Source: Nitrospirota bacterium (GTDB taxonomy: Bacteria; Nitrospirota; JACRHJ01). From it: 64,000 nt of DNA. This document shows, piece by piece, positions 1-64,000 of this stretch. The notes under the pieces were generated by a model. It saw only the letters and a program-made list of their open reading frames with translations. It had not been told where the DNA came from and searched no databases. The DNA is taken from the NCBI GenBank assembly GCA_021784575.1, contig JAJYHX010000007.1:1-64000 (forward strand), given 5' to 3'. The position numbers were made by a program, and so were the translations under genes. How positions within the stretch are numbered: the first letter of the stretch is position 1; each line of letters begins with the position of its first letter.

Positions 1-19
1 TCTTTTTCTCGGCAGTCAT
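1..19 (-). CDS. Start of a leftward gene (6 codons in window)
   Basis: Only the first six codons are present, reading M-T-A-E-K-K on the minus strand from an ATG at position 19. A strong Shine-Dalgarno sequence (AGGAGG, 25-30 on the complementary strand) sits 5 bases upstream, which makes the start convincing. The rest lies outside the window, so the product is unknown. The gene is divergent from the potassium channel gene. Its start codon falls inside one arm of a 10-bp inverted repeat, described separately. Confidence 0.6.
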
Positions 20-83
20 GTCTTCCTCCTCGGCTAAGGGTTTTGTGGTGAAACCATCTTAACCAAAGAGCGGCATGACTGCC
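11..83 (-). promoter_or_regulatory. Structured leader covering the start of the leftward gene
   Basis: A perfect 10-bp inverted repeat (arms 11-20 and 74-83) pairs the upstream leader with the start codon and next codons of the leftward gene. Inside the loop a second stem can form (GGTTAAG with CTTAGCC, one G-U pair), capped by TGGT/ACCA. In the leftward mRNA the ribosome binding site would stay single-stranded while the AUG is paired. This suggests control of translation, but no known riboswitch family is recognised and no folding was computed. Confidence 0.4.
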
Positions 84-217
84 AGTTTTTAATAACTTTC
101 TGTAGGGGAAGAGCTTAACTTTTCCAAATAATATAAAACGGCGCAACCATAAACACAAAATCGCCGTATATATCTTTTATACTTTATTACACCTTCCCGT
201 TACTGTAAAATATTCCA

Positions 218-1264
218 ATGCCGGGACTTATGGATTTGAATCTGAAGAAAACCAGCGGGGCAAAACTCTTCCTGTATTCGGCTCTGGCGCTTGCCGCCGT
301 GGTCATGGCAGGGACGGCGGGATACTGCCGGCTTGAGGGCTGGAATATCCTCGATTCCCTCTTTATGACCGTTATCACGATTACCACAATCGGTTACGGA
401 GAGGTGCACAGGCTTGACCGGACAGGCAAAATATTTTCCATAATATTAATCTTTTTCGGATTGGGGGCCGTAGCGTTCGCGGTGCGAAACGCGACGAGGC
501 TCATGCTCGAAGGAGAGCTGGCGGACATACTTGGGAGAAGAAAATTGGAGCAGAAGATAAAGAAGCTTAAAGACCACTACATCGTATGCGGCTTCGGCAG
601 GATGGGCAGGCTTATCTGCCGCGAGCTTGCGGGCGGTCCCGTGCCGTTTGTGATAATCGAGAAGGACATGGGGAACATCGAGGAGGCGGACTGGGAGAAG
701 TATCTCATAATGCAGGGAGACGCGGACCGCGACGAGACGCTTGTCGAGGCCGGGATAAAGAGCGCCAGGGGTCTTATTTCCGTGGTTTCCACGGACGCGC
801 AGAACCTCTATATCGTCCTTACGGCCAGGGGCTTGAACGAGGGCCTTTATATCGTTGCGCGCGCGGGCGAGGAAGGTTCGGAACACAAGCTTGTGCGCGC
901 GGGGGCGAACAAGGTGATTTCTCCCTATCATATCGGGGCGGACAGGATCGCCCAGGCGATGCTCAGGCCGACGGTGGTGGACTTCATAGAGTTCGCCACG
1001 CGCTCCGAGAATATTGAACTGAAGCTGGAAGAGGTGAAAGTCGGGAGCGGCTCTCCTCTTGTCGGCAGGGCGATAAAGGACAGCGGCATAAGGCAGACAC
1101 TGGATATTATAATTGTCGCCATAAAACGCGCGGACGGGAAGATGGAGTTCAACCCCAATCCTAATTCGATTCTCCGCGAGGCGGATTGCCTTATAGCGCT
1201 CGGAAGGCCGGAGCAGGTCAAGCTGCTGGAAAAAATCACATCCGCAAACGGGGCAGACAAGTAA
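218..1264 (+). CDS. Potassium channel protein with RCK (TrkA-N/TrkA-C) domains
   Basis: A 348-residue two-transmembrane K+ channel of the Kch/MthK type in the inner membrane. Visible parts are TM1 at about 17-37, a pore loop with selectivity filter TTIGYGE (56-62), and TM2 at about 74-95. A cytoplasmic RCK domain follows, opening with the nucleotide-binding motif GFGRMG near residue 122, then a TrkA-C-like ligand domain to the end. RCK domains gate such channels in response to ligands such as Ca2+ or nucleotides; the ligand here is unknown. No good ribosome site precedes the ATG at 218; an in-frame ATG at 230 is an alternative. The next gene starts on the base after its stop, so the two are probably co-transcribed. 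Confidence 0.9.
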   Translation: MPGLMDLNLKKTSGAKLFLYSALALAAVVMAGTAGYCRLEGWNILDSLFMTVITITTIGYGEVHRLDRTGKIFSIILIFFGLGAVAFAVRNATRLMLEGELADILGRRKLEQKIKKLKDHYIVCGFGRMGRLICRELAGGPVPFVIIEKDMGNIEEADWEKYLIMQGDADRDETLVEAGIKSARGLISVVSTDAQNLYIVLTARGLNEGLYIVARAGEEGSEHKLVRAGANKVISPYHIGADRIAQAMLRPTVVDFIEFATRSENIELKLEEVKVGSGSPLVGRAIKDSGIRQTLDIIIVAIKRADGKMEFNPNPNSILREADCLIALGRPEQVKLLEKITSANGADK

Positions 1265-1480
1265 ATGGCGGGGTTCGGGAAACTGCTGATTATTATCGGC
1301 GCAATTATGATCCTCCTGGGGGCCGTATTCCTTCTGTCGGGGAAACTCCCGTGGATTGGCAGGCTGCCCGGAGACATAACGGTTCACAGGAAGAACGTAA
1401 CCTTTTATTTCCCGCTCGCGACGAGCTTAATCTTAAGTCTTGTCCTGTCGCTAATCCTTTGGCTCATCGGCAGAAAATGA
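1265..1480 (+). CDS. DUF2905 family small membrane protein
   Basis: A 71-residue protein with two predicted transmembrane helices (about 6-25 and 48-68) around a short loop containing GKLPWIGRLPGDI, the hallmark of DUF2905. The family is widespread and has no known function. The gene begins directly after the channel stop codon and its TGA overlaps the next ATG (ATGA at 1477-1480), so it sits in a coupled cluster. Confidence 0.85.
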   Translation: MAGFGKLLIIIGAIMILLGAVFLLSGKLPWIGRLPGDITVHRKNVTFYFPLATSLILSLVLSLILWLIGRK

Positions 1481-2601
1481 CCAAGGCCGTTATACTCGCG
1501 CTCGCCCTGAGCCTGAGCCTGCCGGTTTTCGTTTCAAATGCGGCGGCCTCCGGGAAAGTCCGTGTGCTGGTGATGGATAACCTGCCGGGGATTACTCTCG
1601 ATTTTCCGCCGGAGTTTAACGTAAAAGGACTCTTTGGCATAGGCGAAAAAGAGCCGGACGGGCAGGGCGGGGTGCGCATGACCCTCTCCGGGAACAGCTG
1701 TCCGGGGGGCGGGGTGAGGATTAACACCGACGGCGTGGTAATAAATGTAAACAAATATGCGCTCACCGGCGTCATCGAGATAAAGAAGAACGGAAAAGGC
1801 CTCTTCAGGATAATAAACGAGCTTGGACTTGAGGACTATACCCGCGCGGTGGTGGGTGAGGAGATGGGCGCGGACTGGCCGCTTGAGGCGCTCAAGGCGC
1901 AGGCGGTGCTCGCCCGCACCTATGCCATGTACAGAGAACAAAATCGCTGTGCGGCGCAGGACTACGACCTCTGCGCTACCGTAAAATCACAGATGTTCGA
2001 CGGAGACGCGGTTATAAAGGAAGGCCCTGCGCTTGCCGCGCGGGAGACAAGGGGAGAGATACTTACATATGACGGCGCGCCGATAGAGGCGGTATATCAC
2101 TCCACCTGCGGAGGAAGGACGGAAGACGCCTACGATGTGTGGGGCAGGAAGTATCCATATCTCATATCCAGGAAGTGCCGTTACTGTGCGGACTCTCCGT
2201 ACAGCAGGTGGAAGAGAAGGATAAGAATTTCCGTCCTCGACGATTCGCTCAGGCGCGCGGGGTATATGATCGAGGGATTGAAGGCCATACAGGTGCTTGA
2301 GCGGAGCCGGTCGAGAAGGATAAAAACAATGAGGATCATCGGCGAATCCGGGAGCGTGGTGATGAAGGGAACCGATTTCAGAAAGGCCTCGGGATATTCG
2401 GCGATACCGAGCACAGCTTTCGAGGCCCACAGGGACGGGGACAGTTTCGTCTTCGTTGGCCGGGGCTCCGGCCACGGCGTGGGCCTGTGCCAGTATGGCG
2501 CGAGGGGCATGGCCCTGGCCGGGAAGAACTACCGCGAGATTCTTCGGTATTACTATCCGGGCACGACGCTGGCAAAACTTCCTGAGGATAAGGCAAGATA
2601 G
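1477..2601 (+). CDS. SpoIID/LytB-domain protein (lytic transglycosylase-like)
   Basis: Taking the ATG at 1477, which overlaps the DUF2905 stop, gives 374 residues beginning with a typical signal peptide (about 1-25). An in-frame start at 1186 would run back through the two upstream genes and is unlikely. The SpoIID domain shows the catalytic-glutamate region (VVGEEM), a YHSTCGG segment, and the C-terminal GHGVGLCQYGA motif. SpoIID of sporulating Firmicutes cleaves peptidoglycan glycan strands stripped of stem peptides. In a Gram-negative cell the likely role is periplasmic peptidoglycan remodelling. queA follows with no gap, and I recall this pairing from deltaproteobacterial genomes (not checked). 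Confidence 0.85.
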   Translation: MTKAVILALALSLSLPVFVSNAAASGKVRVLVMDNLPGITLDFPPEFNVKGLFGIGEKEPDGQGGVRMTLSGNSCPGGGVRINTDGVVINVNKYALTGVIEIKKNGKGLFRIINELGLEDYTRAVVGEEMGADWPLEALKAQAVLARTYAMYREQNRCAAQDYDLCATVKSQMFDGDAVIKEGPALAARETRGEILTYDGAPIEAVYHSTCGGRTEDAYDVWGRKYPYLISRKCRYCADSPYSRWKRRIRISVLDDSLRRAGYMIEGLKAIQVLERSRSRRIKTMRIIGESGSVVMKGTDFRKASGYSAIPSTAFEAHRDGDSFVFVGRGSGHGVGLCQYGARGMALAGKNYREILRYYYPGTTLAKLPEDKAR

Positions 2602-3618
2602 ATGCTGGTAACGGATTTCGATTACAGTCTCCCGGAAAACCTTATTGCGCAGTCGCCCGCGAAGGAGCGGGACAAGTCCCGCCTCATGGTCCTGCCGCGC
2701 GCGGACGGGAAAATCGAGCACGGGATATTCTCAGACCTGCCCGGGTATCTTAAGGCCGGGGACGTGATGGTGGTGAACAACGCGAAGGTCGTGCCGTCGA
2801 GGTTAACCGGGACAAAGGCCACCGGCGGGAGAGTCGAGGCGCTTATCGTCCGGAAAACAGGCGAAGGAATGTATGAGGCGTTAGTCAGGGGCCGGGCGGC
2901 GCCGGGCACGGAAATGGGGTTCCCGGGGGGGCTTGGGGCCAGGATTCTGGAAGACCTGGGCGGCGGAAGGAAGGTGATTTCTTTCGACGGCGTAACGGAT
3001 GAGGCGATAAGAAAGGCCGCATCAATGCCGCTTCCGCCGTATATCGGCGAGTCCGGGCGGGACGATGTCCGGGACAGGGAGCGCTACCAGACGGTTTACG
3101 CTTCCGAACCCGGCGCTGTCGCCGCGCCGACTGCCGGGCTTCATTTCACCGATGGCCTGCTAAACAAGATAAAGGAAAATGGGGTCTCGGTCGTTCCGGT
3201 AACGCTGCATGTCGGGCCCGGCACGTTTCTCCCGGTGCGGGAAGAAGTTGTCGAGCGCCATGAGATGGAAAACGAGGAATATTCCGTGCCGGAAGAGACC
3301 GCCGATACGGTAAACCGCGCGCTTTCCGAAGGGAGGCGTGTTATCGCCGTGGGGACGACGAGCGCGAGGACGCTGGAATCGGCATTCGGGGACGGCGGAC
3401 TTAGGGCCGGGAAGGGCAGCACGGGCCTCTTCATCTATCCCGGCTATAAATTTAAGGCCGTCCGGGCCATGATAACCAATTTCCACCTTCCCAAATCGAC
3501 TTTGCTTATGATAGTATGTGCACTTGCAGGGAAAGACAGGATATTTGAGGCATACCGTGAGGCGGTGTCGATGCGCTACCGCTTCTACAGCTACGGCGAC
3601 GCGATGTTCATAAGATAG
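2602..3618 (+). CDS. queA: S-adenosylmethionine:tRNA ribosyltransferase-isomerase
   Basis: QueA transfers and isomerises the ribose of SAM onto preQ1-modified tRNA to make epoxyqueuosine, a late step in queuosine synthesis in the cytoplasm. At 338 residues it has normal family length and a clear family signature: the N-terminal YSLPENLIAQ segment, VVNNAKVVPSRL, PTAGLHFT in the middle, and ITNFHLPKSTLLM near the C-terminus. The ATG abuts the stop of the SpoIID gene, so it is read in the same operon. No preQ1 riboswitch is visible upstream. Confidence 0.97.
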   Translation: MLVTDFDYSLPENLIAQSPAKERDKSRLMVLPRADGKIEHGIFSDLPGYLKAGDVMVVNNAKVVPSRLTGTKATGGRVEALIVRKTGEGMYEALVRGRAAPGTEMGFPGGLGARILEDLGGGRKVISFDGVTDEAIRKAASMPLPPYIGESGRDDVRDRERYQTVYASEPGAVAAPTAGLHFTDGLLNKIKENGVSVVPVTLHVGPGTFLPVREEVVERHEMENEEYSVPEETADTVNRALSEGRRVIAVGTTSARTLESAFGDGGLRAGKGSTGLFIYPGYKFKAVRAMITNFHLPKSTLLMIVCALAGKDRIFEAYREAVSMRYRFYSYGDAMFIR

Positions 3619-3635
3619 GGAACAAGGATCAGCCA

Positions 3636-3681
3636 TCAGGAGGCCGGTAACCATAAGATTTTAAATCTCGCCGGCCCCTGA
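3636..3681 (+). repeat. Long hairpin after queA
   Basis: TCAGG-A-GGCCGG (3636-3647) pairs with CCGGCCCCTGA (3671-3681), giving about 11 bp with one bulged A. The loop holds a second palindrome, AGATTTTAAATCT. No T-tract follows, so it is not a textbook terminator. It may mark an mRNA processing or stability boundary between queA and the SPOR gene. Confidence 0.45.
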
Positions 3682-3703
3682 CCTCCGGCTCCTGCTATTC
3701 TTT

Positions 3704-4348
3704 ATGAAAGATGTAGGCAAAATAAGAGAACGCTACGACTACTCCTTCGATGCGCGCCAGCTCGGGCTGGTGATATTCGGCATTGCCGCCGTCGCGTCGC
3801 TGATATTCGTCCTGGGCGTTACAGTCGGTATTCAATGGCAGAAGAAGAAACACCCGGAGACCATCGCCGAGGCGTCGGCGACAGCCAGGCCCTCCAAGGG
3901 AATGCCGACGGCGCCTCCGGTTCTGAAACCGGTTACGACATCGCGCGCCGCTATTTCCACGGCTTCGACGGCTCCCGCAAAACCCCAGAGAGCAGTTACC
4001 CTGACATTCCCGAAGGTTCTGACCTCAAACGCGAGGAACGCCCAGGCGCCGCTCGTCGAGAAGCCGGCAGGCCGGCATCAGACGACAGCCCGGCAGCCGG
4101 CCGGTCGGCAGCGGGGCCGGTATACCGTGCAGATAGGGGCGTATAAATCGGCCTCGGCGGCAAGGGCCGCAGTCGCAAAACTGAAAAAAAAAGGGTATAA
4201 TGCGCATCTTTATGCCGTATCCGGCAGGAGAGGCGGCTATAACTACAAAGTCCATGTAGGCAATTTCGGGACAAAAGCGGACGCCGCGTCCGAGGCCAGG
4301 AGACTCTCCGCCATCCGGGGCGTCAGGCCGTATGTTACGAAAGAATAG
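3704..4348 (+). CDS. Membrane-anchored SPOR-domain protein
   Basis: A 214-residue protein with a short cytoplasmic N-terminus, one transmembrane segment (about 22-46), a linker rich in Pro, Ala and Thr, and a C-terminal SPOR domain (about 138-214, from YTVQIGAYKS onward). SPOR domains bind septal peptidoglycan lacking stem peptides, as in FtsN and DedD. This architecture fits a cell-division or envelope protein. The link to the SpoIID-like enzyme upstream, which may generate or trim the same denuded glycans, is inference. No good ribosome site precedes the ATG. Confidence 0.85.
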   Translation: MKDVGKIRERYDYSFDARQLGLVIFGIAAVASLIFVLGVTVGIQWQKKKHPETIAEASATARPSKGMPTAPPVLKPVTTSRAAISTASTAPAKPQRAVTLTFPKVLTSNARNAQAPLVEKPAGRHQTTARQPAGRQRGRYTVQIGAYKSASAARAAVAKLKKKGYNAHLYAVSGRRGGYNYKVHVGNFGTKADAASEARRLSAIRGVRPYVTKE

Positions 4349-4427
4349 CGGGCGGCAATAACCGTAATTCCCGCCGGGGCGTTCCGGGTTTCGCGCGGGC
4401 GGGGATTGGGAAACCAGAGACTTTTGT

Positions 4428-5684
4428 ATGAAAAAAAATATCATTGTTGTCGGCATCCTTGCGTCTTTTCTTTTTTGCGGCAGTTCCTTTGCGGGGGATG
4501 CGCGGCTCTCAAGCGGCCTCAGGCTTATAAACTCAAGCCACCCGGGAGAGACCGCGGCGGCCTGCCTTTTCATAAAAACGGGCTACGGCTCCGAACCGGC
4601 GGGGAAGAGAGGCATTACAAGCCTTCTGTGCAACTGCGTCCTGTCGATGAATCCCGTGGACAGCATAAGCCCGCCGTCCCTCAGGATAAAGCGTTTGGGC
4701 GGGAAGGTCACGGCGGATGTGGAATCGGATTATACCTGCTTTAAGCTCGTATCCCCGGCAGGCTCCTTTCCGGCTGCGCTCAAGGCTCTGTCCGATATGA
4801 TATCCGGGGTTAATTTTTCGGACGATACCGTCCGGATAGAAAAAGCCGCAATATCCGCCCGGAACAATTTCAAGACGGACAGTGTAGTAGGCGGTATGTT
4901 TTATGCCGTTTTCCCGGACGCACTGCCGGGGGATTTAAAAAATATCTCAAGGAAAGACCTCCTGGCCTGGAGGACGGCGCGGTTCAGGCCGGAGGATGCG
5001 ATTTTATCGGTCTGCGGCCCGTTTTCGGACAAGGAGGTCGTCAAAATAGCTCAATTCGCCTTCAAGAACTGGCCCGGAAGCGGAAAACCCTATAGCCGGG
5101 ATGCGCAAAAACCGGCTTTTAATGCCGGAAAAGAGCTTGAGCTGCAATCGGGCCGCGGCACCGCCGCAGTCCTTTTCGTCTTCAAACTCCCGCGCCCCGG
5201 CGGTTCGGATTACGCCGCCTCACTTACCGCCCGCGCAATGCTGGCAGGCGGCATGTCGTCGATGCTCTATAAATCGCTTCGCGGCAAGGAACCGAAGGCG
5301 TACCAGTTCGGGAGTTCGCTTGAGTGGGTGTCGTCCTCGCCCGTAATGACTGTTTATTCGGTTACGGACGATAACAGGATTGGCGACGCCATAAAACGCA
5401 TAAAAGACTCCATAGAGGCCCTCGAAGACGGGAAGTTTTCCTCGGAAGAGCTTCAGCGCGGGGCGGCTTTTGCCTCCGGCGGCATCGATTTTTCGTCGGA
5501 GAGCGCCGTTAAAACCGCATGGTTCTCGGGGCTGTATGACATTGCCGGGGCCGGGAGTGACTACGGAAAAAGCCTTGCGGGAGAGGTTTCCGGGGTCGGG
5601 AGCGGAGATGTTTCCGGTGCGGCTCGAAGATATTTCAAGGGCTATGAAATGGTGACAATCAGGCCCCTTAAGGAGCAGAAGTAA
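4428..5684 (+). CDS. M16 peptidase-like protein lacking the zinc site
   Basis: A 418-residue protein with a signal peptide (about 1-22, ending SSFAG) and the fold pattern of M16 peptidases such as the processing-peptidase/PqqL group. The segment that normally carries the HxxEH zinc motif reads GKRGITSLLCNCVLSM, with no histidines or glutamate, so it is unlikely to be a metalloprotease. Gram-negative M16 genes often occur as an active/inactive pair, the inactive partner giving substrate binding. No active partner is seen within the window. The C-terminal half keeps M16 features (RAMLAGGMSSMLYKSLR and a later conserved helix). Confidence 0.75.
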   Translation: MKKNIIVVGILASFLFCGSSFAGDARLSSGLRLINSSHPGETAAACLFIKTGYGSEPAGKRGITSLLCNCVLSMNPVDSISPPSLRIKRLGGKVTADVESDYTCFKLVSPAGSFPAALKALSDMISGVNFSDDTVRIEKAAISARNNFKTDSVVGGMFYAVFPDALPGDLKNISRKDLLAWRTARFRPEDAILSVCGPFSDKEVVKIAQFAFKNWPGSGKPYSRDAQKPAFNAGKELELQSGRGTAAVLFVFKLPRPGGSDYAASLTARAMLAGGMSSMLYKSLRGKEPKAYQFGSSLEWVSSSPVMTVYSVTDDNRIGDAIKRIKDSIEALEDGKFSSEELQRGAAFASGGIDFSSESAVKTAWFSGLYDIAGAGSDYGKSLAGEVSGVGSGDVSGAARRYFKGYEMVTIRPLKEQK

Positions 5685-5714
5685 GCGGTTTTTCACAGCC
5701 TTCGGAGGGTGAAA

Positions 5715-6824
5715 ATGATAGTTTCGTGCAATCAGTGCGGTGTGCGCCTGAAGGTGGACGACTCCAGGATAAAAGATGGCGGCACAAGGCTTAAATGCCC
5801 GAAATGCGGCAACATTTTCCTCGTGGAGAAACCTGCGGCAAAGCCTGCCGCGCCGCCCATTCCTTCAAGACCCCCGATAACGGAACCCGTCGCGCAAAAG
5901 ACTCCGGAGGAGTCTTTTACTCCGCCTCCGCCGCCAAAGCCGTCCGGGGCGGCTCCTCAGGCAAAGGTTTCGCTCGCAGCGTCAAAATGGGAGCTCGACA
6001 GGTCTAAGATACTGGTTGCGCACGATGGCGAATCCGTGCTCGGCCTGGTGGAATCCATTTTGACAGAAGAGGGTTACCATGTAATCAAGGAGGCGGAAGG
6101 CATCGCGGCTGTCGTGTCCATAGAAAAGGAAAAGCCCTTTCTCGCTATCCTCGACGTCGCCCTCCCGCGGATATACGGGTTCGAGATATGCGACAGGCTG
6201 AAGAACAGCCCGGAGTCAAGTGATATAAAAATAATCCTGATAGCGTCCATTTACGACAAGACACGGTATAAACGGGAGCCCGTAAGCCTCTACGGCGCCG
6301 ACGACTACATAGAAAAACACCACATTCAGGACAGCCTTGCCCAGAAGGTCAAGCGCCTTGCGGCGGAAGCCGGCGGAGCGCCTGCCGCAAGACCGCCCCG
6401 CGGGCAGGACATCAGTATGCCCGCCCCCGAAGATATTCCGATGAGGCGGGAGCAGGGTCTCCAGATGCGTAAGGACGAGATGCCGGAGCCGACGGCTCCG
6501 CCCGTTCCTTCGCCTGATGAGAAACCGGCGGAACTTGAGAGGGCGGCGGATAGCCGGGAGCCGGTCGATCGGCAGCAGGTCGAAGCCGCGAGACGATTCG
6601 CAAGGATTATACTCTCCGACATCGCGCTGTATAACCAGGGCGCGGTCGAGGAAGGGATAAGGGCCGGAAATTTCGATGAGGCGCTCGCGGCGGAGCTTAA
6701 AGAAGGGCGGGAGCTTTATAACGGCAGGGTGTCAAAGGAAGTCATTGAAAGCGGAGATTATTTCGCTGAAGAGACGGCGAAGTTCATCGAGAAGAAAAGA
6801 CAGACGATGGGCCTCGGGATTTAA
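5715..6824 (+). CDS. MJ0042 zinc-ribbon / receiver-domain fusion protein
   Basis: The ATG at 5715 has a good site (GGAGG, 5704-5708, 6-base spacing) and gives 369 residues. The N-terminus is an MJ0042-type zinc ribbon (CNQC...CPKC within the first 35 residues). A Pro/Ala-rich linker follows, then a response-regulator receiver domain (about 95-215) with a phosphoacceptor-like Asp in ILDVALP near residue 147 and the conserved Lys apparently replaced around [11 protein letters not shown] second Pro-rich linker leads to a charged alpha-helical C-terminus (about 290-369). This architecture occurs in deltaproteobacterial gliding and signalling proteins. No output domain is recognised, so it probably works through protein contacts. 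Confidence 0.75.
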
Positions 6825-6834
6825 ACGAAAAACC

Positions 6835-6861
6835 TTGACAGGAAAAGTGAACTGCTATAAC
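6835..6861 (+). promoter_or_regulatory. Sigma-70 promoter of tRNA-Pro
   Basis: A perfect -35 TTGACA (6835-6840) is followed by TATAAC (6856-6861) at 15 bp, or by TAACAT at 17 bp. Transcription would start near 6868, about eight bases before the tRNA. It is a compact, strong-looking promoter that gives the tRNA its own transcription unit. Confidence 0.7.
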
Positions 6862-6875
6862 ATACAATAGATTGA

Positions 6876-6952
6876 CGGGGCGTAGCGCAGCCTGGTAGCG
6901 CACACGGTTCGGGACCGTGGGGTCGAAGGTTCAAATCCTTTCGCCCCGACCA
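6876..6952 (+). tRNA. tRNA-Pro (anticodon CGG)
   Basis: A 77-nt tRNA with CCA encoded. The acceptor stem CGGGGCG (6876-6882) pairs fully with CGCCCCG (6942-6948). The anticodon loop reads TTCGGGA with anticodon CGG (codon CCG), and a standard T loop (TTCAAAT) follows. The sequence is close to E. coli tRNA-Pro(CGG) as I recall it. It has its own promoter and terminator. Confidence 0.97.
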
Positions 6953-6967
6953 TCTTGCAGTGAGCGA

Positions 6968-6997
6968 AGGGTATCCTCGAAAGGAGATGCCCTTTTT
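6968..6997 (+). terminator. Rho-independent terminator after tRNA-Pro
   Basis: AGGGTATC (6968-6975) pairs with GATGCCCT (6986-6993), including one G-T pair, followed by five T residues. It lies 15 bases past the CCA end and fits termination of the tRNA transcript. Confidence 0.7.
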
Positions 6998-7058
6998 AAT
7001 TATTTCAAGCGCAAGGTGGCCGGTTGTAGAATATAGCGTCCGGCGCAGAACAGGAGGC

Positions 7059-7517
7059 ATGGTGGAGAAGGTAGTAATCGGGATTATAGGCTCCGCCCTT
7101 GCCACTGGAAAGCCTTACGACGACGCCATGGAAGTGGGAAGGCTCGCCGCCGGGAAGGGCGCGACTGTCCTTACCGGAGGGCTTGGCGGCGTCATGGAAG
7201 CGGCATGCAGGGGCGCCAGGGAAGCAGGCGGCCAGACGATAGGCATTCTGCCGGGCTTCGACACCCGCGACGCGAACCGCTACATCGACATTCCCATCAT
7301 CACCGGATTCAACCACGCAAGGAACATAATAGTCGTAAGGTCATCCGACGTGCTTATCGCCGTAGCCGGAGAATACGGCACATTGTCAGAGATAGCATTT
7401 GCGCTTAAGCTCGGAAAACCGGTAATAAGCCTTGACAGTTGGGACATTGACGAAAACATAAAGAAGGCCGGCGACCCTGCGCAGGCGGTGGACATGGCCC
7501 TGGAAGCGATACGTTAA
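7059..7517 (+). CDS. LOG-family protein (TIGR00725-like)
   Basis: A roughly 152-residue Rossmann-like protein of the LOG/TIGR00725 group. Visible motifs are the N-terminal [11 protein letters not shown], a central glycine-rich [10 protein letters not shown], and [10 protein letters not shown], the variant of the PGGxGTxxE nucleotide-binding motif of this group. Some LOG proteins are phosphoribohydrolases that release cytokinin-type bases from nucleotides; others are uncharacterised. The start is uncertain: AGGAGG (7052-7057) is 1 base from the ATG at 7059 and 4 bases from the GTG at 7062. Nucleotide-linked genes (acylphosphatase, apt) lie downstream. Confidence 0.8.
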
Positions 7518-7545
7518 ACCGGCGCGCAGTTAAACGGGAGTGCCT

Positions 7546-7848
7546 ATGCCGCGCGAAAAACCTTCAGCCAACAGCAGGATAGGGGCCGGAATTTTTGTAA
7601 GCGGGCGCGTCCAGGGCGTCGGATACAGGTTCTTCACGGAGCGCGTTGCGGCGAGGCATAGTATACTAGGGTGGTCGAGAAATCTACCGGACGGGCGCGT
7701 GGAGCTGGAAATAGAGGCGGAGGAAGAGGACGCGAGGAAGTTTATAAAAGAGCTTGAGAAAGGCCCCGCCATGGCGCGGGTTGAAGAAGTGAACGTAGAC
7801 TGGAAACCTTGCGCGGGCAGGTTTAAAAATTTCACAATCAGGGTCTGA
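7546..7848 (+). CDS. acyP: Acylphosphatase
   Basis: A 100-residue enzyme that hydrolyses carboxyl-phosphate bonds such as acetyl phosphate or 1,3-bisphosphoglycerate. The family motif [11 protein letters not shown] carries the catalytic Arg, and [10 protein letters not shown] carries the catalytic Asn; the C-terminal FKNFTIRV is also typical. The ATG at 7546 has GGGAG 5 bases upstream; an in-frame GTG at 7540 is less likely. The first 15 residues extend beyond the usual domain. Confidence 0.93.
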
Positions 7849-7859
7849 CGGGTGTCCAT

Positions 7860-8891
7860 ATGCCGAAGAAGAAAAAACATAAAGAAGAGGAATTCGCTGG
7901 CGAGACCGTCGAGCTTGAAATAGACAAGTCAAAGAACGAGGAAGAGGAGCTTGAATACTTTCCCGAAGAGATAGACGACGAGCAGTTCGAGGCGGAAGCC
8001 GGGGAAGGGCTTTTCGACGAGGAAGAGGAGGAGAGCGAGGAACCCTCGTCCTATCCGGACGAGACGCAGGACGCCATAAAGCTCTATCTCAAGGAAATAC
8101 GGGTTTCAAGTCTCCTGACGTTCGAGGACGAGCAGGCGCTTGCCAGGCGCATCGCGAAAGGCGACGAAGAGGCGCGCGCCAGGATGATTGAGGCCAATCT
8201 CCGGCTTGTCGTCAACATAGGCAAGCGCTACATAAACCGCGGACTTCCCTTCTCGGATATTATCGAAGAAGGCAATATCGGCCTGATAAAGGCCGTCGAG
8301 AAGTTCAAGCCGGAAAAAGGGTTCCGTTTTTCCACCTACGCGTCCTGGTGGATAAAGCAGTCCATCGAGCGCGCGCTTGTAAACCAGACCCGCACCATTC
8401 GCCTGCCTGTACATATTTCCGAAGTCATTAATTCGTTCGTCAAGGTCGTGCGGAGGCTTATACAGAGCTTGAAGCGCGAGCCGACGGTTGAAGAGATAGC
8501 CGCGGAGATGAACTACGCGCCCGACCAGATTAAGGATATAATGCAACTCATACGCAAGACCCACTCCCTCGATACGCCAATAGGGAACAAGGAAGAAGGG
8601 TCGCTTAAGGATTTGATAGAGGACGAGGCCTCGCTCTCGCCCGCGAAGGTTACGGAGGGGATTATCCGCCACGAGCAGATAATCGAGTGGCTGAATTATT
8701 TGACCGAGAACGAGAAAAAGGTTATCAGCCTGCGCTTCGGCCTCGAAGACGGCGAGGCACAGACGCTCGAAGTCATAGGCAAGGAATTCGGCCTTACCCG
8801 CGAGCGCGTTCGCCAGATAGAGGCCTCCGCGCTCAACAAGCTCAGATTCATCACAAAAAGAAAGAGTATCGACCTGGAAAGTATATTGTAA
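7860..8891 (+). CDS. rpoS: RpoS/RpoD-type RNA polymerase sigma factor
   Basis: A 343-residue sigma-70 family factor. After a very acidic N-terminus (about 5-60) come region 1.2 ([10 protein letters not shown]), region 2 ([43 protein letters not shown]), region 3, and region 4 with the -35-binding helix ([12 protein letters not shown]). It lacks the large region-1.1 and non-conserved domain of an RpoD housekeeping factor. Length and sequence best match the RpoS group of deltaproteobacteria, which serves stationary-phase and stress responses. The exact subgroup is inferred; a tree would decide it. The acylphosphatase gene ends 11 bases upstream and apt begins 9 bases downstream. Confidence 0.85.
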
Positions 8892-8900
8892 AGGAGGCGT

Positions 8901-9416
8901 ATGCTTGACCTGAAAACCCGTATCAGGGACATTCCTGATTTTCCGAAAAAAGGCATCCTGTTTAAAGATATAACGACGCTCCTGAAGGACGGCGAGGCGT
9001 TTCAGAAAGTCGTCGAGAAAATTACCTGCTTTTACGAGGGCGAAGAGATAGACAAGGTCGTGGGGATAGAGTCTCGCGGCTTTATTATGGGCGCGCCGGT
9101 GGCGTATGCCCTAAACGCCGGCTTTATACCCGTGAGGAAACCGGGCAAGCTTCCAAGCGATATATACGAGGCAAAATACGAGCTCGAATATGGCACGGAT
9201 ACCCTTACGGTGCATCAGGACGCGATAACGCCGGGCGAGCGCGTCCTTGTGGTTGACGATCTCCTTGCAACCGGCGGGACTATGGCGGCGACGCTGGATC
9301 TCCTGAAACAGCTTGGCGCGGTTGTCATCGGCGTGGCGTTCCTGATAGAGCTTACGGAACTCAAGGGCCGGGACAAGCTTGCGGGGCACCAGGTCTTGTC
9401 CATTGTAAGTTATTGA
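8901..9416 (+). CDS. apt: Adenine phosphoribosyltransferase
   Basis: Purine salvage: converts adenine and PRPP to AMP and pyrophosphate in the cytoplasm. At 171 residues it has the normal length. The N-terminal IRDIPDFPKKGILFKDIT and the PRPP-binding loop VLVVDDLLATGGT (about 115-127) are diagnostic, and GIESRGFI gives the base-binding region. AGGAGG lies just before the ATG. It is the last gene of the run from the LOG gene, followed by terminator-like hairpins. Confidence 0.97.
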   Translation: MLDLKTRIRDIPDFPKKGILFKDITTLLKDGEAFQKVVEKITCFYEGEEIDKVVGIESRGFIMGAPVAYALNAGFIPVRKPGKLPSDIYEAKYELEYGTDTLTVHQDAITPGERVLVVDDLLATGGTMAATLDLLKQLGAVVIGVAFLIELTELKGRDKLAGHQVLSIVSY

Positions 9417-9434
9417 TTGCGCGCGTAAGGCAGG

Positions 9435-9453
9435 ACGGCTTCGGGTCGTTTTA
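9435..9453 (+). terminator. Weak hairpin terminator after apt
   Basis: ACGGC (9435-9439) pairs with GTCGT (9445-9449) around a TTCGG loop and is followed by TTTT, 19 bases past the apt stop. The stem is short, so it is weaker than the bidirectional terminator downstream. Confidence 0.35.
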
Positions 9454-9502
9454 AAATTTGAGGTTGTTGACTTTCTCGATTGCGGCAGCCGATTTAAATG
9501 AA

Positions 9503-9540
9503 AAAGGGTTACGGCATAAACCGTAACCCTTTGTTTTTAT
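9503..9540. terminator. Bidirectional terminator between apt and tRNA-Val
   Basis: A perfect 12-bp stem, AAAGGGTTACGG (9503-9514) with CCGTAACCCTTT (9521-9532), has a 6-base loop. On the plus strand it is followed by GTTTTTATT; on the minus strand it ends in a run of five T. It can end both the rightward apt transcript and the leftward tRNA-Val transcript. Confidence 0.85.
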
Positions 9541-9616
9541 TGGTAGGCGGGAGCGGGCTTGAACCGCTGACCTACGGCTTGTAAGGCCGTTGCTCTCCCA
9601 GCTGAGCTACCCGCCC
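9541..9616 (-). tRNA. tRNA-Val (anticodon TAC)
   Basis: A 76-nt tRNA on the minus strand with CCA encoded (9541-9543). The acceptor arms GGGCGGG and CCCGCCT pair with one G-T at position 1. The D-arm is GCTCAGCTGGGAGAGC, the anticodon stem-loop is ACGGC-CTTACAA-GCCGT, and the T-arm loop is TTCAAGC. Anticodon TAC reads GTA and other Val codons. It ends 8 bases before the bidirectional terminator. No clear promoter was seen upstream, so it may be read from the promoter of the lysine-rich protein gene. Confidence 0.95.
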
Positions 9617-9756
9617 GTACGATTGTTCACACGCCTTTTGACCCTCGCCTGCGGCGGCAAGACCGTTGAAAACAGCCGCCGAGAGGGGTATTATTGCAGC
9701 TTTTACATGCCCGAAGAGATAGTCGGCTGCCCGGAATCCGGCCCGCCTGCGAATGG

Positions 9757-10008
9757 TTATCCCGCAGCTTCTTCGCCCTTTGGTTCATCGGTTTTATTCG
9801 GTTCAGCCTTAACCGTCACGCGTTTCAATTGAAGGTTAATCTTTTTCATCTTCCGGCGCGCAAGCCTCACCTTTTTCTTGTCCTTCCCGGCAAGCGCGGC
9901 ATCCCTTTCGCCCTTGAATTCCTTGAGTTTTGCTTTCAGGCCTTTCTTTTCTTCCGCAGCAACCTCTGTCTTTTTCTTTTCTATCTTTTTCTTTTCGCCT
10001 TTTGCCAT
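9757..10008 (-). CDS. Lysine-rich small protein, unknown function
   Basis: An 83-residue, extremely basic and charged protein (Lys, Glu and Arg dominate; no Cys, few aromatic residues), probably helical or coiled coil. I do not recognise the family. It is likely real: GGAGGG sits 4 bases before its ATG, and a near-perfect promoter (10055-10083) lies upstream on the same strand. Its composition would suit a nucleic-acid- or ribosome-associated protein, but that is only a guess. tRNA-Val follows it on the same strand. Confidence 0.65.
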   Translation of the reverse strand: MAKGEKKKIEKKKTEVAAEEKKGLKAKLKEFKGERDAALAGKDKKKVRLARRKMKKINLQLKRVTVKAEPNKTDEPKGEEAAG

Positions 10009-10022
10009 TTTCCCTCCAGGAT

Positions 10023-10049
10023 AAAAAAGCGGCCTTCATGAACAGGCCG
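10023..10049 (-). promoter_or_regulatory. 5'-terminal hairpin with T-tract in the leader of the lysine-rich gene
   Basis: On the minus strand CGGCCT (10049-10044) pairs with AGGCCG (10035-10030), followed by CTTTTTT and then the ribosome site. The predicted transcription start (about 10048) places this hairpin at the very 5' end of the mRNA. It looks like a terminator but may be too near the start to terminate; a stabilising 5' hairpin is the alternative. Confidence 0.5.
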
Positions 10050-10054
10050 GTTAT

Positions 10055-10083
10055 TTTATAATGTATTCGTGGCTTTTTGTCAA
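10055..10083 (-). promoter_or_regulatory. Sigma-70 promoter of the lysine-rich protein gene
   Basis: On the minus strand a perfect TTGACA (10083-10078) is followed after 17 bp by TATAAA (10060-10055). It points to the lysine-rich gene and perhaps on to tRNA-Val. The predicted start is near 10048. Confidence 0.75.
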
Positions 10084-10215
10084 TTTAAAAGTTGCCGATT
10101 GAGAACTGCCTGAGGTTTGCGTGAGCGTATATTTCCCCCGGAACAACGATATTTTTTAATCTTGAAAACAAGGAGAAAGATTAGCAAAGTCAAGAAAATA
10201 AGCTCCCAAAACTCC

Positions 10216-10244
10216 TTGACACCAAACGGCGCCGATAATATAAT
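10216..10244 (+). promoter_or_regulatory. Perfect-consensus sigma-70 promoter of the ketosynthase operon
   Basis: TTGACA (10216-10221), a 17-bp spacer, and TATAAT (10239-10244): all twelve consensus bases at optimal spacing. Transcription would begin near 10251, giving a leader of about 45 bases before the ketosynthase ATG. No operator-like repeat is obvious, so the operon is probably strongly and constitutively expressed. Confidence 0.85.
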
Positions 10245-10296
10245 CGAACCTTCCCGAAAACCGGTTAAGGCGGTCAAAAAAACACAGAGCATTTGA

Positions 10297-11511
10297 ATGA
10301 CAAGCAGGAGAAGAGCAGCCGTTGTCGGACTGGGTGTTGTAAGTGCGCTCGGCATGACGGCAGAAGAATTCTGGGAAGGACTTGTTTCGGGACGCTGCGG
10401 AATAGGGCCGGTAGACCTTTTTGACACATCTTCATACCGGACTCATATAGGGGCTCAGGTCAGGGGACTAAAGCCCCTCAACCATTTTACCAGGAAACAA
10501 CTATCCCGTATGTCCCGGTGCGACCAGCTTGGGCTGATTGCGGCGAGGGAGGCCGTGCGCGACAGCGGCATCGACCTCGAAGAACTTGCTCCGGAACGAA
10601 TCGGGGTATGCCTGGGCGGAGGCGCCGGCGGCATGTTTTCCGGCGAAAAATACCGCCGCGACCTTTATCTCAACAAGCGCAAGCCGCGCCCCTCCTGCCT
10701 TATCCCGTTTTCACCGAGCGTTACGACGGATTATGTCGCGCAGGAATTCTGTTCCGAAGGCCCGCGCGCGACGGTCGTAACCGCATGTTCGTCATCGTCC
10801 ACTTCAGTCGGATACGCCGCGGACTGGATAAAAGACGGCAATGCCGATATTGTCATTACCGGCGGCAGCGACGCGATGTGCGAGCTTACGTATGCCGGGT
10901 TCAATTCGCTCCGGGCCGTGGACGACAGGCCGTGCAGGCCTTTCGATGCAGGAAGAAAGGGCCTTTCGCTCGGCGAAGGCGCCGGGATTTTAGTGCTGGA
11001 AGAAATGGGCTCCGCCAGGGCGCGCGGGGCGAAGATTTATGCCGAGGTTTCAGGATACGGGATAGCGGCGGACGCATATCATATGACCGCGCCGGATGCG
11101 AGCGGAGAGGGGGCGGCAAGGACGATTCTCGCCGCGCTTTCGGACGCCGGTATTGGCCCGGACGATGTCGATTATATCAACGCGCACGGGACGGCGACTA
11201 AGTTCAACGACGCGGCGGAATCTGCGGCTATAAAAAGAGTGTTCGGCAGCCGGCGCAGTATACCGGCAAGCTCGATTAAGTCCATGATAGGCCACTGCCT
11301 TGGTTCCGCCGGAGGCCTTGAGGCCGTCGCGACAGTGCTGACGGTTTTTTCGGGGATAATCCCGCCGACGATAAATTTTGAGAACCCCGACCCGCAGTGC
11401 GGCCTGGACTGCGTGCCGAACGAGGCGCGCAGGGCCGACGTGCGGACGGCCATATCCAACTCGCTGGCCTTCGGCGGCAACAATACGACACTGGTGATAA
11501 AGAAGATGTAG
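10297..11511 (+). CDS. Beta-ketoacyl synthase, catalytically complete (FabF/KS-alpha type)
   Basis: A 404-residue FabF-type condensing enzyme. The catalytic triad is complete: Cys164 in TACSSS, His297 in NAHGTAT and His333 in IGHCLGSAGG. The C-terminal NSLAFGGNN loop is also present. Such enzymes extend acyl-ACP by decarboxylative condensation with malonyl-ACP. It is followed after 27 bases by a second ketosynthase homologue with no active site, the arrangement of KS-alpha/chain-length-factor pairs in type II polyketide and aryl-polyene systems. It is the first gene after the consensus promoter; its own ribosome site is weak. Housekeeping FabF is possible but unlikely in this context. Confidence 0.92.
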   Translation: MTSRRRAAVVGLGVVSALGMTAEEFWEGLVSGRCGIGPVDLFDTSSYRTHIGAQVRGLKPLNHFTRKQLSRMSRCDQLGLIAAREAVRDSGIDLEELAPERIGVCLGGGAGGMFSGEKYRRDLYLNKRKPRPSCLIPFSPSVTTDYVAQEFCSEGPRATVVTACSSSSTSVGYAADWIKDGNADIVITGGSDAMCELTYAGFNSLRAVDDRPCRPFDAGRKGLSLGEGAGILVLEEMGSARARGAKIYAEVSGYGIAADAYHMTAPDASGEGAARTILAALSDAGIGPDDVDYINAHGTATKFNDAAESAAIKRVFGSRRSIPASSIKSMIGHCLGSAGGLEAVATVLTVFSGIIPPTINFENPDPQCGLDCVPNEARRADVRTAISNSLAFGGNNTTLVIKKM

Positions 11512-11538
11512 CCGTGGACAGGGCGGCTGCATGGTGAT

Positions 11539-12777
11539 ATGAAAAAAGTTGTAATCACAGGCATAGGCACTGTCAACGCGCTGGGGCTTGACGCGCGCTC
11601 GTTTCTGGAAGGACTCCGGGCGGGCCGTTCGGCAATCGGACCGATTACAGGCTTCGATACGTCCCCGTTCCGCTCGAAGCTCGGCGCGGAGGTCAGGGGA
11701 TTTGAGCCGTCGAAGCTCATCGACCCCATGAAGCTTCGGCGCATGGACCGGCTCTCGCAGATGGTCCTTGTATCGTCTGTCGAGGCGATGAAAGACGCCG
11801 GGCTCTCCGCCGGCGTCCTGCCGCCGGAGCGGATGGGCGTGGTTATCGGAAACGGCTATGGCGGGACTTCCTGCACGGAGGAGTTTTTCGAGGGTCTCCT
11901 CATGCGCGGGCCTGCCGGAGTCAACCCCATGCTTTTCCCGACCACCGTCCCGAATTCCGCGGCGAGCATAACGTCGATAGAACTTGACCTCAAAGGCCCG
12001 AACTGCACCTTCTGCCAGAAGGACATATCGGCGGAAGAGGCGGTGATATACGCGGCGGGGCTTATACGGAAAGGCGCGGCGGACGCCGTAATCGCCGGAG
12101 GCGGCGAAGAATTGAACGACGTAATCTATCATGCGTTCGACTCGCTCCGTGTGCTCTCGCCCGGCGGAAAAGGCGGCAGTGAAGGCTCCTTCCCGTTCGG
12201 GCGCGGAAGGAACGGCAGGGTGCTTGGCGAAGGCGCCGGCGTGCTTGTGCTGGAATCGCTTGAGTCCGCGGACAGACGCGGGGCAAGGGTTTATGCGGAG
12301 GTGGCAGGCGAGGCGATATTCGGCGGCAGGCCGGGAATATCTTCGTACGGTGGAAATCCCATCCCCGCGGCAAAAGCAATGGATGCGGCGCTCGCAAAGG
12401 CCGGGACATCTAAAACTTCGATAGACTATATATCGTCCTCGGCCAACTCCACGCCCGAGCTGGACGAACTGGAAGTGAAGGCGGTGAAAAATCTCTTCGG
12501 CCAGTCTGCGCATGGTATTCCGCTCAGCACGATAAAACCCATGACCGGCGATTTCGAAGGCATGGGCGGTGTCCGGCTCGTTGCTTCAATATTGGCGATG
12601 GAAAACTCGTTCATCCCGCCTACGCTTAACCAGCATGAGCCGGAGCAGTGGTTCGACCTGGACTGCGTGCCGGACTTAAGCAGGGAAGCCGGTCTGAATA
12701 ACGTAATGCATCTGGCGGTCGGCAACGGCGGTTCGTGCGCGTGTTTAATTCTGAAGAAATATGAAGCGTCTTTATGA
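11539..12777 (+). CDS. Ketosynthase homologue lacking the catalytic triad (KS-beta / chain-length-factor-like)
   Basis: A 412-residue thiolase-fold protein clearly related to the preceding ketosynthase (similar N-terminus, GEGAGVLVLE, C-terminal GNGGS loop). Lining it up with its neighbour puts Asp162 at the nucleophile Cys position, Ser301 at the first His and Asp338 at the second His. None of the three catalytic residues remains, so it cannot condense on its own. In type II polyketide synthases such a subunit forms a heterodimer with the active KS and sets chain length. The canonical chain-length factor has Gln for Cys; here it is Asp. Its last 17 bases overlap the next gene. Confidence 0.85.
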   Translation: MKKVVITGIGTVNALGLDARSFLEGLRAGRSAIGPITGFDTSPFRSKLGAEVRGFEPSKLIDPMKLRRMDRLSQMVLVSSVEAMKDAGLSAGVLPPERMGVVIGNGYGGTSCTEEFFEGLLMRGPAGVNPMLFPTTVPNSAASITSIELDLKGPNCTFCQKDISAEEAVIYAAGLIRKGAADAVIAGGGEELNDVIYHAFDSLRVLSPGGKGGSEGSFPFGRGRNGRVLGEGAGVLVLESLESADRRGARVYAEVAGEAIFGGRPGISSYGGNPIPAAKAMDAALAKAGTSKTSIDYISSSANSTPELDELEVKAVKNLFGQSAHGIPLSTIKPMTGDFEGMGGVRLVASILAMENSFIPPTLNQHEPEQWFDLDCVPDLSREAGLNNVMHLAVGNGGSCACLILKKYEASL

Positions 12778-14194
12778 TATAGCCGTAATCGGCGCGGGTA
12801 TCGGCGGTCTTACAGCCGGGGCGATCCTGGCAAAGAAAGGTTATTCTGTCGCGGTCTTCGAGGCCGGCCGCGTGCCCGGAGGCTACTGCACAACCTTCAG
12901 ACGGCAGGGTTTTACGTTCGATTCGTGTCTTGACGCCGTGAGCGGCTGGGGAGAAGACGGCTGGCTCAGGAGGATATTCAAGAAACTGGACATCGAGAAA
13001 AACGTAGAGATGGTGCGGCTCGATCCGCTTCGCGTCGATAATTTTGCCGGAGACAGAGTCAATGTTCCCGGGACAATCCCGGAGTTGATTAATCTTCTCT
13101 ACGGCATTGCGCCCGGAGAAAAGGATGGCATATTAAACCTGCTGGACACAATGGAGGAAATCTACCGGGCTGCGATGTCAACCCCGGCGGAAGTCCTTTA
13201 TGCCTTTCCCGGAATGAGAGGCATAATCGGGAGATACAGGGGCAAATCATATAAAGAGCTTCTGGACGAGTTTATAACCAGTCCCAAGGTCCGCGCCGTA
13301 ATGTGCGACAGGTGCGCATTCCTGGGGCTCCCGCCGTCGAAGGTGTCCGCCCTTGCCATGACCATAATGTTCATGACGTATTCTTCGGGCGGGGGATACA
13401 GGATAAAGGGAGGGGCGTGCAATCTGGCTGATGCGCTTGTCAGGGCGCTTTCGGAAAACGGCGGAGAGCTGCATCTCAATGCGCCGGTTTCGGATATTAT
13501 GTTTGAGGACGGGAAGGCGCGCGGTGTAGCTGTTGCCGGAGGAAAGATACGGGCCAGGGCGGTAATAGCCGCGGCTGACGCAGGCGCCATGCGCAGGATG
13601 TCCGGAATGGATTCCATCGGGAACAAACCGTCAATAAGTTTCTATATGGTTTATCTTGGGCTGAAGGGAGCGCCGGAGATTCCGGACAGCATGGGATGTT
13701 ATCCGGGGTATGACATCGAATCGACTTTTTCCGACGTGGCAAGGGATATAGCCGGGCCTTCCGCCTCGCTCGAAATAATAAATTATTCCAGGCTAAGCAC
13801 GGTCATGGCTCCCGCCGGCCATACATCCGTAATGCTGATGTCGAAGGCGGAATATTCCTATCCCAGGGCGTGGGACGAGTGCAGGGATTATGAAGCCGGG
13901 AAGGTCCTGTCGCTTGCCGAGCGGGCGATTCCCGGAATCACGGATTCCGTCGTATTCAGAGAAACCGCAACTCCCGTGACGCTTGAGAAATATACCGGCA
14001 ACCTGCGCGGCGCGGCGTTCGGCTGGGAGCAGAATGTGGACAACGAGCGGGTATCTTCACGCGCCCGCCCGCAGGGGCTGTTTTTCGCCGGGCACTGGAC
14101 TTATCCGGGCGGCGGCATCGAATCGGTCGCGGCATCCGGGCTGGCGGCTGCCGAGAGCGCGGCTGCGGCGATAAGCAAAGAGGCGTTTAATTGA
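12761..14194 (+). CDS. CrtI-like FAD-dependent desaturase/isomerase
   Basis: A 477-residue flavoprotein of the phytoene desaturase/amine oxidase superfamily. The FAD-binding GxGxxG (GAGIGG, about 10-15) and the following FEAGRVPGGYC segment lie at the N-terminus. A C-terminal FAD motif (GLFFAGHWTYPGGGIESV) is characteristic of CrtI/CrtO-type enzymes. CrtI proteins introduce or shift C=C bonds in long polyenes. No carotenoid prenyl genes such as crtB or crtE are present, so the substrate is more likely the acyl chain made by the ketosynthase pair (inference). A related enzyme closes the operon at 21337. Confidence 0.85.
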   Translation: MKRLYDIAVIGAGIGGLTAGAILAKKGYSVAVFEAGRVPGGYCTTFRRQGFTFDSCLDAVSGWGEDGWLRRIFKKLDIEKNVEMVRLDPLRVDNFAGDRVNVPGTIPELINLLYGIAPGEKDGILNLLDTMEEIYRAAMSTPAEVLYAFPGMRGIIGRYRGKSYKELLDEFITSPKVRAVMCDRCAFLGLPPSKVSALAMTIMFMTYSSGGGYRIKGGACNLADALVRALSENGGELHLNAPVSDIMFEDGKARGVAVAGGKIRARAVIAAADAGAMRRMSGMDSIGNKPSISFYMVYLGLKGAPEIPDSMGCYPGYDIESTFSDVARDIAGPSASLEIINYSRLSTVMAPAGHTSVMLMSKAEYSYPRAWDECRDYEAGKVLSLAERAIPGITDSVVFRETATPVTLEKYTGNLRGAAFGWEQNVDNERVSSRARPQGLFFAGHWTYPGGGIESVAASGLAAAESAAAAISKEAFN

Positions 14195-14622
14195 AGTTCC
14201 ACGAGACGGAAATACGCGTCCGGTTCTACGAGACGGATTCATGGAACATGGCGTGGCACGGCCACTATGTCGGCTGGTTCGAGGCCGGGCGAATCGCCCT
14301 TGCGAAGAAATTCGACCTGATGCCCGAACGGTTTGTCGAACTAGGGCTTTACGCGCCCGTTATAAGCCTTAAGGCGGATTATAAAGCCATGGCCAGGTTC
14401 GACGACCTGCTTGTTATTCGCACCGCGGTAAAAATCCCCGACAAGGCCGCGCTGGAATTCATTTACGAGGCGCGCAAAAAGGAGGACGGAAGGCTTGTGG
14501 CGTCCGGCGAGACTACGCAGGTATTGGTAAACACCAAAGGCGAACTGGTTTATATAATGCCGGAGCCGATAAAGTCGCGTGTGGACGAGATGGTTAAATA
14601 CTGCAACGGTGAAGCAGGATGA
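14191..14622 (+). CDS. Acyl-CoA/ACP thioesterase (4HBT hotdog fold)
   Basis: A 143-residue hotdog thioesterase of the 4-hydroxybenzoyl-CoA/YbgC type. The N-terminal RFYETDSWNMAWHGHYVGWFE matches the family active-site segment with its Asp and the HxxYxxxxE pattern. It would hydrolyse an acyl thioester, probably releasing the finished chain from carrier protein or CoA. The start is a TTG overlapping the preceding stop (TTGA, 14191-14194), and its own stop overlaps the next ATG, so translation is coupled on both sides. Confidence 0.88.
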   Translation: MKFHETEIRVRFYETDSWNMAWHGHYVGWFEAGRIALAKKFDLMPERFVELGLYAPVISLKADYKAMARFDDLLVIRTAVKIPDKAALEFIYEARKKEDGRLVASGETTQVLVNTKGELVYIMPEPIKSRVDEMVKYCNGEAG

Positions 14623-16247
14623 GAGTATTGCTCGCCGACCCGCCGCACCTGATATGGGACCTGATGAAGGGATGGGTGCCGAACCCCGCTCTCCTCGCGC
14701 TCGGCGCGTATGTGGAGAAGGAATTCGAGACCCGCGTCATGGACTGCACCGTGATGCCGGATCCCTGGGGCGACCTGGAACGGGAGGTCGCCTCGTTCAA
14801 GCCGGATGTCGTCGGGCTTTGCTGCATAGGCACAACGTACCTCTACGATTCCCTGAATGCCGCCAGGCTCGTGAAGACGGTGAGTCCCCGGAGCAGGGTT
14901 ATAATCGGCGGGACGCATCCGACGCTTGCCCCGGAAGAAGTCCTGACGCTCGGGCCGGACGTTGATTTCTGCTGCATCGGCGAAGGAGAGGAAACCCTGG
15001 CCGAGTTTATCAGGGCGGCAAGCGGCGGAGAAAAGGATTTTTCATCTGTGAAGGGACTCGCCTTCCGGGACGGCTCTCGGATTATCAGGACCGAGGCGCG
15101 TCCTTTCATCGAGGACCTGGACTCGCTCCCGATACCGGCATATCACCGTGTTCCGATGGGGAACCCGCTTTACACAATCGATGTCATCGGCCCTAAATGC
15201 GTAGTCGCCGCATTTTCGCGCGGCTGCGGCTTTAAGTGCACATTCTGCACGGAGACTCTCAGGTGGGGAAACCGCTGGCGCGGGAAATCCGCATGGAAGG
15301 TCGTCGAGGAGATAGAGCTTCTAAAGAAGGATTACGGCATCAGGACTTTCCTGCTTGGCGACAACGACTTCCTCTGGGACAGGAAGCGCAACCTCGAATA
15401 CTGCGAACTGATGGAGAAGAAGGGCCTCAAGGCGAACCTCTGGATACAGGCAAGGCCGGATCATATCCTCCGTGACCGCGAGCTGATACCGAGGCTCAAG
15501 AAGCTCGGACTCTTTGAAATACTGCTCGGTATTGAATCCTTCGACCAGGAGATGGTGGATACATGGGACAAGCGCGAAGAAATCCAGACCATGATAGAGG
15601 CGATAAGTCTGCTTAAGAAGAACGGCATCATGGTTATGACCAACCTGATGTTCGGACACTGGGACGACGACAAAAACACGATCGACAGGCTTGTAAAATC
15701 CGCCAGGAAATATTCGGATTTCTTTGCGCTTTCCATTGCGACGCCGTTTCCCGGGACGCAGTTCTATAAAGAGGCGAAGGAACAGGGCAGAATAGAGGAA
15801 AAGAACTACAGGAAGTTCGACTGGAACAATCCGGTAATGTCCACGAAGCGCCTTACGCGCAAAGAGGTCGGAAGGCTGCACGGGCTGGCGTTCGGGAAGT
15901 TCTACGCAAGACCGAAGACCCTTTTCCAGGCGCTGTTCTCCGCAAACCCGTATATACGCAGATTATATAAATCGTTCGCCGTATATCTCTTCCGCAAGCT
16001 TATAAAAAGACCCTGGAGGCAGCCTGGGTTCATGCTGTTTGAGAACTATCTCCTGAAACGCGAAGGCAGACTGAAACTCGTAAGGGCGTCCGGCCAGAGG
16101 GAGAAATGCGACATTTGCGGCGCGAGAGTCGGATTGTATTCGGGATACCGTTGCAGCAACCCGGATTGCGGGGCGTTATTCTGCCTGGACTGCAATGCGG
16201 GCGGATTTTATAAGCAGTGCCCGAGATGCGGCAGCACTGCGGCATGA
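14619..16247 (+). CDS. B12-binding-domain radical SAM protein with C-terminal zinc ribbon
   Basis: A 542-residue protein: an N-terminal cobalamin-binding-like Rossmann domain (about 1-140; VIIGGTHPTLAPEE), a radical SAM domain with CxxxCxxC in RGCGFKCTFC near residue 200, and a BchE/methyltransferase-type C-terminal region. Unlike its neighbours it ends in a Cys-rich treble-clef or double zinc ribbon (about 490-540; CDIC, CSNPDC, CLDC, CPRC). The classical DxHxxG base-off motif is not seen. Members methylate, cyclise or rearrange unactivated carbons. It closely resembles the next gene, suggesting duplication within the cluster. Confidence 0.85.
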   Translation: MRVLLADPPHLIWDLMKGWVPNPALLALGAYVEKEFETRVMDCTVMPDPWGDLEREVASFKPDVVGLCCIGTTYLYDSLNAARLVKTVSPRSRVIIGGTHPTLAPEEVLTLGPDVDFCCIGEGEETLAEFIRAASGGEKDFSSVKGLAFRDGSRIIRTEARPFIEDLDSLPIPAYHRVPMGNPLYTIDVIGPKCVVAAFSRGCGFKCTFCTETLRWGNRWRGKSAWKVVEEIELLKKDYGIRTFLLGDNDFLWDRKRNLEYCELMEKKGLKANLWIQARPDHILRDRELIPRLKKLGLFEILLGIESFDQEMVDTWDKREEIQTMIEAISLLKKNGIMVMTNLMFGHWDDDKNTIDRLVKSARKYSDFFALSIATPFPGTQFYKEAKEQGRIEEKNYRKFDWNNPVMSTKRLTRKEVGRLHGLAFGKFYARPKTLFQALFSANPYIRRLYKSFAVYLFRKLIKRPWRQPGFMLFENYLLKREGRLKLVRASGQREKCDICGARVGLYSGYRCSNPDCGALFCLDCNAGGFYKQCPRCGSTAA

Positions 16248-16298
16248 TTAACCGCTGGGTGCGATTTTTTATTTGAGGTTGTCAAGGAGCAATAGGCT

Positions 16299-17777
16299 AT
16301 GCGTGTTCTGCTGGTGGATCCGCCGCATGAGATATTCAAGTTCTTCAGGGGCAGAATGCCCGCTCCTTCCCTGACGGCGCTTGCGGCGTATATCGAAAAA
16401 GATTTTGATGTGCGCGTCATCGACTGCACCGTGCAGGAGCGGCCCTGGGCCGCGCTCGAAGACGCTGTGCGCGAGTTCAAACCCGCTGTTGTGGCCATAA
16501 CGGCCATCTCCACCTCGTATATTTACGACGCCATGAACGCGGCATACCTCGTGAAGCTTGTTGACCCGTCCGTCATTACCGTCGGCGGCGGAGTCCATAT
16601 GAGCCTCATGCCGGAGGAGACGCTTCGGAAATGCCCCAGCCTCGACTATATCGTGATGGGCGAGGGTGAACTTACACTGATGGAGTTCCTGAAGGCGGTC
16701 GAGGAAGGCGGGAAGAATTTCGGCGACATTCGCGGCCTGGTTTTTCAGAGCGGCGGCGCGGTTCACATCGGAGAGCGGCGCGAGCTTATCCCGGATCTGG
16801 ACACGCTTCCGCTCCCGGCGTATCATCACTTCCCGATGAATAAATATCTAATGCCATCACTGGGAATGGCGACACATAATTCGATTGTCTTGACTACCGC
16901 GCGCGGCTGCGAAGGCGTGTGCACGTACTGCACCGAGGCAAAGCTCTGGCGCAGCACATGGAGGCCGAAGTCCGCGCCCCGCGTGGTCGAGGAGATGGAA
17001 CTGCTATACAAAAACCATAATAAATATTCATTTATGTTTGGCGACGACTCCTTCAACTGGAAACGCGAACGTGTTGAGGACTTCATCCGGGAGTTGGAGA
17101 AGAAAAAACATCCCTGGCATTTCTGGTTCCAGTCGCGCGCGGAGCATATCGTCCGCGACGCGGACTTGCTCCCGAGGCTTAAGAAGCTTGGGCTTTACAT
17201 GATCTCTATGGGCGTGGAGACGCCGTCCGAGAACGCGCTCAAAAATTATCACAAGAAGCAGACGGCGGAGATTTCCATACAGGCGATGAAGACCATCAAG
17301 AAGAACGGCCTGCTCCTCATCACGAACATCATGTTCGGCGACATCGACGACACGGAAGAAACGCTTCAGCAGACGATAGATTTCGCAAAGCCATACTCCG
17401 ACCACTTCGCCATTTGTCTCACGACGCCGCTCCCCGGCACGGAATACTGGAAGCGCGCGAAGGAGCAGGGGCGCATAAAGGTCTGGGACTACTCCAAGTA
17501 TGACATGCTCAATCCCGTGATGGACACGCGGACGCTCTCGGTGGAAAAAATCGCCGAGATTCATCCGAAGTCGATACAGAAATTCTATTCGCGTTTCCGC
17601 GTTTTCTGGGACGCATATTTTTCGCCGAACCCGTATCTCCGCAAGAACAACCGGTTCTTCGTCAAGGTCGCCTGGGAGACCATAACGCACAAGCCCTGGG
17701 TGCAGAAGAACTACGTGCCGTTCGAGAAATACATGGAGGAGAAAACGGGAAGAGTATTTGAGAGGGTGCATTTTTAA
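16299..17777 (+). CDS. B12-binding-domain radical SAM protein (paralogue of 14619)
   Basis: A 492-residue B12-type radical SAM enzyme: a cobalamin-domain N-terminus (VGGGVHMSLMPEET), CxxxCxxC in RGCEGVCTYC near residue 201, and GVETPSENALKNY in the barrel. The N-terminal 100 residues align nearly gap-free with the preceding protein (both begin MRVLL-DPPH and share an RV-DCTV segment). It lacks the C-terminal zinc ribbon. The reaction is unknown. Its stop overlaps the next ATG by one base (TAATG). Confidence 0.85.
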   Translation: MRVLLVDPPHEIFKFFRGRMPAPSLTALAAYIEKDFDVRVIDCTVQERPWAALEDAVREFKPAVVAITAISTSYIYDAMNAAYLVKLVDPSVITVGGGVHMSLMPEETLRKCPSLDYIVMGEGELTLMEFLKAVEEGGKNFGDIRGLVFQSGGAVHIGERRELIPDLDTLPLPAYHHFPMNKYLMPSLGMATHNSIVLTTARGCEGVCTYCTEAKLWRSTWRPKSAPRVVEEMELLYKNHNKYSFMFGDDSFNWKRERVEDFIRELEKKKHPWHFWFQSRAEHIVRDADLLPRLKKLGLYMISMGVETPSENALKNYHKKQTAEISIQAMKTIKKNGLLLITNIMFGDIDDTEETLQQTIDFAKPYSDHFAICLTTPLPGTEYWKRAKEQGRIKVWDYSKYDMLNPVMDTRTLSVEKIAEIHPKSIQKFYSRFRVFWDAYFSPNPYLRKNNRFFVKVAWETITHKPWVQKNYVPFEKYMEEKTGRVFERVHF

Positions 17778-18637
17778 TGGATAATGTATGTGCGTATCTT
17801 GATATTTTAGGATTCAAGAATCACATTAAGGAAGACCCTCTTGCCGCGTCTAACCTTTTGTCTGAATATACTTCAGTCATTGGGAATTTGGGGGTTGGTG
17901 GGAAATATAAATCATTCAATTATTTTTTGCCTTTTAGTGATGGCATATTTATTCAATCAAATGACCCGTCAAAATTTGTTTTTGATTTATCTAAATTCTT
18001 AGTTGAGAGTTTCTTGAAAAATGGTTTTGGCAATATTATTGTCGAACGAGATAATCATTCCCCTGTTGTTGATGAAACTAAATACACGGAATTACCAGGG
18101 CGACGTCCGCTTCTTTTCAGAGGGGGTGTTGCTTATGGTGATTCTGTACCGAAACGTGTTAGTTGCATTTATGATAACAAACTTGAATATAAGCATTCTT
18201 TGATAGGAGAAGCGGTTGTAGAGGCTGTTGCATTGGAAGGAAAAGGGAGAGGTCCGAGGGTGTTCTGTTCGGGGAAATTTTACGAATCTTTAGATGACAA
18301 TGCAAAAAGATTAGTCATTAATCAGTTTGATGATGAAGAAGGAAAGAATTATGAAATAATATGGCCTGCGAGTTTTTTTACAGAGAATGGTTTTTATGAA
18401 TCTTATTACGAATTTGATAGGTTATTTATCTCATCGAGATTATCTTGGAAAGCCTTTAACCACAAACAATATGGAATTAATTATTATAATTTCCTTAAAC
18501 TTATTGTATTAAGCGGACTGCACTTTTGGGGAGGGTCTCCGGAAAACTTGGCAAGCGTAAAAAGGTATATAGAACCGGGTTTAACGAAAGCTTGTTTGCA
18601 AAATAAAAGGGATGACTTGTTTATGGGTTTTAAATAA
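17777..18637 (+). CDS. AT-rich class III nucleotidyl-cyclase-like protein, unannotated family
   Basis: A 286-residue protein with strikingly AT-rich codons compared with its neighbours, so probably acquired by transfer. I know no name for it. The motif layout matches class III cyclases: AYLDILGF (Asp9) at the first metal site, PFSDGIFI (Asp55) at the second, 46 residues apart, then FRGGVAYGD like the IGIHTGxV strand, then LIGEAVVEAVALE aligned with GDTVNxAxRLE. The Asn and Arg that stabilise the transition state are replaced by Val and Ala, so activity is uncertain. It could be a divergent cyclase or a binding pseudoenzyme. A one-base overlap with the upstream stop couples its translation to the operon. 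Confidence 0.55.
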   Translation: MDNVCAYLDILGFKNHIKEDPLAASNLLSEYTSVIGNLGVGGKYKSFNYFLPFSDGIFIQSNDPSKFVFDLSKFLVESFLKNGFGNIIVERDNHSPVVDETKYTELPGRRPLLFRGGVAYGDSVPKRVSCIYDNKLEYKHSLIGEAVVEAVALEGKGRGPRVFCSGKFYESLDDNAKRLVINQFDDEEGKNYEIIWPASFFTENGFYESYYEFDRLFISSRLSWKAFNHKQYGINYYNFLKLIVLSGLHFWGGSPENLASVKRYIEPGLTKACLQNKRDDLFMGFK

Positions 18638-18645
18638 GGAATTAA

Positions 18646-19992
18646 ATGAAAATTCTAATCATCTCCCCTGAGGGCCGGCACACGGCGGTCGGAAAAAAAT
18701 TCAAGTTTCCGTTTCCGACCGCGGGCGCGCCGATGGTGGCCGCGCTGACGCCGGAAGGACACGACGTAAAGATAATCGACGAGATCGTCGAAGATATAAA
18801 TTTCGACGAGCCTGCGGATTTGGTCGCAATTTCATCCATGACGCCGATGGCCTCTCGCGCGTACGAGATTTCCGATGAGTTCAGGAAGCGCGGAGTGGCG
18901 ACGGTAATCGGCGGGATACATCCGACGGCTTGCCCGGAAGAGGCCGCCGAACATTCCGACGCCGTGATAGTCGGCGAGGCGGAAGACCTCTGGCCCAGGG
19001 CGGTCGAGGATTTTAAGAGCGGCGGTTTACAGAAATTCTACAAGAAGGATTACCTGCATTCGCTTACCGGACTGCCGAGGCCGCGCTGGGAGCTTCTGCG
19101 CACTGATAAATATTTCCCGATTACTATCGTCGAGACATCGCGCGGATGCCCGCACAACTGCGACTTTTGCGCCGTCACGAATTTCTACGGCGGGAAATAC
19201 CGCGTGCGCCCGGTGCCCGAAGTCGAGAAAGAAATACAATATCTCTACGACCGCCCGGCGCTTACCGGTTTGAAGCGCTTTTCCACACCATATCCGAAGG
19301 GCATGATATTCTTCGCGGACAGCAACATCACGGCGAACAGGAAATACGCAAAAGAACTTTTCACGATGCTCGCCAAATACAAAATCCCCTGGCAGAGCTA
19401 CTCGACAATCTCAATCGCGGACGACCCGGAGCTCTTGAAACTCGCGCAGGCGTCAAACTGCGTCGGGCTTGCCGTCGGGTTTGAATCGCTCTCCGGAGAA
19501 AACTTAAAGAAAATCGGCAAGGGATTCAACAAGCCGGAGAAGTATGCCGAGTCGATAAAGAAACTGAAAGAACACGGCATCGGCATCATCGCGAGCTTCA
19601 TATTCGGCCTGGACTGGGACGATGTCGGCGTATTCGAGAGAACAAAGAAGTTTATTGACGACAACAAAATAGATTCGTCTTTCTTCCTCATTTCAACTCC
19701 TCTTCCCGGGACGGGATACAGGCAGAGGCTTCTTGACGAGGGACGCATATTCGACCATAACTGGGATCATTACGACTGCACGCACGTCGTTTTTCAGCCG
19801 AACCTCATGACGCCGGAACAACTCTCCGAAGGCGTATACTGGTTGTGGCGAGAGACTCTGTCGCATAAATCGATTTGGATGCGTCTTTACGGCGGGCCGC
19901 AGTTCATGTTCTATCTTGGCATGAACTACGCGATGAAGATGCTGGACAAGAAAATACATCCGAAACATTCAAAAAACCCGGCTGAAACTTGA
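18646..19992 (+). CDS. B12-binding-domain radical SAM protein (second pair, first member)
   Basis: A 448-residue B12-type radical SAM enzyme. The N-terminal B12-like domain includes VIGGIHPTACPEEA and HSDAVIVGEAEDLW. CxxxCxxC lies in RGCPHNCDFC near residue 165, followed by a YGGKYRVRP segment. It resembles the next protein (shared SMTPMA, RKRGV, VIGG-H and HSDAV-VGEAED blocks) and is more distant from the first pair. It may install a methyl group or a ring on the chain, but no specific reaction is supported. It begins 8 bases after the AT-rich gene and its stop overlaps the next TTG start. Confidence 0.85.
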   Translation: MKILIISPEGRHTAVGKKFKFPFPTAGAPMVAALTPEGHDVKIIDEIVEDINFDEPADLVAISSMTPMASRAYEISDEFRKRGVATVIGGIHPTACPEEAAEHSDAVIVGEAEDLWPRAVEDFKSGGLQKFYKKDYLHSLTGLPRPRWELLRTDKYFPITIVETSRGCPHNCDFCAVTNFYGGKYRVRPVPEVEKEIQYLYDRPALTGLKRFSTPYPKGMIFFADSNITANRKYAKELFTMLAKYKIPWQSYSTISIADDPELLKLAQASNCVGLAVGFESLSGENLKKIGKGFNKPEKYAESIKKLKEHGIGIIASFIFGLDWDDVGVFERTKKFIDDNKIDSSFFLISTPLPGTGYRQRLLDEGRIFDHNWDHYDCTHVVFQPNLMTPEQLSEGVYWLWRETLSHKSIWMRLYGGPQFMFYLGMNYAMKMLDKKIHPKHSKNPAET

Positions 19993-21350
19993 GAATCAGA
20001 TTAATATTCCCGAGAAAATCCGGCGACCCGGGCGCGATGGGCATGACGCTGCCGTATGTCCTGCCGCACCTGGCGGCGCTGTCCCAGCCCTGGCATAAAA
20101 TCGAACTGGTAAACTTATTCAAGCAAAGAGAGGATTACGGCGCAAGGCTCCCTGACCTGGCCGGCATAAGCGTGATGACTCCCATGGCCCGGGAGGCATA
20201 CAAGATTGCGGACGAATACAGGAAGCGCGGGGTAAAAGTAGTCATCGGAGGCCATCACGCAAGCGCATTGCCGCATGAGGCGAAACTGCATTCCGACGCC
20301 GTGGTTATAGGCGAGGCCGAGGATACGTGGAAAGTCGTCCTCGACGATGCGGAAGGGAATGCGTTAAAGGATTTTTATATGAGCGGTAATTTATATGGAA
20401 GTGATTATTTCAACGGCCATGAAGTTTATTCGTCGCCGGAGAGGCCGAGTCTGGCGGGCCTCCCTCTGCCGAGGCGCGAATTACTGAGAGACAGGTATTT
20501 CTTTGACTGCATAGTCACCACGCGCGGATGCCCGTACAGGTGCAAGTTCTGCGGCACGTCCAGGTTTTACGGCGGCCTGATCCGCCATAGACCGGTGGAG
20601 GAAGTAACGGACGAGATTAAGCGTATGGGCAGGTTCTTCCTTATGGCGGACGACGATATTTTCGGAGACATCCAATACCGGACGGAGCTTTATTCTAAAA
20701 TGAGCGGCCTCGGACGCTTCATGCGCTGGCATGGCGCCGGGGCGGTTTCCGCAGTCTTGGAGCGGGGCGGCGTAGAGATGATAAGGCTTGCGGCGAAGAG
20801 CGGGCTGGATACTGTCTTTACCGGCCTGGAATCGGCGGAAGGCGAGACTCTTGACGCGCTTGAAATAAACGCGAAACTCAGGCGCAGGGAAAGCGGCGGC
20901 CTTGAAAAAATTGCGGCGGCGGTGAGGGAAGTTCAGTCCATGGGCATCATGGTCTTCGGTTTTTTTGTCCTGGGTTTCGACACGGACGGCGAGGAAAGTT
21001 TTGAGAAGACGCTTGATTTCTGCGACAGGCTGAACGTCCCGCCGATTCCTTTCCTGCTTATGCCTCTCCCCGGCACGCCGCTGTGGGACGAGATGAGCGG
21101 CAGGATTATTCCGGGTCAGGGCTGGGGGAAATGGGACGGAGTCCATGCGCTGTGCGCCCATCCGTCTCTTTCGCCGCGGCAGAGGGAGGAACTGCTTTAT
21201 AAATTGCGTATCAGCGCGTATACGTTCCGCAGGATAGTCCGCAGGGTTAAGGGATTTTCGCCTGTTGCCGCCATGAACGGTCTGCTTATGCAGGCCGGGA
21301 TCCGGCGCAGCTTCATATCCGATTGGAAGAGGATAAATGGCGGAATATGA
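19989..21350 (+). CDS. B12-binding-domain radical SAM protein (second pair, second member)
   Basis: A 453-residue protein from a TTG start overlapping the upstream stop (TTGA, 19989-19992). The N-terminal B12-like domain has VVIGGHHASALPHEA; the cluster motif is in RGCPYRCKFC near residue 178, followed by FYGGLIRHRP. Pairwise likeness with the preceding protein points to tandem duplication. It lacks any zinc ribbon. Its end overlaps the next gene by 14 bases, so the whole set is translationally linked. Confidence 0.85.
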   Translation: MRIRLIFPRKSGDPGAMGMTLPYVLPHLAALSQPWHKIELVNLFKQREDYGARLPDLAGISVMTPMAREAYKIADEYRKRGVKVVIGGHHASALPHEAKLHSDAVVIGEAEDTWKVVLDDAEGNALKDFYMSGNLYGSDYFNGHEVYSSPERPSLAGLPLPRRELLRDRYFFDCIVTTRGCPYRCKFCGTSRFYGGLIRHRPVEEVTDEIKRMGRFFLMADDDIFGDIQYRTELYSKMSGLGRFMRWHGAGAVSAVLERGGVEMIRLAAKSGLDTVFTGLESAEGETLDALEINAKLRRRESGGLEKIAAAVREVQSMGIMVFGFFVLGFDTDGEESFEKTLDFCDRLNVPPIPFLLMPLPGTPLWDEMSGRIIPGQGWGKWDGVHALCAHPSLSPRQREELLYKLRISAYTFRRIVRRVKGFSPVAAMNGLLMQAGIRRSFISDWKRINGGI

Positions 21351-22839
21351 CGTTGTAATAATCGGCGCGGGAATCGCCGGACTCGTAACAGGCAATTATC
21401 TCATCGACTCCGGGAAGCGCGTTTTAATCGTGGAACAGATCAAGTATCCCGGCGGATGCGCCTGCACGTTCGGTAAGCAGGGGTATAAGTTCGACGGCGC
21501 AGTGCACTGGATAAGCCAGGCGGGCGATGGAGGGATAGTCCGGTCGATATTGAATGAGTTCGGCCTGGACGGGGACGTCCGGTTCGACAGGCTTCCCGCC
21601 CCGCCCCAGGTATGGCTGCCGGATAAAAAGATCAAGCTCTCTTTCGGCAGGGAGAGCGTTGTCGAGTCGCTCTCCGGAGCATTTCCGGATGAATCAAAAA
21701 ACCTTGATGCATTCTGGAAGGAAGCGGAAGCGACGCTGAAGCAGCTCTGGCGGCTCGTAAAACGCCGGCCGTCGAAAATGACGCCGGCCGGGAAACTTCT
21801 GTTCAACCTGTCGTTCCCGTTAAAGTTTGGAAAGATTGCAAAGTATCACAAGAAAAAAGCGTCGGAAGTCATAGCGCGATACTTGAGCGACGAATCTCTC
21901 AGGCTTGTCCTTCAGACAATGGGGATATTCCAGGACATATCATTCGTTCTTTATGCGTGGTTTAATTCCGTTTCGCTCGAAGGAGACGCCTACTACCCCG
22001 CCGGAGGGATACGCGCGGTGCCGGACGCGCTGGCGAACCGTTTTATATCCCGGGGCGGAGAGATACGCTACAGGTGCAGGGCGGAAAGGATAGTCTTCAA
22101 AGATAAAAAAGTCTCAGGCATGGTTGCGAACGGCGAAGAAATATCGGCAGGCGCCGTTGTCTCGGCGTCCGACGCCACGAAGACTTTTATGAATCTCGTG
22201 GGCGAAGATAAACTCCCGCCGGAATTCGTGTCGGACTTGAAGGAATGGAAGGTTTCGGAGCCGTTCTTCTATGTTTATCTCGGGCTCAATTGCAACCTGC
22301 GCGAAAGAGGTTTTGACGGCTCTCCGATTTGGTATATTCCAAAGGACATCGATAAAAAATTCCCTATGCTCGGCGGCAGGGCCCTGGGGATCGGGATGCC
22401 GTCTCTTCTGGACGGCTCTCTCGCGCCTGAAGGAAAAAGCGTTTTGATCCTCGGCATGGCCGCGTCGTGCGCGTTCATGGACGCCTGCCCTGTCCGGGCC
22501 GAATCCGGGGCCAATTACCGCGATGACGAGCATTACAAGGCAGTCAAGGAGCGCGTCGGGGAGTATATGATAGACATTGCCGAAGAGGCAATCCCCGGCC
22601 TGCGCGAGGATATTGACCTGAAGATATTCGCCACCCCGCACACCTTCGAGCGTTACACCGGGAACCTGCATGGCGCATCGTCCGGATGGTCCATGGCGGC
22701 GGACCGGCAGCATAAGCTGTCCGTGAATACACCGGCGCCGGGCCTGTATCTTGCGGGACACTGGACGATGAACCCCGGCGGAGTGCCTGCCGCATTCGTG
22801 AGCGGTAAGCTCGCGGCCGAGGAAATCCTGAAGGGCTAA
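21337..22839 (+). CDS. Second CrtI/CrtO-like FAD-dependent oxidoreductase
   Basis: A 500-residue flavoprotein with GAGIAG (about 10-15) and an EQIKYPGGCACTFGKQGYKFD block, and a C-terminal GLYLAGHWTMNPGGVPAAFVSGKLAAEE segment for FAD. It is related to the enzyme at 12761 but clearly different, with a longer middle region. Two CrtI-like enzymes in one cluster suggest successive desaturation or isomerisation of one substrate. It is the last gene of the operon, and its stop codon interlocks with that of the convergent reductase gene. Confidence 0.85.
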   Translation: MAEYDVVIIGAGIAGLVTGNYLIDSGKRVLIVEQIKYPGGCACTFGKQGYKFDGAVHWISQAGDGGIVRSILNEFGLDGDVRFDRLPAPPQVWLPDKKIKLSFGRESVVESLSGAFPDESKNLDAFWKEAEATLKQLWRLVKRRPSKMTPAGKLLFNLSFPLKFGKIAKYHKKKASEVIARYLSDESLRLVLQTMGIFQDISFVLYAWFNSVSLEGDAYYPAGGIRAVPDALANRFISRGGEIRYRCRAERIVFKDKKVSGMVANGEEISAGAVVSASDATKTFMNLVGEDKLPPEFVSDLKEWKVSEPFFYVYLGLNCNLRERGFDGSPIWYIPKDIDKKFPMLGGRALGIGMPSLLDGSLAPEGKSVLILGMAASCAFMDACPVRAESGANYRDDEHYKAVKERVGEYMIDIAEEAIPGLREDIDLKIFATPHTFERYTGNLHGASSGWSMAADRQHKLSVNTPAPGLYLAGHWTMNPGGVPAAFVSGKLAAEEILKG

Positions 22840-23564
22840 ATTATCCTGCTGTCCAGGTTGAAGACCTGTCCGCTTACGGATTTCATATAAACAAGGTTAA
22901 ATATAAAAAGAGCGGCTTCGGCGGGCATGGAACAGGTTTTCAGCAGGCTGTCCGCGAGCGCGTTATCCTTTGCCTTGTCCGATGCCGACATTCCCATGTC
23001 CGTCTGCATATATCCCGGCAGGACGCAGTTTACCTGTATGCCGTGCGGCGCAAGCTCCACGGCTGCGGCCTTTGTTAGGCCGATCAATGCGGCCTTGGAT
23101 GCGGCATACGCCGAATGGCCGCCCCTTCCCTTGACGCCCGTTATCGATGAAATGTTGATTATGTGTCCGTATCCCTGGCGGGCCATGACCTCTGAAGCGG
23201 CCTTTATGGCATGAAACGGCCCCTTGAGGTTCGTCCGCAGCGTTTCATCCAGGGCATCCTCTGAAAGCCTGAGGAGCAGACCCTCGCGGGAGATGCCCGC
23301 GTTGTTTATCAGAACGTCGAGCCTTCCCCATCGCGTCATGGCCGAGTTTACCAGGCTCTCGGCCTGGGCCTGGTCGCCTGCATCCGCGCGGATTGCGACT
23401 GCGTCACCGCCCGACGAAACAATCTCTCCGGCGGCGGCTTCGGCTTCGGCCTTTGAGCGCAGATAGTCCACGACCACTCCCCAGCCGGAGCGCCCGAACG
23501 CAAGCGCAACCTCGCGCCCCAATCCCCTCGAAGCGCCGGTCACTATGACGGTTTTTCGCGTCAC
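22836..23564 (-). CDS. SDR-family 3-oxoacyl-ACP reductase-like protein
   Basis: A 242-residue short-chain dehydrogenase/reductase. It has the NADP-binding TGASRGLG near the N-terminus, NNAG, catalytic Ser in INISSITG and the YxxxK motif in YAASKAAL, so it should be active. FabG-type enzymes reduce 3-oxoacyl-ACP. It is the last gene of the leftward biotin operon (4-base overlap with bioF) but is convergent, stop-to-stop, with the ketosynthase operon. It could serve either pimelate-chain synthesis or the ketosynthase products; sequence alone does not decide. Confidence 0.85.
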   Translation of the reverse strand: MTRKTVIVTGASRGLGREVALAFGRSGWGVVVDYLRSKAEAEAAAGEIVSSGGDAVAIRADAGDQAQAESLVNSAMTRWGRLDVLINNAGISREGLLLRLSEDALDETLRTNLKGPFHAIKAASEVMARQGYGHIINISSITGVKGRGGHSAYAASKAALIGLTKAAAVELAPHGIQVNCVLPGYMQTDMGMSASDKAKDNALADSLLKTCSMPAEAALFIFNLVYMKSVSGQVFNLDSRII

Positions 23565-24676
23565 AGTCTTTTCATCGCCTCCAGCAGCGCGTCAATGTCC
23601 GTAGGCGCGTGGGCAGCCGAGACGGTCAGCCGGATGCGGCATTCTCCTTCCGGCACGGTCGGCGGCCTGATTGCCGGGGCATAAAAACCGGATGCCGACA
23701 GCGCGTCCGACAGTCTCACCGCCTCTTTTGCCGGGCCTGCGATTACGGGGATTATCGGAGTGCCGCCGCCCGTTATCCTGAAGCCGATTTTCTTAAGCCC
23801 GTCGCGGAGCCTCCGGGCGTTTTCGCGCAGGCGCGCGAGTCTTTCCGGTTCGCGCCGCAGGATGTTTAATGCGGCCAGGGCCGCCGCGCATACGGGCGGA
23901 GGCAGCGCGGTGGAGAATATGAAAGTGCGGGCGGTATTGATTAAGAGTTCCATGTATTCGGCGTTCCCCGCCGCGAATGCGCCGTATGACCCGAGCGCCT
24001 TTCCGAGCGTGCCCATCCGTATGACGCCGCGCCCCGGGCTGATTCTGAAATATTCGAATATCCCGCGCCCGGTATCTCCGAGGACTCCGGTTGCGTGCGC
24101 CTCGTCGATATACAAACGTGCGCCGTATGTGTCCGCAATGCGCGTTATCTCCGGCAGCGGCGCAATGTCTCCGTCCATGCTGAAAACGGCCTCCGTAACA
24201 ATCAATTTCCCGCCGGACGATTTCTCTGACAGCAGTCTCTTTAAATGGACGTGGTCGTTGTGGCCGTAGATTTTTATCTCTGCACCGGAGAGCCTGCATC
24301 CGTCTATGATGCTTGCGTGGTTCAGGCGGTCGCTGAAGATTGTATCGCCTTTTCCGGCAAGGGCCGGGATTATCCCTGTGTTCGCCAAATAGCCGGAGCC
24401 GAAAAGCACGGACGAGTCAGCGGATTTGAACCCGGCAAGCTCTTCCCGAAGCTTCTCGTGGTATTGTGAATGGCCGGTGATAAGCGGTGCGGAGCCCGCG
24501 CCGAAGCCGGAGTTTTGCGAGGCTTCCGATGCTGCGGAGATTACTTCGGGATGGTTTGCGAGGCCCAGGTAGTCGTTAGAGCAGAATAAAACGACCTCCC
24601 GTCCGCCGATTAATGCGCGGGTGTGCGAGATTCTTTCCGTGGTCTTCAGGCGGCGTCTGTGCGGGAAATTATCCAT
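23561..24676 (-). CDS. bioF: 8-amino-7-oxononanoate synthase
   Basis: PLP-dependent alpha-oxoamine synthase joining pimeloyl-CoA (or ACP) and L-alanine in biotin synthesis. At 371 residues it is near the usual length. Visible are CSNDYLGLA, the SAPLITGHS segment, YIDEAHATGV with the PLP-ring Asp, and the PLP lysine in TLGKALG. The start is 6 bases after the bioW stop. Related enzymes make sphingoid bases, but flanking bioW and bioB make the biotin role secure. Confidence 0.93.
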   Translation of the reverse strand: MDNFPHRRRLKTTERISHTRALIGGREVVLFCSNDYLGLANHPEVISAASEASQNSGFGAGSAPLITGHSQYHEKLREELAGFKSADSSVLFGSGYLANTGIIPALAGKGDTIFSDRLNHASIIDGCRLSGAEIKIYGHNDHVHLKRLLSEKSSGGKLIVTEAVFSMDGDIAPLPEITRIADTYGARLYIDEAHATGVLGDTGRGIFEYFRISPGRGVIRMGTLGKALGSYGAFAAGNAEYMELLINTARTFIFSTALPPPVCAAALAALNILRREPERLARLRENARRLRDGLKKIGFRITGGGTPIIPVIAGPAKEAVRLSDALSASGFYAPAIRPPTVPEGECRIRLTVSAAHAPTDIDALLEAMKRL

Positions 24677-24682
24677 GAATGT

Positions 24683-25489
24683 TTATTTATTATCTGCACG
24701 CAGGATTTCCACCGGCCCGTTTACCAGCACGGGAGTCCCGCGCATGTAGCCGATATATTCGTCGATGTCGAAACCTTCCCTGCGCACGAAGAAGGCCCGC
24801 CCGCCGAACCCGCGCCCGGCCTCTTTCATGGACGCTATCCTGCAATATCCGAATGCCCTCGACGAGGCGTAGCCCGTGGTGTAGCGCGGGTCGTCGGATA
24901 TGCACAACTCGGCTACGGCTCCCGGAGCATTGGCCGCCTTCGTCGCAAGCGCAAGCGCTTCCCGGAAGTGCAGGGTGGCGCATTTCAGCTCTCTCTCGGC
25001 GTTTGAGACATATCCCTCCGCCTCTTCCGCCCAGTCTACCGCGCGCGCCCTGATGCCGCGCTCCCGGTCTGGTTCCAGCCTCTCTCCCGTCGCCGCATCG
25101 ACAAGCATGGCCCCGCGCATGTTGCCTCCGGCGGGAGACGCGCCGGCGAGGATTGCTTCAAGTGCGGATTTCGCGGCTTTTCCGGAAACTCCCGCCCTCT
25201 CAAGCTCGGAGACGGCAGCGGCATGTGAAGCCATTTCACCCTCTCCCATCAAGGGAGAGGGCGGGAAATTTATTACCCTTAGCGGCCTGAGTATTAGGAT
25301 TTCCCTGCCCGCGAGGGACTCCACGGTGATTTTTATCTCTCCCGGCGCGCCGTTTTCGTGGGTCATGGCGCGGTTGAGAAGCGAGGCTGTAACCGCCTCT
25401 ATGCCGCCTTCCGGGACGATCCTTTCCGCGCCGGAGATATGTATTCCGCCCCTTGACGCGCGCATCCTGACGGAGAATAGCTCAGGCAT
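24683..25489 (-). CDS. bioW: 6-carboxyhexanoate--CoA ligase (pimeloyl-CoA synthetase) with a palindrome in the reading frame
   Basis: BioW activates pimelate with CoA and ATP to start biotin ring assembly. The 268-residue protein shows the family blocks YSVRMRAS-like FSVRMRAS, HISGAERIV, MRGAMLVD, and ISDDPRYTTGYAS. Around residues 75-85 the family sequence is interrupted by PPSPLMGEGE, encoded by a palindromic repeat (25239-25261) found elsewhere in this window. Compared with the B. subtilis protein as I remember it, this adds about five residues in a variable loop, so the enzyme is probably still functional. Its start overlaps the bioB stop by 8 bases. Confidence 0.9.
   Translation of the reverse strand: MPELFSVRMRASRGGIHISGAERIVPEGGIEAVTASLLNRAMTHENGAPGEIKITVESLAGREILILRPLRVINFPPSPLMGEGEMASHAAAVSELERAGVSGKAAKSALEAILAGASPAGGNMRGAMLVDAATGERLEPDRERGIRARAVDWAEEAEGYVSNAERELKCATLHFREALALATKAANAPGAVAELCISDDPRYTTGYASSRAFGYCRIASMKEAGRGFGGRAFFVRREGFDIDEYIGYMRGTPVLVNGPVEILRADNK
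25239..25261. repeat. Palindromic repeat inside bioW
   Basis: A perfect 9-bp inverted repeat, CCCTCTCCC and GGGAGAGGG, with loop ATCAA. Related CCCTCTCCC/GGGAGAGGG palindromes lie at about 29304, 29339 and 38067. The copy keeps the bioW frame open and encodes part of the protein. Confidence 0.8.
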
Positions 25490-26399
25490 GAAGCCGCATC
25501 CCGAGGTCGTTTATCATGCGCAGGTCGTCCTCGAAACTCCTGCCGCTCGTGGTCAGATAATCTCCCATCAGCAGGCCGTTTGCGCCGGCCATGAAGACCA
25601 TCGGGTGCAGGTCCCGAAGCGCCGTCAACCTGCCGCCGCATACCCGGATTTCCTTCCCGGGCAGGATATGGCGGACAAGCGCGATGGACTTCAGAGCTTC
25701 GAGCGGGGTAATGAAATCCGCATCCCCGAGGGGCGTGCCGGGGATGGGCATAAGGAAATTTACGGGCACGGAATCCACGCCGAGGCGGGCAAGCTCCAGG
25801 GCCATCTCCGCCCTGTCCGGCATACCCTCCCCCATTCCGAAAATGCCGCCGCTGCATATGGAAAGCCCGGCTTCCCTGGCGGCGGAGAGCGTTTCGATGC
25901 GTTCGTCGTAGGTGTGCGTGGAGCATATCCCGGGGAAGAAGCTTCTCGACGTCTCCAGGTTGTGGTGATAGCGGTGAAGCCCGGCTCCTTTTAATGTCCG
26001 GAGCTGTGAGAGAGACAACGCCCCAAGTGTGGCGCACGGCTTAAAACCTGTTTCCCGCACCTTCCCGACCATCCTGGCGATGGCGGAAAGCTCGGCCTCC
26101 GAGCTTATAGTCCTGCCGGAGGTTACGATGCAGAAGCGCCTGACGCCTTTATCGAACACCCGTTTCGCCGCCCGGATTACCTCGTCTTCGGGCAGCAGGG
26201 GGTATGCCCTTGCCTGGGCCGTGTGATGGGCGGACTGGGCGCAGAAGGCGCAGTCTTCCGGGCAGTTGCCGGAGCGGGCGTTTATTATGGAACATGCGTC
26301 CACGCCGGGGCCGAAGTTCTCCTCCCGTATGCGCCCCGCCTCCCGTATAAATTCCCAGGGTTTTTCTTCCAACTCTTTTAAAAGATTGGAGATTTGCAT
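25482..26399 (-). CDS. bioB: Biotin synthase
   Basis: Radical SAM enzyme that inserts sulfur into dethiobiotin. From the ATG at 26399 it is 305 residues. The cluster motif CPEDCAFC, followed by AQSAHH, is diagnostic; GGIFGMGE and LMGDYLTT mark later conserved parts. An upstream in-frame start at 26507 would add a segment unlike the family, so I prefer 26399, although no clear ribosome site precedes it. It is the first gene of a leftward bioB-bioW-bioF-reductase operon. bioA and bioD are not in the window. Confidence 0.93.
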   Translation of the reverse strand: MQISNLLKELEEKPWEFIREAGRIREENFGPGVDACSIINARSGNCPEDCAFCAQSAHHTAQARAYPLLPEDEVIRAAKRVFDKGVRRFCIVTSGRTISSEAELSAIARMVGKVRETGFKPCATLGALSLSQLRTLKGAGLHRYHHNLETSRSFFPGICSTHTYDERIETLSAAREAGLSICSGGIFGMGEGMPDRAEMALELARLGVDSVPVNFLMPIPGTPLGDADFITPLEALKSIALVRHILPGKEIRVCGGRLTALRDLHPMVFMAGANGLLMGDYLTTSGRSFEDDLRMINDLGMRLHA

Positions 26400-26454
26400 T
26401 TTAATCAAACGGACGTTATCCTTAAAATACAGCGTAGAATACGGGTAGAACACG

Positions 26455-26483
26455 AGGCTACACGCGGCAGGCGTTATTGTCAA
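26455..26483 (-). promoter_or_regulatory. Possible promoter of the biotin operon
   Basis: On the minus strand TTGACA (26483-26478) is followed after 17 bp by a poor -10, TAGCCT (26460-26455). The leader to the bioB ATG would be about 50 bases. The perfect -35 supports it; the weak -10 would fit a regulated operon. No recognisable BirA or BioR box was found. Confidence 0.4.
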
Positions 26484-26555
26484 ACGAAATTTGTTCGAGG
26501 TGTGCAAAAATCAAGGCCCGTAAATAAATTGGCGGCCATAAAGGCTTTAAAGACC

Positions 26556-26584
26556 TTGACATCTGTATTCAAAGAAATTAATAT
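26556..26584 (+). promoter_or_regulatory. Sigma-70 promoter of clpC
   Basis: TTGACA (26556-26561), 17-bp spacer, TAATAT (26579-26584). The start would lie near 26591, about 30 bases before the clpC ATG, with a GGAGAG ribosome site just upstream of the gene. No CIRCE or CtsR-like direct repeat was seen. Confidence 0.6.
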
Positions 26585-26620
26585 AAAATGTAAATTGGCA
26601 GAAAAGTTTGGAGAGTCAAG

Positions 26621-29056
26621 ATGTTTGAAAAATTTACGGACAGAGGCAGGAAGGTGATAATCTTCGCCAGAGAAGAGGCGGAGAGACACCAGAACGACTA
26701 CCTCGGCACTGAACATCTGCTCCTGGGGCTTCTCCGGGAGGACGACGGTATTCCCATCGCCGTGCTGCGGAAGCTTGGGCTTAACACCGAGCAGGTGCGG
26801 ATGGAGGTCGAGCGTAACCTCCCGGGAGGAATGGGAAATCTGGCATTCGGCGAGATACCGTTCACACCCAGGGCCAAGAAAGTTCTGGAGCTTGCGATAG
26901 AGGAGGCCAGGCTTCTCGGCCACAACTATGTCGGCAGCGAACACCTCCTGCTCGGAATAATAAGGGAAGAAGAGGGGATAGGCGGCAAGATCCTCCGGAA
27001 CCTCGGCGCGCACCTCCTGGGCGCCCGCCAGCTTACGATAAACTTTGTCCGCAGAAACCCCGGCCAGGCCGCGCGGGACAAGAAAAGCCCCACTCCGGCG
27101 CTGGACGAGTTCGGACGCGACCTTACCCAGCTTGCCAGGGACGGCAAGCTCGACCCTGTCATAGGCCGCGAGAACGAAATCGAGCGCGTCATGCAGATAC
27201 TCTCCCGCCGCACGAAGAACAACCCCGTGCTGATAGGCGAGCCGGGGGTTGGCAAGACGGCGATAGTCGAGGGCCTGGCGCAGCGCATAGTAAACGACGA
27301 GGTGCCGGAAAACCTTGCTAACAGAAGGCTTGTGGCGCTCGACCTGGGCTCGCTCATCGCCGGCACGAAATACCGCGGCCAGTTCGAGGAGCGCCTGAAG
27401 GTTGTAATGAAGGAAATATCCCAGGCGGAAAACGTCATTATATTCATAGACGAGCTCCATACGCTCGTAGGCGCGGGCGCGGCGGAAGGTTCCGTGGACG
27501 CCTCCAGTATGCTGAAACCCGCCCTTTCCAGGGGCGAGATACAGTGTATCGGAGCCACGACGCTCGACGAGTACAGGAAGCACATCGAGAAGGACGGCGC
27601 GCTCGAAAGGCGGTTCCAGCCCATACAGGTTATGCCGCCGACGCTGGAAGAGGCGGTCAAGATATTACAGGGTCTGAAAGGGAAGTATGAGGCGCACCAC
27701 AAGGTGAAATACAAGGACGAGGCCGTGGAGGCCTCCGTGAAGCTCACAGACCGCTACATAACCGACCGCTACCTGCCGGACAAGGCGATAGACATAATCG
27801 ACGAGGCGGGCTCGCGCGCGAAGCTCCAGAAATACACCCTGCCGTCGGATATTCGCTCCGTCGAGCGGGACATGAAAAAGGCCGCCAAGAACAAGAACCT
27901 GTTCCTGAGGCTTCAGGACGCGGAGAAGGCCGAATATTTTACCCGCGAAGAGGAGCGCCTAAAGGAGCAGTTCGGGGATGCGCAGAGGGTCTGGCGTGAA
28001 TCCCAGGACAAGGTGCAGCCGCTCATTGGCGAAGAGGAGATAGCGGGCATAATATCCAAGATTACGGGCATTCCGCTTTTCAAGCTCGAAGAGAAGGAAT
28101 CCGAGAAGCTCCTCCGGATGGAGGAGTCCCTGCACAAGAGGATTGTTGGCCAGGACGAGGCCATACGCGCCGTCTCGCGGGCGATACGCCGTTCCCGCGC
28201 GGGGATTAAAAACCGCAAGAAACCTATAGGCTCCTTCATATTCCTTGGGCCGACCGGCGTCGGGAAGACCGAGCTTGCAAGGGTTCTGGCGGAGTTCCTC
28301 TTCGATAACGAGGACGCGCTGATTCGCGTGGACATGTCGGAGTTCATGGAGAAGTTCACCGTTTCGAGGCTCACGGGCGCGCCGCCGGGATATGTCGGAT
28401 ATGAAGAAGGCGGCCAGCTTACGGAGAAGGTGAGGCGCCGCCCGTATTCCGTCGTGCTCTTCGACGAGATAGAGAAGGCCCATCCGGACCTGTTCAATAT
28501 CCTGCTCCAGGTGCTGGACGACGGCCAGCTTACCGACAGTTACGGCAGGAAGGTCGATTTCAAGAATACCGTGCTTATCATGACGTCCAACCTCGGCGCG
28601 AGGCTTATCGACAAAAACGTCAACATGGGCTTCCACAGCGACGCCGGCATGAACGTCAAGTCCATAAGCGACAAGGTTACCGGCGAGCTCAAGCACTTCT
28701 TCAACCCGGAGTTCCTGAACCGCGTGGACGAGGTCATCGTATTCCACCACCTGGACAACGACCAGCTTCTCAGGATTGTCGATCTGCTCGTGGACGAGGT
28801 CAACAACATGCTGCTTGAGCAGAACATCCAGCTCGATGTCGATAGTGAAGTCAAGAAGTGGATAATAAAGAACAACTTCCAGGCGTCCTACGGGGCGAGG
28901 CCGCTTCGGCGCGCGATACAGAAGTATATTGAAGACCCGTTCTCCGAGGAGCTTTTGCGGGGCCGCTTCAAGGAAGGCGGAAAGGCGCTCGTAAAACTGA
29001 GGGACGGCGGGGTATATTTTGAAGAGATCCCCCTGGAGGCGTTCGCAGGGGTGTAG
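26621..29056 (+). CDS. clpC: ATP-dependent Clp protease ATP-binding subunit ClpC
   Basis: An 811-residue AAA+ unfoldase that feeds substrates to the ClpP peptidase. The N-domain has two Clp-N repeats ([31 protein letters not shown]). The first ATPase has Walker A GEPGVGKT near 206 and Walker [14 protein letters not shown]-like coiled coil lies between the domains. The second ATPase has GPTGVGKT near 543 and [11 protein letters not shown]. The short middle region and N-terminus identify ClpC rather than ClpB. It is a single-gene unit with its own promoter, followed by a repeat-rich region. Confidence 0.96.
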
Positions 29057-29092
29057 AGGCGCAACTCGCCCCTCCCGGCCTTGAATTTGCCT

Positions 29093-29435
29093 GTCATTCC
29101 GAGTAGCGCGAAGAATCCACAGTTGTCATAACGCACCCTCGTTCCACCTCTTATCTTAAGAGGTGCATGAAGGTATCACGTCATTCTGAGCGAAGCGAAT
29201 AATCCAACCTGTGCATTTCATTCCAGCCGCCCTGCTCATTGCAGGGGCGCGAGTTCACTTGCGCCCGGTCCTCAACCCTCTCCCACCGTCAAGAGCCGGT
29301 TCCCCCTCCCCCAGTAGCGGGGGAGGGTAAAAGTTACCCCCTCGCCCTTTCATGGGAGAGGGTGGCCGAAGGCCGGGAGAGGGTTCACAGCCGCTTCTTC
29401 GCCCGTCATTCCCGTTAAGGCGAAAATCCGGCGGC
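29093..29435. repeat. Cluster of short palindromic repeats downstream of clpC
   Basis: No protein is evident here. At least three repeat families are mixed. GTCATTC...GAATCC-type elements lie at 29093-29118, 29180-29205 and 29403-29430. A CACCTCTTA/TAAGAGGTG palindrome is at 29145-29165. G/C palindromes lie at 29304-29327 (9-bp arms) and 29339-29362, followed by GGCCGAAGGCC. Some could act as terminators or mRNA-stabilising hairpins after clpC. Similar copies occur near 38067, 38111, 40195 and 45391. Confidence 0.7.
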
Positions 29436-29447
29436 TTTCCTGTCGCT

Positions 29448-29561
29448 CTATGGAGCCCTCAGGAACTTGTATATCCCGTAAACCCCCGCTACCGCGATAG
29501 CGACAATCGCGCTTGCAAGCCCCATGAAGAATACAACCGCAACACCAGCCATGCCTACCAT
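29448..29561 (-). CDS. 37-residue single-span membrane peptide
   Basis: A small reading frame beginning M-V-G-M-A-G-V-A-V-V and consisting almost entirely of one hydrophobic helix, then a short tail YKFLRAP. A strong ribosome site (AGGGAGG) lies 6 bases before the ATG, unusual for a chance frame. It resembles the size and layout of small subunits or regulators of membrane complexes, but I recognise no family. It stands alone between repeats and an AT-rich non-coding stretch. Confidence 0.55.
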   Translation of the reverse strand: MVGMAGVAVVFFMGLASAIVAIAVAGVYGIYKFLRAP

Positions 29562-30097
29562 TTTGCGCCTCCCTTTTTATAACTATTTCTATCATAATTA
29601 TAGCGCAAATTTTAAAACTTGTAAGGTAATAATAGGTAAAAGAAAGCGTGGGGTATCAATGCGGCTTGCTGATAAAACAACCCGGATTCCCGTGAGCAAT
29701 CCTCATTGGTAGGCGAAGTTAATTGTCAGTAGCTATTCCGGATTAGTTATACAACAGATTGATTATTAAAATAAAAATAATTTAAAACGGCCTTTTTCCA
29801 CCGGTATCGCAAGCGGCTCGAAAACGGGCCGTTTTCGGGCAATTTCGGGGCAAAAAGGGGTTGCGGGGAAGGCGTGATTTCGGGGCAAAAAACCGGCGCG
29901 GGTACAGGCCCGATTCACCTGACGAGGCGGCTGAAGGGAGCGTATTACCGCCATGCCCGGCCGCGCGGAAAGCCCGACTTACGCCCAGTAACCCATTGAA
30001 AACATTGAAACAAAGTCTCGCCGATATTTGGTTTTCCGTGGCGATTAATAACCAACCGCTTATCTGCTATACTTTAATTATGCGATGAGGTGTAACC
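29562..30097. other. Gene-free stretch with a 15-bp direct repeat
   Basis: No convincing gene. The first half (to about 29800) is AT-rich and may hold the promoter of the 37-residue peptide. At 29842-29856 and 29877-29891 the sequence ATTTCGGGGCAAAAA occurs twice, 35 bases apart. A TATACT -10-like hexamer near 30068 could start transcription of the DUF488 pair, but its -35 is poor. Confidence 0.5.
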
Positions 30098-30469
30098 ATG
30101 AACATAAAAACGAAAAGAGCATATGACGCGCCTGCGAGGGCGGACGGTTTCAGGATACTGGTCGACAGGCTCTGGCCGAGGGGCATCTCCAAGGAAAAAC
30201 TCAATGTTGACTTGTGGTTAAAGGAGATTGCGCCTTCAGACGGCCTGCGCAAGTGGTTCTCTCACGACCCGGAGCGCTGGGAGGAGTTTAAATCCCATTA
30301 TTTCGAGGAGTTGGACTCGAACAGGGAGGCCGTCGAGCGTATATTGCAGGAGGCGGGAAGGCGGCCTGTCACGCTCCTTTTTTCCTCGAAAGAACAAGAG
30401 CTTAACAATGCTTCCGCGCTGAAGGAGTATCTTGAGAAAAAAGTAACGGAAACCGCCCGGGCGGCCTGA
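30098..30469 (+). CDS. DUF488 family protein (YeaO-like)
   Basis: A 123-residue DUF488 protein. The N-terminal [17 protein letters not shown] and the LWLKEIAPS and [15 protein letters not shown] blocks are the family signature. Members are small cytoplasmic proteins of unknown function, sometimes found with stress or heavy-metal genes. GAGGTG lies just upstream of its ATG. It precedes a second, divergent DUF488 gene by 45 bases. Confidence 0.88.
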
Positions 30470-30514
30470 TTGGGCGTAAAAAAGCCGCCGCCCTTGGTTC
30501 ACGGGAGGTCTTCT

Positions 30515-30892
30515 ATGGACATAAGGATAAGGAAACTGGAAGAAAAGATTGAAGAAACCGATGGTTTCAGGATTTACGTGGAGCGGCGCTGGCCGAATAA
30601 CATGGAACACGAAGAGGGCTGCATCGACCTCTGGCTTAAGGATATTGCGCCGGGTGAAGGCAGCCAGGCATGGTTCTCCGGCAAGCCCGACAGATGGCCG
30701 GAGTTCGAGTGCGGATATTTCGGAGAGCTTGACGACCATATGGCCGAGCTCGGCAAGATCCTTGAGAAATCCGGGCAGGGGACTGTGACCCTGCTTTACG
30801 ACCAGGGAACGACGGAGCATAATGCTGCCGTAGCGATAAAGGATTACATCGAGAGCCACAAGGACATCCTGCGGGGCAGAGCGGCGGCGTGA
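30515..30892 (+). CDS. Divergent second DUF488 protein
   Basis: From the ATG at 30515 (GGGAGG 6 bases upstream) it has 125 residues; an earlier start at 30470 has no support. It aligns along its length with the preceding protein (DGFRIYVERRWP, DLWLKDIAPG, AWFSGKPDRWPEF, VTLLYDQG), so it is a tandem duplicate. The strongly conserved RLWPRG motif has become RRWPNN, which suggests loss or change of the original activity. Confidence 0.8.
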   Translation: MDIRIRKLEEKIEETDGFRIYVERRWPNNMEHEEGCIDLWLKDIAPGEGSQAWFSGKPDRWPEFECGYFGELDDHMAELGKILEKSGQGTVTLLYDQGTTEHNAAVAIKDYIESHKDILRGRAAA

Positions 30893-30934
30893 GAGGGCGA
30901 GACGTTTTCGTTTGAAGCAGCTTGACGTTTATTC

Positions 30935-30963
30935 TTGAAATTTAAAATCCCGAATGTTATATA
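30935..30963 (+). promoter_or_regulatory. Putative promoter giving a near-leaderless NERD mRNA
   Basis: TTGAAA (30935-30940), 17 bp, TATATA (30958-30963). The predicted start (about 30970) is only 3 bases before the ATG at 30973, and there is no ribosome site, which would make the message essentially leaderless. Confidence 0.45.
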
Positions 30964-30972
30964 AAAGCTGTT

Positions 30973-31842
30973 ATGATTTTGAAGCGAAAAGATAATCGAG
31001 AACTCGATGCCTTCAAGCTTGAGCAATTGCTCTTATTGTCGCTGACGGCGGAGCAAAAATTTCTGATTGAGCGTGAACTGAAATGGTTGCGTGCAGGCGA
31101 GAAAGGGGAAAAAGACTCCGCTTATTTCCTCGATTTCAGTTTTCAAGATTCCAATAAAGCGATTGTTATACATGATCTTCGTCTTGAGCACTTTGGACAG
31201 GTGGCCCAGATTGACCATCTTTTGATTAATCGGTTGCTTGAGTTTTATATTTTGGAATCAAAAAATTTCTCTTATGGAGTCAAGATAAACGATACCGGTG
31301 AATTCATGGTCTGGGACGTAAGGGGGTATAAAGGAATCAGATCTCCGATAGAGCAAAACAAGAGACATTTAAAACTGCTGCAAAAAATAATAAATGCAAA
31401 TGATATAATGCCTAAAAGGTTGGGGATAACTTTAACACCTTCTTTTAAGAGTTATGTTATCATTTCTCCAGCATCACGGATTATTCGGCCTCGCGCTTCC
31501 AAGTTTGATACCGGTTCGGTTATTAAGGCCGACATGTTTGCTTCAATGTATGAGAATGAACTTTCAATGCCAAAAGATATTATTGCGGTAGCAAAGATTG
31601 TTTCTGCCGAGACTGTCATTGGCATTGGAAAAAAGCTGATAAAGCTTCACAAACCTAACAATATAAATTATTCGGCGAAATTTGGCATAAAAGAAAAGTC
31701 GGCTAACATCTGTGCAGAGTGTGGGGCCAAGGTTTCTGAAAGGGTTTATAAATATTGCCATGAAAACAAGAAATTCTTCGACGGCAGAGTGGTATGCTAT
31801 AAATGCCAGGATTTAATAAAACAATCAAAACAGATTGTATAA
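30973..31842 (+). CDS. NERD domain protein with C-terminal zinc ribbon
   Basis: A 289-residue protein. The NERD (nuclease-related) domain occupies about residues 32-150: GEKGEKDSAYFL, then IVIHDLRLEH, QIDHLLINRL with the Asp, and YILESKNFS carrying the E-x-K pair of restriction-endonuclease-like folds. The C-terminus has a CxxC...C...CxxC zinc ribbon (about 247-281). The gene is clearly more AT-rich than its neighbours, suggesting transfer. NERD proteins are predicted nucleases; some are linked to phage defence, but no partner gene is next to it. Confidence 0.8.
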   Translation: MILKRKDNRELDAFKLEQLLLLSLTAEQKFLIERELKWLRAGEKGEKDSAYFLDFSFQDSNKAIVIHDLRLEHFGQVAQIDHLLINRLLEFYILESKNFSYGVKINDTGEFMVWDVRGYKGIRSPIEQNKRHLKLLQKIINANDIMPKRLGITLTPSFKSYVIISPASRIIRPRASKFDTGSVIKADMFASMYENELSMPKDIIAVAKIVSAETVIGIGKKLIKLHKPNNINYSAKFGIKEKSANICAECGAKVSERVYKYCHENKKFFDGRVVCYKCQDLIKQSKQIV

Positions 31843-31876
31843 TGAATTTTCTTTCCAGGCGAGTGTATCATTCATC

Positions 31877-32551
31877 TTGAAAATCCTTGGGATTGACACC
31901 TCCACGACTATGGGCGCGGTGGGGATTGTGGAAGACGAAACGCTCGTCGCCGAGATGCGGACGAACATATCCCTCACGCATTCCGAGCGGCTGATGGGGC
32001 ATATCGATACGCTGCTGAAGTCCGCGCGCATGACGCTTGACGACATCGGCGGCTTCGCCGTGAGCGTCGGCCCAGGCTCGTTCACGGGGCTGAGGATCGG
32101 TCTTGCGGCGGTGAAGGCGATGGCGTATGCGAAGGGCAGGCCCGTCGCGGCTGTGAACAGCCTCGATGTCCTCGCGGACAACCTGCCTTACTGCCGGCAT
32201 CAGATTGCGCCGGTTCTCGACGCGCGCAAGAAGATGGTATATTGCGCGGTTTACAAGGCTGTCGATACGTCGAGAAGGACTGTCCTGCCGCCGACGGTTA
32301 TAACGCCGGACAAGCTTGCGGACATCATCGAGGAGCCGACGGTCTTCGTGGGCGAGGGGGCGTATGTCTACCGGGACCTGCTTGGCGGGAGGCTGTGCTG
32401 CCAGGCGTTCTTCGCGCCCAGGGCTTACTGCTATCCTTCCGGCGCGGCTGTGGCCTTCCGGGGCCTCAGGGAAATCGCGGCGGGCAATACGGCCGACCCC
32501 ATGACCCTTGCGCCATTTTATATCCGCAAGTCCGGCGCGGAAGAAAAATAG
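31877..32551 (+). CDS. tsaB: tRNA threonylcarbamoyladenosine biosynthesis protein TsaB
   Basis: TsaB is an ASKHA-fold partner of TsaD and TsaE in making t6A at position 37 of ANN-reading tRNAs. The N-terminal ILGIDTST, the VGPGSFTGLRIGLA block and LDARKKMVYCAVY are typical. Family proteins start with M-x-I-L-G-I-D, so the TTG at 31877 is the likely start, giving 224 residues. A longer frame from 31835 overlaps the NERD stop. It ends one base before the convergent ligA gene. Confidence 0.9.
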   Translation: MKILGIDTSTTMGAVGIVEDETLVAEMRTNISLTHSERLMGHIDTLLKSARMTLDDIGGFAVSVGPGSFTGLRIGLAAVKAMAYAKGRPVAAVNSLDVLADNLPYCRHQIAPVLDARKKMVYCAVYKAVDTSRRTVLPPTVITPDKLADIIEEPTVFVGEGAYVYRDLLGGRLCCQAFFAPRAYCYPSGAAVAFRGLREIAAGNTADPMTLAPFYIRKSGAEEK

Positions 32552-32552
32552 C

Positions 32553-34592
<2,040 letters not shown>

Positions 34593-34594
34593 TT

Positions 34595-34600
34595 ATTATA
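34595..34600 (-). promoter_or_regulatory. -10 element of ligA
   Basis: A perfect TATAAT on the minus strand, about 27 bases before the ligA TTG. The -35 at 17 bp (TTCCAA) is poor. It shares a short AT-rich divergent intergenic region with the receiver-GAF-PAS gene. Confidence 0.5.
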
Positions 34601-34695
34601 CAATACAATTTTCCCGCTTGGAACCAAGTTTTATACTTGAATTTTTCCTTTTAATCAATATACTTGTTCCTATAGCTCTGAAAGAGGAATACACA

Positions 34696-35937
34696 ATGTC
34701 CGAGAAAGTCCTTGTAATCGACGACGACGAAGAATTCGCAAACCTCCTTGGGCTTCTTCTGTCCAAGAAAGGCTTTGAAACGCAGATCGCCTTCAGCGGC
34801 GTGGAGGGCATCAATAAAGCCGCCTCCTTCAAGCCCTCCGTCATTATCCAGGACCTCATGCTCCCGGACGTGCTCGGGATGGAGCTCCTCATCGGCCTTA
34901 AAAGGTCTTCGCCCTCCTCAAGGATTATAGCCATATCCGGACGCGGAGACGAAGCGATTGCCGTGGATATTATGAAAGGAGGGGCTTCGGATTACCTGAA
35001 AAAACCGTTCGAGTCCCAGAAGCTCTTCTCCGCCATAAGCAAGGCATTGAACCTGATGCCTCCGGAGCAGGAGCTTCAGAAGCTGACCCGCGAGGTGGCG
35101 CATCATAACAAGGAATTTTTTGCGCTTAACGCCTTTTCCGCCGCGCTCCTGGCCATCAAGCCCCCGGAAGAGAGATACATGTCCGTCCTTGAGATTGTCA
35201 TGAACAGCATGGGCGGAACGGTTTCGGCGCTGAGGTTGGCGGACCAGGACGGCGGGAAGCTTTATGCCGCGGTTTCCGGCGGCGGTAAAGCCGATGAACT
35301 CAAGACCTGTTGCATGTCGAGGAACGTGGGCCTTGTCTCGTATGTCTTCGAGATAAAAAAACCCGCCGTGGTAAGGAACTTCGCCGAGGAAAAGAGGTTC
35401 CTTGTCCCGGAGGAGATAAAACAGCACGGGATAAAGTCCGGGATAGCGGCGCCTTTGATTGTCAAGGGCGTGGTTCGCGGCGTGCTGGGGCTGTTTTCGG
35501 CGGAAACCAGGGAGTATAACTCCTCGGACATAAAACTTATCTCAAGCTTCGCCAACAGCCTCGCGCTCTCCATCGACAACGACAGCTTAAGCGCCGTCCT
35601 GGCCGCGTTCCAGGCCCAGTGGCAGACGGTGCTCGACGCCATGCCGCACAGGATAAACATCCAGGACACCGACCACACGATAATAATGGCCAACGAGTCC
35701 ATTGCGAAGTGGGCGAAGTTTCAGGTCAGGGAGATTGTCGGGCAGAAGTGCAGCTGGGTCCTTTGCAGCATGAAGGAGCCTATGCTGAACTGCCCCGTGA
35801 AAGAGGCCGTCCGCACCAAAAAGCCAATTTCAAGGAAGATCACTGCTGACGGACAGGATTTCATGGTCCATGCCAACCCGATTATGGGGCCGGACGGAGA
35901 GGTGGAGATGGTAGTCGAGCGCGTCGAGGACTTTTAG
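34696..35937 (+). CDS. Receiver-GAF-PAS signalling protein without output domain
   Basis: The ATG at 34696 has AGAGGA about 7 bases upstream and gives 413 residues. A CheY-like receiver (about 1-120; VLVIDDDEEF, phosphoacceptor Asp53 in IIQDLMLPD, LKKPF with Lys) is followed by a GAF domain (about 150-300) and a PAS domain (about 315-410). The PAS carries four clustered Cys (CSWVLC...C) of a type seen in anaerobes that may bind a cofactor. No kinase, cyclase or DNA-binding domain follows, so output is through protein contact. It overlaps the convergent metallohydrolase by 4 bases. Confidence 0.82.
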   Translation: MSEKVLVIDDDEEFANLLGLLLSKKGFETQIAFSGVEGINKAASFKPSVIIQDLMLPDVLGMELLIGLKRSSPSSRIIAISGRGDEAIAVDIMKGGASDYLKKPFESQKLFSAISKALNLMPPEQELQKLTREVAHHNKEFFALNAFSAALLAIKPPEERYMSVLEIVMNSMGGTVSALRLADQDGGKLYAAVSGGGKADELKTCCMSRNVGLVSYVFEIKKPAVVRNFAEEKRFLVPEEIKQHGIKSGIAAPLIVKGVVRGVLGLFSAETREYNSSDIKLISSFANSLALSIDNDSLSAVLAAFQAQWQTVLDAMPHRINIQDTDHTIIMANESIAKWAKFQVREIVGQKCSWVLCSMKEPMLNCPVKEAVRTKKPISRKITADGQDFMVHANPIMGPDGEVEMVVERVEDF

Positions 35938-36785
35938 GCCTCCATCATCTCGCCGGCGATGTCCTGCCCCGCCACGCCGATTCCTATCCCTTCCTCGCAA
36001 GAGCGCCTGACGAGCGCCTCCCTGGCGCATTGATACGCAAGGGCGGGCAGGTTGTTGATCTGGCTCAGGTGCGCGAGCGTGACATGTTTCAACCCCGAGT
36101 GGACCAGCGCCGACAGAAGCCTCCCGGAGTCCTCGTTCGAGAGGTGTCCTTCCTTCCCCGCGACACGCTGTTTGAGCGGCCAGGGATACGGGCCGTCTTT
36201 CAGCATGACAGGGTCGTGGTTGGATTCCAGGAGCAAGAGGTTGCATCCCTTCAGACGCTCCGTCACAAGGCCCGTCGCATAACCCAGGTCGGTCGCAAGG
36301 CCCATCTTCGCGTTCCCGGCATAAAAACAGAAACCTACCGGGTCAGCCGCGTCGTGCGGAGTGGAAAACGGCTCGACGGTTATGCCGCCGATCTCGAATG
36401 CCGTCCCGGCCTCGAACTCGATTATCGTATACCCGTTCCCGCCGGTTGACCGGCCCTGCCACGGGCGGACGACCTTCCAGGTCTTTTCGGTGATATAAAC
36501 CGGGATGTTCAGGCCGCGCGCAAGAGGGCCCAGGCCCTGCACGTGGTCGCGGTGGTCGTGGCTGATTATTACTGCGGAAATCTCTTCGGGCTGGACGCCG
36601 ACGGCCTTCAGCCTGGCCTTGGTCTCGCGCAGGGAAAGGCCCGCGTCCACAAGGATTTTCGTGCTTCCTGCCGGGCCGCCGCCGGCCGGCCGGCCCTCGA
36701 CGAATATGCAGTTCCCCTTGCTCCCTGAGGCCAGAGTGCAGACCCTGATGTTTATGGCGTTCCTCCCTTCGATAATGACTTGCAA
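35934..36785 (-). CDS. MBL-fold metallohydrolase, YycJ/WalJ-like
   Basis: A metallo-beta-lactamase-fold protein with the zinc motif SHDHRDHV and the N-terminal CTLASGSKGNC typical of the YycJ/WalJ branch, which includes a 5'-3' exonuclease. Frame from TTG at 36785 gives 283 residues, but family members begin just before ASGSKGN. A strong site (GGGAGG, 36767-36762 on the minus strand) lies 6 bases before an in-frame ATA at 36755, not before any standard start. The true start is therefore probably ATA at 36755. Substrate unknown. Confidence 0.83.
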   Translation of the reverse strand: MQVIIEGRNAINIRVCTLASGSKGNCIFVEGRPAGGGPAGSTKILVDAGLSLRETKARLKAVGVQPEEISAVIISHDHRDHVQGLGPLARGLNIPVYITEKTWKVVRPWQGRSTGGNGYTIIEFEAGTAFEIGGITVEPFSTPHDAADPVGFCFYAGNAKMGLATDLGYATGLVTERLKGCNLLLLESNHDPVMLKDGPYPWPLKQRVAGKEGHLSNEDSGRLLSALVHSGLKHVTLAHLSQINNLPALAYQCAREALVRRSCEEGIGIGVAGQDIAGEMMEA

Positions 36786-36826
36786 TAAATAGCACAGCAG
36801 GCGCCGGAAGTCAAGGATTGCGCGGG

Positions 36827-37129
36827 ATGTGCTACTATATAAAAGACGCTGGGACAGGCAGGCTTGTCGACATGGCCGAGGATAACTTCAACCGCGCCGG
36901 GGAGAAAGGGGCGTTGAGGCTTAAATCCCGTGGAGTGGACAAGGTTTACGTGCGCAAGGCCCGGCCTGAGGAACGTGGAGTTTACGTAGGGCCGCAAAGG
37001 TTGTCGTTTATGAAAAACCCCTTGCATTACCGTATGCTTTGTGTTATAAATTGCAGGTTTCCGGTGCTGATGTTCAGGCCGGATATTTTATCTCGCACAT
37101 CGGGGCATAAACGCCGGACGGTGTCCTGA
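36827..37129 (+). CDS. Doubtful small ORF upstream of rpsB
   Basis: A possible 100-residue frame with AAGGA 9 bases before the ATG. Its first 65 residues (MCYYIKDAGTGRLVDMAEDN...) look protein-like, rich in charged residues, but its tail is Arg/Ser-rich and overlaps the rpsB promoter. I recognise no family. It may be a real small protein, a decayed gene, or chance. Otherwise this 400-base gap holds the rpsB promoter and leader. Confidence 0.25.
   Translation: MCYYIKDAGTGRLVDMAEDNFNRAGEKGALRLKSRGVDKVYVRKARPEERGVYVGPQRLSFMKNPLHYRMLCVINCRFPVLMFRPDILSRTSGHKRRTVS
37022..37050 (+). promoter_or_regulatory. Promoter of the rpsB-tsf-pyrH-frr operon
   Basis: TTGCAT (37022-37027), 17-bp spacer, TATAAA (37045-37050). 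Predicted start near 37057, giving a leader of about 125 bases with a small GTCCT/AGGAC hairpin. A long leader fits S2-type autoregulation known for rpsB operons, though no specific motif was identified. Confidence 0.65.
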
Positions 37130-37183
37130 AAGGACTTCCCGCGCGCGCCGGTGGAGGAAACAACCAGAAGACGGAGGGACAAA

Positions 37184-38005
37184 ATGGCGGTGATTTCTAT
37201 GAAGGAGCTCCTGGAGGCCGGGGTGCATTTCGGCCACCAGGCGAAGAGGTGGAACCCCCGGATGAAGAAGTACATCTTCGGGGAGAGGAACGGGATTTAT
37301 ATAATCGACCTTCAGAAGACGCTTCGGAAGTTCAAGGAGGCGTATAATTTCGTCTCCGACACGGCGGCTGGCGGCAGGCCCGTCCTTTTTGTCGGCACGA
37401 AGAAACAGGCGCAGGACTCCGTCGCCGAAGAAGCCGCGAGGTGCGGCCAGTATTACGTTAACCAGCGCTGGCTGGGCGGGATGCTGACGAACTTCGAGAC
37501 CCTCAGGAAGGGCATCGAGAAGCTCCGCAAGCTCGAACGCATGAAGGAGGACGGCACCTACGAGAAGATAAGCAAGAAGGAGGTCGCGTCCCTCGAAAAG
37601 AAGCGCCAGCAGCTCCTTAAGAACCTTGGCGGCATAAAGGACATGCCCGCGCTCCCCGGCGCGGTTTTCGTGGTGGACCCCCGCAAGGAGGCCATAGCCG
37701 TCATGGAGGCCAGGCGCCTCGGCATCCCGGTTGTCGGCATAGTGGATACAAACTGCGACCCGGATGTCATAGACTACGTAATCCCCGGCAACGACGACGC
37801 CATACGCGCGATAAAGCTTATCGCCATGAAGATTGCCGACGCCGTTATCGAAGGCCGCCAGAGGCTTACGGACAAAGCCGAAGGCCGGGTGGCCGCGTCC
37901 ATGTCGGCTTCGGAAGAGGCGACGGGCGAGAAGCCCGAGGAAATTCCCGCCGCGCAAGAGTCCGATACCGTCGCCGAGCCGGGCGACACGGGGAGCTTCG
38001 CGTAG
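37184..38005 (+). CDS. rpsB: 30S ribosomal protein S2
   Basis: A 273-residue S2 with [33 protein letters not shown] and DTNCDPD, all diagnostic. The ATG at 37184 has GGAGGG 6 bases upstream. The C-terminus extends about 35 residues past the usual end in a Glu/Ala/Ser-rich tail, seen in some other phyla too. First gene of the classic rpsB-tsf-pyrH-frr translation cluster. Confidence 0.97.
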
Positions 38006-38171
38006 CCCTACACCCGGCGTTTTGCGCCGCCTTCTCCCGCGGGCGCGGAGAGGGTAAAACCTTTTACCCCTCGCCCTTACATGGGAGAGGGGTCAGGGGA
38101 GAGGGCTAACGTCATTCCCGCGAAGGCGGGAATCCAGTTTTTATTTAAGATTTCAGGAGGAACACGGACAG
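38006..38171. repeat. Repeat-rich spacer between rpsB and tsf
   Basis: It holds a near-palindrome at 38067-38092 (CCCCTCGCCC / GGGAGAGGGG) and a GTCATTCCCG...GGCGGGAATCC element at 38111-38135. Both match families seen downstream of clpC. The insertion sits inside the transcribed rpsB-tsf spacer, where hairpins may change relative expression of the two genes. Confidence 0.7.
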
Positions 38172-38828
38172 ATGGCAATTTCGGCGGCAGACGTAAAGGA
38201 CTTGAGGGAAAAGACCGGCGCTGGGATGATGGACTGCAAGAAGGCCCTGACCGAGACCGGCGGAGACATGGAAAAGGCGATAGACTACCTGAGGAAGAAG
38301 GGCCTGTCCGTCGCCGCCAGGAAGTCCGACCGCATAACGTCGGAGGGGCTTGTCGGCTCATACATCCACATGGGAGGCAGGATAGGCGTCCTTCTCGAGG
38401 TGAACTGCGAGACGGACTTCGTCGCAAAGACGCCGGAGTTCCAGGACCTCGTGAAGGACATCACCATGCACATCGCGGCGGCGAGCCCCAGATACGTCCG
38501 GCGCGAGGAAGTAGACCCGGCCGAGCTTGAGCGCGAGAAGGAGATATACAAGGACCAGGCGAGACAGTCCGGCAAGCCCGAAAAGATTCTCGACAAGATA
38601 ATCGAGGGCAAGATAGAGAAGTTCTACGGCGATGTCTGCCTGATGGACCAGATATTCGTTAAAGACCCGGACGGCAGGAAGAAGGTCTCCGACATCATCA
38701 CGGAGAAGATCGCTAAGATCGGCGAGAACATATCCGTGCGCCGCTTCGTCCGCTACCAGCTGGGCGAGGGCCTTCAGAAGAGGAGTTGTGACTTTGCCGC
38801 GGAAGTCGCCGAGCAGCTTAAAAAATAA
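38172..38828 (+). CDS. tsf: Elongation factor Ts
   Basis: EF-Ts exchanges GDP for GTP on EF-Tu. The 218-residue protein has the N-terminal [19 protein letters not shown] and [12 protein letters not shown]-like ([13 protein letters not shown]) blocks plus [16 protein letters not shown] lies 10 bases before the ATG. Its length is in the short-form range (about 200-290 residues in bacteria). A second frame (pyrH) probably begins inside its last codons. Confidence 0.96.
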
Positions 38829-39585
38829 GCCTACCCCCCGGCAGCGACCGGTAGACCGGCAACGATACCGGCGCGTGCTGCTGAAACTCTCAGGCGAGGC
38901 GCTGATGGGCACGAAGCCCTACGGCATCGACCCGGAGGTCGTCGAGGATATCTCGCGGGAGATTAAAGAGGCCGTCAAAGACAGCGGCCTTGAGATGGCC
39001 GTGGTAATCGGCGGCGGGAATATCTTTCGCGGCGTGGCGGCCTCCGCTTCGGGCATGGAAAGGACTTCCGCCGATTACATGGGGATGCTGGCGACCGTCC
39101 TTAACGCCCTGGCCCTCCAGAATATCCTTGAGAAGCACGGAGTCCACACCCGCGTGCAGTCCGCGATAGAGATGAAGGAGCTTGCCGAGCCTTACATCCG
39201 GAGGCGCGCGGTGCGGCACCTGGAGAAGAAGCGGGTCGTGATATTCGCCGCCGGCACCGGCAACCCCTACTTCACGACGGATACCGCCGCGGCCCTGAGG
39301 GCGATGGAAATAGGCGCGGACGTCATACTCAAGGCGACAAAGGTGGATGGCGTGTATACCGCCGACCCCATGCTGGACAAGAGCGCCAGGAAATACGACG
39401 AGCTCGATTACCTCGAAGTCCTTCAGAAGGGGCTTAAGGTGATGGACGCCACAGCAATATCACTCTGCATGGACAACAATCTCCCCATAATCGTCTTTAA
39501 CCTTAAAAAACCCGGCAACGTAAGAAAAGCCCTCGAGGGCGGCAGGGTGGGCACCATGGTAAGAGGAAAGGGGGGCAAAAAGTGA
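38788..39585 (+). CDS. pyrH: Uridylate kinase (UMP kinase)
   Basis: Phosphorylates UMP to UDP; hexameric amino-acid-kinase fold. Visible are [21 protein letters not shown], and the later KATKVDGVY and MDATAISLC segments. From the GTG at 38788 (AGGAG just upstream) it has 265 residues with a basic 25-residue N-terminal extension and overlaps tsf by 41 bases. A shorter start inside the RRVLL segment cannot be ruled out, but no ribosome site supports it. frr follows with a 4-base overlap. Confidence 0.93.
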
Positions 39586-40139
39586 TACCCGAAATAAAGA
39601 AGAAGGCCGAAGAACACATGAAGTCCGCCATAGACTCCACGAAGCACGAGTTCTCCACCATCCGCACCGGCAGGGCTTCTCTTTCGCTCCTCGACGATGT
39701 AAAGGTGGATTATTACGGGACGCCTTCTCCGCTCAACCAGGTGGCGACCCTCTCGCTTCCGGATGCGCGCACCATCTCCGTCGCGCCATGGGAATCCAAG
39801 ATGTTATCCGCCATAGAAAAGGCCATCCAGAAATCGGATGTCGGCATAAACCCCGTAAACGACGGGAAGGTATTGCGTCTTATTGTGCCGCCGCTTACCG
39901 AGGAGCGCCGGAAAGAGCTTGTGAAAAAGGCCAAAAAAATGGCCGAGGACTCCAAGGTCATCATAAGGAACATCCGCCGCGACGCGAACGAGGGCCTTAA
40001 AAAGGCCGAGAAGGACAAGAAAATAACCGAAGACGACCTCAAAAAAAGCGAACAGGAAGTCCAGAAGATGACGGACGATTACATAAAACGTCTTGACGAG
40101 GCCCTTGCGCACAAGGAAAAGGAGATAATGGAAGTCTGA
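39582..40139 (+). CDS. frr: Ribosome recycling factor
   Basis: RRF splits post-termination ribosomes together with EF-G. The 185-residue protein shows [51 protein letters not shown]-like ([27 protein letters not shown]), and RNIRRDAN. The start is a GTG overlapping the pyrH stop (GTGA, 39582-39585). Last gene of the operon. Confidence 0.97.
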
Positions 40140-40194
40140 CCGCGGCCCATGCGCCGGCAAAGATTTAAGCCTGCCAATGCCGGTCCGAATATTG

Positions 40195-40271
40195 TCATTC
40201 TGAGCCCATTCGGCTGCCCCTTCGGCTTCGCTCAGGGCTGCGGCTTATCAGGGCAGGCTCCGCGAAGAATC
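40195..40271. repeat. Repeat element between frr and the ferredoxin gene
   Basis: GTCATTCTGAGC begins and CGAAGAATCC ends a 77-base segment with inner inverted pieces. The ends match the element seen at 29093, 29180 and 38111; this copy has a longer middle. The spacer 40140-40278 contains no gene. Confidence 0.55.
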
Positions 40272-40278
40272 CGCCTTT

Positions 40279-40452
40279 ATGCCTTTTATTATTCTACAAG
40301 AAGAATGCATCGCCTGCGGGGCGTGCAGGGAAGAGTGCCCGAGCGGCGCTGTAGAACCCTCCGGCGCCGCATTCAGGATAATACCCGAAAAATGTATCGA
40401 GTGCGCCGCCTGTCTTGAGAACTGCCCCTCCGGGGCGATAGTGGAAGACTGA
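40279..40452 (+). CDS. Small 2[4Fe-4S] ferredoxin
   Basis: A 57-residue ferredoxin with two complete cluster motifs, CIACGACREECP (10-21) and CIECAACLENCP (39-50), each CxxCxxCxxxCP. It is a bacterial-type low-potential electron carrier of anaerobic metabolism. The start is ATG; no clear ribosome site is visible because a repeat element lies directly upstream. It may supply electrons to radical SAM enzymes, but no partner is adjacent. Confidence 0.85.
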   Translation: MPFIILQEECIACGACREECPSGAVEPSGAAFRIIPEKCIECAACLENCPSGAIVED

Positions 40453-40557
40453 AAGCCCCCCGCGAGAGTCCCTTTTCCGCTTGATAAATCCCCCTGTTTG
40501 TGAGAAAATTAAGGCTTCAAAATCCTGTTTTTTTAACAACTTATCTACAGGTGAAAA

Positions 40558-42318
40558 GTGGCCGTCCGGAAGAAAATCGGAAGCTTCACGTTCGTTTTGC
40601 ACTCCCACCTCCCGTATGTCCTCTCGCACGGCAGATGGCCGCACGGGACCGACTGGCTGAACGAGGCCGCGGCGGAGACGTATATCCCGCTCTTAAACGT
40701 CATCGGGCGCCTGGTGGACGAGGGCATATCGCCGAAAATGACCATAGGCATTACCCCCGTCCTTACGGAGCAGATGAAAAGCCCGGCCTTTCAGGAAGAA
40801 TTCACGGCCTATCTCGAGAACAAAATAGCGGCCGCAAGGGCGGATTCCTCGGAGTTCAGGGCCACGAGGGAGACCTCTCTCCTGAAGGTTTCGAGAATGT
40901 GGGAGGAATTCTACGGCGGCGCGTTGGACTCTTTTGTGAGCAGGTATAAGCGCGATATTGTCAAGGCCTTTGCGGACTTTCAGAGGAAAGGCCATATCGA
41001 GATAATCACATGCGGCGCAACGCACGGCTATTTCCCGCTCCTCTCGCGCGACGAGAGCATACAGGCGCAGATAAAGCAGGCCGTAGCCTCCTACCGCAGG
41101 AACTACGGGAGAAAGCCCAGGGGCATCTGGCTCCCGGAGTGCGCATACAGGCCGGGATACAAATGGTCGCCGCCCGTGTCCGCGCCGGGCCTTGAGCCGT
41201 ATGAGCGAAAGGGCGTCGAGGAATTCCTGAGCGAGAACGGAATCGGGTATTTCATCGTGGACTCGCACATGCTCGAAGGCGGCAGGCCCATAGGCGTTTA
41301 TCTCGACAGGTACGAGGCGCTTGAGAGGTTGTGGGGGCAGTTCGAGGAGGGCTTTGCTCCGCGCCCGCTCGACCCGGAGAAATCGCCGTACGACGTATAT
41401 TTCGTCGGCGCGAAGACAGGCCGGAGGCCGGTCGCGATACTCACGCGGGACCCGAAGACCGGCCTACAGGTATGGAGCGGAGAGCACGGCTATCCGGGGA
41501 ATTCTGATTACCTCGATTTCCACAAGAAGCGCTTTCCCGGCGGGCTTCGCTACTGGAGCGTTACGGACATCAGGGCCGACCTGGCCGAGAAGAAAAACTA
41601 CAGGCCGGAGGCGGCGGGGAAGTTTATCCCGGAGCAGGCCTATCACTTCAAGGAGATGGTGAAGGCCGCGCTTTCCGAACACCTGAAGAAGAAAAAGACA
41701 CCCGGCATCCTGACGGCGCCGTACGACGCGGAGCTTTTCGGGCACTGGTGGTTTGAAGGCCCGGAATGGCTCTATCATGTGATAAGGAATTTTGCCGAGG
41801 ACGGCGAAGTTGAGCTGACCACCGGCGGCGAGTATGTCTCCGCCAAAAAGGGCGGACAGTTGGTGGCGCTCCCGGAAGGCTCGTGGGGCGAGGGCGGGTT
41901 CCATTACATATGGCTCAACGAATGGACGGCCTGGACATGGAAGCATGTCTACGAGGCCGAGACGAGGATGGTGTCGCTCTCGCGCGAGTTCGCGGGCAAA
42001 GGGGACGAAAAGCTAAGCGACATACTGAAGCAGGCGGCTCGGGAACTCCTGCTCCTGCAAAGCTCCGACTGGCAGTTCCTCATAAGCACGTGGAGCGCCA
42101 GGGACTATGCCGAGATGCGCTTCACGGAACATTTCTCCACGTTCAAACGGCTTGCCGACATGGCGGAAAAATACGGGCGCAAAGAGAAAGTCGCGCAGGG
42201 CGAATGGGAGTTCCTTGGAGTGACCAGGGAACGAGACGATATTTTCCCCGATATTGAGCCCGGCTGGTGGAAGCCCTCACCCCCTGACCCCCTCTCCCCG
42301 ATGGCGAGTGGGAAATAA
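40558..42318 (+). CDS. Glycoside hydrolase family 57 (1,4-alpha-glucan branching enzyme-like)
   Basis: A 586-residue GH57 enzyme with the (beta/alpha)7 domain followed by the DUF1957-type C-terminal region. VLHSHLPYV at the N-terminus, GIWLPECAY with the presumed nucleophile Glu near 194, and PYDAELFGHWWFEG with the acid/base Asp near 391 match the branching-enzyme branch. Likely role: glycogen or alpha-glucan branching in the cytoplasm. Start is GTG. The last dozen residues (PSPPDPLSPMASGK) are encoded by repeat-like DNA and look like a tail added by readthrough into a repeat. Confidence 0.88.
   Translation: MAVRKKIGSFTFVLHSHLPYVLSHGRWPHGTDWLNEAAAETYIPLLNVIGRLVDEGISPKMTIGITPVLTEQMKSPAFQEEFTAYLENKIAAARADSSEFRATRETSLLKVSRMWEEFYGGALDSFVSRYKRDIVKAFADFQRKGHIEIITCGATHGYFPLLSRDESIQAQIKQAVASYRRNYGRKPRGIWLPECAYRPGYKWSPPVSAPGLEPYERKGVEEFLSENGIGYFIVDSHMLEGGRPIGVYLDRYEALERLWGQFEEGFAPRPLDPEKSPYDVYFVGAKTGRRPVAILTRDPKTGLQVWSGEHGYPGNSDYLDFHKKRFPGGLRYWSVTDIRADLAEKKNYRPEAAGKFIPEQAYHFKEMVKAALSEHLKKKKTPGILTAPYDAELFGHWWFEGPEWLYHVIRNFAEDGEVELTTGGEYVSAKKGGQLVALPEGSWGEGGFHYIWLNEWTAWTWKHVYEAETRMVSLSREFAGKGDEKLSDILKQAARELLLLQSSDWQFLISTWSARDYAEMRFTEHFSTFKRLADMAEKYGRKEKVAQGEWEFLGVTRERDDIFPDIEPGWWKPSPPDPLSPMASGK
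42270..42316. repeat. Repeat fragment coding the GH57 tail
   Basis: The C-rich sequence CCCTCACCCCCTGACCCCCT and following CTCTCCCC...GAGTGGG resemble the CCCTCTCCC family. It encodes the final residues and stop of the GH57 gene. Confidence 0.5.
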
Positions 42319-42331
42319 TACTGGAGGCATC

Positions 42332-42721
42332 ATGGCGGAAGAAAATGAAAAATTCGAGGTAAGGGACAGAAGGATATTCAACCAGGAGGGCGAGCAGGTT
42401 CAGGAGGTGCCGGACATAAAGGAATCCATGCCCGGAGATGCTCCCGGCCTCCACGTGCATCAGGAAGAACAGCCCCCGGTGGATTTTATGGCTTTCATAG
42501 GCTCGCTTGGGGCGTCCGCGCTCATGTACCTGGGAGAGAAAGTCGCCCCCGACCAGCCGGACGACCTCAAAGACCTCGCCGGCGCGAAACAGATGATAGA
42601 CCTGATTGCGCTCCTGGAAGAGAAGACGAAGGGGAACCTGACTGCCGAAGAGGCGCATATGATGCAGACGCTCCTTTACAACCTCCGGATGAGATACGTC
42701 CGGGAGGCGGAGAAGAAATAG
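42332..42721 (+). CDS. DUF1844 family protein
   Basis: From ATG at 42332 (GGAGG 4 bases upstream) 129 residues. The C-terminal half carries the DUF1844 signature: FIGSLGASALMYLGE, DLKDLAGAKQMIDLIALLEEKTKGNLT, and LLYNLRMRYVR. Family function is unknown; it is common in deltaproteobacteria and related phyla, which supports the taxonomic guess. It precedes glnD by 6 bases. Confidence 0.85.
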   Translation: MAEENEKFEVRDRRIFNQEGEQVQEVPDIKESMPGDAPGLHVHQEEQPPVDFMAFIGSLGASALMYLGEKVAPDQPDDLKDLAGAKQMIDLIALLEEKTKGNLTAEEAHMMQTLLYNLRMRYVREAEKK

Positions 42722-42727
42722 GCCGGG

Positions 42728-45346
42728 ATGAATGCTTCCCCGGCAGTATCGTCCTGGATAGAGACGGCCAGGAAAGATTTCGCCCTGGAGATAGCCCGCG
42801 CAAGGGAATCCCATTTCGGCGGGGCGGGCGGGCTTGCCGTGGTGAGGGAGATAACAGGCTGCACGGACAGGCTTCTTGCGTCCGCATTCGCCAGGATATG
42901 CGGGGAAGCCGGTGTTGCCCCGGAGAAATCCGGATGGGCGCTGGCGGCGGTCGGCGGATACGGGCGCGGAGAGCTGAACCCGCACTCGGACATCGACATC
43001 ATGTTCCTGGGCGACAAGGCCGGCGGCGACGAGATACCATCGCGCTCCCTGCACCTCTTCTGGGACCTTGGGCTTAACATCGGTTACAGCGTCAGAAGCG
43101 TCGACCACTGCGCCGCCCTGATGAAGGGGGATGTCACGATAATGACTTCGCTCATGGAGGCGCGGATGATAACCGGCGAGAGCCGGGTTTTCGGGGAGTT
43201 CAGGCAGAAGACAGCCGCCGCCGTTAACCGCAAAAAATCAGAAGAGTATGTCCGGGAAAAGCTCTCCGAGCGAATCAGCAGGCATAAGAAATACGGCGAC
43301 AGCATATTCCTGAGGGAGCCTAACGTAAAGGAAGGCGCGGGGGGATTAAGGGACATCCACGCGGCGCTATGGATAGCGCGCATGAAGCACGGCGCGACCA
43401 GCCTCGAAGGTATACACGAAAAGGGGATAATAGGAGACAGGGAATACAGAAGGCTTAAGGGATGCCGGGACTATCTCCTGCGGCTCCGGAACGAGCTGCA
43501 CTTCAAGGCCGGCCACAGGCAGGACGTGCTGACGTTCGAGATGCAGGAGGAGGCGGCGAGGGATTTCGGATATCGTGGAGAGGCGTCGTTCGCGGCTGAG
43601 AATTTCATGCGCGCCTATTACCTCAGGGCAAGAGGCGTGCGCGAAATCTCCCTCGAAATAATCGAGCGGTCCCTGGAAGAAAAGAGGAAGTGGTGGGTTT
43701 TCTTCCCGCCGGTAAAGAAAAAACTGGACGGAAATTTCTTCCTGATGGGGCGCGTTCTCTGCTATTCCGGGGATGCCCGGAAGGATATATCCGCAAATCC
43801 AGAGATTGTCATCTCCGCGTTTTCATACTGCCAGGCCAGGAATGTCTCCATGAGCGGGGAGCTTAAAAATGCCATAGCCGACACGCCCGGCCTGAAGATA
43901 AGGAAGACGCGCGATTCGGCGAAGGCCGGAGAGCTTTTCCTGAAGATGCTCGGCAGGGTGGACAGGCTACACGAGACCCTCAGGGAGATGCACGGCATGA
44001 AGGCGCTTGGGAGGTTCCTGCCGGAGTTCGGGGCGGTATCGGCGCTTGTCCAGCACGACCTCTACCACAAATACACGGTGGACGAGCATTCCCTTCTCGC
44101 CGTCAGGAAGATACAGGATCTCAAGACGGGCAGCGGGTTGTCATACCCGGAATTCTCCGAGGCGTTCAGGCGCGTAAACGACAGGCAGGTCCTTATGCTC
44201 GCGGCGCTTCTGCACGACTGCGGCAAGGCGAAAGGCAAGGGCCATGCGGAGACGGGCGCCCTGCTCGCAAGGCGCGCGGCGGCAAGGATGGGGATGCCGG
44301 AGGAGCAGGCGGATAAGGTGGAGTTCCTTGTGCGCAACCACCTCCTGATGGACCATGTCTCGCAGAGAAGGGAGCTTTCCGACAGGAAGGTTGTAGAACA
44401 ATTCTGCGGGATAGTGGACTCCCGGGAACTCCTCGACATGCTCTATATCCTGACATATGCGGACATATCGGCCGTCGGGCCGGAGATGTTCAACGACTGG
44501 AAGATGATGCTGTTAAAAGAGCTGCACGAAAACGCGGCGGCGTTCCTGGAAGACGAGGTGTCCTCTCTCGCATTCGAGAAGGAGCGCTTCGTAAAACTTA
44601 GGGAAAGCATTATCGGCGAGGCGGTTTCGAGAGGCGTCGGCAATCCGGACGACATTTCTAAATTTCTGGACAACATGCCGCGCAATTACGTTACGGCAAT
44701 CCCGGTAGAAACCGCGCTCAGGCACTTCGGGCTTTCGAGGGGCATGCGGGGCGGCGACATTATCCTCGACTACCGCCACGACGAGCGGGGATACACCGAC
44801 CTGACAGTGATACTGCACGACGTGATGGGCCTCCTTTATCTTACCGCCGGCGGGCTTGCATCCAAGGGACTCAACATCCTCTCCGCCCAGATATTCACCG
44901 GCAGAAACGGCGTAATAATCGACACCCTCCAGGTAACGGACTGCAATAAAAAACCGATGCGCGACGAAAAAACATGGGAAGACGTAAAACAGAGCCTGGT
45001 CAGCCTGCTTCGCGGACAGGCGAGGGTGAAGGATATTCTGCCCGGGTCTCCGGCATATCCCAGGAGGAAGGCCCTTAAGGACATGCCTGTCAGGGTTGAG
45101 GTGGACAACGAGGCGTCGGACAGGTTCACGGTAATCGAGGTCTTTGCGCCGGACAGGATAGGTCTCCTGTACGACATCACGAGGGAGCTTTATAATCAGG
45201 GCTGCCACATATCTTCCGCAAAGGTGGATACGGAGGTGGACCAGATTGTTGACGTGTTCTATGTCACGGACATATTCAGGCAGAAACTGGAAGACCATGA
45301 CCGCATCGCGGCGCTGAAGGCCGCCCTTAAAATGGCGGTGGCATAG
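42728..45346 (+). CDS. glnD: Bifunctional uridylyltransferase/uridylyl-removing enzyme
   Basis: GlnD senses glutamine and modifies PII. The 872-residue protein has the nucleotidyltransferase motif GGYGRGELNPHSDID (about 76-90), a GlnD linker region (FLREPNVKEGAGGLRDIHA), an HD domain (LLHDCGKAKGKGH near 494), and two C-terminal ACT domains that bind glutamine (VIEVFAPDRIGLLYDIT in the second). All catalytic regions look intact. PII and glutamine synthetase genes are not in the window. Confidence 0.95.
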   Translation: MNASPAVSSWIETARKDFALEIARARESHFGGAGGLAVVREITGCTDRLLASAFARICGEAGVAPEKSGWALAAVGGYGRGELNPHSDIDIMFLGDKAGGDEIPSRSLHLFWDLGLNIGYSVRSVDHCAALMKGDVTIMTSLMEARMITGESRVFGEFRQKTAAAVNRKKSEEYVREKLSERISRHKKYGDSIFLREPNVKEGAGGLRDIHAALWIARMKHGATSLEGIHEKGIIGDREYRRLKGCRDYLLRLRNELHFKAGHRQDVLTFEMQEEAARDFGYRGEASFAAENFMRAYYLRARGVREISLEIIERSLEEKRKWWVFFPPVKKKLDGNFFLMGRVLCYSGDARKDISANPEIVISAFSYCQARNVSMSGELKNAIADTPGLKIRKTRDSAKAGELFLKMLGRVDRLHETLREMHGMKALGRFLPEFGAVSALVQHDLYHKYTVDEHSLLAVRKIQDLKTGSGLSYPEFSEAFRRVNDRQVLMLAALLHDCGKAKGKGHAETGALLARRAAARMGMPEEQADKVEFLVRNHLLMDHVSQRRELSDRKVVEQFCGIVDSRELLDMLYILTYADISAVGPEMFNDWKMMLLKELHENAAAFLEDEVSSLAFEKERFVKLRESIIGEAVSRGVGNPDDISKFLDNMPRNYVTAIPVETALRHFGLSRGMRGGDIILDYRHDERGYTDLTVILHDVMGLLYLTAGGLASKGLNILSAQIFTGRNGVIIDTLQVTDCNKKPMRDEKTWEDVKQSLVSLLRGQARVKDILPGSPAYPRRKALKDMPVRVEVDNEASDRFTVIEVFAPDRIGLLYDITRELYNQGCHISSAKVDTEVDQIVDVFYVTDIFRQKLEDHDRIAALKAALKMAVA

Positions 45347-45390
45347 TAAATATGGCATAGGGTGATTAATGGCAACGCCCCCTTTGTCCA

Positions 45391-45409
45391 CCCTCTTGAG
45401 ATAAGAGGG
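45391..45409. repeat. Palindrome before tamB
   Basis: CCCTCTT and AAGAGGG around GAGAT, 19 bases in all. It resembles the CACCTCTTA/TAAGAGGTG element at 29145. It lies in the glnD-tamB spacer, which holds no gene. Confidence 0.55.
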
Positions 45410-45450
45410 GAAGCGAAGCGGGGAAGTTATGAAAGCAGCGAGTTGGACGC

Positions 45451-48400
45451 TTGAAAAAGAGAGCCTTGCTTATACTCCTTGCCCTTGCCCTGCTTGTCGG
45501 GGGAATCAACCTTTTCACGAGGGGGAGATATTTTTCCGGGAAGATAAAGACGTACATCGTCGAGCAGGCCGGGCGCGAGCTTGGGATGAAGGTCGGTATG
45601 AGAGGGCTTGTCTTTAACTTCTTCCCGGCGTATATAGACATCGAAAAACCCGCCGTGAGCGGATGGGACCCGAAGAACCCGGCGCGTTCCGTCGGCGCCG
45701 AAAAGATACGGGCTTACATAAGCATAAGCTCGCTTTTAAACAGGCGTATCGACATACGCCGGATACTTGTATACGGGGCTTCTCTCGACGTCGCGAGGCT
45801 TCCGGACGGCAGTCTCGACATCGACCCGCTCCGGGCCAGGATTAACGAGCTTCTGAAGAAGAAACCGAAGCGTGGGGCGTATAATATCGAGGTGCATGAA
45901 ATCGTCCTGCTGGGTGCGCGCGCCTCATATTCCGACGCGGCAAGAAAAATATTCGTCTCGGTGGCGGACGCCGGGGTGGATTTCCGGATAAACGGTGCGG
46001 GTGGCAACCGGCCCGGCTTAACCAGTCTTGTCGGCGGCGTAAACAGGAGCCGGTCTGTCGGCTACTGGGCCGGTTTTAACCTGAAGGGCGTTTCCGTAAA
46101 GGCGGAAGGCCGTCCCGCCGTCCGGGCGAGCCTCGAAGGCGACGCCGAATATGCCCGCGGAAGTATTAATATCCGGAGCCTCAGACTTGATTCAAACGGG
46201 GCGAGTCTGAAAGTTTCCGGCCATGTGCTGCCTGCCAAGAGACCGGAGCTTGACGTGAAATTTTCATCCCGCGCAGACCTTTCGCTTTTGGGAAGGCTCG
46301 GCCTTGTGAAAAACCCGCCTGCGGGCCTTGCGAGCCTTGCCGGGAGCCTGAGCGGGACGTATCCCCGGCTTTCCGGGACGGGTGTTTTTTCTCTCAAGAA
46401 AGGCGCATACCGCGGGATGAGGATCGACGACATTTCTTCCAGGGTAATATTTGACAAAGACCGGCTTTCCATGCCGGAGCTTAAAAGCAGGCTTTTCGGC
46501 GGTAGGATAAACGGAAACGTCCTGGTTGACTTTTCGGGAGGAAGGCCGTCGTTCAGCTCGCAGTGGAACCTGAAAGACCTCGTGAGCGGAGAGTATACGG
46601 CCTCGAACCCGAAGCTTCGGTTTATCCCCTGGTATGTGGTAAACGGCGATGTTAACATCTCCGGCACTGGGTTTAAAGGCTCCGAGATTACCGCCTCCGG
46701 CGCTGTTTCGGCCATAAAATACAAAAGGCCGCACAACAGAAGAGGCGTGAGCGGAGAGCTGGATGAGGTAGAGCGGGCGAAGGCGGTTTTTCGCATGGGC
46801 GGCGGGATGATACGGGTAGACCAGGGCTATGCGCGGTCCAGGAATACGACCGTCTCGTTCGCCGGTGTCGTGGGCTTCGACGGCGATTCCGATATATCCA
46901 TAAAGGCGCATTCCGACGACGTGACGGACATATCGAAACTCATAGGGTATTCAAACGTCCACGGAAAGCTCGACCTCGGCGCCTACATGCAGGGAAGCAT
47001 ATTGAGGCCGACTATAACCGGAAGGGCGAGGATTACCGACGCCTCCGCAAACGGGATTTCGTTCCCGGAGGCCAAGGGAGACGTGAAACTCAAGGACTGG
47101 CAGCTGTCTTTAAGCAATTTCATGATGCGCAAGGGAAGCGGTAGCTTTGTCATGGACGGGACGGTGTTTTTCGACGGCGGCGGCGGAACGGTTAACGACC
47201 CTTATTTCAAGGCGAGGCTCTCCGTCCGCAAGGTTGACGCCAGGGAAATCATCGCGATATTTTATAAGGACATACCGGTTAACCTGACTGCCAGGGGCGT
47301 GATGAATTTCTCCGGCACCGCCGGCAAGTTCACCGGAGACGCCAGGCTTGTTACCGGCGCGGGCGATGTCTACGGCCAGCCCCTGGACAAAGGCGTTGTA
47401 ACGGCGAGACTTACCGAAAAGGGAATCAAATTCCCGAAGATAATCGCCGTGCTTGGCCGTGATGTCGTTACGGCGTCCGGGGCTATAGGTTTTGACAATA
47501 CCTTCAGCGGCAAGGTCTCTTCCGCGAGGTTCAGCCTTGCGGCCCTGAAGGTTCTTTCCGATACCGGGGCCCCGGTAAGCGGCAGCGCCTCATTCTCCGC
47601 AACCGGCAAGGGGACGTTTAAAAAACCGTCGATAGACGCGGACGTAAACACGCTGAAACTCAGCTTCGGCGGCGTGGACTTGGGGCACGGCAAACTTAAG
47701 GCCAGGCTCCGGGATGATAACCTCAAGCTCGACGGGACGGCGCTTGGCGGGAAGGTGTCTCTCGCGGGCTCGCTCGGCCTGTCGGAGCCTTACAAATGGG
47801 GCGGAAGTCTTGTCTTTAACGGGGGCAGGCTGGAACCGTTCATCCGCCTTGTATACAAAGGGCTGCCGAAGGATGCCTCGATTGTCTCGACGGGCGTGGT
47901 CGCCGGCGGGGGCGAACTTTCAAATCCATCGCTTACGTCCGCGCAGCTTGACTTGAAAGATGTGAACGCGATTGTATTTGGCAGGAAGCTTTCAAACGCC
48001 GGGGACATACGTATCGCATACCGTGACGGGAAGCTCGACCTCGAGTCTTTCAACATGCGGGGGGACAATCTTTCGGTTTCAGCCTCCGGAGTCGCCGCCG
48101 GCGTGGACAATGTGGATGCGAAAATCCGCGTGGATGCGAGTCTCGATGTGCTAAAGCCCGTATTAAAAGACGTGGATTATATAAGCGGTCGAGGCCAGGC
48201 CGACATACAAGTAAAAGGCGGCCTTAAAGACCCGACCGTCTCCGGATCGGTAAGGGTAACGGACGGCGGGTTCAAGGTGCGGGAGATTCCGCAGAGGTTC
48301 GATAAAATAAACGCCGAGGCGCACATAGACGGTTCGGAGTTCCGCCTGACCAGGTTCGGGGCCGGTTTCGGCGGCGGGACAATCTCCGCAATGGGCGACG

Positions 48401-49392
48401 GGAACCTCAAGGGCTGGAGCATTGACAATTTCGGGTTCGGCATAACCGCAAAAAATATTGGAGTTAAGATTGCGGAAGGTCTTACCCCCGTCATCGACGC
48501 ATCCATGAGATTCGAGGGCGCGGGCGGGGTGATGAACGTCGGCGGCAATGTTTCGGTTCGCAAGGCGCGGTATGCGAAGCGGATCGACTGGAAGAGCTGG
48601 CTTGTTCAGATACGCAAGAAAAGAAACCTGCCTGCCCCTTCCAGTTCGGGAGGTTTCAAGGACGTATCGCTCGACATACACGTCACCGCGGCGGATACCT
48701 TGGAAATAGACGACAACGTGGCCAGGGTGCCCGCCTCGGCGGACGTTTATGTGCGCGGGACAATCGGGAGGCCGGTTCTGATAGGCAGGATGGAGGCCGG
48801 GAGAGGCAAGGTGTATTTCAGGAACAACGAGTTTACCCTGAAAAACGCCGTGCTGGAATTTGCCGACCCTAACAAATTCAACCCGCTCATCGACCTTACA
48901 GCCGAGACCACGGTAAGGGACTACACGATAACGATGACGCTAACGGGTACGGTTGAGAGGGTAAACGTGGACCTCGTTTCCGACCCGCCGCTGGAGGAAG
49001 GCGACATCATAACGCTGCTGGCGCTTGGGAGAACCTCCGACGAACTGAAAGGGCATGAGGCGGCCATTACGACCGGCGAGGCCGCGGGCTTTGTTACGGG
49101 ACAGATACAGGACGCCGTGGAGAGCCGCGTCAAGATGATTACCGGTTTCGACCGCTTCCAGATAGACCCGTACATGACGAGTTCCGGCGCATCCAGCGGG
49201 CCGCGTCTTACCGTGGGCAAAGGCCTTTTCTCGGACAAGATATACCTTACGTATTCCTCGAATGTCGGCACGACCGAAGACCAGTATGTAAAACTTGAAT
49301 ATATATTCAACAGGCACCTTTCCCTTGTCGGCGAGCGTGACGAACTCGGTCACTACGGCGGAGACCTGAAGTTCCGGTTCGAGTTTAAATGA
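45451..49392 (+). CDS. tamB: Translocation and assembly module subunit TamB-like
   Basis: A 1313-residue protein with an N-terminal signal anchor (about 1-22, TTG start), an AsmA-like N-terminal region, long repeating beta-strand sequence expected to form the taco-shaped lipid groove, and a C-terminal DUF490/TamB domain (about 1010-1313). TamB-type proteins span the periplasm and move phospholipids and help outer-membrane protein assembly. The next gene, with a 4-base overlap, encodes an Omp85 protein, the arrangement of tamA-tamB partners, here in reversed order. Confidence 0.9.
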   Translation: MKKRALLILLALALLVGGINLFTRGRYFSGKIKTYIVEQAGRELGMKVGMRGLVFNFFPAYIDIEKPAVSGWDPKNPARSVGAEKIRAYISISSLLNRRIDIRRILVYGASLDVARLPDGSLDIDPLRARINELLKKKPKRGAYNIEVHEIVLLGARASYSDAARKIFVSVADAGVDFRINGAGGNRPGLTSLVGGVNRSRSVGYWAGFNLKGVSVKAEGRPAVRASLEGDAEYARGSINIRSLRLDSNGASLKVSGHVLPAKRPELDVKFSSRADLSLLGRLGLVKNPPAGLASLAGSLSGTYPRLSGTGVFSLKKGAYRGMRIDDISSRVIFDKDRLSMPELKSRLFGGRINGNVLVDFSGGRPSFSSQWNLKDLVSGEYTASNPKLRFIPWYVVNGDVNISGTGFKGSEITASGAVSAIKYKRPHNRRGVSGELDEVERAKAVFRMGGGMIRVDQGYARSRNTTVSFAGVVGFDGDSDISIKAHSDDVTDISKLIGYSNVHGKLDLGAYMQGSILRPTITGRARITDASANGISFPEAKGDVKLKDWQLSLSNFMMRKGSGSFVMDGTVFFDGGGGTVNDPYFKARLSVRKVDAREIIAIFYKDIPVNLTARGVMNFSGTAGKFTGDARLVTGAGDVYGQPLDKGVVTARLTEKGIKFPKIIAVLGRDVVTASGAIGFDNTFSGKVSSARFSLAALKVLSDTGAPVSGSASFSATGKGTFKKPSIDADVNTLKLSFGGVDLGHGKLKARLRDDNLKLDGTALGGKVSLAGSLGLSEPYKWGGSLVFNGGRLEPFIRLVYKGLPKDASIVSTGVVAGGGELSNPSLTSAQLDLKDVNAIVFGRKLSNAGDIRIAYRDGKLDLESFNMRGDNLSVSASGVAAGVDNVDAKIRVDASLDVLKPVLKDVDYISGRGQADIQVKGGLKDPTVSGSVRVTDGGFKVREIPQRFDKINAEAHIDGSEFRLTRFGAGFGGGTISAMGDGNLKGWSIDNFGFGITAKNIGVKIAEGLTPVIDASMRFEGAGGVMNVGGNVSVRKARYAKRIDWKSWLVQIRKKRNLPAPSSSGGFKDVSLDIHVTAADTLEIDDNVARVPASADVYVRGTIGRPVLIGRMEAGRGKVYFRNNEFTLKNAVLEFADPNKFNPLIDLTAETTVRDYTITMTLTGTVERVNVDLVSDPPLEEGDIITLLALGRTSDELKGHEAAITTGEAAGFVTGQIQDAVESRVKMITGFDRFQIDPYMTSSGASSGPRLTVGKGLFSDKIYLTYSSNVGTTEDQYVKLEYIFNRHLSLVGERDELGHYGGDLKFRFEFK

Positions 49393-52208
49393 CAAGAAGA
49401 AAATTTATCCCGGTCATTTTCCTGATTATTTTTTTCCTGCCGTCTCTTGTATGCGCCGCCGGTCTTCAGGGCGGGCATAAGACAAATCCGACCGGCGCCC
49501 GGCCCAGGGTTGCGGATATAATATTCGACTATCCCGGAGAGCTGCCTTCCGATGTATGCCAGCTCGTGGAGATAAAAAAGGGCGGGCCTCTGTCTCCCAG
49601 GTTGATTCGGGATTCCATCAAGCTTTTATACCTTAAGGGGCTTTTCAAAAATATAATAGTCGATGGCAGGGATACCCCGCGGGGGACGGTGGTTACGTTT
49701 CACCTCGTGCCCAGGATGCTGATATCCGGGGTCGAAATCAGGGGCAACAAATATCTCTCAGGGAATAAAATAATATCGAGGATGACGCTCAAGGAAGGCG
49801 ATTTCGCCGATCAGTTCAAGCTTCGCGCATCCAGGAACGCCGTGCTGAAATTCTGCCGCAGCGAGGGATTCCCGGATGCCGGCGTTATTGTCAAGACCAG
49901 GAAAACAAGCCCCCTCGCCGGAGACCTTGTCGTGCAGGTGGAGGAAGGCAGGCCGACAACAATCAGCGCAGTGGGCTTCAGGGGCGTCCTTGCCGTGCCG
50001 GAGAAAAGACTTGATAAAATAGCCGCCAAGGCGGGCATAAAAAAAGGGAAAAGGCTTGTCGACAGCAAACTCGACGATGCGGTTACGCGGCTTACGGATT
50101 ACTATGTCAGGAAGGATTATGTCAGGGCGGACGTGGAGCGGAAAATAGCGGTTTCGCCGGGCGCGGCGGCGGTTGTTTTCAAAATAAACGCCGGGCCGAA
50201 ACTTAAGGTAACTTTCAAGGGGAACCGCACATTATCAAAAAAAGAGCTTAAAAAAATCCTCACGTTCCGCGAAGACAGGGACGTAAGCGAGGACAGCATC
50301 TCGGAGAACCTCGACAAGCTCCAGGCTTATTATAAAAAAGAAGGATTTTATTTCGTTCAGGTAAAATCGGCCATGGAGGAGACCGCGAGGCCTCCAAGGG
50401 TAAGAGTCGCGTTCTCCATAACCGAGGGGCCGAGGACCGCTCTCGAACACGTGTATTTAAAGGGCAACAAGGCCGTCAAGACAGGCCGGATAAAAAAGGT
50501 GATGGCGCTTAGGGGTTCCGGGCTTATCATAAAAGAGCGGGTAACAGACGAGGCCGTAAAGCAGGATGCGGAGAGGATAAAAAACCTTTACGAGACGAAA
50601 GGCTTCCTTAAGGCGCGGATAAGGCCGGAACCGATAAGGTTTTACGACAGGGACAGAAAGGCCGACGTGACGTTCGATATTGCCGAAGGCCCGATGACTT
50701 ACGTATTATCCCGCAACATCGTGGACGGCGCGGGTGTGCCGAAGGAAAAGATAGAGGCGGCGATAAGTCAGAAGGTCGGCGAGCCGTTTGACCCGCAGCT
50801 GATAAACGAAGACGAAAACAGCGTCATAAGCCTTTTCTCCAAGGCGGGGTATACCCGCGCGACAATAGACACAAAGCGGGAGTTTATCGACGGAGGCCGC
50901 GCAGTCAACCTCTCCTACGTTATCAGCCAGGGCTCCCCGGTAAAAATCGGGAGGATAATACTTCGCGGGAATGTGGTTACAAAGGACAGGACAATCCTTC
51001 GGGAGATGCTTGTAAAGACCGGAGACCCGCTCGATTACGAAAAGATACTCATCAGCCAGCAGAGGCTGTATAGTCTGGGTTTCTTCAGCCAGGTCCGGAT
51101 AGAGCCCGTGGCTCCGGAAGAAGCCGGAGTTTCCAAAGACCTGCTGGTGAGCGTCCGGGAACGGGATGCGGGCAGGGTAGAGTTCGGCGCCGGCTATGGG
51201 GACTGGGACAGGCTCCGCGGCTTTGCGCAGGTGGGATATATAAATCTCTTCGGGCTCGGCCATTCCATATCGCTCAGGGGCGATGCGAGCTTCAAGGAGA
51301 CTAAAGCGGTCGCGACATACAAATGGCCCTGGTTTATGGGGATGAACGTGAAATACCGTACAAGCCTGGTATACCTCAATGCCGACAAGCCGAATTATCA
51401 TATCAGGGACTTAATCGGTATCACCGGCTTCGACAAGACCTTTGGAAAGCATGTCACGACATCACTGAATTACCAGTATGAGAAAATAAAGTTCGGCGAT
51501 ATAAATGCGGGGGCGGCGCTTGCGCCGGAGGACAAAAACAAATCGAACCTCGCCAGCATCACGCCGTCGGTGATCTTCGATTTCCGGGACAATCCGTTCA
51601 ACCCTACGAAAGGCTCCGTTCACGCCCTGATACTGAAATACGCCAGCACGTTCTTCGGCTCTACCGTAAACATGTTCAAGGCCACCGCCCAGACAAGCTG
51701 GTACTACCCGCTTTACAAGGGAATAATCGGCGCGTTCTCCGCGCGCGGTGGCATAGAAAGCTCGCTTGGCGGGAAATTTGAAATACCCATATCTGAAAGG
51801 TTCTTCCTGGGCGGTGCGTCCAGCCTGCGCGGTTACAGCTATGAAAGCGTAGCTCCGCTCGACAGTTTCGGCAATCCCGTCGGCGGAGACTCGATGGCTA
51901 TCTTCAACTTCGAGATACGTTTCCCGCTCCCTTATAATTTCGGAATAGTGACGTTCCTGGATGCCGGAAACGCATGGCTTTTAAACAAGAACGTCTCTGC
52001 CGCCGCTTCCGTAAATGGAAGCCCGATGACGGAGCCCGGAAGCGGTTTTACGAATGGCGGCACAAACGGCCTGCGATACGGGGCCGGACTTGGCCTTAGG
52101 TATGAGACCCCTGTCGGCCCTCTCAGGCTCGACTACGGTTTCAAGCTGAACAGGCGCCCCGGCGAGTCCATCGGCGAACTGCATTTTACGCTTGGACAGG
52201 CGTTCTGA
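49389..52208 (+). CDS. Omp85-family outer membrane assembly protein (BamA/TamA-like)
   Basis: A 939-residue outer membrane protein. A signal peptide (about 1-24) is followed by about five or six POTRA domains (VEIRGNKYLSGNKI; VTFKGNRTLSKKELKKIL; LEHVYLKGNKAVKT; IGRIILRGNVVTKD) and a C-terminal 16-strand barrel (about 590-939) with SERFFLGGASSLRGY, the VRGF-like lid motif, and a terminal Phe. The pair with TamB suggests TamA-like function; the number of POTRA domains is closer to BamA. No other BamA candidate is in the window. Confidence 0.92.
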   Translation: MTRRKFIPVIFLIIFFLPSLVCAAGLQGGHKTNPTGARPRVADIIFDYPGELPSDVCQLVEIKKGGPLSPRLIRDSIKLLYLKGLFKNIIVDGRDTPRGTVVTFHLVPRMLISGVEIRGNKYLSGNKIISRMTLKEGDFADQFKLRASRNAVLKFCRSEGFPDAGVIVKTRKTSPLAGDLVVQVEEGRPTTISAVGFRGVLAVPEKRLDKIAAKAGIKKGKRLVDSKLDDAVTRLTDYYVRKDYVRADVERKIAVSPGAAAVVFKINAGPKLKVTFKGNRTLSKKELKKILTFREDRDVSEDSISENLDKLQAYYKKEGFYFVQVKSAMEETARPPRVRVAFSITEGPRTALEHVYLKGNKAVKTGRIKKVMALRGSGLIIKERVTDEAVKQDAERIKNLYETKGFLKARIRPEPIRFYDRDRKADVTFDIAEGPMTYVLSRNIVDGAGVPKEKIEAAISQKVGEPFDPQLINEDENSVISLFSKAGYTRATIDTKREFIDGGRAVNLSYVISQGSPVKIGRIILRGNVVTKDRTILREMLVKTGDPLDYEKILISQQRLYSLGFFSQVRIEPVAPEEAGVSKDLLVSVRERDAGRVEFGAGYGDWDRLRGFAQVGYINLFGLGHSISLRGDASFKETKAVATYKWPWFMGMNVKYRTSLVYLNADKPNYHIRDLIGITGFDKTFGKHVTTSLNYQYEKIKFGDINAGAALAPEDKNKSNLASITPSVIFDFRDNPFNPTKGSVHALILKYASTFFGSTVNMFKATAQTSWYYPLYKGIIGAFSARGGIESSLGGKFEIPISERFFLGGASSLRGYSYESVAPLDSFGNPVGGDSMAIFNFEIRFPLPYNFGIVTFLDAGNAWLLNKNVSAAASVNGSPMTEPGSGFTNGGTNGLRYGAGLGLRYETPVGPLRLDYGFKLNRRPGESIGELHFTLGQAF

Positions 52209-52263
52209 GCGAAAAGGATGTGAGCGAGAAGACGCGGAAAAAAGAACGCGGAAGGTTTTTCAT

Positions 52264-52917
52264 ATGAAGAAAATTTTATTTCTTATTATAATATGTTCGG
52301 TTGTGGCCGTCCCGGAGGTCTGCCCGGCCTATGTCCTGGACAAGGTCGTGGCGGTGGTGAACGACCATGTCATAACCAAAAGCGACATCGACCGCGCGGT
52401 GGAGGTCGAGAAGACCGAAATGACGCCTGAAGCCGGCGGGTCCGCCACCGCCGCCGGTGGACCGGTCTCTGCCTCGCTGGCCCGGAAAAAGGCGCTGGAC
52501 TCGCTTATAGACCGGGCGCTTCTCATCGACGAGGCGCGCAAGTTCAATCTTGCGACCGTCAAGCCCGGCGAGGTGGAGAAGGCATACCGGCAGGTAAGGG
52601 CCGGGTATCCGGACGAGAAGTCGTTCAGGGCGGCGCTCGGCAGGGAAGAGATAACGAAGGACGAGCTTAAAAATAATCTCCGGGACCAGCTGCTCGTGGT
52701 AAAATACGTTGACAGGAGGATAAAGGCCTTTGTCCGGATAACCCCCCGTGAGGAGGAAAAATATTACGAAAGGCATAAGAAGGATTTCGGCGCCAAGAAA
52801 TTTGAAGACGTGGAGCCCGCAATAAAAAGTCTTCTCACGGAGCGTGGGACGAACCGGAAGCTTGAGGATTATCTCCGGGATTTGAGGTCAAAGGCGGATA
52901 TAATAATCAATCCATGA
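52264..52917 (+). CDS. SurA N-terminal-domain periplasmic chaperone without PPIase domain
   Basis: From the ATG at 52264, 217 residues, with a signal peptide (about 1-20). LDKVVAVVNDHVITKSDID is the SurA-N signature, then helices typical of SurA/PpiD. No parvulin (PPIase) domain is present; the chain ends soon after the C-terminal helix region. It could chaperone outer membrane proteins delivered to the adjacent Omp85 protein. Its stop overlaps the nfeD start. Confidence 0.8.
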   Translation: MKKILFLIIICSVVAVPEVCPAYVLDKVVAVVNDHVITKSDIDRAVEVEKTEMTPEAGGSATAAGGPVSASLARKKALDSLIDRALLIDEARKFNLATVKPGEVEKAYRQVRAGYPDEKSFRAALGREEITKDELKNNLRDQLLVVKYVDRRIKAFVRITPREEEKYYERHKKDFGAKKFEDVEPAIKSLLTERGTNRKLEDYLRDLRSKADIIINP

Positions 52918-54206
52918 AAAAAATTACTGTTTGCTCATTATTTCTGGTATTCTTGTCCATGGTTGCCTTTGCGAATACGGGCGCGCAGGCGCCTCTGGTA
53001 AAGGTGGTCAGGCTGGACGGCGTTATAAACCCCGTAGCGGCGGAACTTGTAGGCGGCGCCATAAGAGAGGCCTCAAAAAGCAATGCGGAGGCGCTGGTTA
53101 TAATGCTCGACACCCCCGGCGGCCTGGACAGCTCCATGAGGAAGATTGTGAAGGACATACTTGCGTCTCCCGTCCCCGTGGTTACATATGTCGCGCCGTC
53201 CGGGGCGCGCGCGGCCTCGGCGGGGACGTTCATTTTCCTGGCGTCTCCGGTTGCCGCCATGGCGCCGGGGACGAACATCGGGGCGGCCCATCCGGTCGGA
53301 ATGGGCGGCGCGAACATTACCGGCGTGATGGCGGAAAAGGTGGAGAACGACGCGGCGGCGTTTATAAGAAGCCTTGCCGACCGTTACGGCAGGAACGCGG
53401 ACTGGGCGGAAGACGCCGTTCGCAAGAGCGTGTCCGTCTCGGAAGAGGATGCGGTAAAAATGCATGTGGCGGATATGGCCGCGGACAACCTTTCGGACCT
53501 GCTCGGCAAGCTCGACGGGCGGCGGGCCCTGACGGCGCGAGGGACGGTAGTCCTGCATACGAAGAACGCGCGCGTGGAATATATAGAGCCCGGCGCGAGG
53601 CTCAGGATCCTTTCTGTCATAACCGACCCGAATATCGCGTATGTGCTGATGCTGCTGGGGGTTATAGGGATCTTCTTCGAGTTGTCCAACCCCGGCCTTA
53701 TCCTTCCGGGCGTCATAGGCGGCATATCGCTTGTCCTCGCCTTCTACGCGTTCTCCACCCTGCCGGTGAACTACGCCGGTTTTCTGCTTATCGCGCTCGG
53801 CATTATAATGTTCCTGGCCGAGATAAAAATACCGAGCTATGGAATGCTCTCCGTGGGCGGGATAATATCGCTCCTTCTCGGCTCCCTCATGCTTTTCAAC
53901 TCGTCATTTCCCTACATGCGCATATCGCTCTGGGTGCTTCTCCCGTCCGTGTTTATCATCTCCGGGTTCTTCATCATACTGGTGCGGGTCGGTCTTAAAT
54001 CCCGCCGCTACGGGCATACCACGGGCAGCGAATCGCTCGTCGGGATGATGGCGGAGGCGCGCACGGACATCCCCGCGGGCGGCGAGGGAGACGTGTTTCT
54101 CGATGGCGCGCACTGGCGCGCGGTGTCGGACGAGTATGTCAAGGCGGGCGAAAAGGTCCGGGTGCTGGAGGTAACGGGACTCCGGCTTAAGGTGGTAAGA
54201 CATTGA
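52914..54206 (+). CDS. NfeD-family membrane serine protease (ClpP class)
   Basis: A 430-residue long-form NfeD protein: signal peptide, a ClpP/crotonase-fold protease domain (about 25-215) with [10 protein letters not shown] and the likely catalytic Ser in ARAASAGTF near residue 102, four transmembrane helices (about 240-355), and a C-terminal OB-fold NfeD domain. The catalytic Lys of the archaeal homologue is not assigned here. Long NfeD proteins pair with stomatin-type SPFH proteins, and one is encoded 13 bases downstream. Confidence 0.9.
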
Positions 54207-54219
54207 AAAGGAGGGGACT

Positions 54220-54999
54220 ATGTTGGGAGTTGGCATTTCGGGTTTCGCAATTGCCGCAGCAATAGTAATCCTTATAGTCGTAAATTCCATAAAAATTCTG
54301 AAGGAGTATGAAAGGGCGGTGCTCTTTACGCTTGGCAGGGTTGACCCGGAGCACGGCGTAAGAGGGCCGGGGATAATAATCGTCCTGCCGATTATCCAGA
54401 AGTCGACGCGCGTCAGCCTCAGGACCATTACGATGGACGTGCCCTCGCAGGATGTCATAACGAGGGACAACGTGACGGTGAAGGTGGGCGCGGTAATCTA
54501 CTTCAAGGTAATGGACCCGAGGAAGGCGATAATCGAAGTCGAGGATTTCTACTTCGCAACCTCCCAGATTGCCCAGACGACGCTCCGGAGCATCCTTGGC
54601 CAGTCCAACCTGGACGACCTCTTGAGCAAGCGCGACGAGCTGAACATGGAACTCCAGAAGATAATCGACCAGCAGACGGAGCCCTGGGGGATAAAGGTAA
54701 CGAACGTCGAGGTAAAGAACGTTGACCTCCCGGAGGGTATGCAGAGGGCCATAGCAAGGCAGGCCGAGGCCGAGAGGGAGCGCCGGGCGAAGGTGATAAA
54801 CGCGGAAGGCGAGTATCAGGCCGCGCAGAAGCTTGCGGACGCAGCCAAGATAATCCAGACGGAGCCTGCCGCGCTTCAGCTGAGATTCCTCCAGACGGTG
54901 CTGACTCTTTCGGGGGACAAGAACTCGACGCTGATATTCCCGCTGCCGATAGACATCCTGTCGCCCATAATAAAAGGGCTTCAGAAGGAGAAACAGTAA
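54220..54999 (+). CDS. Slipin/stomatin-like SPFH protein
   Basis: A 259-residue membrane protein with one N-terminal hydrophobic segment (about 5-27), an SPFH/band-7 domain ([42 protein letters not shown]), and a C-terminal helix (about 185-240). Stomatin-like proteins form large membrane scaffolds, and in archaea the NfeD protease cleaves its stomatin partner, so the two genes probably act together. Confidence 0.92.
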
Positions 55000-55040
55000 A
55001 GACGCGTTCGTAAGTCGTTGGCCGTGTTCGTGGTGGAATT

Positions 55041-56870
55041 ATGAAATCAGGCGGTTTCCCATTGGAGGGCCTCTTAAAAGCCGCGACACTCTTCTTCGCG
55101 GCGCTGCTCGCGGTCTTGACCATCAGCAGCCTCTCGCTAATCTACAAGACGAGGAAATACCTTGAGAGCGGGATGGACAAGAGGCTTCTGAACGCCTCGG
55201 ACATAGTCTCGAGGGAAATCCGCGACCGCTATCCGGAGTCCCTCAACGACCCGCGTTACCTGAACTCGCTGATGCAGCAGGAATCCCTTTTGAGCCTGAT
55301 AATCCTCGATCTTCGTCAGGGCGTGATTATCGACGCTTCCGGGAGAAGGCATAGCGGCGAACAGTTCATCCTCAAGGGCATTAACGGGCAGGATTTTAAC
55401 CTTGCCGCTTCAGGCAAGGTTAAAATCTCTCCGATTTACATGAACAAAAAAATGAGGCTCCGCTCGGTCTATTTCCCGGTAAAGGACCCTATGGGCAGGA
55501 TTATTGCCGTAGGCGAGGCCGCGCTCGACGCCGGTTATATCGAAGACCTTACGCAGCAGGGGACGACTTACTTCATCCTGAAGTCCATGTCGATAGGTTT
55601 CCTGCTTATCGCCGTATTGTATGTCATCAGGACAATGGCCGGCTCTCGCAAGAAGCTCCTTCAGACGGCAAAAGGCGCGCCGGTGGATGTAAGCCGTAAA
55701 GACCGGGACGACATATCATTTGTAATAGACACGTTTCAGCTTACCATAGCCTCTCTGAAAGAGAAGGAGAAAGAACTAAACGAGCTTAAGAACAGGGCCG
55801 AAGAGCGGGCGCGCAGCGTAGAGAGCATTAGCGAGACCATCCTGAAAAACATTCAGAGCGGCGTTATTACGTTCGACGCGGGGGGTACGGTGCTGACCGC
55901 CAACGAGTCCGCCGGGGCGATACTCGCAAGAGACAGGAACGCCTTGCCGGGAAACACTTGCCCGGAATTGTTCGGAGCCGGAAGCTGGCTCTCCGCGCTG
56001 GTGGAAAAGGCCGTAAGGAAGGGACGGGCCCAGAACAGGTCCGAGGGGGAAATAAACACGCCCGCCGGGAAACGCTGGATAGGCGCGGGGATTTCACCTC
56101 TTCTCCGGGAAGGAGCTACGGGCGGCGCGGTGCTCGTGTTCACCGACATCACAGAGGTAAAAGAGCTCCGGGAGATGATGGAGCTTAAGGAGAGGATAGC
56201 GCTCTTGGGGGAGATGTCCGCGGGGATAGCGCACGAGCTTCGGAATCCCATGGGCGTCATATCAGGGTATGCGGATTTCCTGGCAAGAAGTTCCGGGGAT
56301 GCGCCATCCCTTGAAGCGGCGCAGAGCATCCGGGAGGAGATAAAGGGAATGGACGAGATTATACGCGAGTTTCTCCATTTCTCCCAGCCTACGGAGCTTA
56401 ACGTAACACAGGTGGACTTGGGCGGGATTGTCGAGGAATCCTTCCGCGCGCTCGGGAACGACGGCGACGGAATAAAACGAAAGGCGCTTATTGACGAAAA
56501 CCTCCCGTCAATCGAGGGCGATGCCGTGCTCCTTCGGCAGGCGTTTATAAACCTGATAAAAAACGCGTACGAGGCGATGGACGGCGGCGGGAGCCTTACA
56601 ATAGCCGCGGAGGTTGAAAAAGGCGACGGGCCGGAGGCGTCCGACAGGAGGTTCGTCAGGCTCGATTTCCGCGATACCGGGCCGGGAATCGACGCTTCCT
56701 CGGCCGGGAAAATCTTTACCCCCTTCTTCACGACCAAGCCGCGCGGCACCGGGCTTGGATTATCCCTCGTCCAGAAGATAATTGTATATCACGGCGGCAG
56801 GGTTACGGCGTCCGCATCCGGGAGCGGAGGCGCGGTATTTTCGATATATCTCCCGGTAAAGGCTCACTAA
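55041..56870 (+). CDS. PAS-containing sensor histidine kinase
   Basis: A 609-residue inner-membrane kinase: TM1 (about 14-36), a periplasmic sensing region (about 40-175), TM2 (about 180-200), a coiled coil, a PAS domain (about 265-375), HisKA with phospho-His in AHELRNPMG near 398, and an HATPase with NAYEA, DTGPGID and TGLGLSLVQ. It is followed 9 bases later by a sigma-54 response regulator. The pair and the downstream pseudopilin genes resemble PilS-PilR, but the sensing region is not PilS-like (it has no six-TM domain), so the name is withheld. Confidence 0.92.
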   Translation: MKSGGFPLEGLLKAATLFFAALLAVLTISSLSLIYKTRKYLESGMDKRLLNASDIVSREIRDRYPESLNDPRYLNSLMQQESLLSLIILDLRQGVIIDASGRRHSGEQFILKGINGQDFNLAASGKVKISPIYMNKKMRLRSVYFPVKDPMGRIIAVGEAALDAGYIEDLTQQGTTYFILKSMSIGFLLIAVLYVIRTMAGSRKKLLQTAKGAPVDVSRKDRDDISFVIDTFQLTIASLKEKEKELNELKNRAEERARSVESISETILKNIQSGVITFDAGGTVLTANESAGAILARDRNALPGNTCPELFGAGSWLSALVEKAVRKGRAQNRSEGEINTPAGKRWIGAGISPLLREGATGGAVLVFTDITEVKELREMMELKERIALLGEMSAGIAHELRNPMGVISGYADFLARSSGDAPSLEAAQSIREEIKGMDEIIREFLHFSQPTELNVTQVDLGGIVEESFRALGNDGDGIKRKALIDENLPSIEGDAVLLRQAFINLIKNAYEAMDGGGSLTIAAEVEKGDGPEASDRRFVRLDFRDTGPGIDASSAGKIFTPFFTTKPRGTGLGLSLVQKIIVYHGGRVTASASGSGGAVFSIYLPVKAH

Positions 56871-56879
56871 GAGCAGGCT

Positions 56880-58235
56880 ATGGCTGAGAAGTTCAGGATA
56901 CTGATAATAGAGGACAAGAAGTCAATGGCGGAGATGCTGGCCAGGACGTTCGAGGCCGAAGGCTACATCGCGCTCACTTCCGGGACCGGCGAGGACGGGA
57001 TTTCGAAATTCCTGCGCGACGGGGCGGACCTCGTCCTGACCGACCTGAAGCTTCCGGGTATGAACGGCCTTCAGGTGCTGCGCGTCCTGAAGGAAAAAAG
57101 GCCGCTGACGCCGGTCATAATGATGACCGCGTTCGGCAGCATCGAAACGGCTGTCGAGGCGGTAAAGGCCGGGGCCTACGACTTCCTGACAAAACCGTTC
57201 GATACATCGCATATGCTGGCGCTCGTGGAAAAAGCTCTTGAGAGCGGTAAGCTTGCGGCGGAAAACCTCGTGCTGAAGGAGGAATTCGCCCGCGAGCTTT
57301 CGTTCCCGATGATAATCGGAAAGAGCAAGGCCCTTACAGATGCCCTGGAACTCCTTAAAAAAGCCGCTCCCACACGGGCGACCGTCCTGATAACCGGCGA
57401 GTCCGGCACGGGCAAAGAGCTTTTCGCAAAGGCCCTGCACCACCTCTCGCCCAGGAAGGACGGGCCGTTTGTGGCGGTGAACTGCGCGGCAATCCCGAAA
57501 GATCTGCTCGAATCGGAGCTTTTCGGGCACGAAAAAGGCTCGTTCACCGGGGCCGAGGCCAGGAGACTCGGCAAATTCGAGCTTGCGGACAAGGGGACGC
57601 TTTTTCTGGACGAGATAGGAGACATGGCCCTTGCGCTTCAGGCCAAGCTTCTCCGGGCGCTTCAGGGCGAGATGATAGAGCGCGTCGGAGGGGCGGAGCC
57701 TTTCTCCGTCGATGTGCGGGTCGCCGCCGCAAGCAACCGGGACCTTGAAAAAGCCGTCCGTGAAGGAAGTTTCAGGGAGGACTTGTATTACCGCCTGAAC
57801 GTGTTCCCGCTTCGCATCCCGCCTCTGCGCGATAGACGTGATGACATCCGGATCCTTGCGGAATATTTCATCGGGAAATACGCGGCGGAACTTAAGAAAG
57901 GGTTGTTCACAATTTCGGACGAAGCCATTGAAGCGCTCTCCGGCATGGAGTGGAAAGGGAACGTGCGGGAGCTTGCCAACTGCATAGAGAGGGCGGTCAT
58001 AATCGCGGACGGAGGCGAGATCGGCCCGGAATGTCTTGGCCTGGCCCCGAAGTTTATGGACGAATCGTCCGGCAGCCTCCAGAGGACTGCGTCGATTGCC
58101 GCAAAGGCGGCGGAGATGGAGGCGATAAAGGGCGCTCTTGCCGCCTCCGGCGGTAACAAGAGCCGCGCCTCGGAGCTTCTCGGCGTGAGCTACAAGACAC
58201 TGCTGACAAAGATAAAGGAATACGGCATTGGGTAG
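56880..58235 (+). CDS. Sigma-54-dependent response regulator (NtrC/PilR type)
   Basis: A 451-residue transcription activator. Receiver domain (about 1-120; LIIEDKKSM, phospho-Asp near 54 in LVLTDLKLPG, Lys in FLTKPF), a central AAA+ domain with Walker A GESGTGKE, GSFTGA (a functional variant of GAFTGA for sigma-54 contact), Walker B LFLDEIGDM, and a C-terminal Fis-type helix-turn-helix (NKSRASELLGVSYKTLLTKI). It most likely activates the sigma-54 promoter at 58341. Confidence 0.95.
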   Translation: MAEKFRILIIEDKKSMAEMLARTFEAEGYIALTSGTGEDGISKFLRDGADLVLTDLKLPGMNGLQVLRVLKEKRPLTPVIMMTAFGSIETAVEAVKAGAYDFLTKPFDTSHMLALVEKALESGKLAAENLVLKEEFARELSFPMIIGKSKALTDALELLKKAAPTRATVLITGESGTGKELFAKALHHLSPRKDGPFVAVNCAAIPKDLLESELFGHEKGSFTGAEARRLGKFELADKGTLFLDEIGDMALALQAKLLRALQGEMIERVGGAEPFSVDVRVAAASNRDLEKAVREGSFREDLYYRLNVFPLRIPPLRDRRDDIRILAEYFIGKYAAELKKGLFTISDEAIEALSGMEWKGNVRELANCIERAVIIADGGEIGPECLGLAPKFMDESSGSLQRTASIAAKAAEMEAIKGALAASGGNKSRASELLGVSYKTLLTKIKEYGIG

Positions 58236-58317
58236 CCGCTTACACAACCCTGTGAAGGGAATTACATATTATTAACAAAAATTAATTGAACTAAACCGGG
58301 AAAACCAATAAAATAAA

Positions 58318-58353
58318 GCCACTCCCGATTTTATGCGGAGTGGCATTTTTTTT
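58318..58353 (+). terminator. Rho-independent terminator after the response regulator
   Basis: GCCACTCC (58318-58325) pairs perfectly with GGAGTGGC (58337-58344) around an 11-base loop, followed by A and eight T residues. It ends the kinase-regulator transcript. The 3' half and T-tract overlap the sigma-54 promoter. Confidence 0.88.
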
Positions 58354-58356
58354 GCT
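58341..58356 (+). promoter_or_regulatory. Sigma-54 (-24/-12) promoter of the pseudopilin operon
   Basis: TGGCAT-N5-TTGCT: the GG (58342-58343) and GC (58354-58355) are 12 bases apart, exactly the sigma-54 spacing, and 14 of the key positions follow TGGCAY-N5-TTGCW. A start near 58367 leaves a 15-base leader with GGAGGG before the first pseudopilin ATG. The response regulator encoded just upstream is the natural activator. Confidence 0.75.
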
Positions 58357-58381
58357 TGTTCAGAATGGCAGGAGGGCCGGT

Positions 58382-59002
58382 ATGAGGTTTCTGAGAAATA
58401 AACGGGGTGTAACCCTGCTGGAATTGATGGTTGTGGTGGCGATTATAGGAGTGATGGTGGCAATTGCCGTCCCGTCCTATTACGCATGGCTGCCGAAGCT
58501 GAAGGTAAATCAGGCGATATTCCAGCTTTCCGGCGACTTGCAGTATGCCAGGTTGAGAGCCATATCCGAAAACATCCCCTGGGAAGTGCAATTCAACATT
58601 GCAGGCAATTCCTACAGCATATACAGGGATCCAAAAGACACCTTTAATCCCGCCAACCCTTCCGGCACCGCCTCTCTCGTCAAGACCGTGCAGCTCGTGG
58701 ACAATTCAGGCAGCATAATGGCCGTGAGGTCGGTTGTCTTCGGCTACAATGTCACAGGTAACGATCCCAACGGAGCGCCACTTCTGGCCGGGGGGGCCTC
58801 CAACGCGGTATTCAGTTCTTCTGATTATGAAAAATTCCTGCCGAACGGGACAGCCGATTACAACGGTGCGGTTTATCTTATACCGCAGGAAGACCTGACT
58901 GCAAACAGATACGACCGGAACAGGGCCATAACCATTACCGGCCTTACCGGTTTGATAAAGACCTGGCAGCATGACTCATCACAATCAGGAAGCTGGAAAT
59001 GA
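58382..59002 (+). CDS. Pseudopilin, GspH/FimT-like
   Basis: A 206-residue minor pilin. The type III leader (KRG before VTLLELMVVVAIIGVM) is cut after Gly, here followed by Val instead of Phe, and Glu5 is conserved. The long hydrophobic N-terminal helix and the following QAIFQLSGDLQYARLRAI block match the GspH/FimT group, which primes pilus assembly. ATG at 58382 has GGAGGG 5 bases upstream; an upstream frame to 58340 precedes the predicted transcription start. Confidence 0.88.
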   Translation: MRFLRNKRGVTLLELMVVVAIIGVMVAIAVPSYYAWLPKLKVNQAIFQLSGDLQYARLRAISENIPWEVQFNIAGNSYSIYRDPKDTFNPANPSGTASLVKTVQLVDNSGSIMAVRSVVFGYNVTGNDPNGAPLLAGGASNAVFSSSDYEKFLPNGTADYNGAVYLIPQEDLTANRYDRNRAITITGLTGLIKTWQHDSSQSGSWK

Positions 59003-59006
59003 CAAA

Positions 59007-59462
59007 ATGAAAACCAATATCGGGAACGAAGGATTTACGCTGGTGGAGGTGATGATAGCCTCCGTCATACTTGTGATAGGTCTGGTTGCCCTCCTCCAGC
59101 TTATCAGCATTGCCATTTACGGCAGCGTCGCCGGAAGAGATATTACGATAGCCGACAATATTGCGAACCGGCTCCTGCAGGATATGGATAACCGGGGCTA
59201 TCAGAACGCCATGAACAACATGACTTCTTCAGGCACGATCACGGATGGGACCAATACGGTCTATGTTTATGGAAGCGCTGTTACAACGGCCGGTTATTCC
59301 AGACAGCCGGTAACCGTGGGGCCGAAAAATTTTTACCTGAACGCCCAATATACGGACAATACGCCCTCAAAGGGTCTCTCGACCGTCAGAGTCTATGTAG
59401 ACTGGACGACCACCGGCCATCCGCATACCGTATCGTTCACGTCTTATTTTGATATGTCCTAA
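59007..59462 (+). CDS. Pseudopilin, PilV-like
   Basis: A 151-residue minor pilin with leader NEG before FTLVEVMIASVILVIGLVAL, Glu5 present. The size and sequence after the helix fit PilV/GspI-like minor pilins. It starts 4 bases after the previous stop and is probably translated by coupling. The C-terminal domain has no Cys pair. Confidence 0.83.
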   Translation: MKTNIGNEGFTLVEVMIASVILVIGLVALLQLISIAIYGSVAGRDITIADNIANRLLQDMDNRGYQNAMNNMTSSGTITDGTNTVYVYGSAVTTAGYSRQPVTVGPKNFYLNAQYTDNTPSKGLSTVRVYVDWTTTGHPHTVSFTSYFDMS

Positions 59463-59474
59463 GGGAGGAAAGTC

Positions 59475-62400
59475 ATGTCTGCCCAGAGAGGTTTGAAAGA
59501 CAAAAAAGGTTTTACTCTTATAGAACTGATGGTCGCCATGGCTGTAAGTCTGATTATAATAGCCGCCATATTTGGCGTCTACGAGACTATGAACAAGTCG
59601 AACCTCTCCATAAAGGCGTCCTCCGACATGCAGCAGAATGTCCGCACCGCTGTCGATTCGATAACGAAGATGATGGTAAACGCCGGTTACCAGGGCCAAT
59701 GGAACAATATCCTGGGAAACCACAGCACTGCTGTTGACGGCCTTGTTTACCAGAGGGCCTCGTACGACAATTCATTATCCGCCCCCAACAATACCGGCGT
59801 AGTCTCCGGCCCCAACTCGATATGTTTTACCTATTACGACGATAATCACGTGTTCAGCTCCGGCTCCAACGGAGAATGGCGGGTGCAGATATACATGGAC
59901 AGCGCCGACCAGGAAATACTCGCCAATTTTGAACAGTTCAACACAACTTCGACCCTGTTCGGTCCGGCTGCGAACGGGTGGAGTGTTGTTCTGGCAAGGG
60001 GCATCAGCAACCTGAGGTTTCAGTATTACAACGCAGACGATAACGACATCACTTCGTCATTGTCTTCGCAAAGTATTGGAACCGTAAGAAAAATCACGGT
60101 TACCGTTACCGGGAAAACTTCCTTTGCGCAGTTTATATCTAACGGCTTCAGGTCGTTCAGTCTTTCGACGGATGTTACGCCCGTGAACCTTGGCATCGCA
60201 GGGCATATTGTCGACGCTTATCCTCCGGCGACTCCCACGGGACTCTATGTAAGCGATCCGCATACCTGCACCAAGCTGACGGTTCAGTGGAACGCCAACA
60301 AGGAGGTCGATCTTGCCGGATATACTATATTTTACGGCATAGCTACCGGCAAATATGACCATAGAGTTGATGTGGGCACGGTTTCGAACAACGGCATCTG
60401 CACCTATACGCTGCCTCCTCCCGGCGAAACCCTGAATGCGGGCACGGAATATTATATTACCATAGGAGCCAGCAACACCAGCGGCCTGATGAGCAATCCT
60501 CTGGCGACGGAAGTTTCCACCGGTGTCGTGACGCCGGGCATTGGCACCAACCAGACTACCCCAACCGAGTATCCGCCCAGCGCGCCGGTTGTTATGGCCG
60601 CTGCCGGGCCGGGCGATGGCGCTATAACCCTTACGTGGACCGGCAACCCGTCCAACGAAGGAGTGACAAGCTACAGGGTATACAGGATGTCGATTCCCAA
60701 TCCGAGCAGTCCGCCTGCTTTCAGCTATCCGATACCCGATACCCCTGAGCCGGCAAATCCGGCCCCCGGGGTGCCATATCGCGTGGACACCGGCACTACA
60801 GGCAACAAGCCGGTGACCCAGGTGGTATTAAACAACAACCAATCGGGGTTTCAGTTTAAGGACTACGGCCTCCAGGGGTGCACAATGTATGAATATGCGG
60901 TTTGCGGCGTGAACTGCACGCAATCCGCCACCGGCCCGATTTCCAGTCCTTATTCCTCCGCCCAGTATTGCACGTTATACGGCGGCAGTTATACCGACAG
61001 CAACGGCGTGCCCCATACGATAAGCTCTCCGGTTGCGGGCGAAGTGACCAAACCTACCGACGGCACGCCTCCGCCTCCGCCGACAGACCTTGTAGGCATT
61101 CCAGGGTCAAAAGTGGTGGACCTTTCCTGGACCAACCCGACCGGAGATCCGGATTTTCAGGGCGTTATGATACGGAGGTCTACGGGCGGTTATCCCGCGT
61201 CGCCAACCGACGGCACCCTCGTGTACAACGATTACTCCTCAGCCGCCGGGCAATCCTGCACATATCATGATACCGGCGTGGCCGATACAGACCCCCCAAC
61301 CTGCTACTACTACTCCGCGTTTTCATACAACAAGTGCGGTATCTACAACAGCACTGCCGTGGAGAGTCTTAATTTTCAGGGGGCATCGACGCCCGCATGT
61401 TCCCAGCCGTGCAGCTCCGCGCTATATGGAGAGCCGCCGGCCCCGCCAATGGACAAGTACTCAATGTCGTACTGCGCGGACAAGGTAAACCTGGGCTGGC
61501 AAGACCCGTCCAACCTAACCAGCTATCCGGACTTTACCGGTTACGACATCTATCGTTCGGATAACGGCAGCACGCCGATACAGAGTAACTACAAATCGTC
61601 CAACACAAACGTCTATTCGGATACAACTTATATACAATCGCCAGGCGGCGACGGCGGCGTATACAGCTATCACGTAAGGACGACGGACTGTTCGGGCGGA
61701 TTGAGCAACGCTACCTCGATAGTCACCCTTACAGCCTATCCGGGCCAGGTGCTTTACGACCCGAGCGCCGTCAACTCGACGAATACTAGCGCGCCGAACA
61801 CGCCGCACACGAACATAACCGTTTCCACGGGCATGTATCATAACACGCTTATTTTTGACGCCAGCAACACAAGCTCGCATGAGGCGGAGCTTGACGGCAT
61901 GACGCTTACCTGGAAGGGCGGCGGCACCGAGACTAACGCCATGCTTACAGGCGTCTCCATTTACGATCCGACCCAGAGCAAATGGGTCTTGGTTTACAAC
62001 AACAGCAGCGGCGGCGTATCGACCGATACCCCCATAGTCTTTAATGCCAATACGCCGTTCTATATCCCACAAACCACGAACGGCATAGGCTCGGAAGAAA
62101 CCGTCCCGATGCAGTTTACCTGGGAGAACGCCGACGGGACCGTGTCTTCAAGCGACGACATGCGCAACGCGCTCGTCACCATAACCTTTAATTACAGGCT
62201 CTTCTACTACAGTTCTTACACCTCCGGTTATCTCTTGTCCGACCCCACCCTCGCCGGATGTTCCCCGGTAGTTTATAATGTTGTCCAGGCCGCAGGGCCG
62301 AATTTCATGGACGTAACGCAGAGTCAGCCCCTGCAGGGGACATTCGCCGAAACGCAGCTGGGCTATCTGACCGCTCAGCCCGGCCAGACTACGGACGTAA

Positions 62401-64000
62401 GTTCGTATGTTACGGATACCTCGCCGAACCTGGCGGGGATACAGTATGTGCATCTGTTCTATGCCGTTACCGCAAGGGATATTACCGCGCCGCCGGCCGT
62501 TGGCTCCGCGCCGGATAACATTAACCTGAAATCAAGCGTTAACCCCAGCGGCTACACCTGTATCACGACCGTCCCTGCAAACACGGGCAATTACGTGCAG
62601 TATGAGACGTCTTTTACCAACAGCAGCGGTATCGGCACCAATAGGCCCATACCCGCGTTCGACAATTCCAGGATATGGTATTTCCTGGTCGCAAAGGACA
62701 ATAACGGCAACTTTACCCGCTGGCCCGCTCCGAGCTCGCCTGACGCGATATATACTTACGACCAGCTCGGCGGCGGCGGCAACACGGCCACCACCGTTTC
62801 CGTAAAAATAACCTCGCCGGCAACCGGGAGCACTATCACTTCGTACACGACCGCCACGCTTGCCACCACCGACACAGGCTCCGGCGTTACAAATGTCATG
62901 GTGAACGTAGACGGCGGCAGTTATCAGAGCTGCTCGTACGACTCGTCTACCGGACTATGGGACTTTGTCATTGACCCCGCGATATACAGCAACGGCACCC
63001 ATACGCTGAACGCCGTGGCCACGACCGCCGACTACCACTCCGCGACGGATTCCATTACGTTCAATGTCGTCGGCGGCAGCGGGACAACAAGCGTATCGGC
63101 ATCGATAGCGTCGCCGGCATCAGGCGCCACGGTATCCGGAACCCAGGTAATACAAGTCCAGTCCGCCGCGACCGGCGCACCCGCAGGCGGCATAACCGTA
63201 TCGGTAAACATCGGCGGCACAATTTATCCCTGCACATACAACATCAGCGACGGCTATTACGAATATTCCTGGGATACCACTCATATTACGAACAATTCTT
63301 CGGTTTCGATATCCGCCACGGCGACATACATCGGCTCAAACGCCACTTCCTCGCCAATCTCCGTTACTGTTAATAACGCTTCGGGCAACCTCCCGTCAGT
63401 CAGTATCGTATCGCCGGCCTCCGGCGGTCTTGTCACCGGGAGCACTACGCTTCAAATTGAGGCTAATCCCAACGGCGGGATTATAAACTCGAGCGCTGGC
63501 GTGCAGGCGTCGTATGACAACGTCAACTGGACGCCCTGTCCGTATAACTCGGCCGACGGTTACTATGAACAGGCCATTACGGTAACGCCCCCGGTGGCAT
63601 GTAAATCTTACACAATCTATGTATATGCGACCTCGACCAACGGCAGGTCAACCACGGTTCAGGAGACCTTCTATGTAGACACGACAAGCGCCGTCTCGTG
63701 CACCATACAGCCTCCGGCCAATCCAGTGGCTACAGCATGGTATGTCGGGCCTCCGTCTAACGCGCAGGCGACTATTGGCATAACCACCGGAACAGACGGA
63801 GACGCCATAGGCGGGGTTACCGTCTCCATAGACGGCGGCACGCCCATCGCCGCAACAGGCTCCGGAAATTCCTGGAGCTACGTGTGGAATATCCCGAGCA
63901 GCGATTCCAATACAAGCCATACCGTGTCGGCGACCGCCACAACCGTCTCCTGCACGGGCAAGTCCATGATCGCCGCCGCGACGCCTGTAACCTTCAACGT
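59475..64000 (+). CDS. Giant PilW-like pseudopilin with FN3 and Ig-like repeats (runs off window)
   Basis: The frame from the ATG at 59475 (AGGGAGG upstream) stays open for at least 1508 codons to the window end. The N-terminus has a type III leader KKG before FTLIELMVAMAVSLIII with Glu5, then a PilW-like region to about residue 245. Four FN3-like domains follow (about 250-345, 365-480, 530-640, 655-755). A variable region (about 756-1105) is followed by four Ig-like repeats of about 100 residues (from 1108, 1206, 1306 and 1405), each with an ITSPATG-like opening and a C-x-Y turn. Normal PilW is about 250-350 residues. The extracellular part suggests adhesion or a pilus-tip role; this is inference. 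Confidence 0.85.
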   Translation, partial: MSAQRGLKDKKGFTLIELMVAMAVSLIIIAAIFGVYETMNKSNLSIKASSDMQQNVRTAVDSITKMMVNAGYQGQWNNILGNHSTAVDGLVYQRASYDNSLSAPNNTGVVSGPNSICFTYYDDNHVFSSGSNGEWRVQIYMDSADQEILANFEQFNTTSTLFGPAANGWSVVLARGISNLRFQYYNADDNDITSSLSSQSIGTVRKITVTVTGKTSFAQFISNGFRSFSLSTDVTPVNLGIAGHIVDAYPPATPTGLYVSDPHTCTKLTVQWNANKEVDLAGYTIFYGIATGKYDHRVDVGTVSNNGICTYTLPPPGETLNAGTEYYITIGASNTSGLMSNPLATEVSTGVVTPGIGTNQTTPTEYPPSAPVVMAAAGPGDGAITLTWTGNPSNEGVTSYRVYRMSIPNPSSPPAFSYPIPDTPEPANPAPGVPYRVDTGTTGNKPVTQVVLNNNQSGFQFKDYGLQGCTMYEYAVCGVNCTQSATGPISSPYSSAQYCTLYGGSYTDSNGVPHTISSPVAGEVTKPTDGTPPPPPTDLVGIPGSKVVDLSWTNPTGDPDFQGVMIRRSTGGYPASPTDGTLVYNDYSSAAGQSCTYHDTGVADTDPPTCYYYSAFSYNKCGIYNSTAVESLNFQGASTPACSQPCSSALYGEPPAPPMDKYSMSYCADKVNLGWQDPSNLTSYPDFTGYDIYRSDNGSTPIQSNYKSSNTNVYSDTTYIQSPGGDGGVYSYHVRTTDCSGGLSNATSIVTLTAYPGQVLYDPSAVNSTNTSAPNTPHTNITVSTGMYHNTLIFDASNTSSHEAELDGMTLTWKGGGTETNAMLTGVSIYDPTQSKWVLVYNNSSGGVSTDTPIVFNANTPFYIPQTTNGIGSEETVPMQFTWENADGTVSSSDDMRNALVTITFNYRLFYYSSYTSGYLLSDPTLAGCSPVVYNVVQAAGPNFMDVTQSQPLQGTFAETQLGYLTAQPGQTTDVSSYVTDTSPNLAGIQYVHLFYAVTARDITAPPAVGSAPDNINLKSSVNPSGYTCITTVPANTGNYVQYETSFTNSSGIGTNRPIPAFDNSRIWYFLVAKDNNGNFTRWPAPSSPDAIYTYDQLGGGGNTATTVSVKITSPATGSTITSYTTATLATTDTGSGVTNVMVNVDGGSYQSCSYDSSTGLWDFVIDPAIYSNGTHTLNAVATTADYHSATDSITFNVVGGSGTTSVSASIASPASGATVSGTQVIQVQSAATGAPAGGITVSVNIGGTIYPCTYNISDGYYEYSWDTTHITNNSSVSISATATYIGSNATSSPISVTVNNASGNLPSVSIVSPASGGLVTGSTTLQIEANPNGGIINSSAGVQASYDNVNWTPCPYNSADGYYEQAITVTPPVACKSYTIYVYATSTNGRSTTVQETFYVDTTSAVSCTIQPPANPVATAWYVGPPSNAQATIGITTGTDGDAIGGVTVSIDGGTPIAATGSGNSWSYVWNIPSSDSNTSHTVSATATTVSCTGKSMIAAATPVTFN

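Follow-up and report, generated by a model that had tools for sequence, protein, structure and literature searches.

An inserted gene of foreign composition encodes a predicted cyclase homology domain protein that keeps the metal site and lacks the cyclase-specific residues

Introduction

What is an AT-rich gene for a cyclase-like protein doing between two radical-SAM genes? The question is raised by positions 17777 to 18637 of the window, i.e., the whole 64,000-nucleotide stretch that was analyzed; the gene, its parts, and both flanking genes lie on its + strand. The gene encodes a protein of 286 residues with an ATG start, referred to here as P0001. Signaling by cAMP, by cGMP, and by the immune signals cUMP and cCMP depends on class III cyclase domains, and the initial annotation of this DNA had proposed that the product might be an unusual nucleotidyl cyclase, perhaps related to phage defense, or else a binding pseudoenzyme. 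Here, we examine the insertion site, the predicted fold, the active site, and the genomic surroundings of the relatives of P0001.

A foreign gene at the junction of two radical-SAM genes

The P0001 gene has a GC content of 0.351 and a GC3 of 0.289, as compared with averages of 0.569 and 0.702 for a set of 20 further genes located at 8 to 34 kb of the window. The corresponding z-scores are about -8 for GC and about -11 for GC3, in agreement with the sharply different composition that had been pointed out before. The gene is flanked by two genes assigned with Pfam to B12-binding radical SAM proteins, namely rSAM1 upstream (16299 to 17777) and rSAM2 downstream (18646 to 19992), in a region where genes for ketosynthases, FAD enzymes, thioesterases, and radical SAM proteins follow one another. 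At the 5′ junction, the A of the P0001 ATG is the last base of the rSAM1 TAA, which is the TAATG overlap already recognized in the initial annotation. At the 3′ junction, rSAM2 starts at 18646, 8 bases past the P0001 stop, and is preceded by AAGGAATTAA. Promoter-like matches within the gene were set aside, because AT-rich DNA raises such matches. B12-binding radical SAM paralogues are numerous in the genus, with up to 13 matches to rSAM2 per genome (E<=1e-10; G000 and same-genus genomes).

In two genomes of the same genus (G031 and G039) the gene is missing at this site, as expected for a precise insertion between operon genes; 17771 is joined directly to 18643, and rSAM1 and rSAM2 overlap at ATGA. 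Relative to these empty sites, the inserted segment spans 17772 to 18645, with a left edge that is accurate to a few bases only, and it supplies its own TAA to rSAM1 as well as a ribosome-binding-like AAGGA ahead of rSAM2. G022 lies outside the comparison, having no close rSAM2 orthologue (best 44%). P0001 had no match at E<=0.01 in any of the four other same-genus genomes searched. The insert consists of the P0001 gene alone and is too short to hold a mobility gene, and its edges carry no convincing terminal inverted repeats or target duplication. That the P0001 gene is a real insertion, foreign by composition, is thus well supported.

A different gene occupies the same junction in a third congener, G003 (locus L103, G003:C28:20000-35000). 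This gene is also AT-rich (GC 0.38) and unrelated to that of P0001; it begins MKITAIGSCFSGF, starts on the rSAM1 stop, encodes 275 amino acids, and ends about 26 bases inside rSAM2. Its protein has no Pfam match at E<=0.01 and no homologue on the plasmids searched. The bases directly 5′ of rSAM2 are alike in G000 (AATAAGGAATTAA) and G003 (AATTAAGGATTAACA). This likeness could reflect a shared insertion followed by exchange of the cargo, or it could simply be a ribosome-binding site.

Relatives of P0001

Relatives were gathered with two degenerate DNA patterns. Of 29 viral stretches matched by the generic pattern, 8 carry a gene for a relative; the pattern for F-x-Y-F-[LIMF]-P-F-x-D matched 50 genome stretches, with 11 encoding a relative and the remaining 39 being chance matches that provided the control pool. 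The resulting alignment, A5, has 19 rows; row L063 is a fragment, and L035 was dropped as the same protein as L021. The family is large and unnamed in the libraries searched, and is marked by the motifs D-[IL]-L-G-F, F-S-D-S, R-G-G, and G-x-A-[LV]-x-x-A-x-x-x-E. Close relatives come from MAGs or isolates labeled Chitinophagaceae, Nitrospinota, Aminicenantes, Salinivirgaceae, Bacteroidales, Fibrella, Dyadobacter, Symbiothrix, Bacteroidetes, and Neomarinimicrobiota. They are solitary genes with no recurring partner. A homologue on a Fibrella plasmid is 35.5% identical to P0001 over 98%.

With P0001 itself as query, tblastn against phages found no relative, and searches for related loci in genome contigs and viral contigs gave no match that tblastn confirmed. 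Two weak matches were not counted as relatives, one inside a glycosyltransferase-like ORF (L002) and one in a frame with two stops (L003). P0001 alone matched no family or chain in Pfam, NCBIfam, PADLOC, or PDB sequences, and in PHROGs it matched only PHROG 23933 (E 0.0028, residues 2-20). Among the 19 family members, one matched Guanylate_cyc (PF00211) weakly (E 0.0053), and none matched the DUF2652 Pfam profile at E<=5. The PADLOC models Csx19 and NsnC were each matched by one of the 19 (E 0.003 to 0.008), which we take to be chance.

Predicted fold

An AlphaFold2 model of P0001, built from the A5 alignment, has a pLDDT of 86.8 and a pTM of 0.87. Foldseek retrieved 102 PDB matches at E<=0.001, and the best 50 of the 102 are nucleotide cyclases, their domains, or fusions. 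The top match is 8jsz, the Anabaena uridylate cyclase of a Pycsar system (E 1.6e-6, query TM 0.47). In VIA, a comparison that covers essentially residues 1-202, the best match is 7yz9 (Z 16.8, rmsd 3.0 over 163 residues), and the scores of many class III cyclases differ by less than Z 1. Almost every row stops near residue 202, and a few reach about 250. Although first by Foldseek E-value, 8jsz is absent from the top VIA rows, and the 50 rows listed include no Pycsar, DUF2652, GGDEF, or Cas10 chain, an absence that proves nothing.

The modeled structure of P0001 is therefore well supported as a class III cyclase homology domain (CHD) fold with a helical tail, which bears out the fold expected in the initial annotation. 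The CHD, as delimited by the VIA rows, comprises residues 1-202 (17777 to 18382). It is followed by a C-terminal helical region, residues 203-286 (18383 to 18634), in which DSSP assigns long helices to residues 205-227, 233-251, 255-271, and 275-285 of the model. The search with a model of the distant member L021, built from alignment A9 (pLDDT 74, pTM 0.70), likewise led to class III cyclases (best E 1.5e-5), and the predicted CHD fold thus appears to be common to the family. Such a fold, shared as the models have it, carries no information on activity.

Sequence profiles point the same way less strongly. When the 19-row A5 profile was compared with PDB chains, adenylate cyclases came first, at individually weak E-values of 0.009 to 0.09 for the best seven; the 12-row profile of the close subfamily (A6) found no cyclase at E<=10. 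Poliovirus polymerase matches of the two profiles (E about 1) were taken as chance.

Active site and conservation

The two metal-binding aspartates of class III cyclases correspond to D9 (codon 17801 to 17803) and D55 (17939 to 17941), which are 46 residues apart, the spacing first read from the sequence. HMMER pairs the family segment V-a-f-l-D-i-L-G-F with V-L-F-A-D-I-V-G-F of adenylate cyclase, and G-k-A-v-v-e-A-v-e-l-E with G-D-A-V-N-V-A-S-R-M-E, both at weak stretch scores. In P0001 the latter segment, the GDTVNxAxR-like one of the initial annotation, reads G144-E-A-V-V148-E-A-V-A152-L-E. By this pairing, the transition-state Asn is replaced by V148 (18218 to 18220) and the transition-state Arg by A152 (18230 to 18232). 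The model places D9 toward the end of strand 2-10 and D55 in the hairpin of strands 49-53 and 56-61, with V148 and A152 both in helix 145-154. These placements are those expected of a class III domain.

Conservation was assessed over 33 relatives, comprising the 19 A5 rows, 4 proteins from other searches, and 10 plasmid proteins; L116 and L117, with truncated or split frames, were excluded. D9 and D55 are each Asp in 33 of 33. Other kept positions are E154 (31/32), R115 (30/32), and G144 (30/32), and all 32 rows have Y or F two residues ahead of D9. By contrast with this invariance, the Asn position is V, I, or L in 26 of 32 rows and Asn in 2; at the Arg position, 3 of the 32 rows have Arg, 4 have Lys, and 9 have Glu. 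That is, both cyclase residues have been lost family-wide; the substitutions reported in the initial annotation are present in P0001, but they are not peculiar to it. The position that reads the base (D55-4) is L51 in P0001; all 12 A5 rows of the close subfamily have a hydrophobic residue there, and several plasmid relatives have a polar one. When 198 columns were ranked by entropy over 32 rows, D9, L11, and D55 were the top three, the Arg column was 166th, and the base-reading column 124th. Thus, the metal site is the most constrained part of the protein, unlike the cyclase-specific residues, and we regard this as our main result. This conservation argues for the handling of a metal and a nucleotide by P0001, as a prediction from sequence. 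In the last helix, where the alignment is loose, residue 277 is Lys in 29 of 32 rows, and this Lys might be functional in the family.

Genomic context of relatives

Several relatives have neighbors of a defense type. One adjoins an MmeI-type R-M (restriction enzyme) gene (L038), another is beside an Eco57I/N6 methylase (L087), and a third is beside a TIR/NB-ARC protein (L047). P0003, in genome G106, adjoins a DUF6079 protein, a domain known from BREX-like systems. The relative at L086 is beside a type I specificity gene, with a gene farther on that is weakly Mrr-like (below the Pfam cut-off). This last interval (L086:65-8000, a Bacteroidetes MAG) is type I R-M-like. Its specificity gene and an HsdR-like ORF enclose the cyclase-fold gene, the Mrr-like gene, and two ORFs that resemble BRO-N and GIY-YIG, the HsdR, BRO-N, and GIY-YIG names having been assigned by eye.

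The neighborhoods were compared with those of 22 control loci, drawn at random from 30 full-length chance matches; proteins >1300 aa were left out, one locus (L070) yielded no protein, and L078, a near copy of L048, was excluded from the neighbor count. At E<=1e-10, PADLOC models of 109 families matched among 45 neighbor proteins of 10 relative loci, versus 7 families, none of them R-M, among 126 proteins of the 22 control loci; such counts are inflated because one protein matches many models. Counted per locus, R-M genes occur at 3 of 10 relative loci (by Pfam) and at none of 22 control loci (by the PADLOC models), giving roughly P = 0.02 (Fisher, by hand) with a small control.

Broader relatives were found in 42 plasmid records, and all 30 of those listed are labeled "hypothetical protein" or similar, or are unannotated. 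Twelve of the 42 regions were examined, apart from the comparison with control loci. In 5 of the 12, a named defense or toxin-antitoxin gene lies within 5 kb (Dsr1; AbiEii with an ATPase/UvrD pair; AbiEi/AbiEii; HipA; VapC); the other 7 have none, and two of these are copper loci. As for members in viral contigs, L019 lies between structural genes, L035 near a prophage end, and L022 beside a cytosine methylase-like ORF, with gene functions judged by eye in all three. No recognized defense gene is adjacent to P0001 itself, whose neighborhood is the radical-SAM, ketosynthase, and FAD-enzyme cluster.

Interpretation

Computation supports the insertion, the fold, the invariance of both metal aspartates, the absence of the cyclase-specific residues across the family, and the mobile context. 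To explain them, we propose that the P0001 gene is a horizontally acquired single-gene insert whose product is a divergent CHD protein with metal-dependent nucleotide handling, non-canonical chemistry, and probably an association with defense; we give this proposal about half of our confidence. P0001 would dimerize head-to-tail like other CHDs and bind a nucleoside triphosphate via two metal ions that D9 and D55 coordinate. The loaded site would then drive a reaction, or a gated binding event, that needs neither the Asn/Arg pair nor the usual base-reading residue, and the C-terminal helices would relay or execute the outcome. If the helices provide the output, no partner gene would be needed in cis. 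The gene probably acts as a mobile accessory against phages or other mobile elements. The conserved metal site favors metal and nucleotide handling, while the dimer, any catalysis, and the role in defense, the last two suggested in the initial annotation, are steps that we infer.

Known systems resemble P0001 in part. With class III nucleotidyl cyclases (Guanylate_cyc, PF00211; Rv1625c, CyaC, Cya2), it shares the CHD fold and the two metal aspartates, and its family has the R-x-G and G-x-x-V-x-x-A-x-x-x-E segments in common with them. Unlike these enzymes, however, P0001 has no Pfam match, lacks the transition-state Asn and Arg, belongs to a close subfamily without a polar base-reading residue, and has an added C-terminal helical region. 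Judged from the sequences, the loss of the Asn, the Arg, and the polar base-reading residues argues against ordinary cyclization. The Pycsar cyclases PycC (8jsz, 7r65) have the same fold, both metal aspartates, and defense settings, as in the P0001 family, but their base-reading residues differ from those of P0001. EaPycC reads its base with F100, which precedes the first Asp (D102) by two residues, and with R142 and Q144, which precede the second Asp (D146) by four and two residues, respectively (PMC11224242, in the part available).

No paper on the P0001 family was found in CC-licensed PMC full text, and the available parts of PMC13092281 and PMC10270631 have no bearing on it. The claim that no described family has this combination of residues is nearly right, in that there is no convincing Pfam match, but a cyclase-like family with Ile in place of the Asn has been known since 2016. 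This family, DUF2652, consists mostly of stand-alone soluble proteins that keep both aspartates, and its mycobacterial members have Ile for the Asn and keep the Arg (PMC4886424, in the excerpt available). The two aspartates are common to both families, and a hydrophobic residue at the Asn position is common to P0001 and those mycobacterial members, which differ from P0001 (A152) in keeping the Arg. In the published text searched, DUF2652 is the nearest idea, and the present family is different.

The metal site also bears on whether P0001 is an enzyme at all. Possibly, and this is the main rival to our proposal, it is a catalytically dead pseudoenzyme, in which the CHD binds a (cyclic) nucleotide with metal and serves as a sensor, a sponge, or the heterodimer partner of a true cyclase. 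The Asn (N in 2/32) and Arg (R in 3/32) positions are not conserved, the residue at D55-4 is hydrophobic in P0001 and its close subfamily, and some members come from viral contigs that resemble prophages, a setting in which a nucleotide sponge would be of use. Loss of metal ligands is common among pseudoenzymes, however, and two aspartates invariant in 33 of 33 relatives exceed the usual needs of mere binding; because neither is ever lost, we rank an enzyme somewhat above a pseudoenzyme. A true Pycsar-type NMP cyclase, with other residues stabilizing the transition state and an effector encoded elsewhere, appears improbable. Foldseek retrieved both AnPycC (8jsz) and BcPycC (7r65), in an order of E-values that does not set Pycsar apart, and in VIA several class III cyclases lie within Z 1 of each other. 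Published Pycsar cyclases keep the two metal aspartates and vary in base-reading residues (PMC11224242, in the part available), but P0001 matches no PADLOC model even at E<=5. Moreover, the insert is one gene between radical-SAM genes, with no receptor and no PycTM/PycTIR-like effector alongside, and a Pycsar-type system is less likely for that reason.

The remaining alternatives concern the gene rather than its chemistry. It shares the direction of the radical-SAM operon, and its start overlaps the upstream stop, so that it might be a functional part of the pathway, e.g., a regulator; given that two congeners lack it, that a third has an unrelated gene in its place, and that relatives elsewhere have unrelated neighbors, we regard this as very unlikely. 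Hardly credible is a transient, decaying foreign ORF without function: the sporadic distribution and atypical composition would suit it, but the frame is intact, the family invariants are kept, and the similarity to the Fibrella plasmid homologue extends over nearly the full length.

A bolder form of the preferred reading, which we put forward as doubtful, is that these genes constitute a widespread, hitherto undescribed one-gene anti-phage class, in which the two-metal site of the CHD would make or consume a nucleotide without 3′,5′-cyclization and the protein's own helices would provide the output. In this genus, single AT-rich cargo genes would come and go at one constant stop/start overlap of a conserved operon, which would serve as a minimal landing site devoid of mobility genes. 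Were the preferred reading true, a broad mobile family in which the metal site is kept and the cyclase residues are systematically lost would mean that having the CHD fold and being a cyclase are two different things. It could also bring to light a new reaction of nucleotides, or a new sensor for them, in the conflict between phages and their hosts. That two unrelated single genes occupy one operon junction offers a clean case of the entry of lone defense-type genes into chromosomes without visible mobility genes.

Elsewhere in the window, at 30973-31842, is a second AT-rich single gene (GC 0.383, GC3 0.403), which encodes a NERD nuclease-related domain (Pfam E 1.4e-17). It is missing in four of four same-genus genomes, where its flanks are about 64 to 127 bases apart, versus 985 in the window.

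Follow-up and report, generated by a model that had tools for sequence, protein, structure and literature searches.

In the type IVa pili (T4aP) described for diderms, PilY1 caps the complex of minor pilins and mediates adhesion, and the question raised by the present locus, in which one minor pilin is enlarged several-fold, is whether a pilin can take over that role. The window covers the initial 64 kb (64,000 nucleotides) of a 98,467-base contig from a Nitrospirota genome of 2.1 Mb in 14 contigs that is 96.7% complete; this genome is called G000 below, other G numbers denote comparison genomes and f numbers denote families. G000 and its relatives resemble environmental bacteria that have not been cultured, and the data give no hint of a pathogen. 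The reading preferred here, given a probability of about 0.68, is that the third gene of the operon encodes a modular J-type (PilW) minor pilin whose extension would act as a tip adhesin replacing PilY1 on a T4aP.

The giant gene is a single intact frame encoding 1,631 aa, and its stop lies 370 bases beyond the window end on the same contig (Table 1). A sequence-only reading of the window had proposed a PilW-type pilin with a giant appended part, exceeding 1,500 residues, and completion of the gene bears this out. That the pilin gene and an adhesin gene unrelated to it were joined through an artefact of assembly or frame is practically negligible as an explanation. Repeats inside the gene are short and diverged (the longest family is 44 nt at 73%), which makes misassembly through repeats unlikely. 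The gene is also uninterrupted in an independent assembly (JAJYJM010000004.1, L034; 1,603 aa, about 78% identity), and uninterrupted orthologs occupy the same locus in G001 (1,603 aa), G002 (1,489 aa from the chosen start), G004 (1,458 aa) and G005 (1,802 aa); in G003 the contig ends inside the operon. A join or frameshift between the pilin part and the repeats is excluded by the unbroken fusion in these several independent genomes, and the fusion as originally proposed survives.

Table 1. Features of the locus; positions refer to the window and residues to the giant pilin.
Feature	Position (strand)	Residues	Basis or remark
Sensor histidine kinase (PAS, HisKA, HATPase_c)	55041..56870 (+)		Pfam; upstream of cassette
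NtrC-family sigma-54 activator	56880..58235 (+)		Pfam Response_reg, Sigma54_activat, HTH_8
Terminator-like hairpin (27 nt) and eight T	58318..58353 (+)		Between regulator and cassette; overlaps promoter-like element
Sigma-54 (-24/-12) promoter-like element TGGCAT-N5-TTGC	58341..58355 (+)		Upstream of cassette
GspH/FimU-type minor pilin (H)	58382..59002 (+)		N_methyl and GspH over cut-off (Pfam); ATG at 58382
PilV/GspI-type minor pilin (I)	59007..59462 (+)		N_methyl over cut-off (Pfam); typed by its place in the gene order
Giant J/PilW-type modular minor pilin	59475..64000 (+), continues to 64370 outside window	1-1,631	
Pilin module	59475..60209 (+)	1-245	Cleavage motif KKG/FTLIE (predicted cleavage before F), J-type QQNVR signature, end DVTPVNLG
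Four FN3	60219..61715 (+): 60219-60500, 60570-60923, 61065-61352, 61434-61715	249-342, 366-483, 531-626, 654-747	Profile search
Domain M1, without Pfam name	61821..62234 (+)	783-920	Iterated profile
Domain M2, likewise unnamed	62235..62789 (+)	~921-1105	Alignment of nine giants
Four Big_7 Ig	62799..63929 (+): 62799-63011, 63096-63293, 63396-63584, 63759-63929	1109-1179, 1208-1273, 1308-1370, 1429-1485	Pfam and profile
Ig-like end domain	After Ig array, to 64370		Big_3_2 match under cut-off in G001 ortholog
PilX_N pilin, 498 aa	64385-65881, beyond window		Last gene of operon

The operon runs in the order gspH, I/PilV-type pilin, giant gene and PilX_N pilin, so that the giant is the third gene of an H-I-J-K operon. 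By inspection, it is followed by CBS-domain, tsaE-like, NAD kinase-like and mutS-like genes, with no PilY1-like gene downstream; an Rfam search of the locus returned no match. The J type of the giant is assigned from operon order and from a profile built in this analysis, in which it is the best match in G000 at 110 bits while being itself a row of that profile. The Pfam PilW model gave no match to the giant at E 0.01, and canonical Nitrospirota PilW lay outside that scan. The N-terminal class III signal (N_methyl motif) of modular type IV pilins is present, at 33.6 bits against a cut-off of 21.2 in Pfam, and its FTLIE supplies Glu5. Canonical PilW proteins of relatives, of about 260-400 aa, end in EVKPRNIGL, VIPRNHAISQ or IEVRNPGR; in the giant, the corresponding DVTPVNLG runs on into the FN3 part, and about 1,390 residues of FN3, M1, M2 and Ig repeats follow the canonical PilW end. 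Extra modules that are not specific to type IV pili (FN3, Big_7) are thus joined to a complete pilin module. In G005, the part beyond this border (residues 261-1791) is found again, at 64% identity, in a non-pilin protein of 2,442 aa with a signal-peptide-like start, an SBBP beta-propeller and TSP3 repeats, and the post-pilin module, being found on two different carriers, is therefore separable.

The sequence-only reading had counted four FN3 domains and at least four Ig-like repeats, and domain and profile searches returned four of each. In Pfam, Big_7 scored 64.2 bits, over its cut-off, and fn3 gave one match of 19.9 bits, under the 25-bit cut-off; the individual domains were located with profiles made from relatives, one for FN3 based on the first such domain in five of them and one for Big_7. 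M1 is conserved in the giant pilins of f1, f19 and f24 and more weakly in f2, as found with the iterated profile. M2 ends in the conserved stretch ..RxWYxLVAxDNxGN..P..YTYDQ, in which R1066, W1068, Y1069, D1075, G1078, N1079, P1084, Y1095 and D1096 are near-invariant among nine aligned giants. In the same alignment, the cysteines C265, C481, C621, C646 and C739 of the FN3 region are invariant, which may indicate disulphide-braced domains, and conservation drops sharply past about residue 1105, the Ig tail being the variable part. The anticipated variation in length and repeats is found between species, with four Ig domains in G000 and G001, six in G005 and none in G002 and G004. A PDB sequence search matched the pilin helix alone (Geobacter and other pilins) and gave no match for FN3, M1, M2 or Ig. 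AlphaFold2 predictions of residues 12-355 and 766-1106 from two-row alignments had a mean pLDDT of 36 and thus lend no model backing to a pilin fold, a domain chain or a binding head. FN3 and Ig chains often serve as inert spacers, which counts against the adhesin reading.

The genome of G000 encodes PilB and PilT over curated cut-offs, a PilC match, PilQ over its cut-off, PilM/N/O/P and two PilA-like pilins, and the pilus is probably a retractile type IVa pilus judging from these genes. It has been considered whether the giant is instead spread along the shaft, or whether the operon serves a short T2SS-like filament rather than a retractile pilus; the further secretin genes and the second PilM/secretin/GspG-like cluster of the genome would suit such a filament, and PMC8179133 left a shaft position open for modular pilins. 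This is nevertheless very improbable, as the H-I-J-K set, which elsewhere forms a tip complex (PMC10191384), is complete, PilT and PilQ both score over cut-off, and a 1,631-aa subunit is unlikely as a periplasmic pseudopilin.

The preferred reading, a tip adhesin in place of PilY1, draws among other evidence on the distribution of PilY1. The sequence-only reading had advised looking downstream for this gene; it is absent from the operon and undetected in the whole genome; the C-terminal beta-propeller of PF05567 is absent both from the giant protein and from the G000 genome. With Pfam PF05567, by which divergent members were missed, PilY1 was detected in 107 of 197 Nitrospirota genomes and in none with a giant. 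Because Pfam overlooked divergent PilY1, including that of several controls (G009, G018, G029, G037, G043, G047), the genomes were searched again with a five-row profile of PilY1 from Nitrospirota. This recovered the Pfam-negative controls with very high scores and detected PilY1 in 137 of the 197 genomes, but in none of the 12 with a giant; G002, a giant genome additional to these 12, and G003 were negative too. The explanation that Pfam simply overlooked the PilY1 of the giants is thereby rejected, and no genome of the Nitrospirota set was found to combine a giant pilin with PilY1. Fisher tests gave p 2.8e-7 by genome (0/12 giant vs 137/185 others) and p 2.6e-6 by genus (0/10 vs 69/90), both values being inflated by relatedness; on the MutS tree only three independent informative pairs exist, all opposite as expected, with a sign test p of 0.25. 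As every giant-bearing relative was found without PilY1, the giant probably does the job of PilY1. The reverse does not hold, since PilY1 is also missing in 48 of the 185 non-giant genomes and a giant pilin is therefore not required where PilY1 is missing.

The giants themselves are scattered. A J-type N-terminal profile (A2) over the 197 genomes found J-type frames of more than 1,000 aa in 12 of them, from 10 genera and five families (f1, f2, f13, f19, f24), those of the four families beyond that of G000 measuring 1,104-1,276 aa; a second search of 64 genomes gave no J-type frame above 463 aa among the matches listed. On the MutS tree, the giants do not form one clade, the PilY1 genomes G130 and G148 are placed with giant genomes of their own families, and no fewer than six changes between the giant and the PilY1 state are required; a single origin of the giants was rejected by the AU test on this one-marker, quickly built tree. 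The type of graft differs from lineage to lineage: an FN3-M1-M2 plan is common to the giants of f1, f19 and f24, those of f2 bear Invasin_D3/Big_1 repeats, and f13 gave weak Big_1 matches.

The cassette that includes the giant is exchanged among congeners. The flanking regulator and kinase are 88-93% and 82-89% identical among them, and the cassette flanks are about 81-85% identical in DNA, whereas the H, V, W and X proteins show 28-43% identity between the type of G000/G001 and those of G002 and G004. W of G000 is even nearer to that of another genus (G005, 38%) than to that of its congener G004 (30%). DNA identity to G004 (85%) breaks off at 58228 and returns at about 65940, so that exactly the four pilin genes are exchanged, and in G004 these are inverted relative to the flanks. 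The comparisons between congeners thus show gspH-pilV-pilW-pilX exchanged as a block. In f19, gyrA is close to the giant cassettes of G082 and G104 and also to the PilY1 cassette of G130; in G104 and G130 the opposite flank carries a kinase gene. The strong contrast between flanks and pilins, together with the inverted replacement in G004, would also be expected if the cassette served chiefly as a point of attack for phages or grazers, with recombination as escape and adhesion secondary; this is improbable, for it leaves the absence of PilY1 and the conserved M1/M2 core unexplained, and it is compatible with the tip-adhesin reading rather than exclusive of it.

PilX is enlarged as well, with 460-595 aa in 11 giant loci; in the 14 PilY1 loci that were sampled, it has 158-230 aa. 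G006 (f2) lacks PilY1 and has a normal J of 303 aa together with an ORF of 521 aa that resembles an enlarged PilX. In the sequence-only reading, the giant could be a one-protein tip adhesin: a tip adhesin would agree with the failure to find PilY1, but "one-protein" is too simple, because PilX is also enlarged and H-V-W-X move as a unit. An anchor of a long surface filament, also suggested there, gained no specific support. Since PilX is the tip neighbour of PilY1 (PMC13190605), and PilY1 is also described as a priming factor (PMC7541494), the extension might replace PilY1 structurally, steadying the priming complex or plugging the secretin pore while adhesion resides elsewhere (e.g., in PilA or exopolysaccharide). 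This seems rather unlikely, as a plug or primer needs no Ig tail varying between species from six or four domains to none, nor would it have to diverge so quickly between flanks that are 82-93% identical. The broader proposition, that giant J and enlarged PilX make up a second, repeatedly evolved, PilY1-free T4aP tip, encoded by a four-gene cassette exchanged at one chromosomal site, with lineages switching between PilY1 and giant tips, appears evenly balanced between true and false.

Under the tip-adhesin reading, PilD would cleave the giant prepilin, and its pilin helix would dock with GspH, PilV and PilX into a priming complex at the tip. The chain of beta-domains, roughly estimated at 30-40 nm if extended, would pass through the PilQ pore and form a stalk with an adhesive head in the contact role of PilY1, and the exchange of cassettes would stem from substrate or phages selecting on the exposed tip. 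Both adhesion by the giant and its tip location are inferred here from genomic comparison.

Judged by its architecture, the giant is an unusually large modular pilin that takes the J position, a variant of modular pilins already known. It has been reported that more than 1,200 InterPro proteins in 264 architectures are modular pilins, with fn3 (IPR003961) among the 15 commonest modules (PMC8179133), and the giant is of the same kind as the pilin-fn3 proteins counted there; the multi-domain extreme in that study repeats one motif 12 times in 860 aa, as against 1,631 aa here. Adhesive domains are carried by the modular pilins PilB and PilC of Streptococcus sanguinis (PMC8179133, PMC10191384), which, like the giant, combine a pilin module with a C-terminal non-pilin graft and a proposed tip location (PMC8179133, PMC9934059). 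However, S. sanguinis is a monoderm, its PilB consists of 454 residues and includes a single vWA module, its PilC has a lectin module, and PilABC stand in for PilHIJK (PMC10191384), whereas the giant has ten or so beta-domains and belongs to a diderm-type machine with the complete H-I-J-K set, the enlargement being in the J slot. Caulobacter CpaL, a predicted pilin-vWA fusion at the tip (PMC12607857), likewise joins a minor pilin-like module to a large extracellular domain, but belongs to a Tad (T4c) pilus. The tip adhesin PilY1/PilC (PF05567) is, like the giant, large, modular, tied to the minor pilin operon and proposed to have the same role, but it is a non-pilin with a C-terminal beta-propeller and the giant a pilin without one. 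In the open-access literature searched, modular pilins were found, but no J-type giant excluding or replacing PilY1. If the preferred reading is true, there is a conserved class of diderm pili in which the J pilin itself bears the large part of the tip, never beside PilY1, so that the role of PilY1 would be transferable to a pilin, and they would offer a natural system for separating priming from adhesion. The exchange of cassettes between congeners and the occurrence of the module on a secreted-type protein would form a natural domain-swap series for finding the attachment targets of these little-known Nitrospirota.

As for regulation, the adjacent NtrC-family activator is a candidate regulator of the cassette, and together with the neighbouring kinase it would switch the cassette via sigma-54. 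The element TGGCAY-N5-TTGC lies close upstream of gspH in five of five species, even where the surroundings differ, and with the adjacent regulator it suggests sigma-54 control of the cassette. It overlaps a terminator-like hairpin in G000, G001 and G002, so that independent promoter support comes from G004 and G005 only, in which there is no such hairpin. In G000, the hairpin stretch of 41 nt folds at -15.8 kcal/mol.

Between the congeners, the four pilin genes (gspH, pilV, giant pilW and pilX) have been swapped as a block and inverted (window 58228-65940 against the congener's locus L081), and the flanks of this block are about 85% identical. The PilX encoded at the giant-pilin locus is more than twice the usual size, and the region C-terminal to its PilX_N domain has no Pfam match; a large PilX occurs in every giant-pilin locus examined. 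The GTAGCCG-TTACAC motif has an inverted-repeat-like appearance, and a similar sequence lies upstream of gspH in relatives; it is a possible binding site for the adjoining NtrC-type regulator.

In G005, a relative of another genus, the SBBP/TSP3 protein has a signal-peptide-like start and has in common with that genome's giant pilin the FN3-M1-M2-Ig module; the two copies are 64% identical across some 1,530 residues.

Features and their coordinates
Feature	Coordinates	Remark
2,442-aa protein, SBBP beta-propeller and TSP3 repeats	L046:7277-14605 (G005:C52)	
Second PilM/secretin/GspG-like cluster	L086 (G000:C6:122000-140000)	separate from T4a machine
GTAGCCG-TTACAC motif	window 58232-58245	overlaps stop codon of regulator gene
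PilX, 498 aa	L002:6386-7882 = window 64385-65881	numbering runs past 64,000

The second cluster of the source genome contains a PilM-like protein, a GspM/PilO-like protein, a TPR-secretin lipoprotein and GspG-like pilins, and possibly encodes a T2SS- or MSHA-like filament. In another genome, G174 (L137, G174:C58), tandem minor pilin clusters hold several genes for PilY1, the usual separate pilus-tip adhesin, within a single genome.
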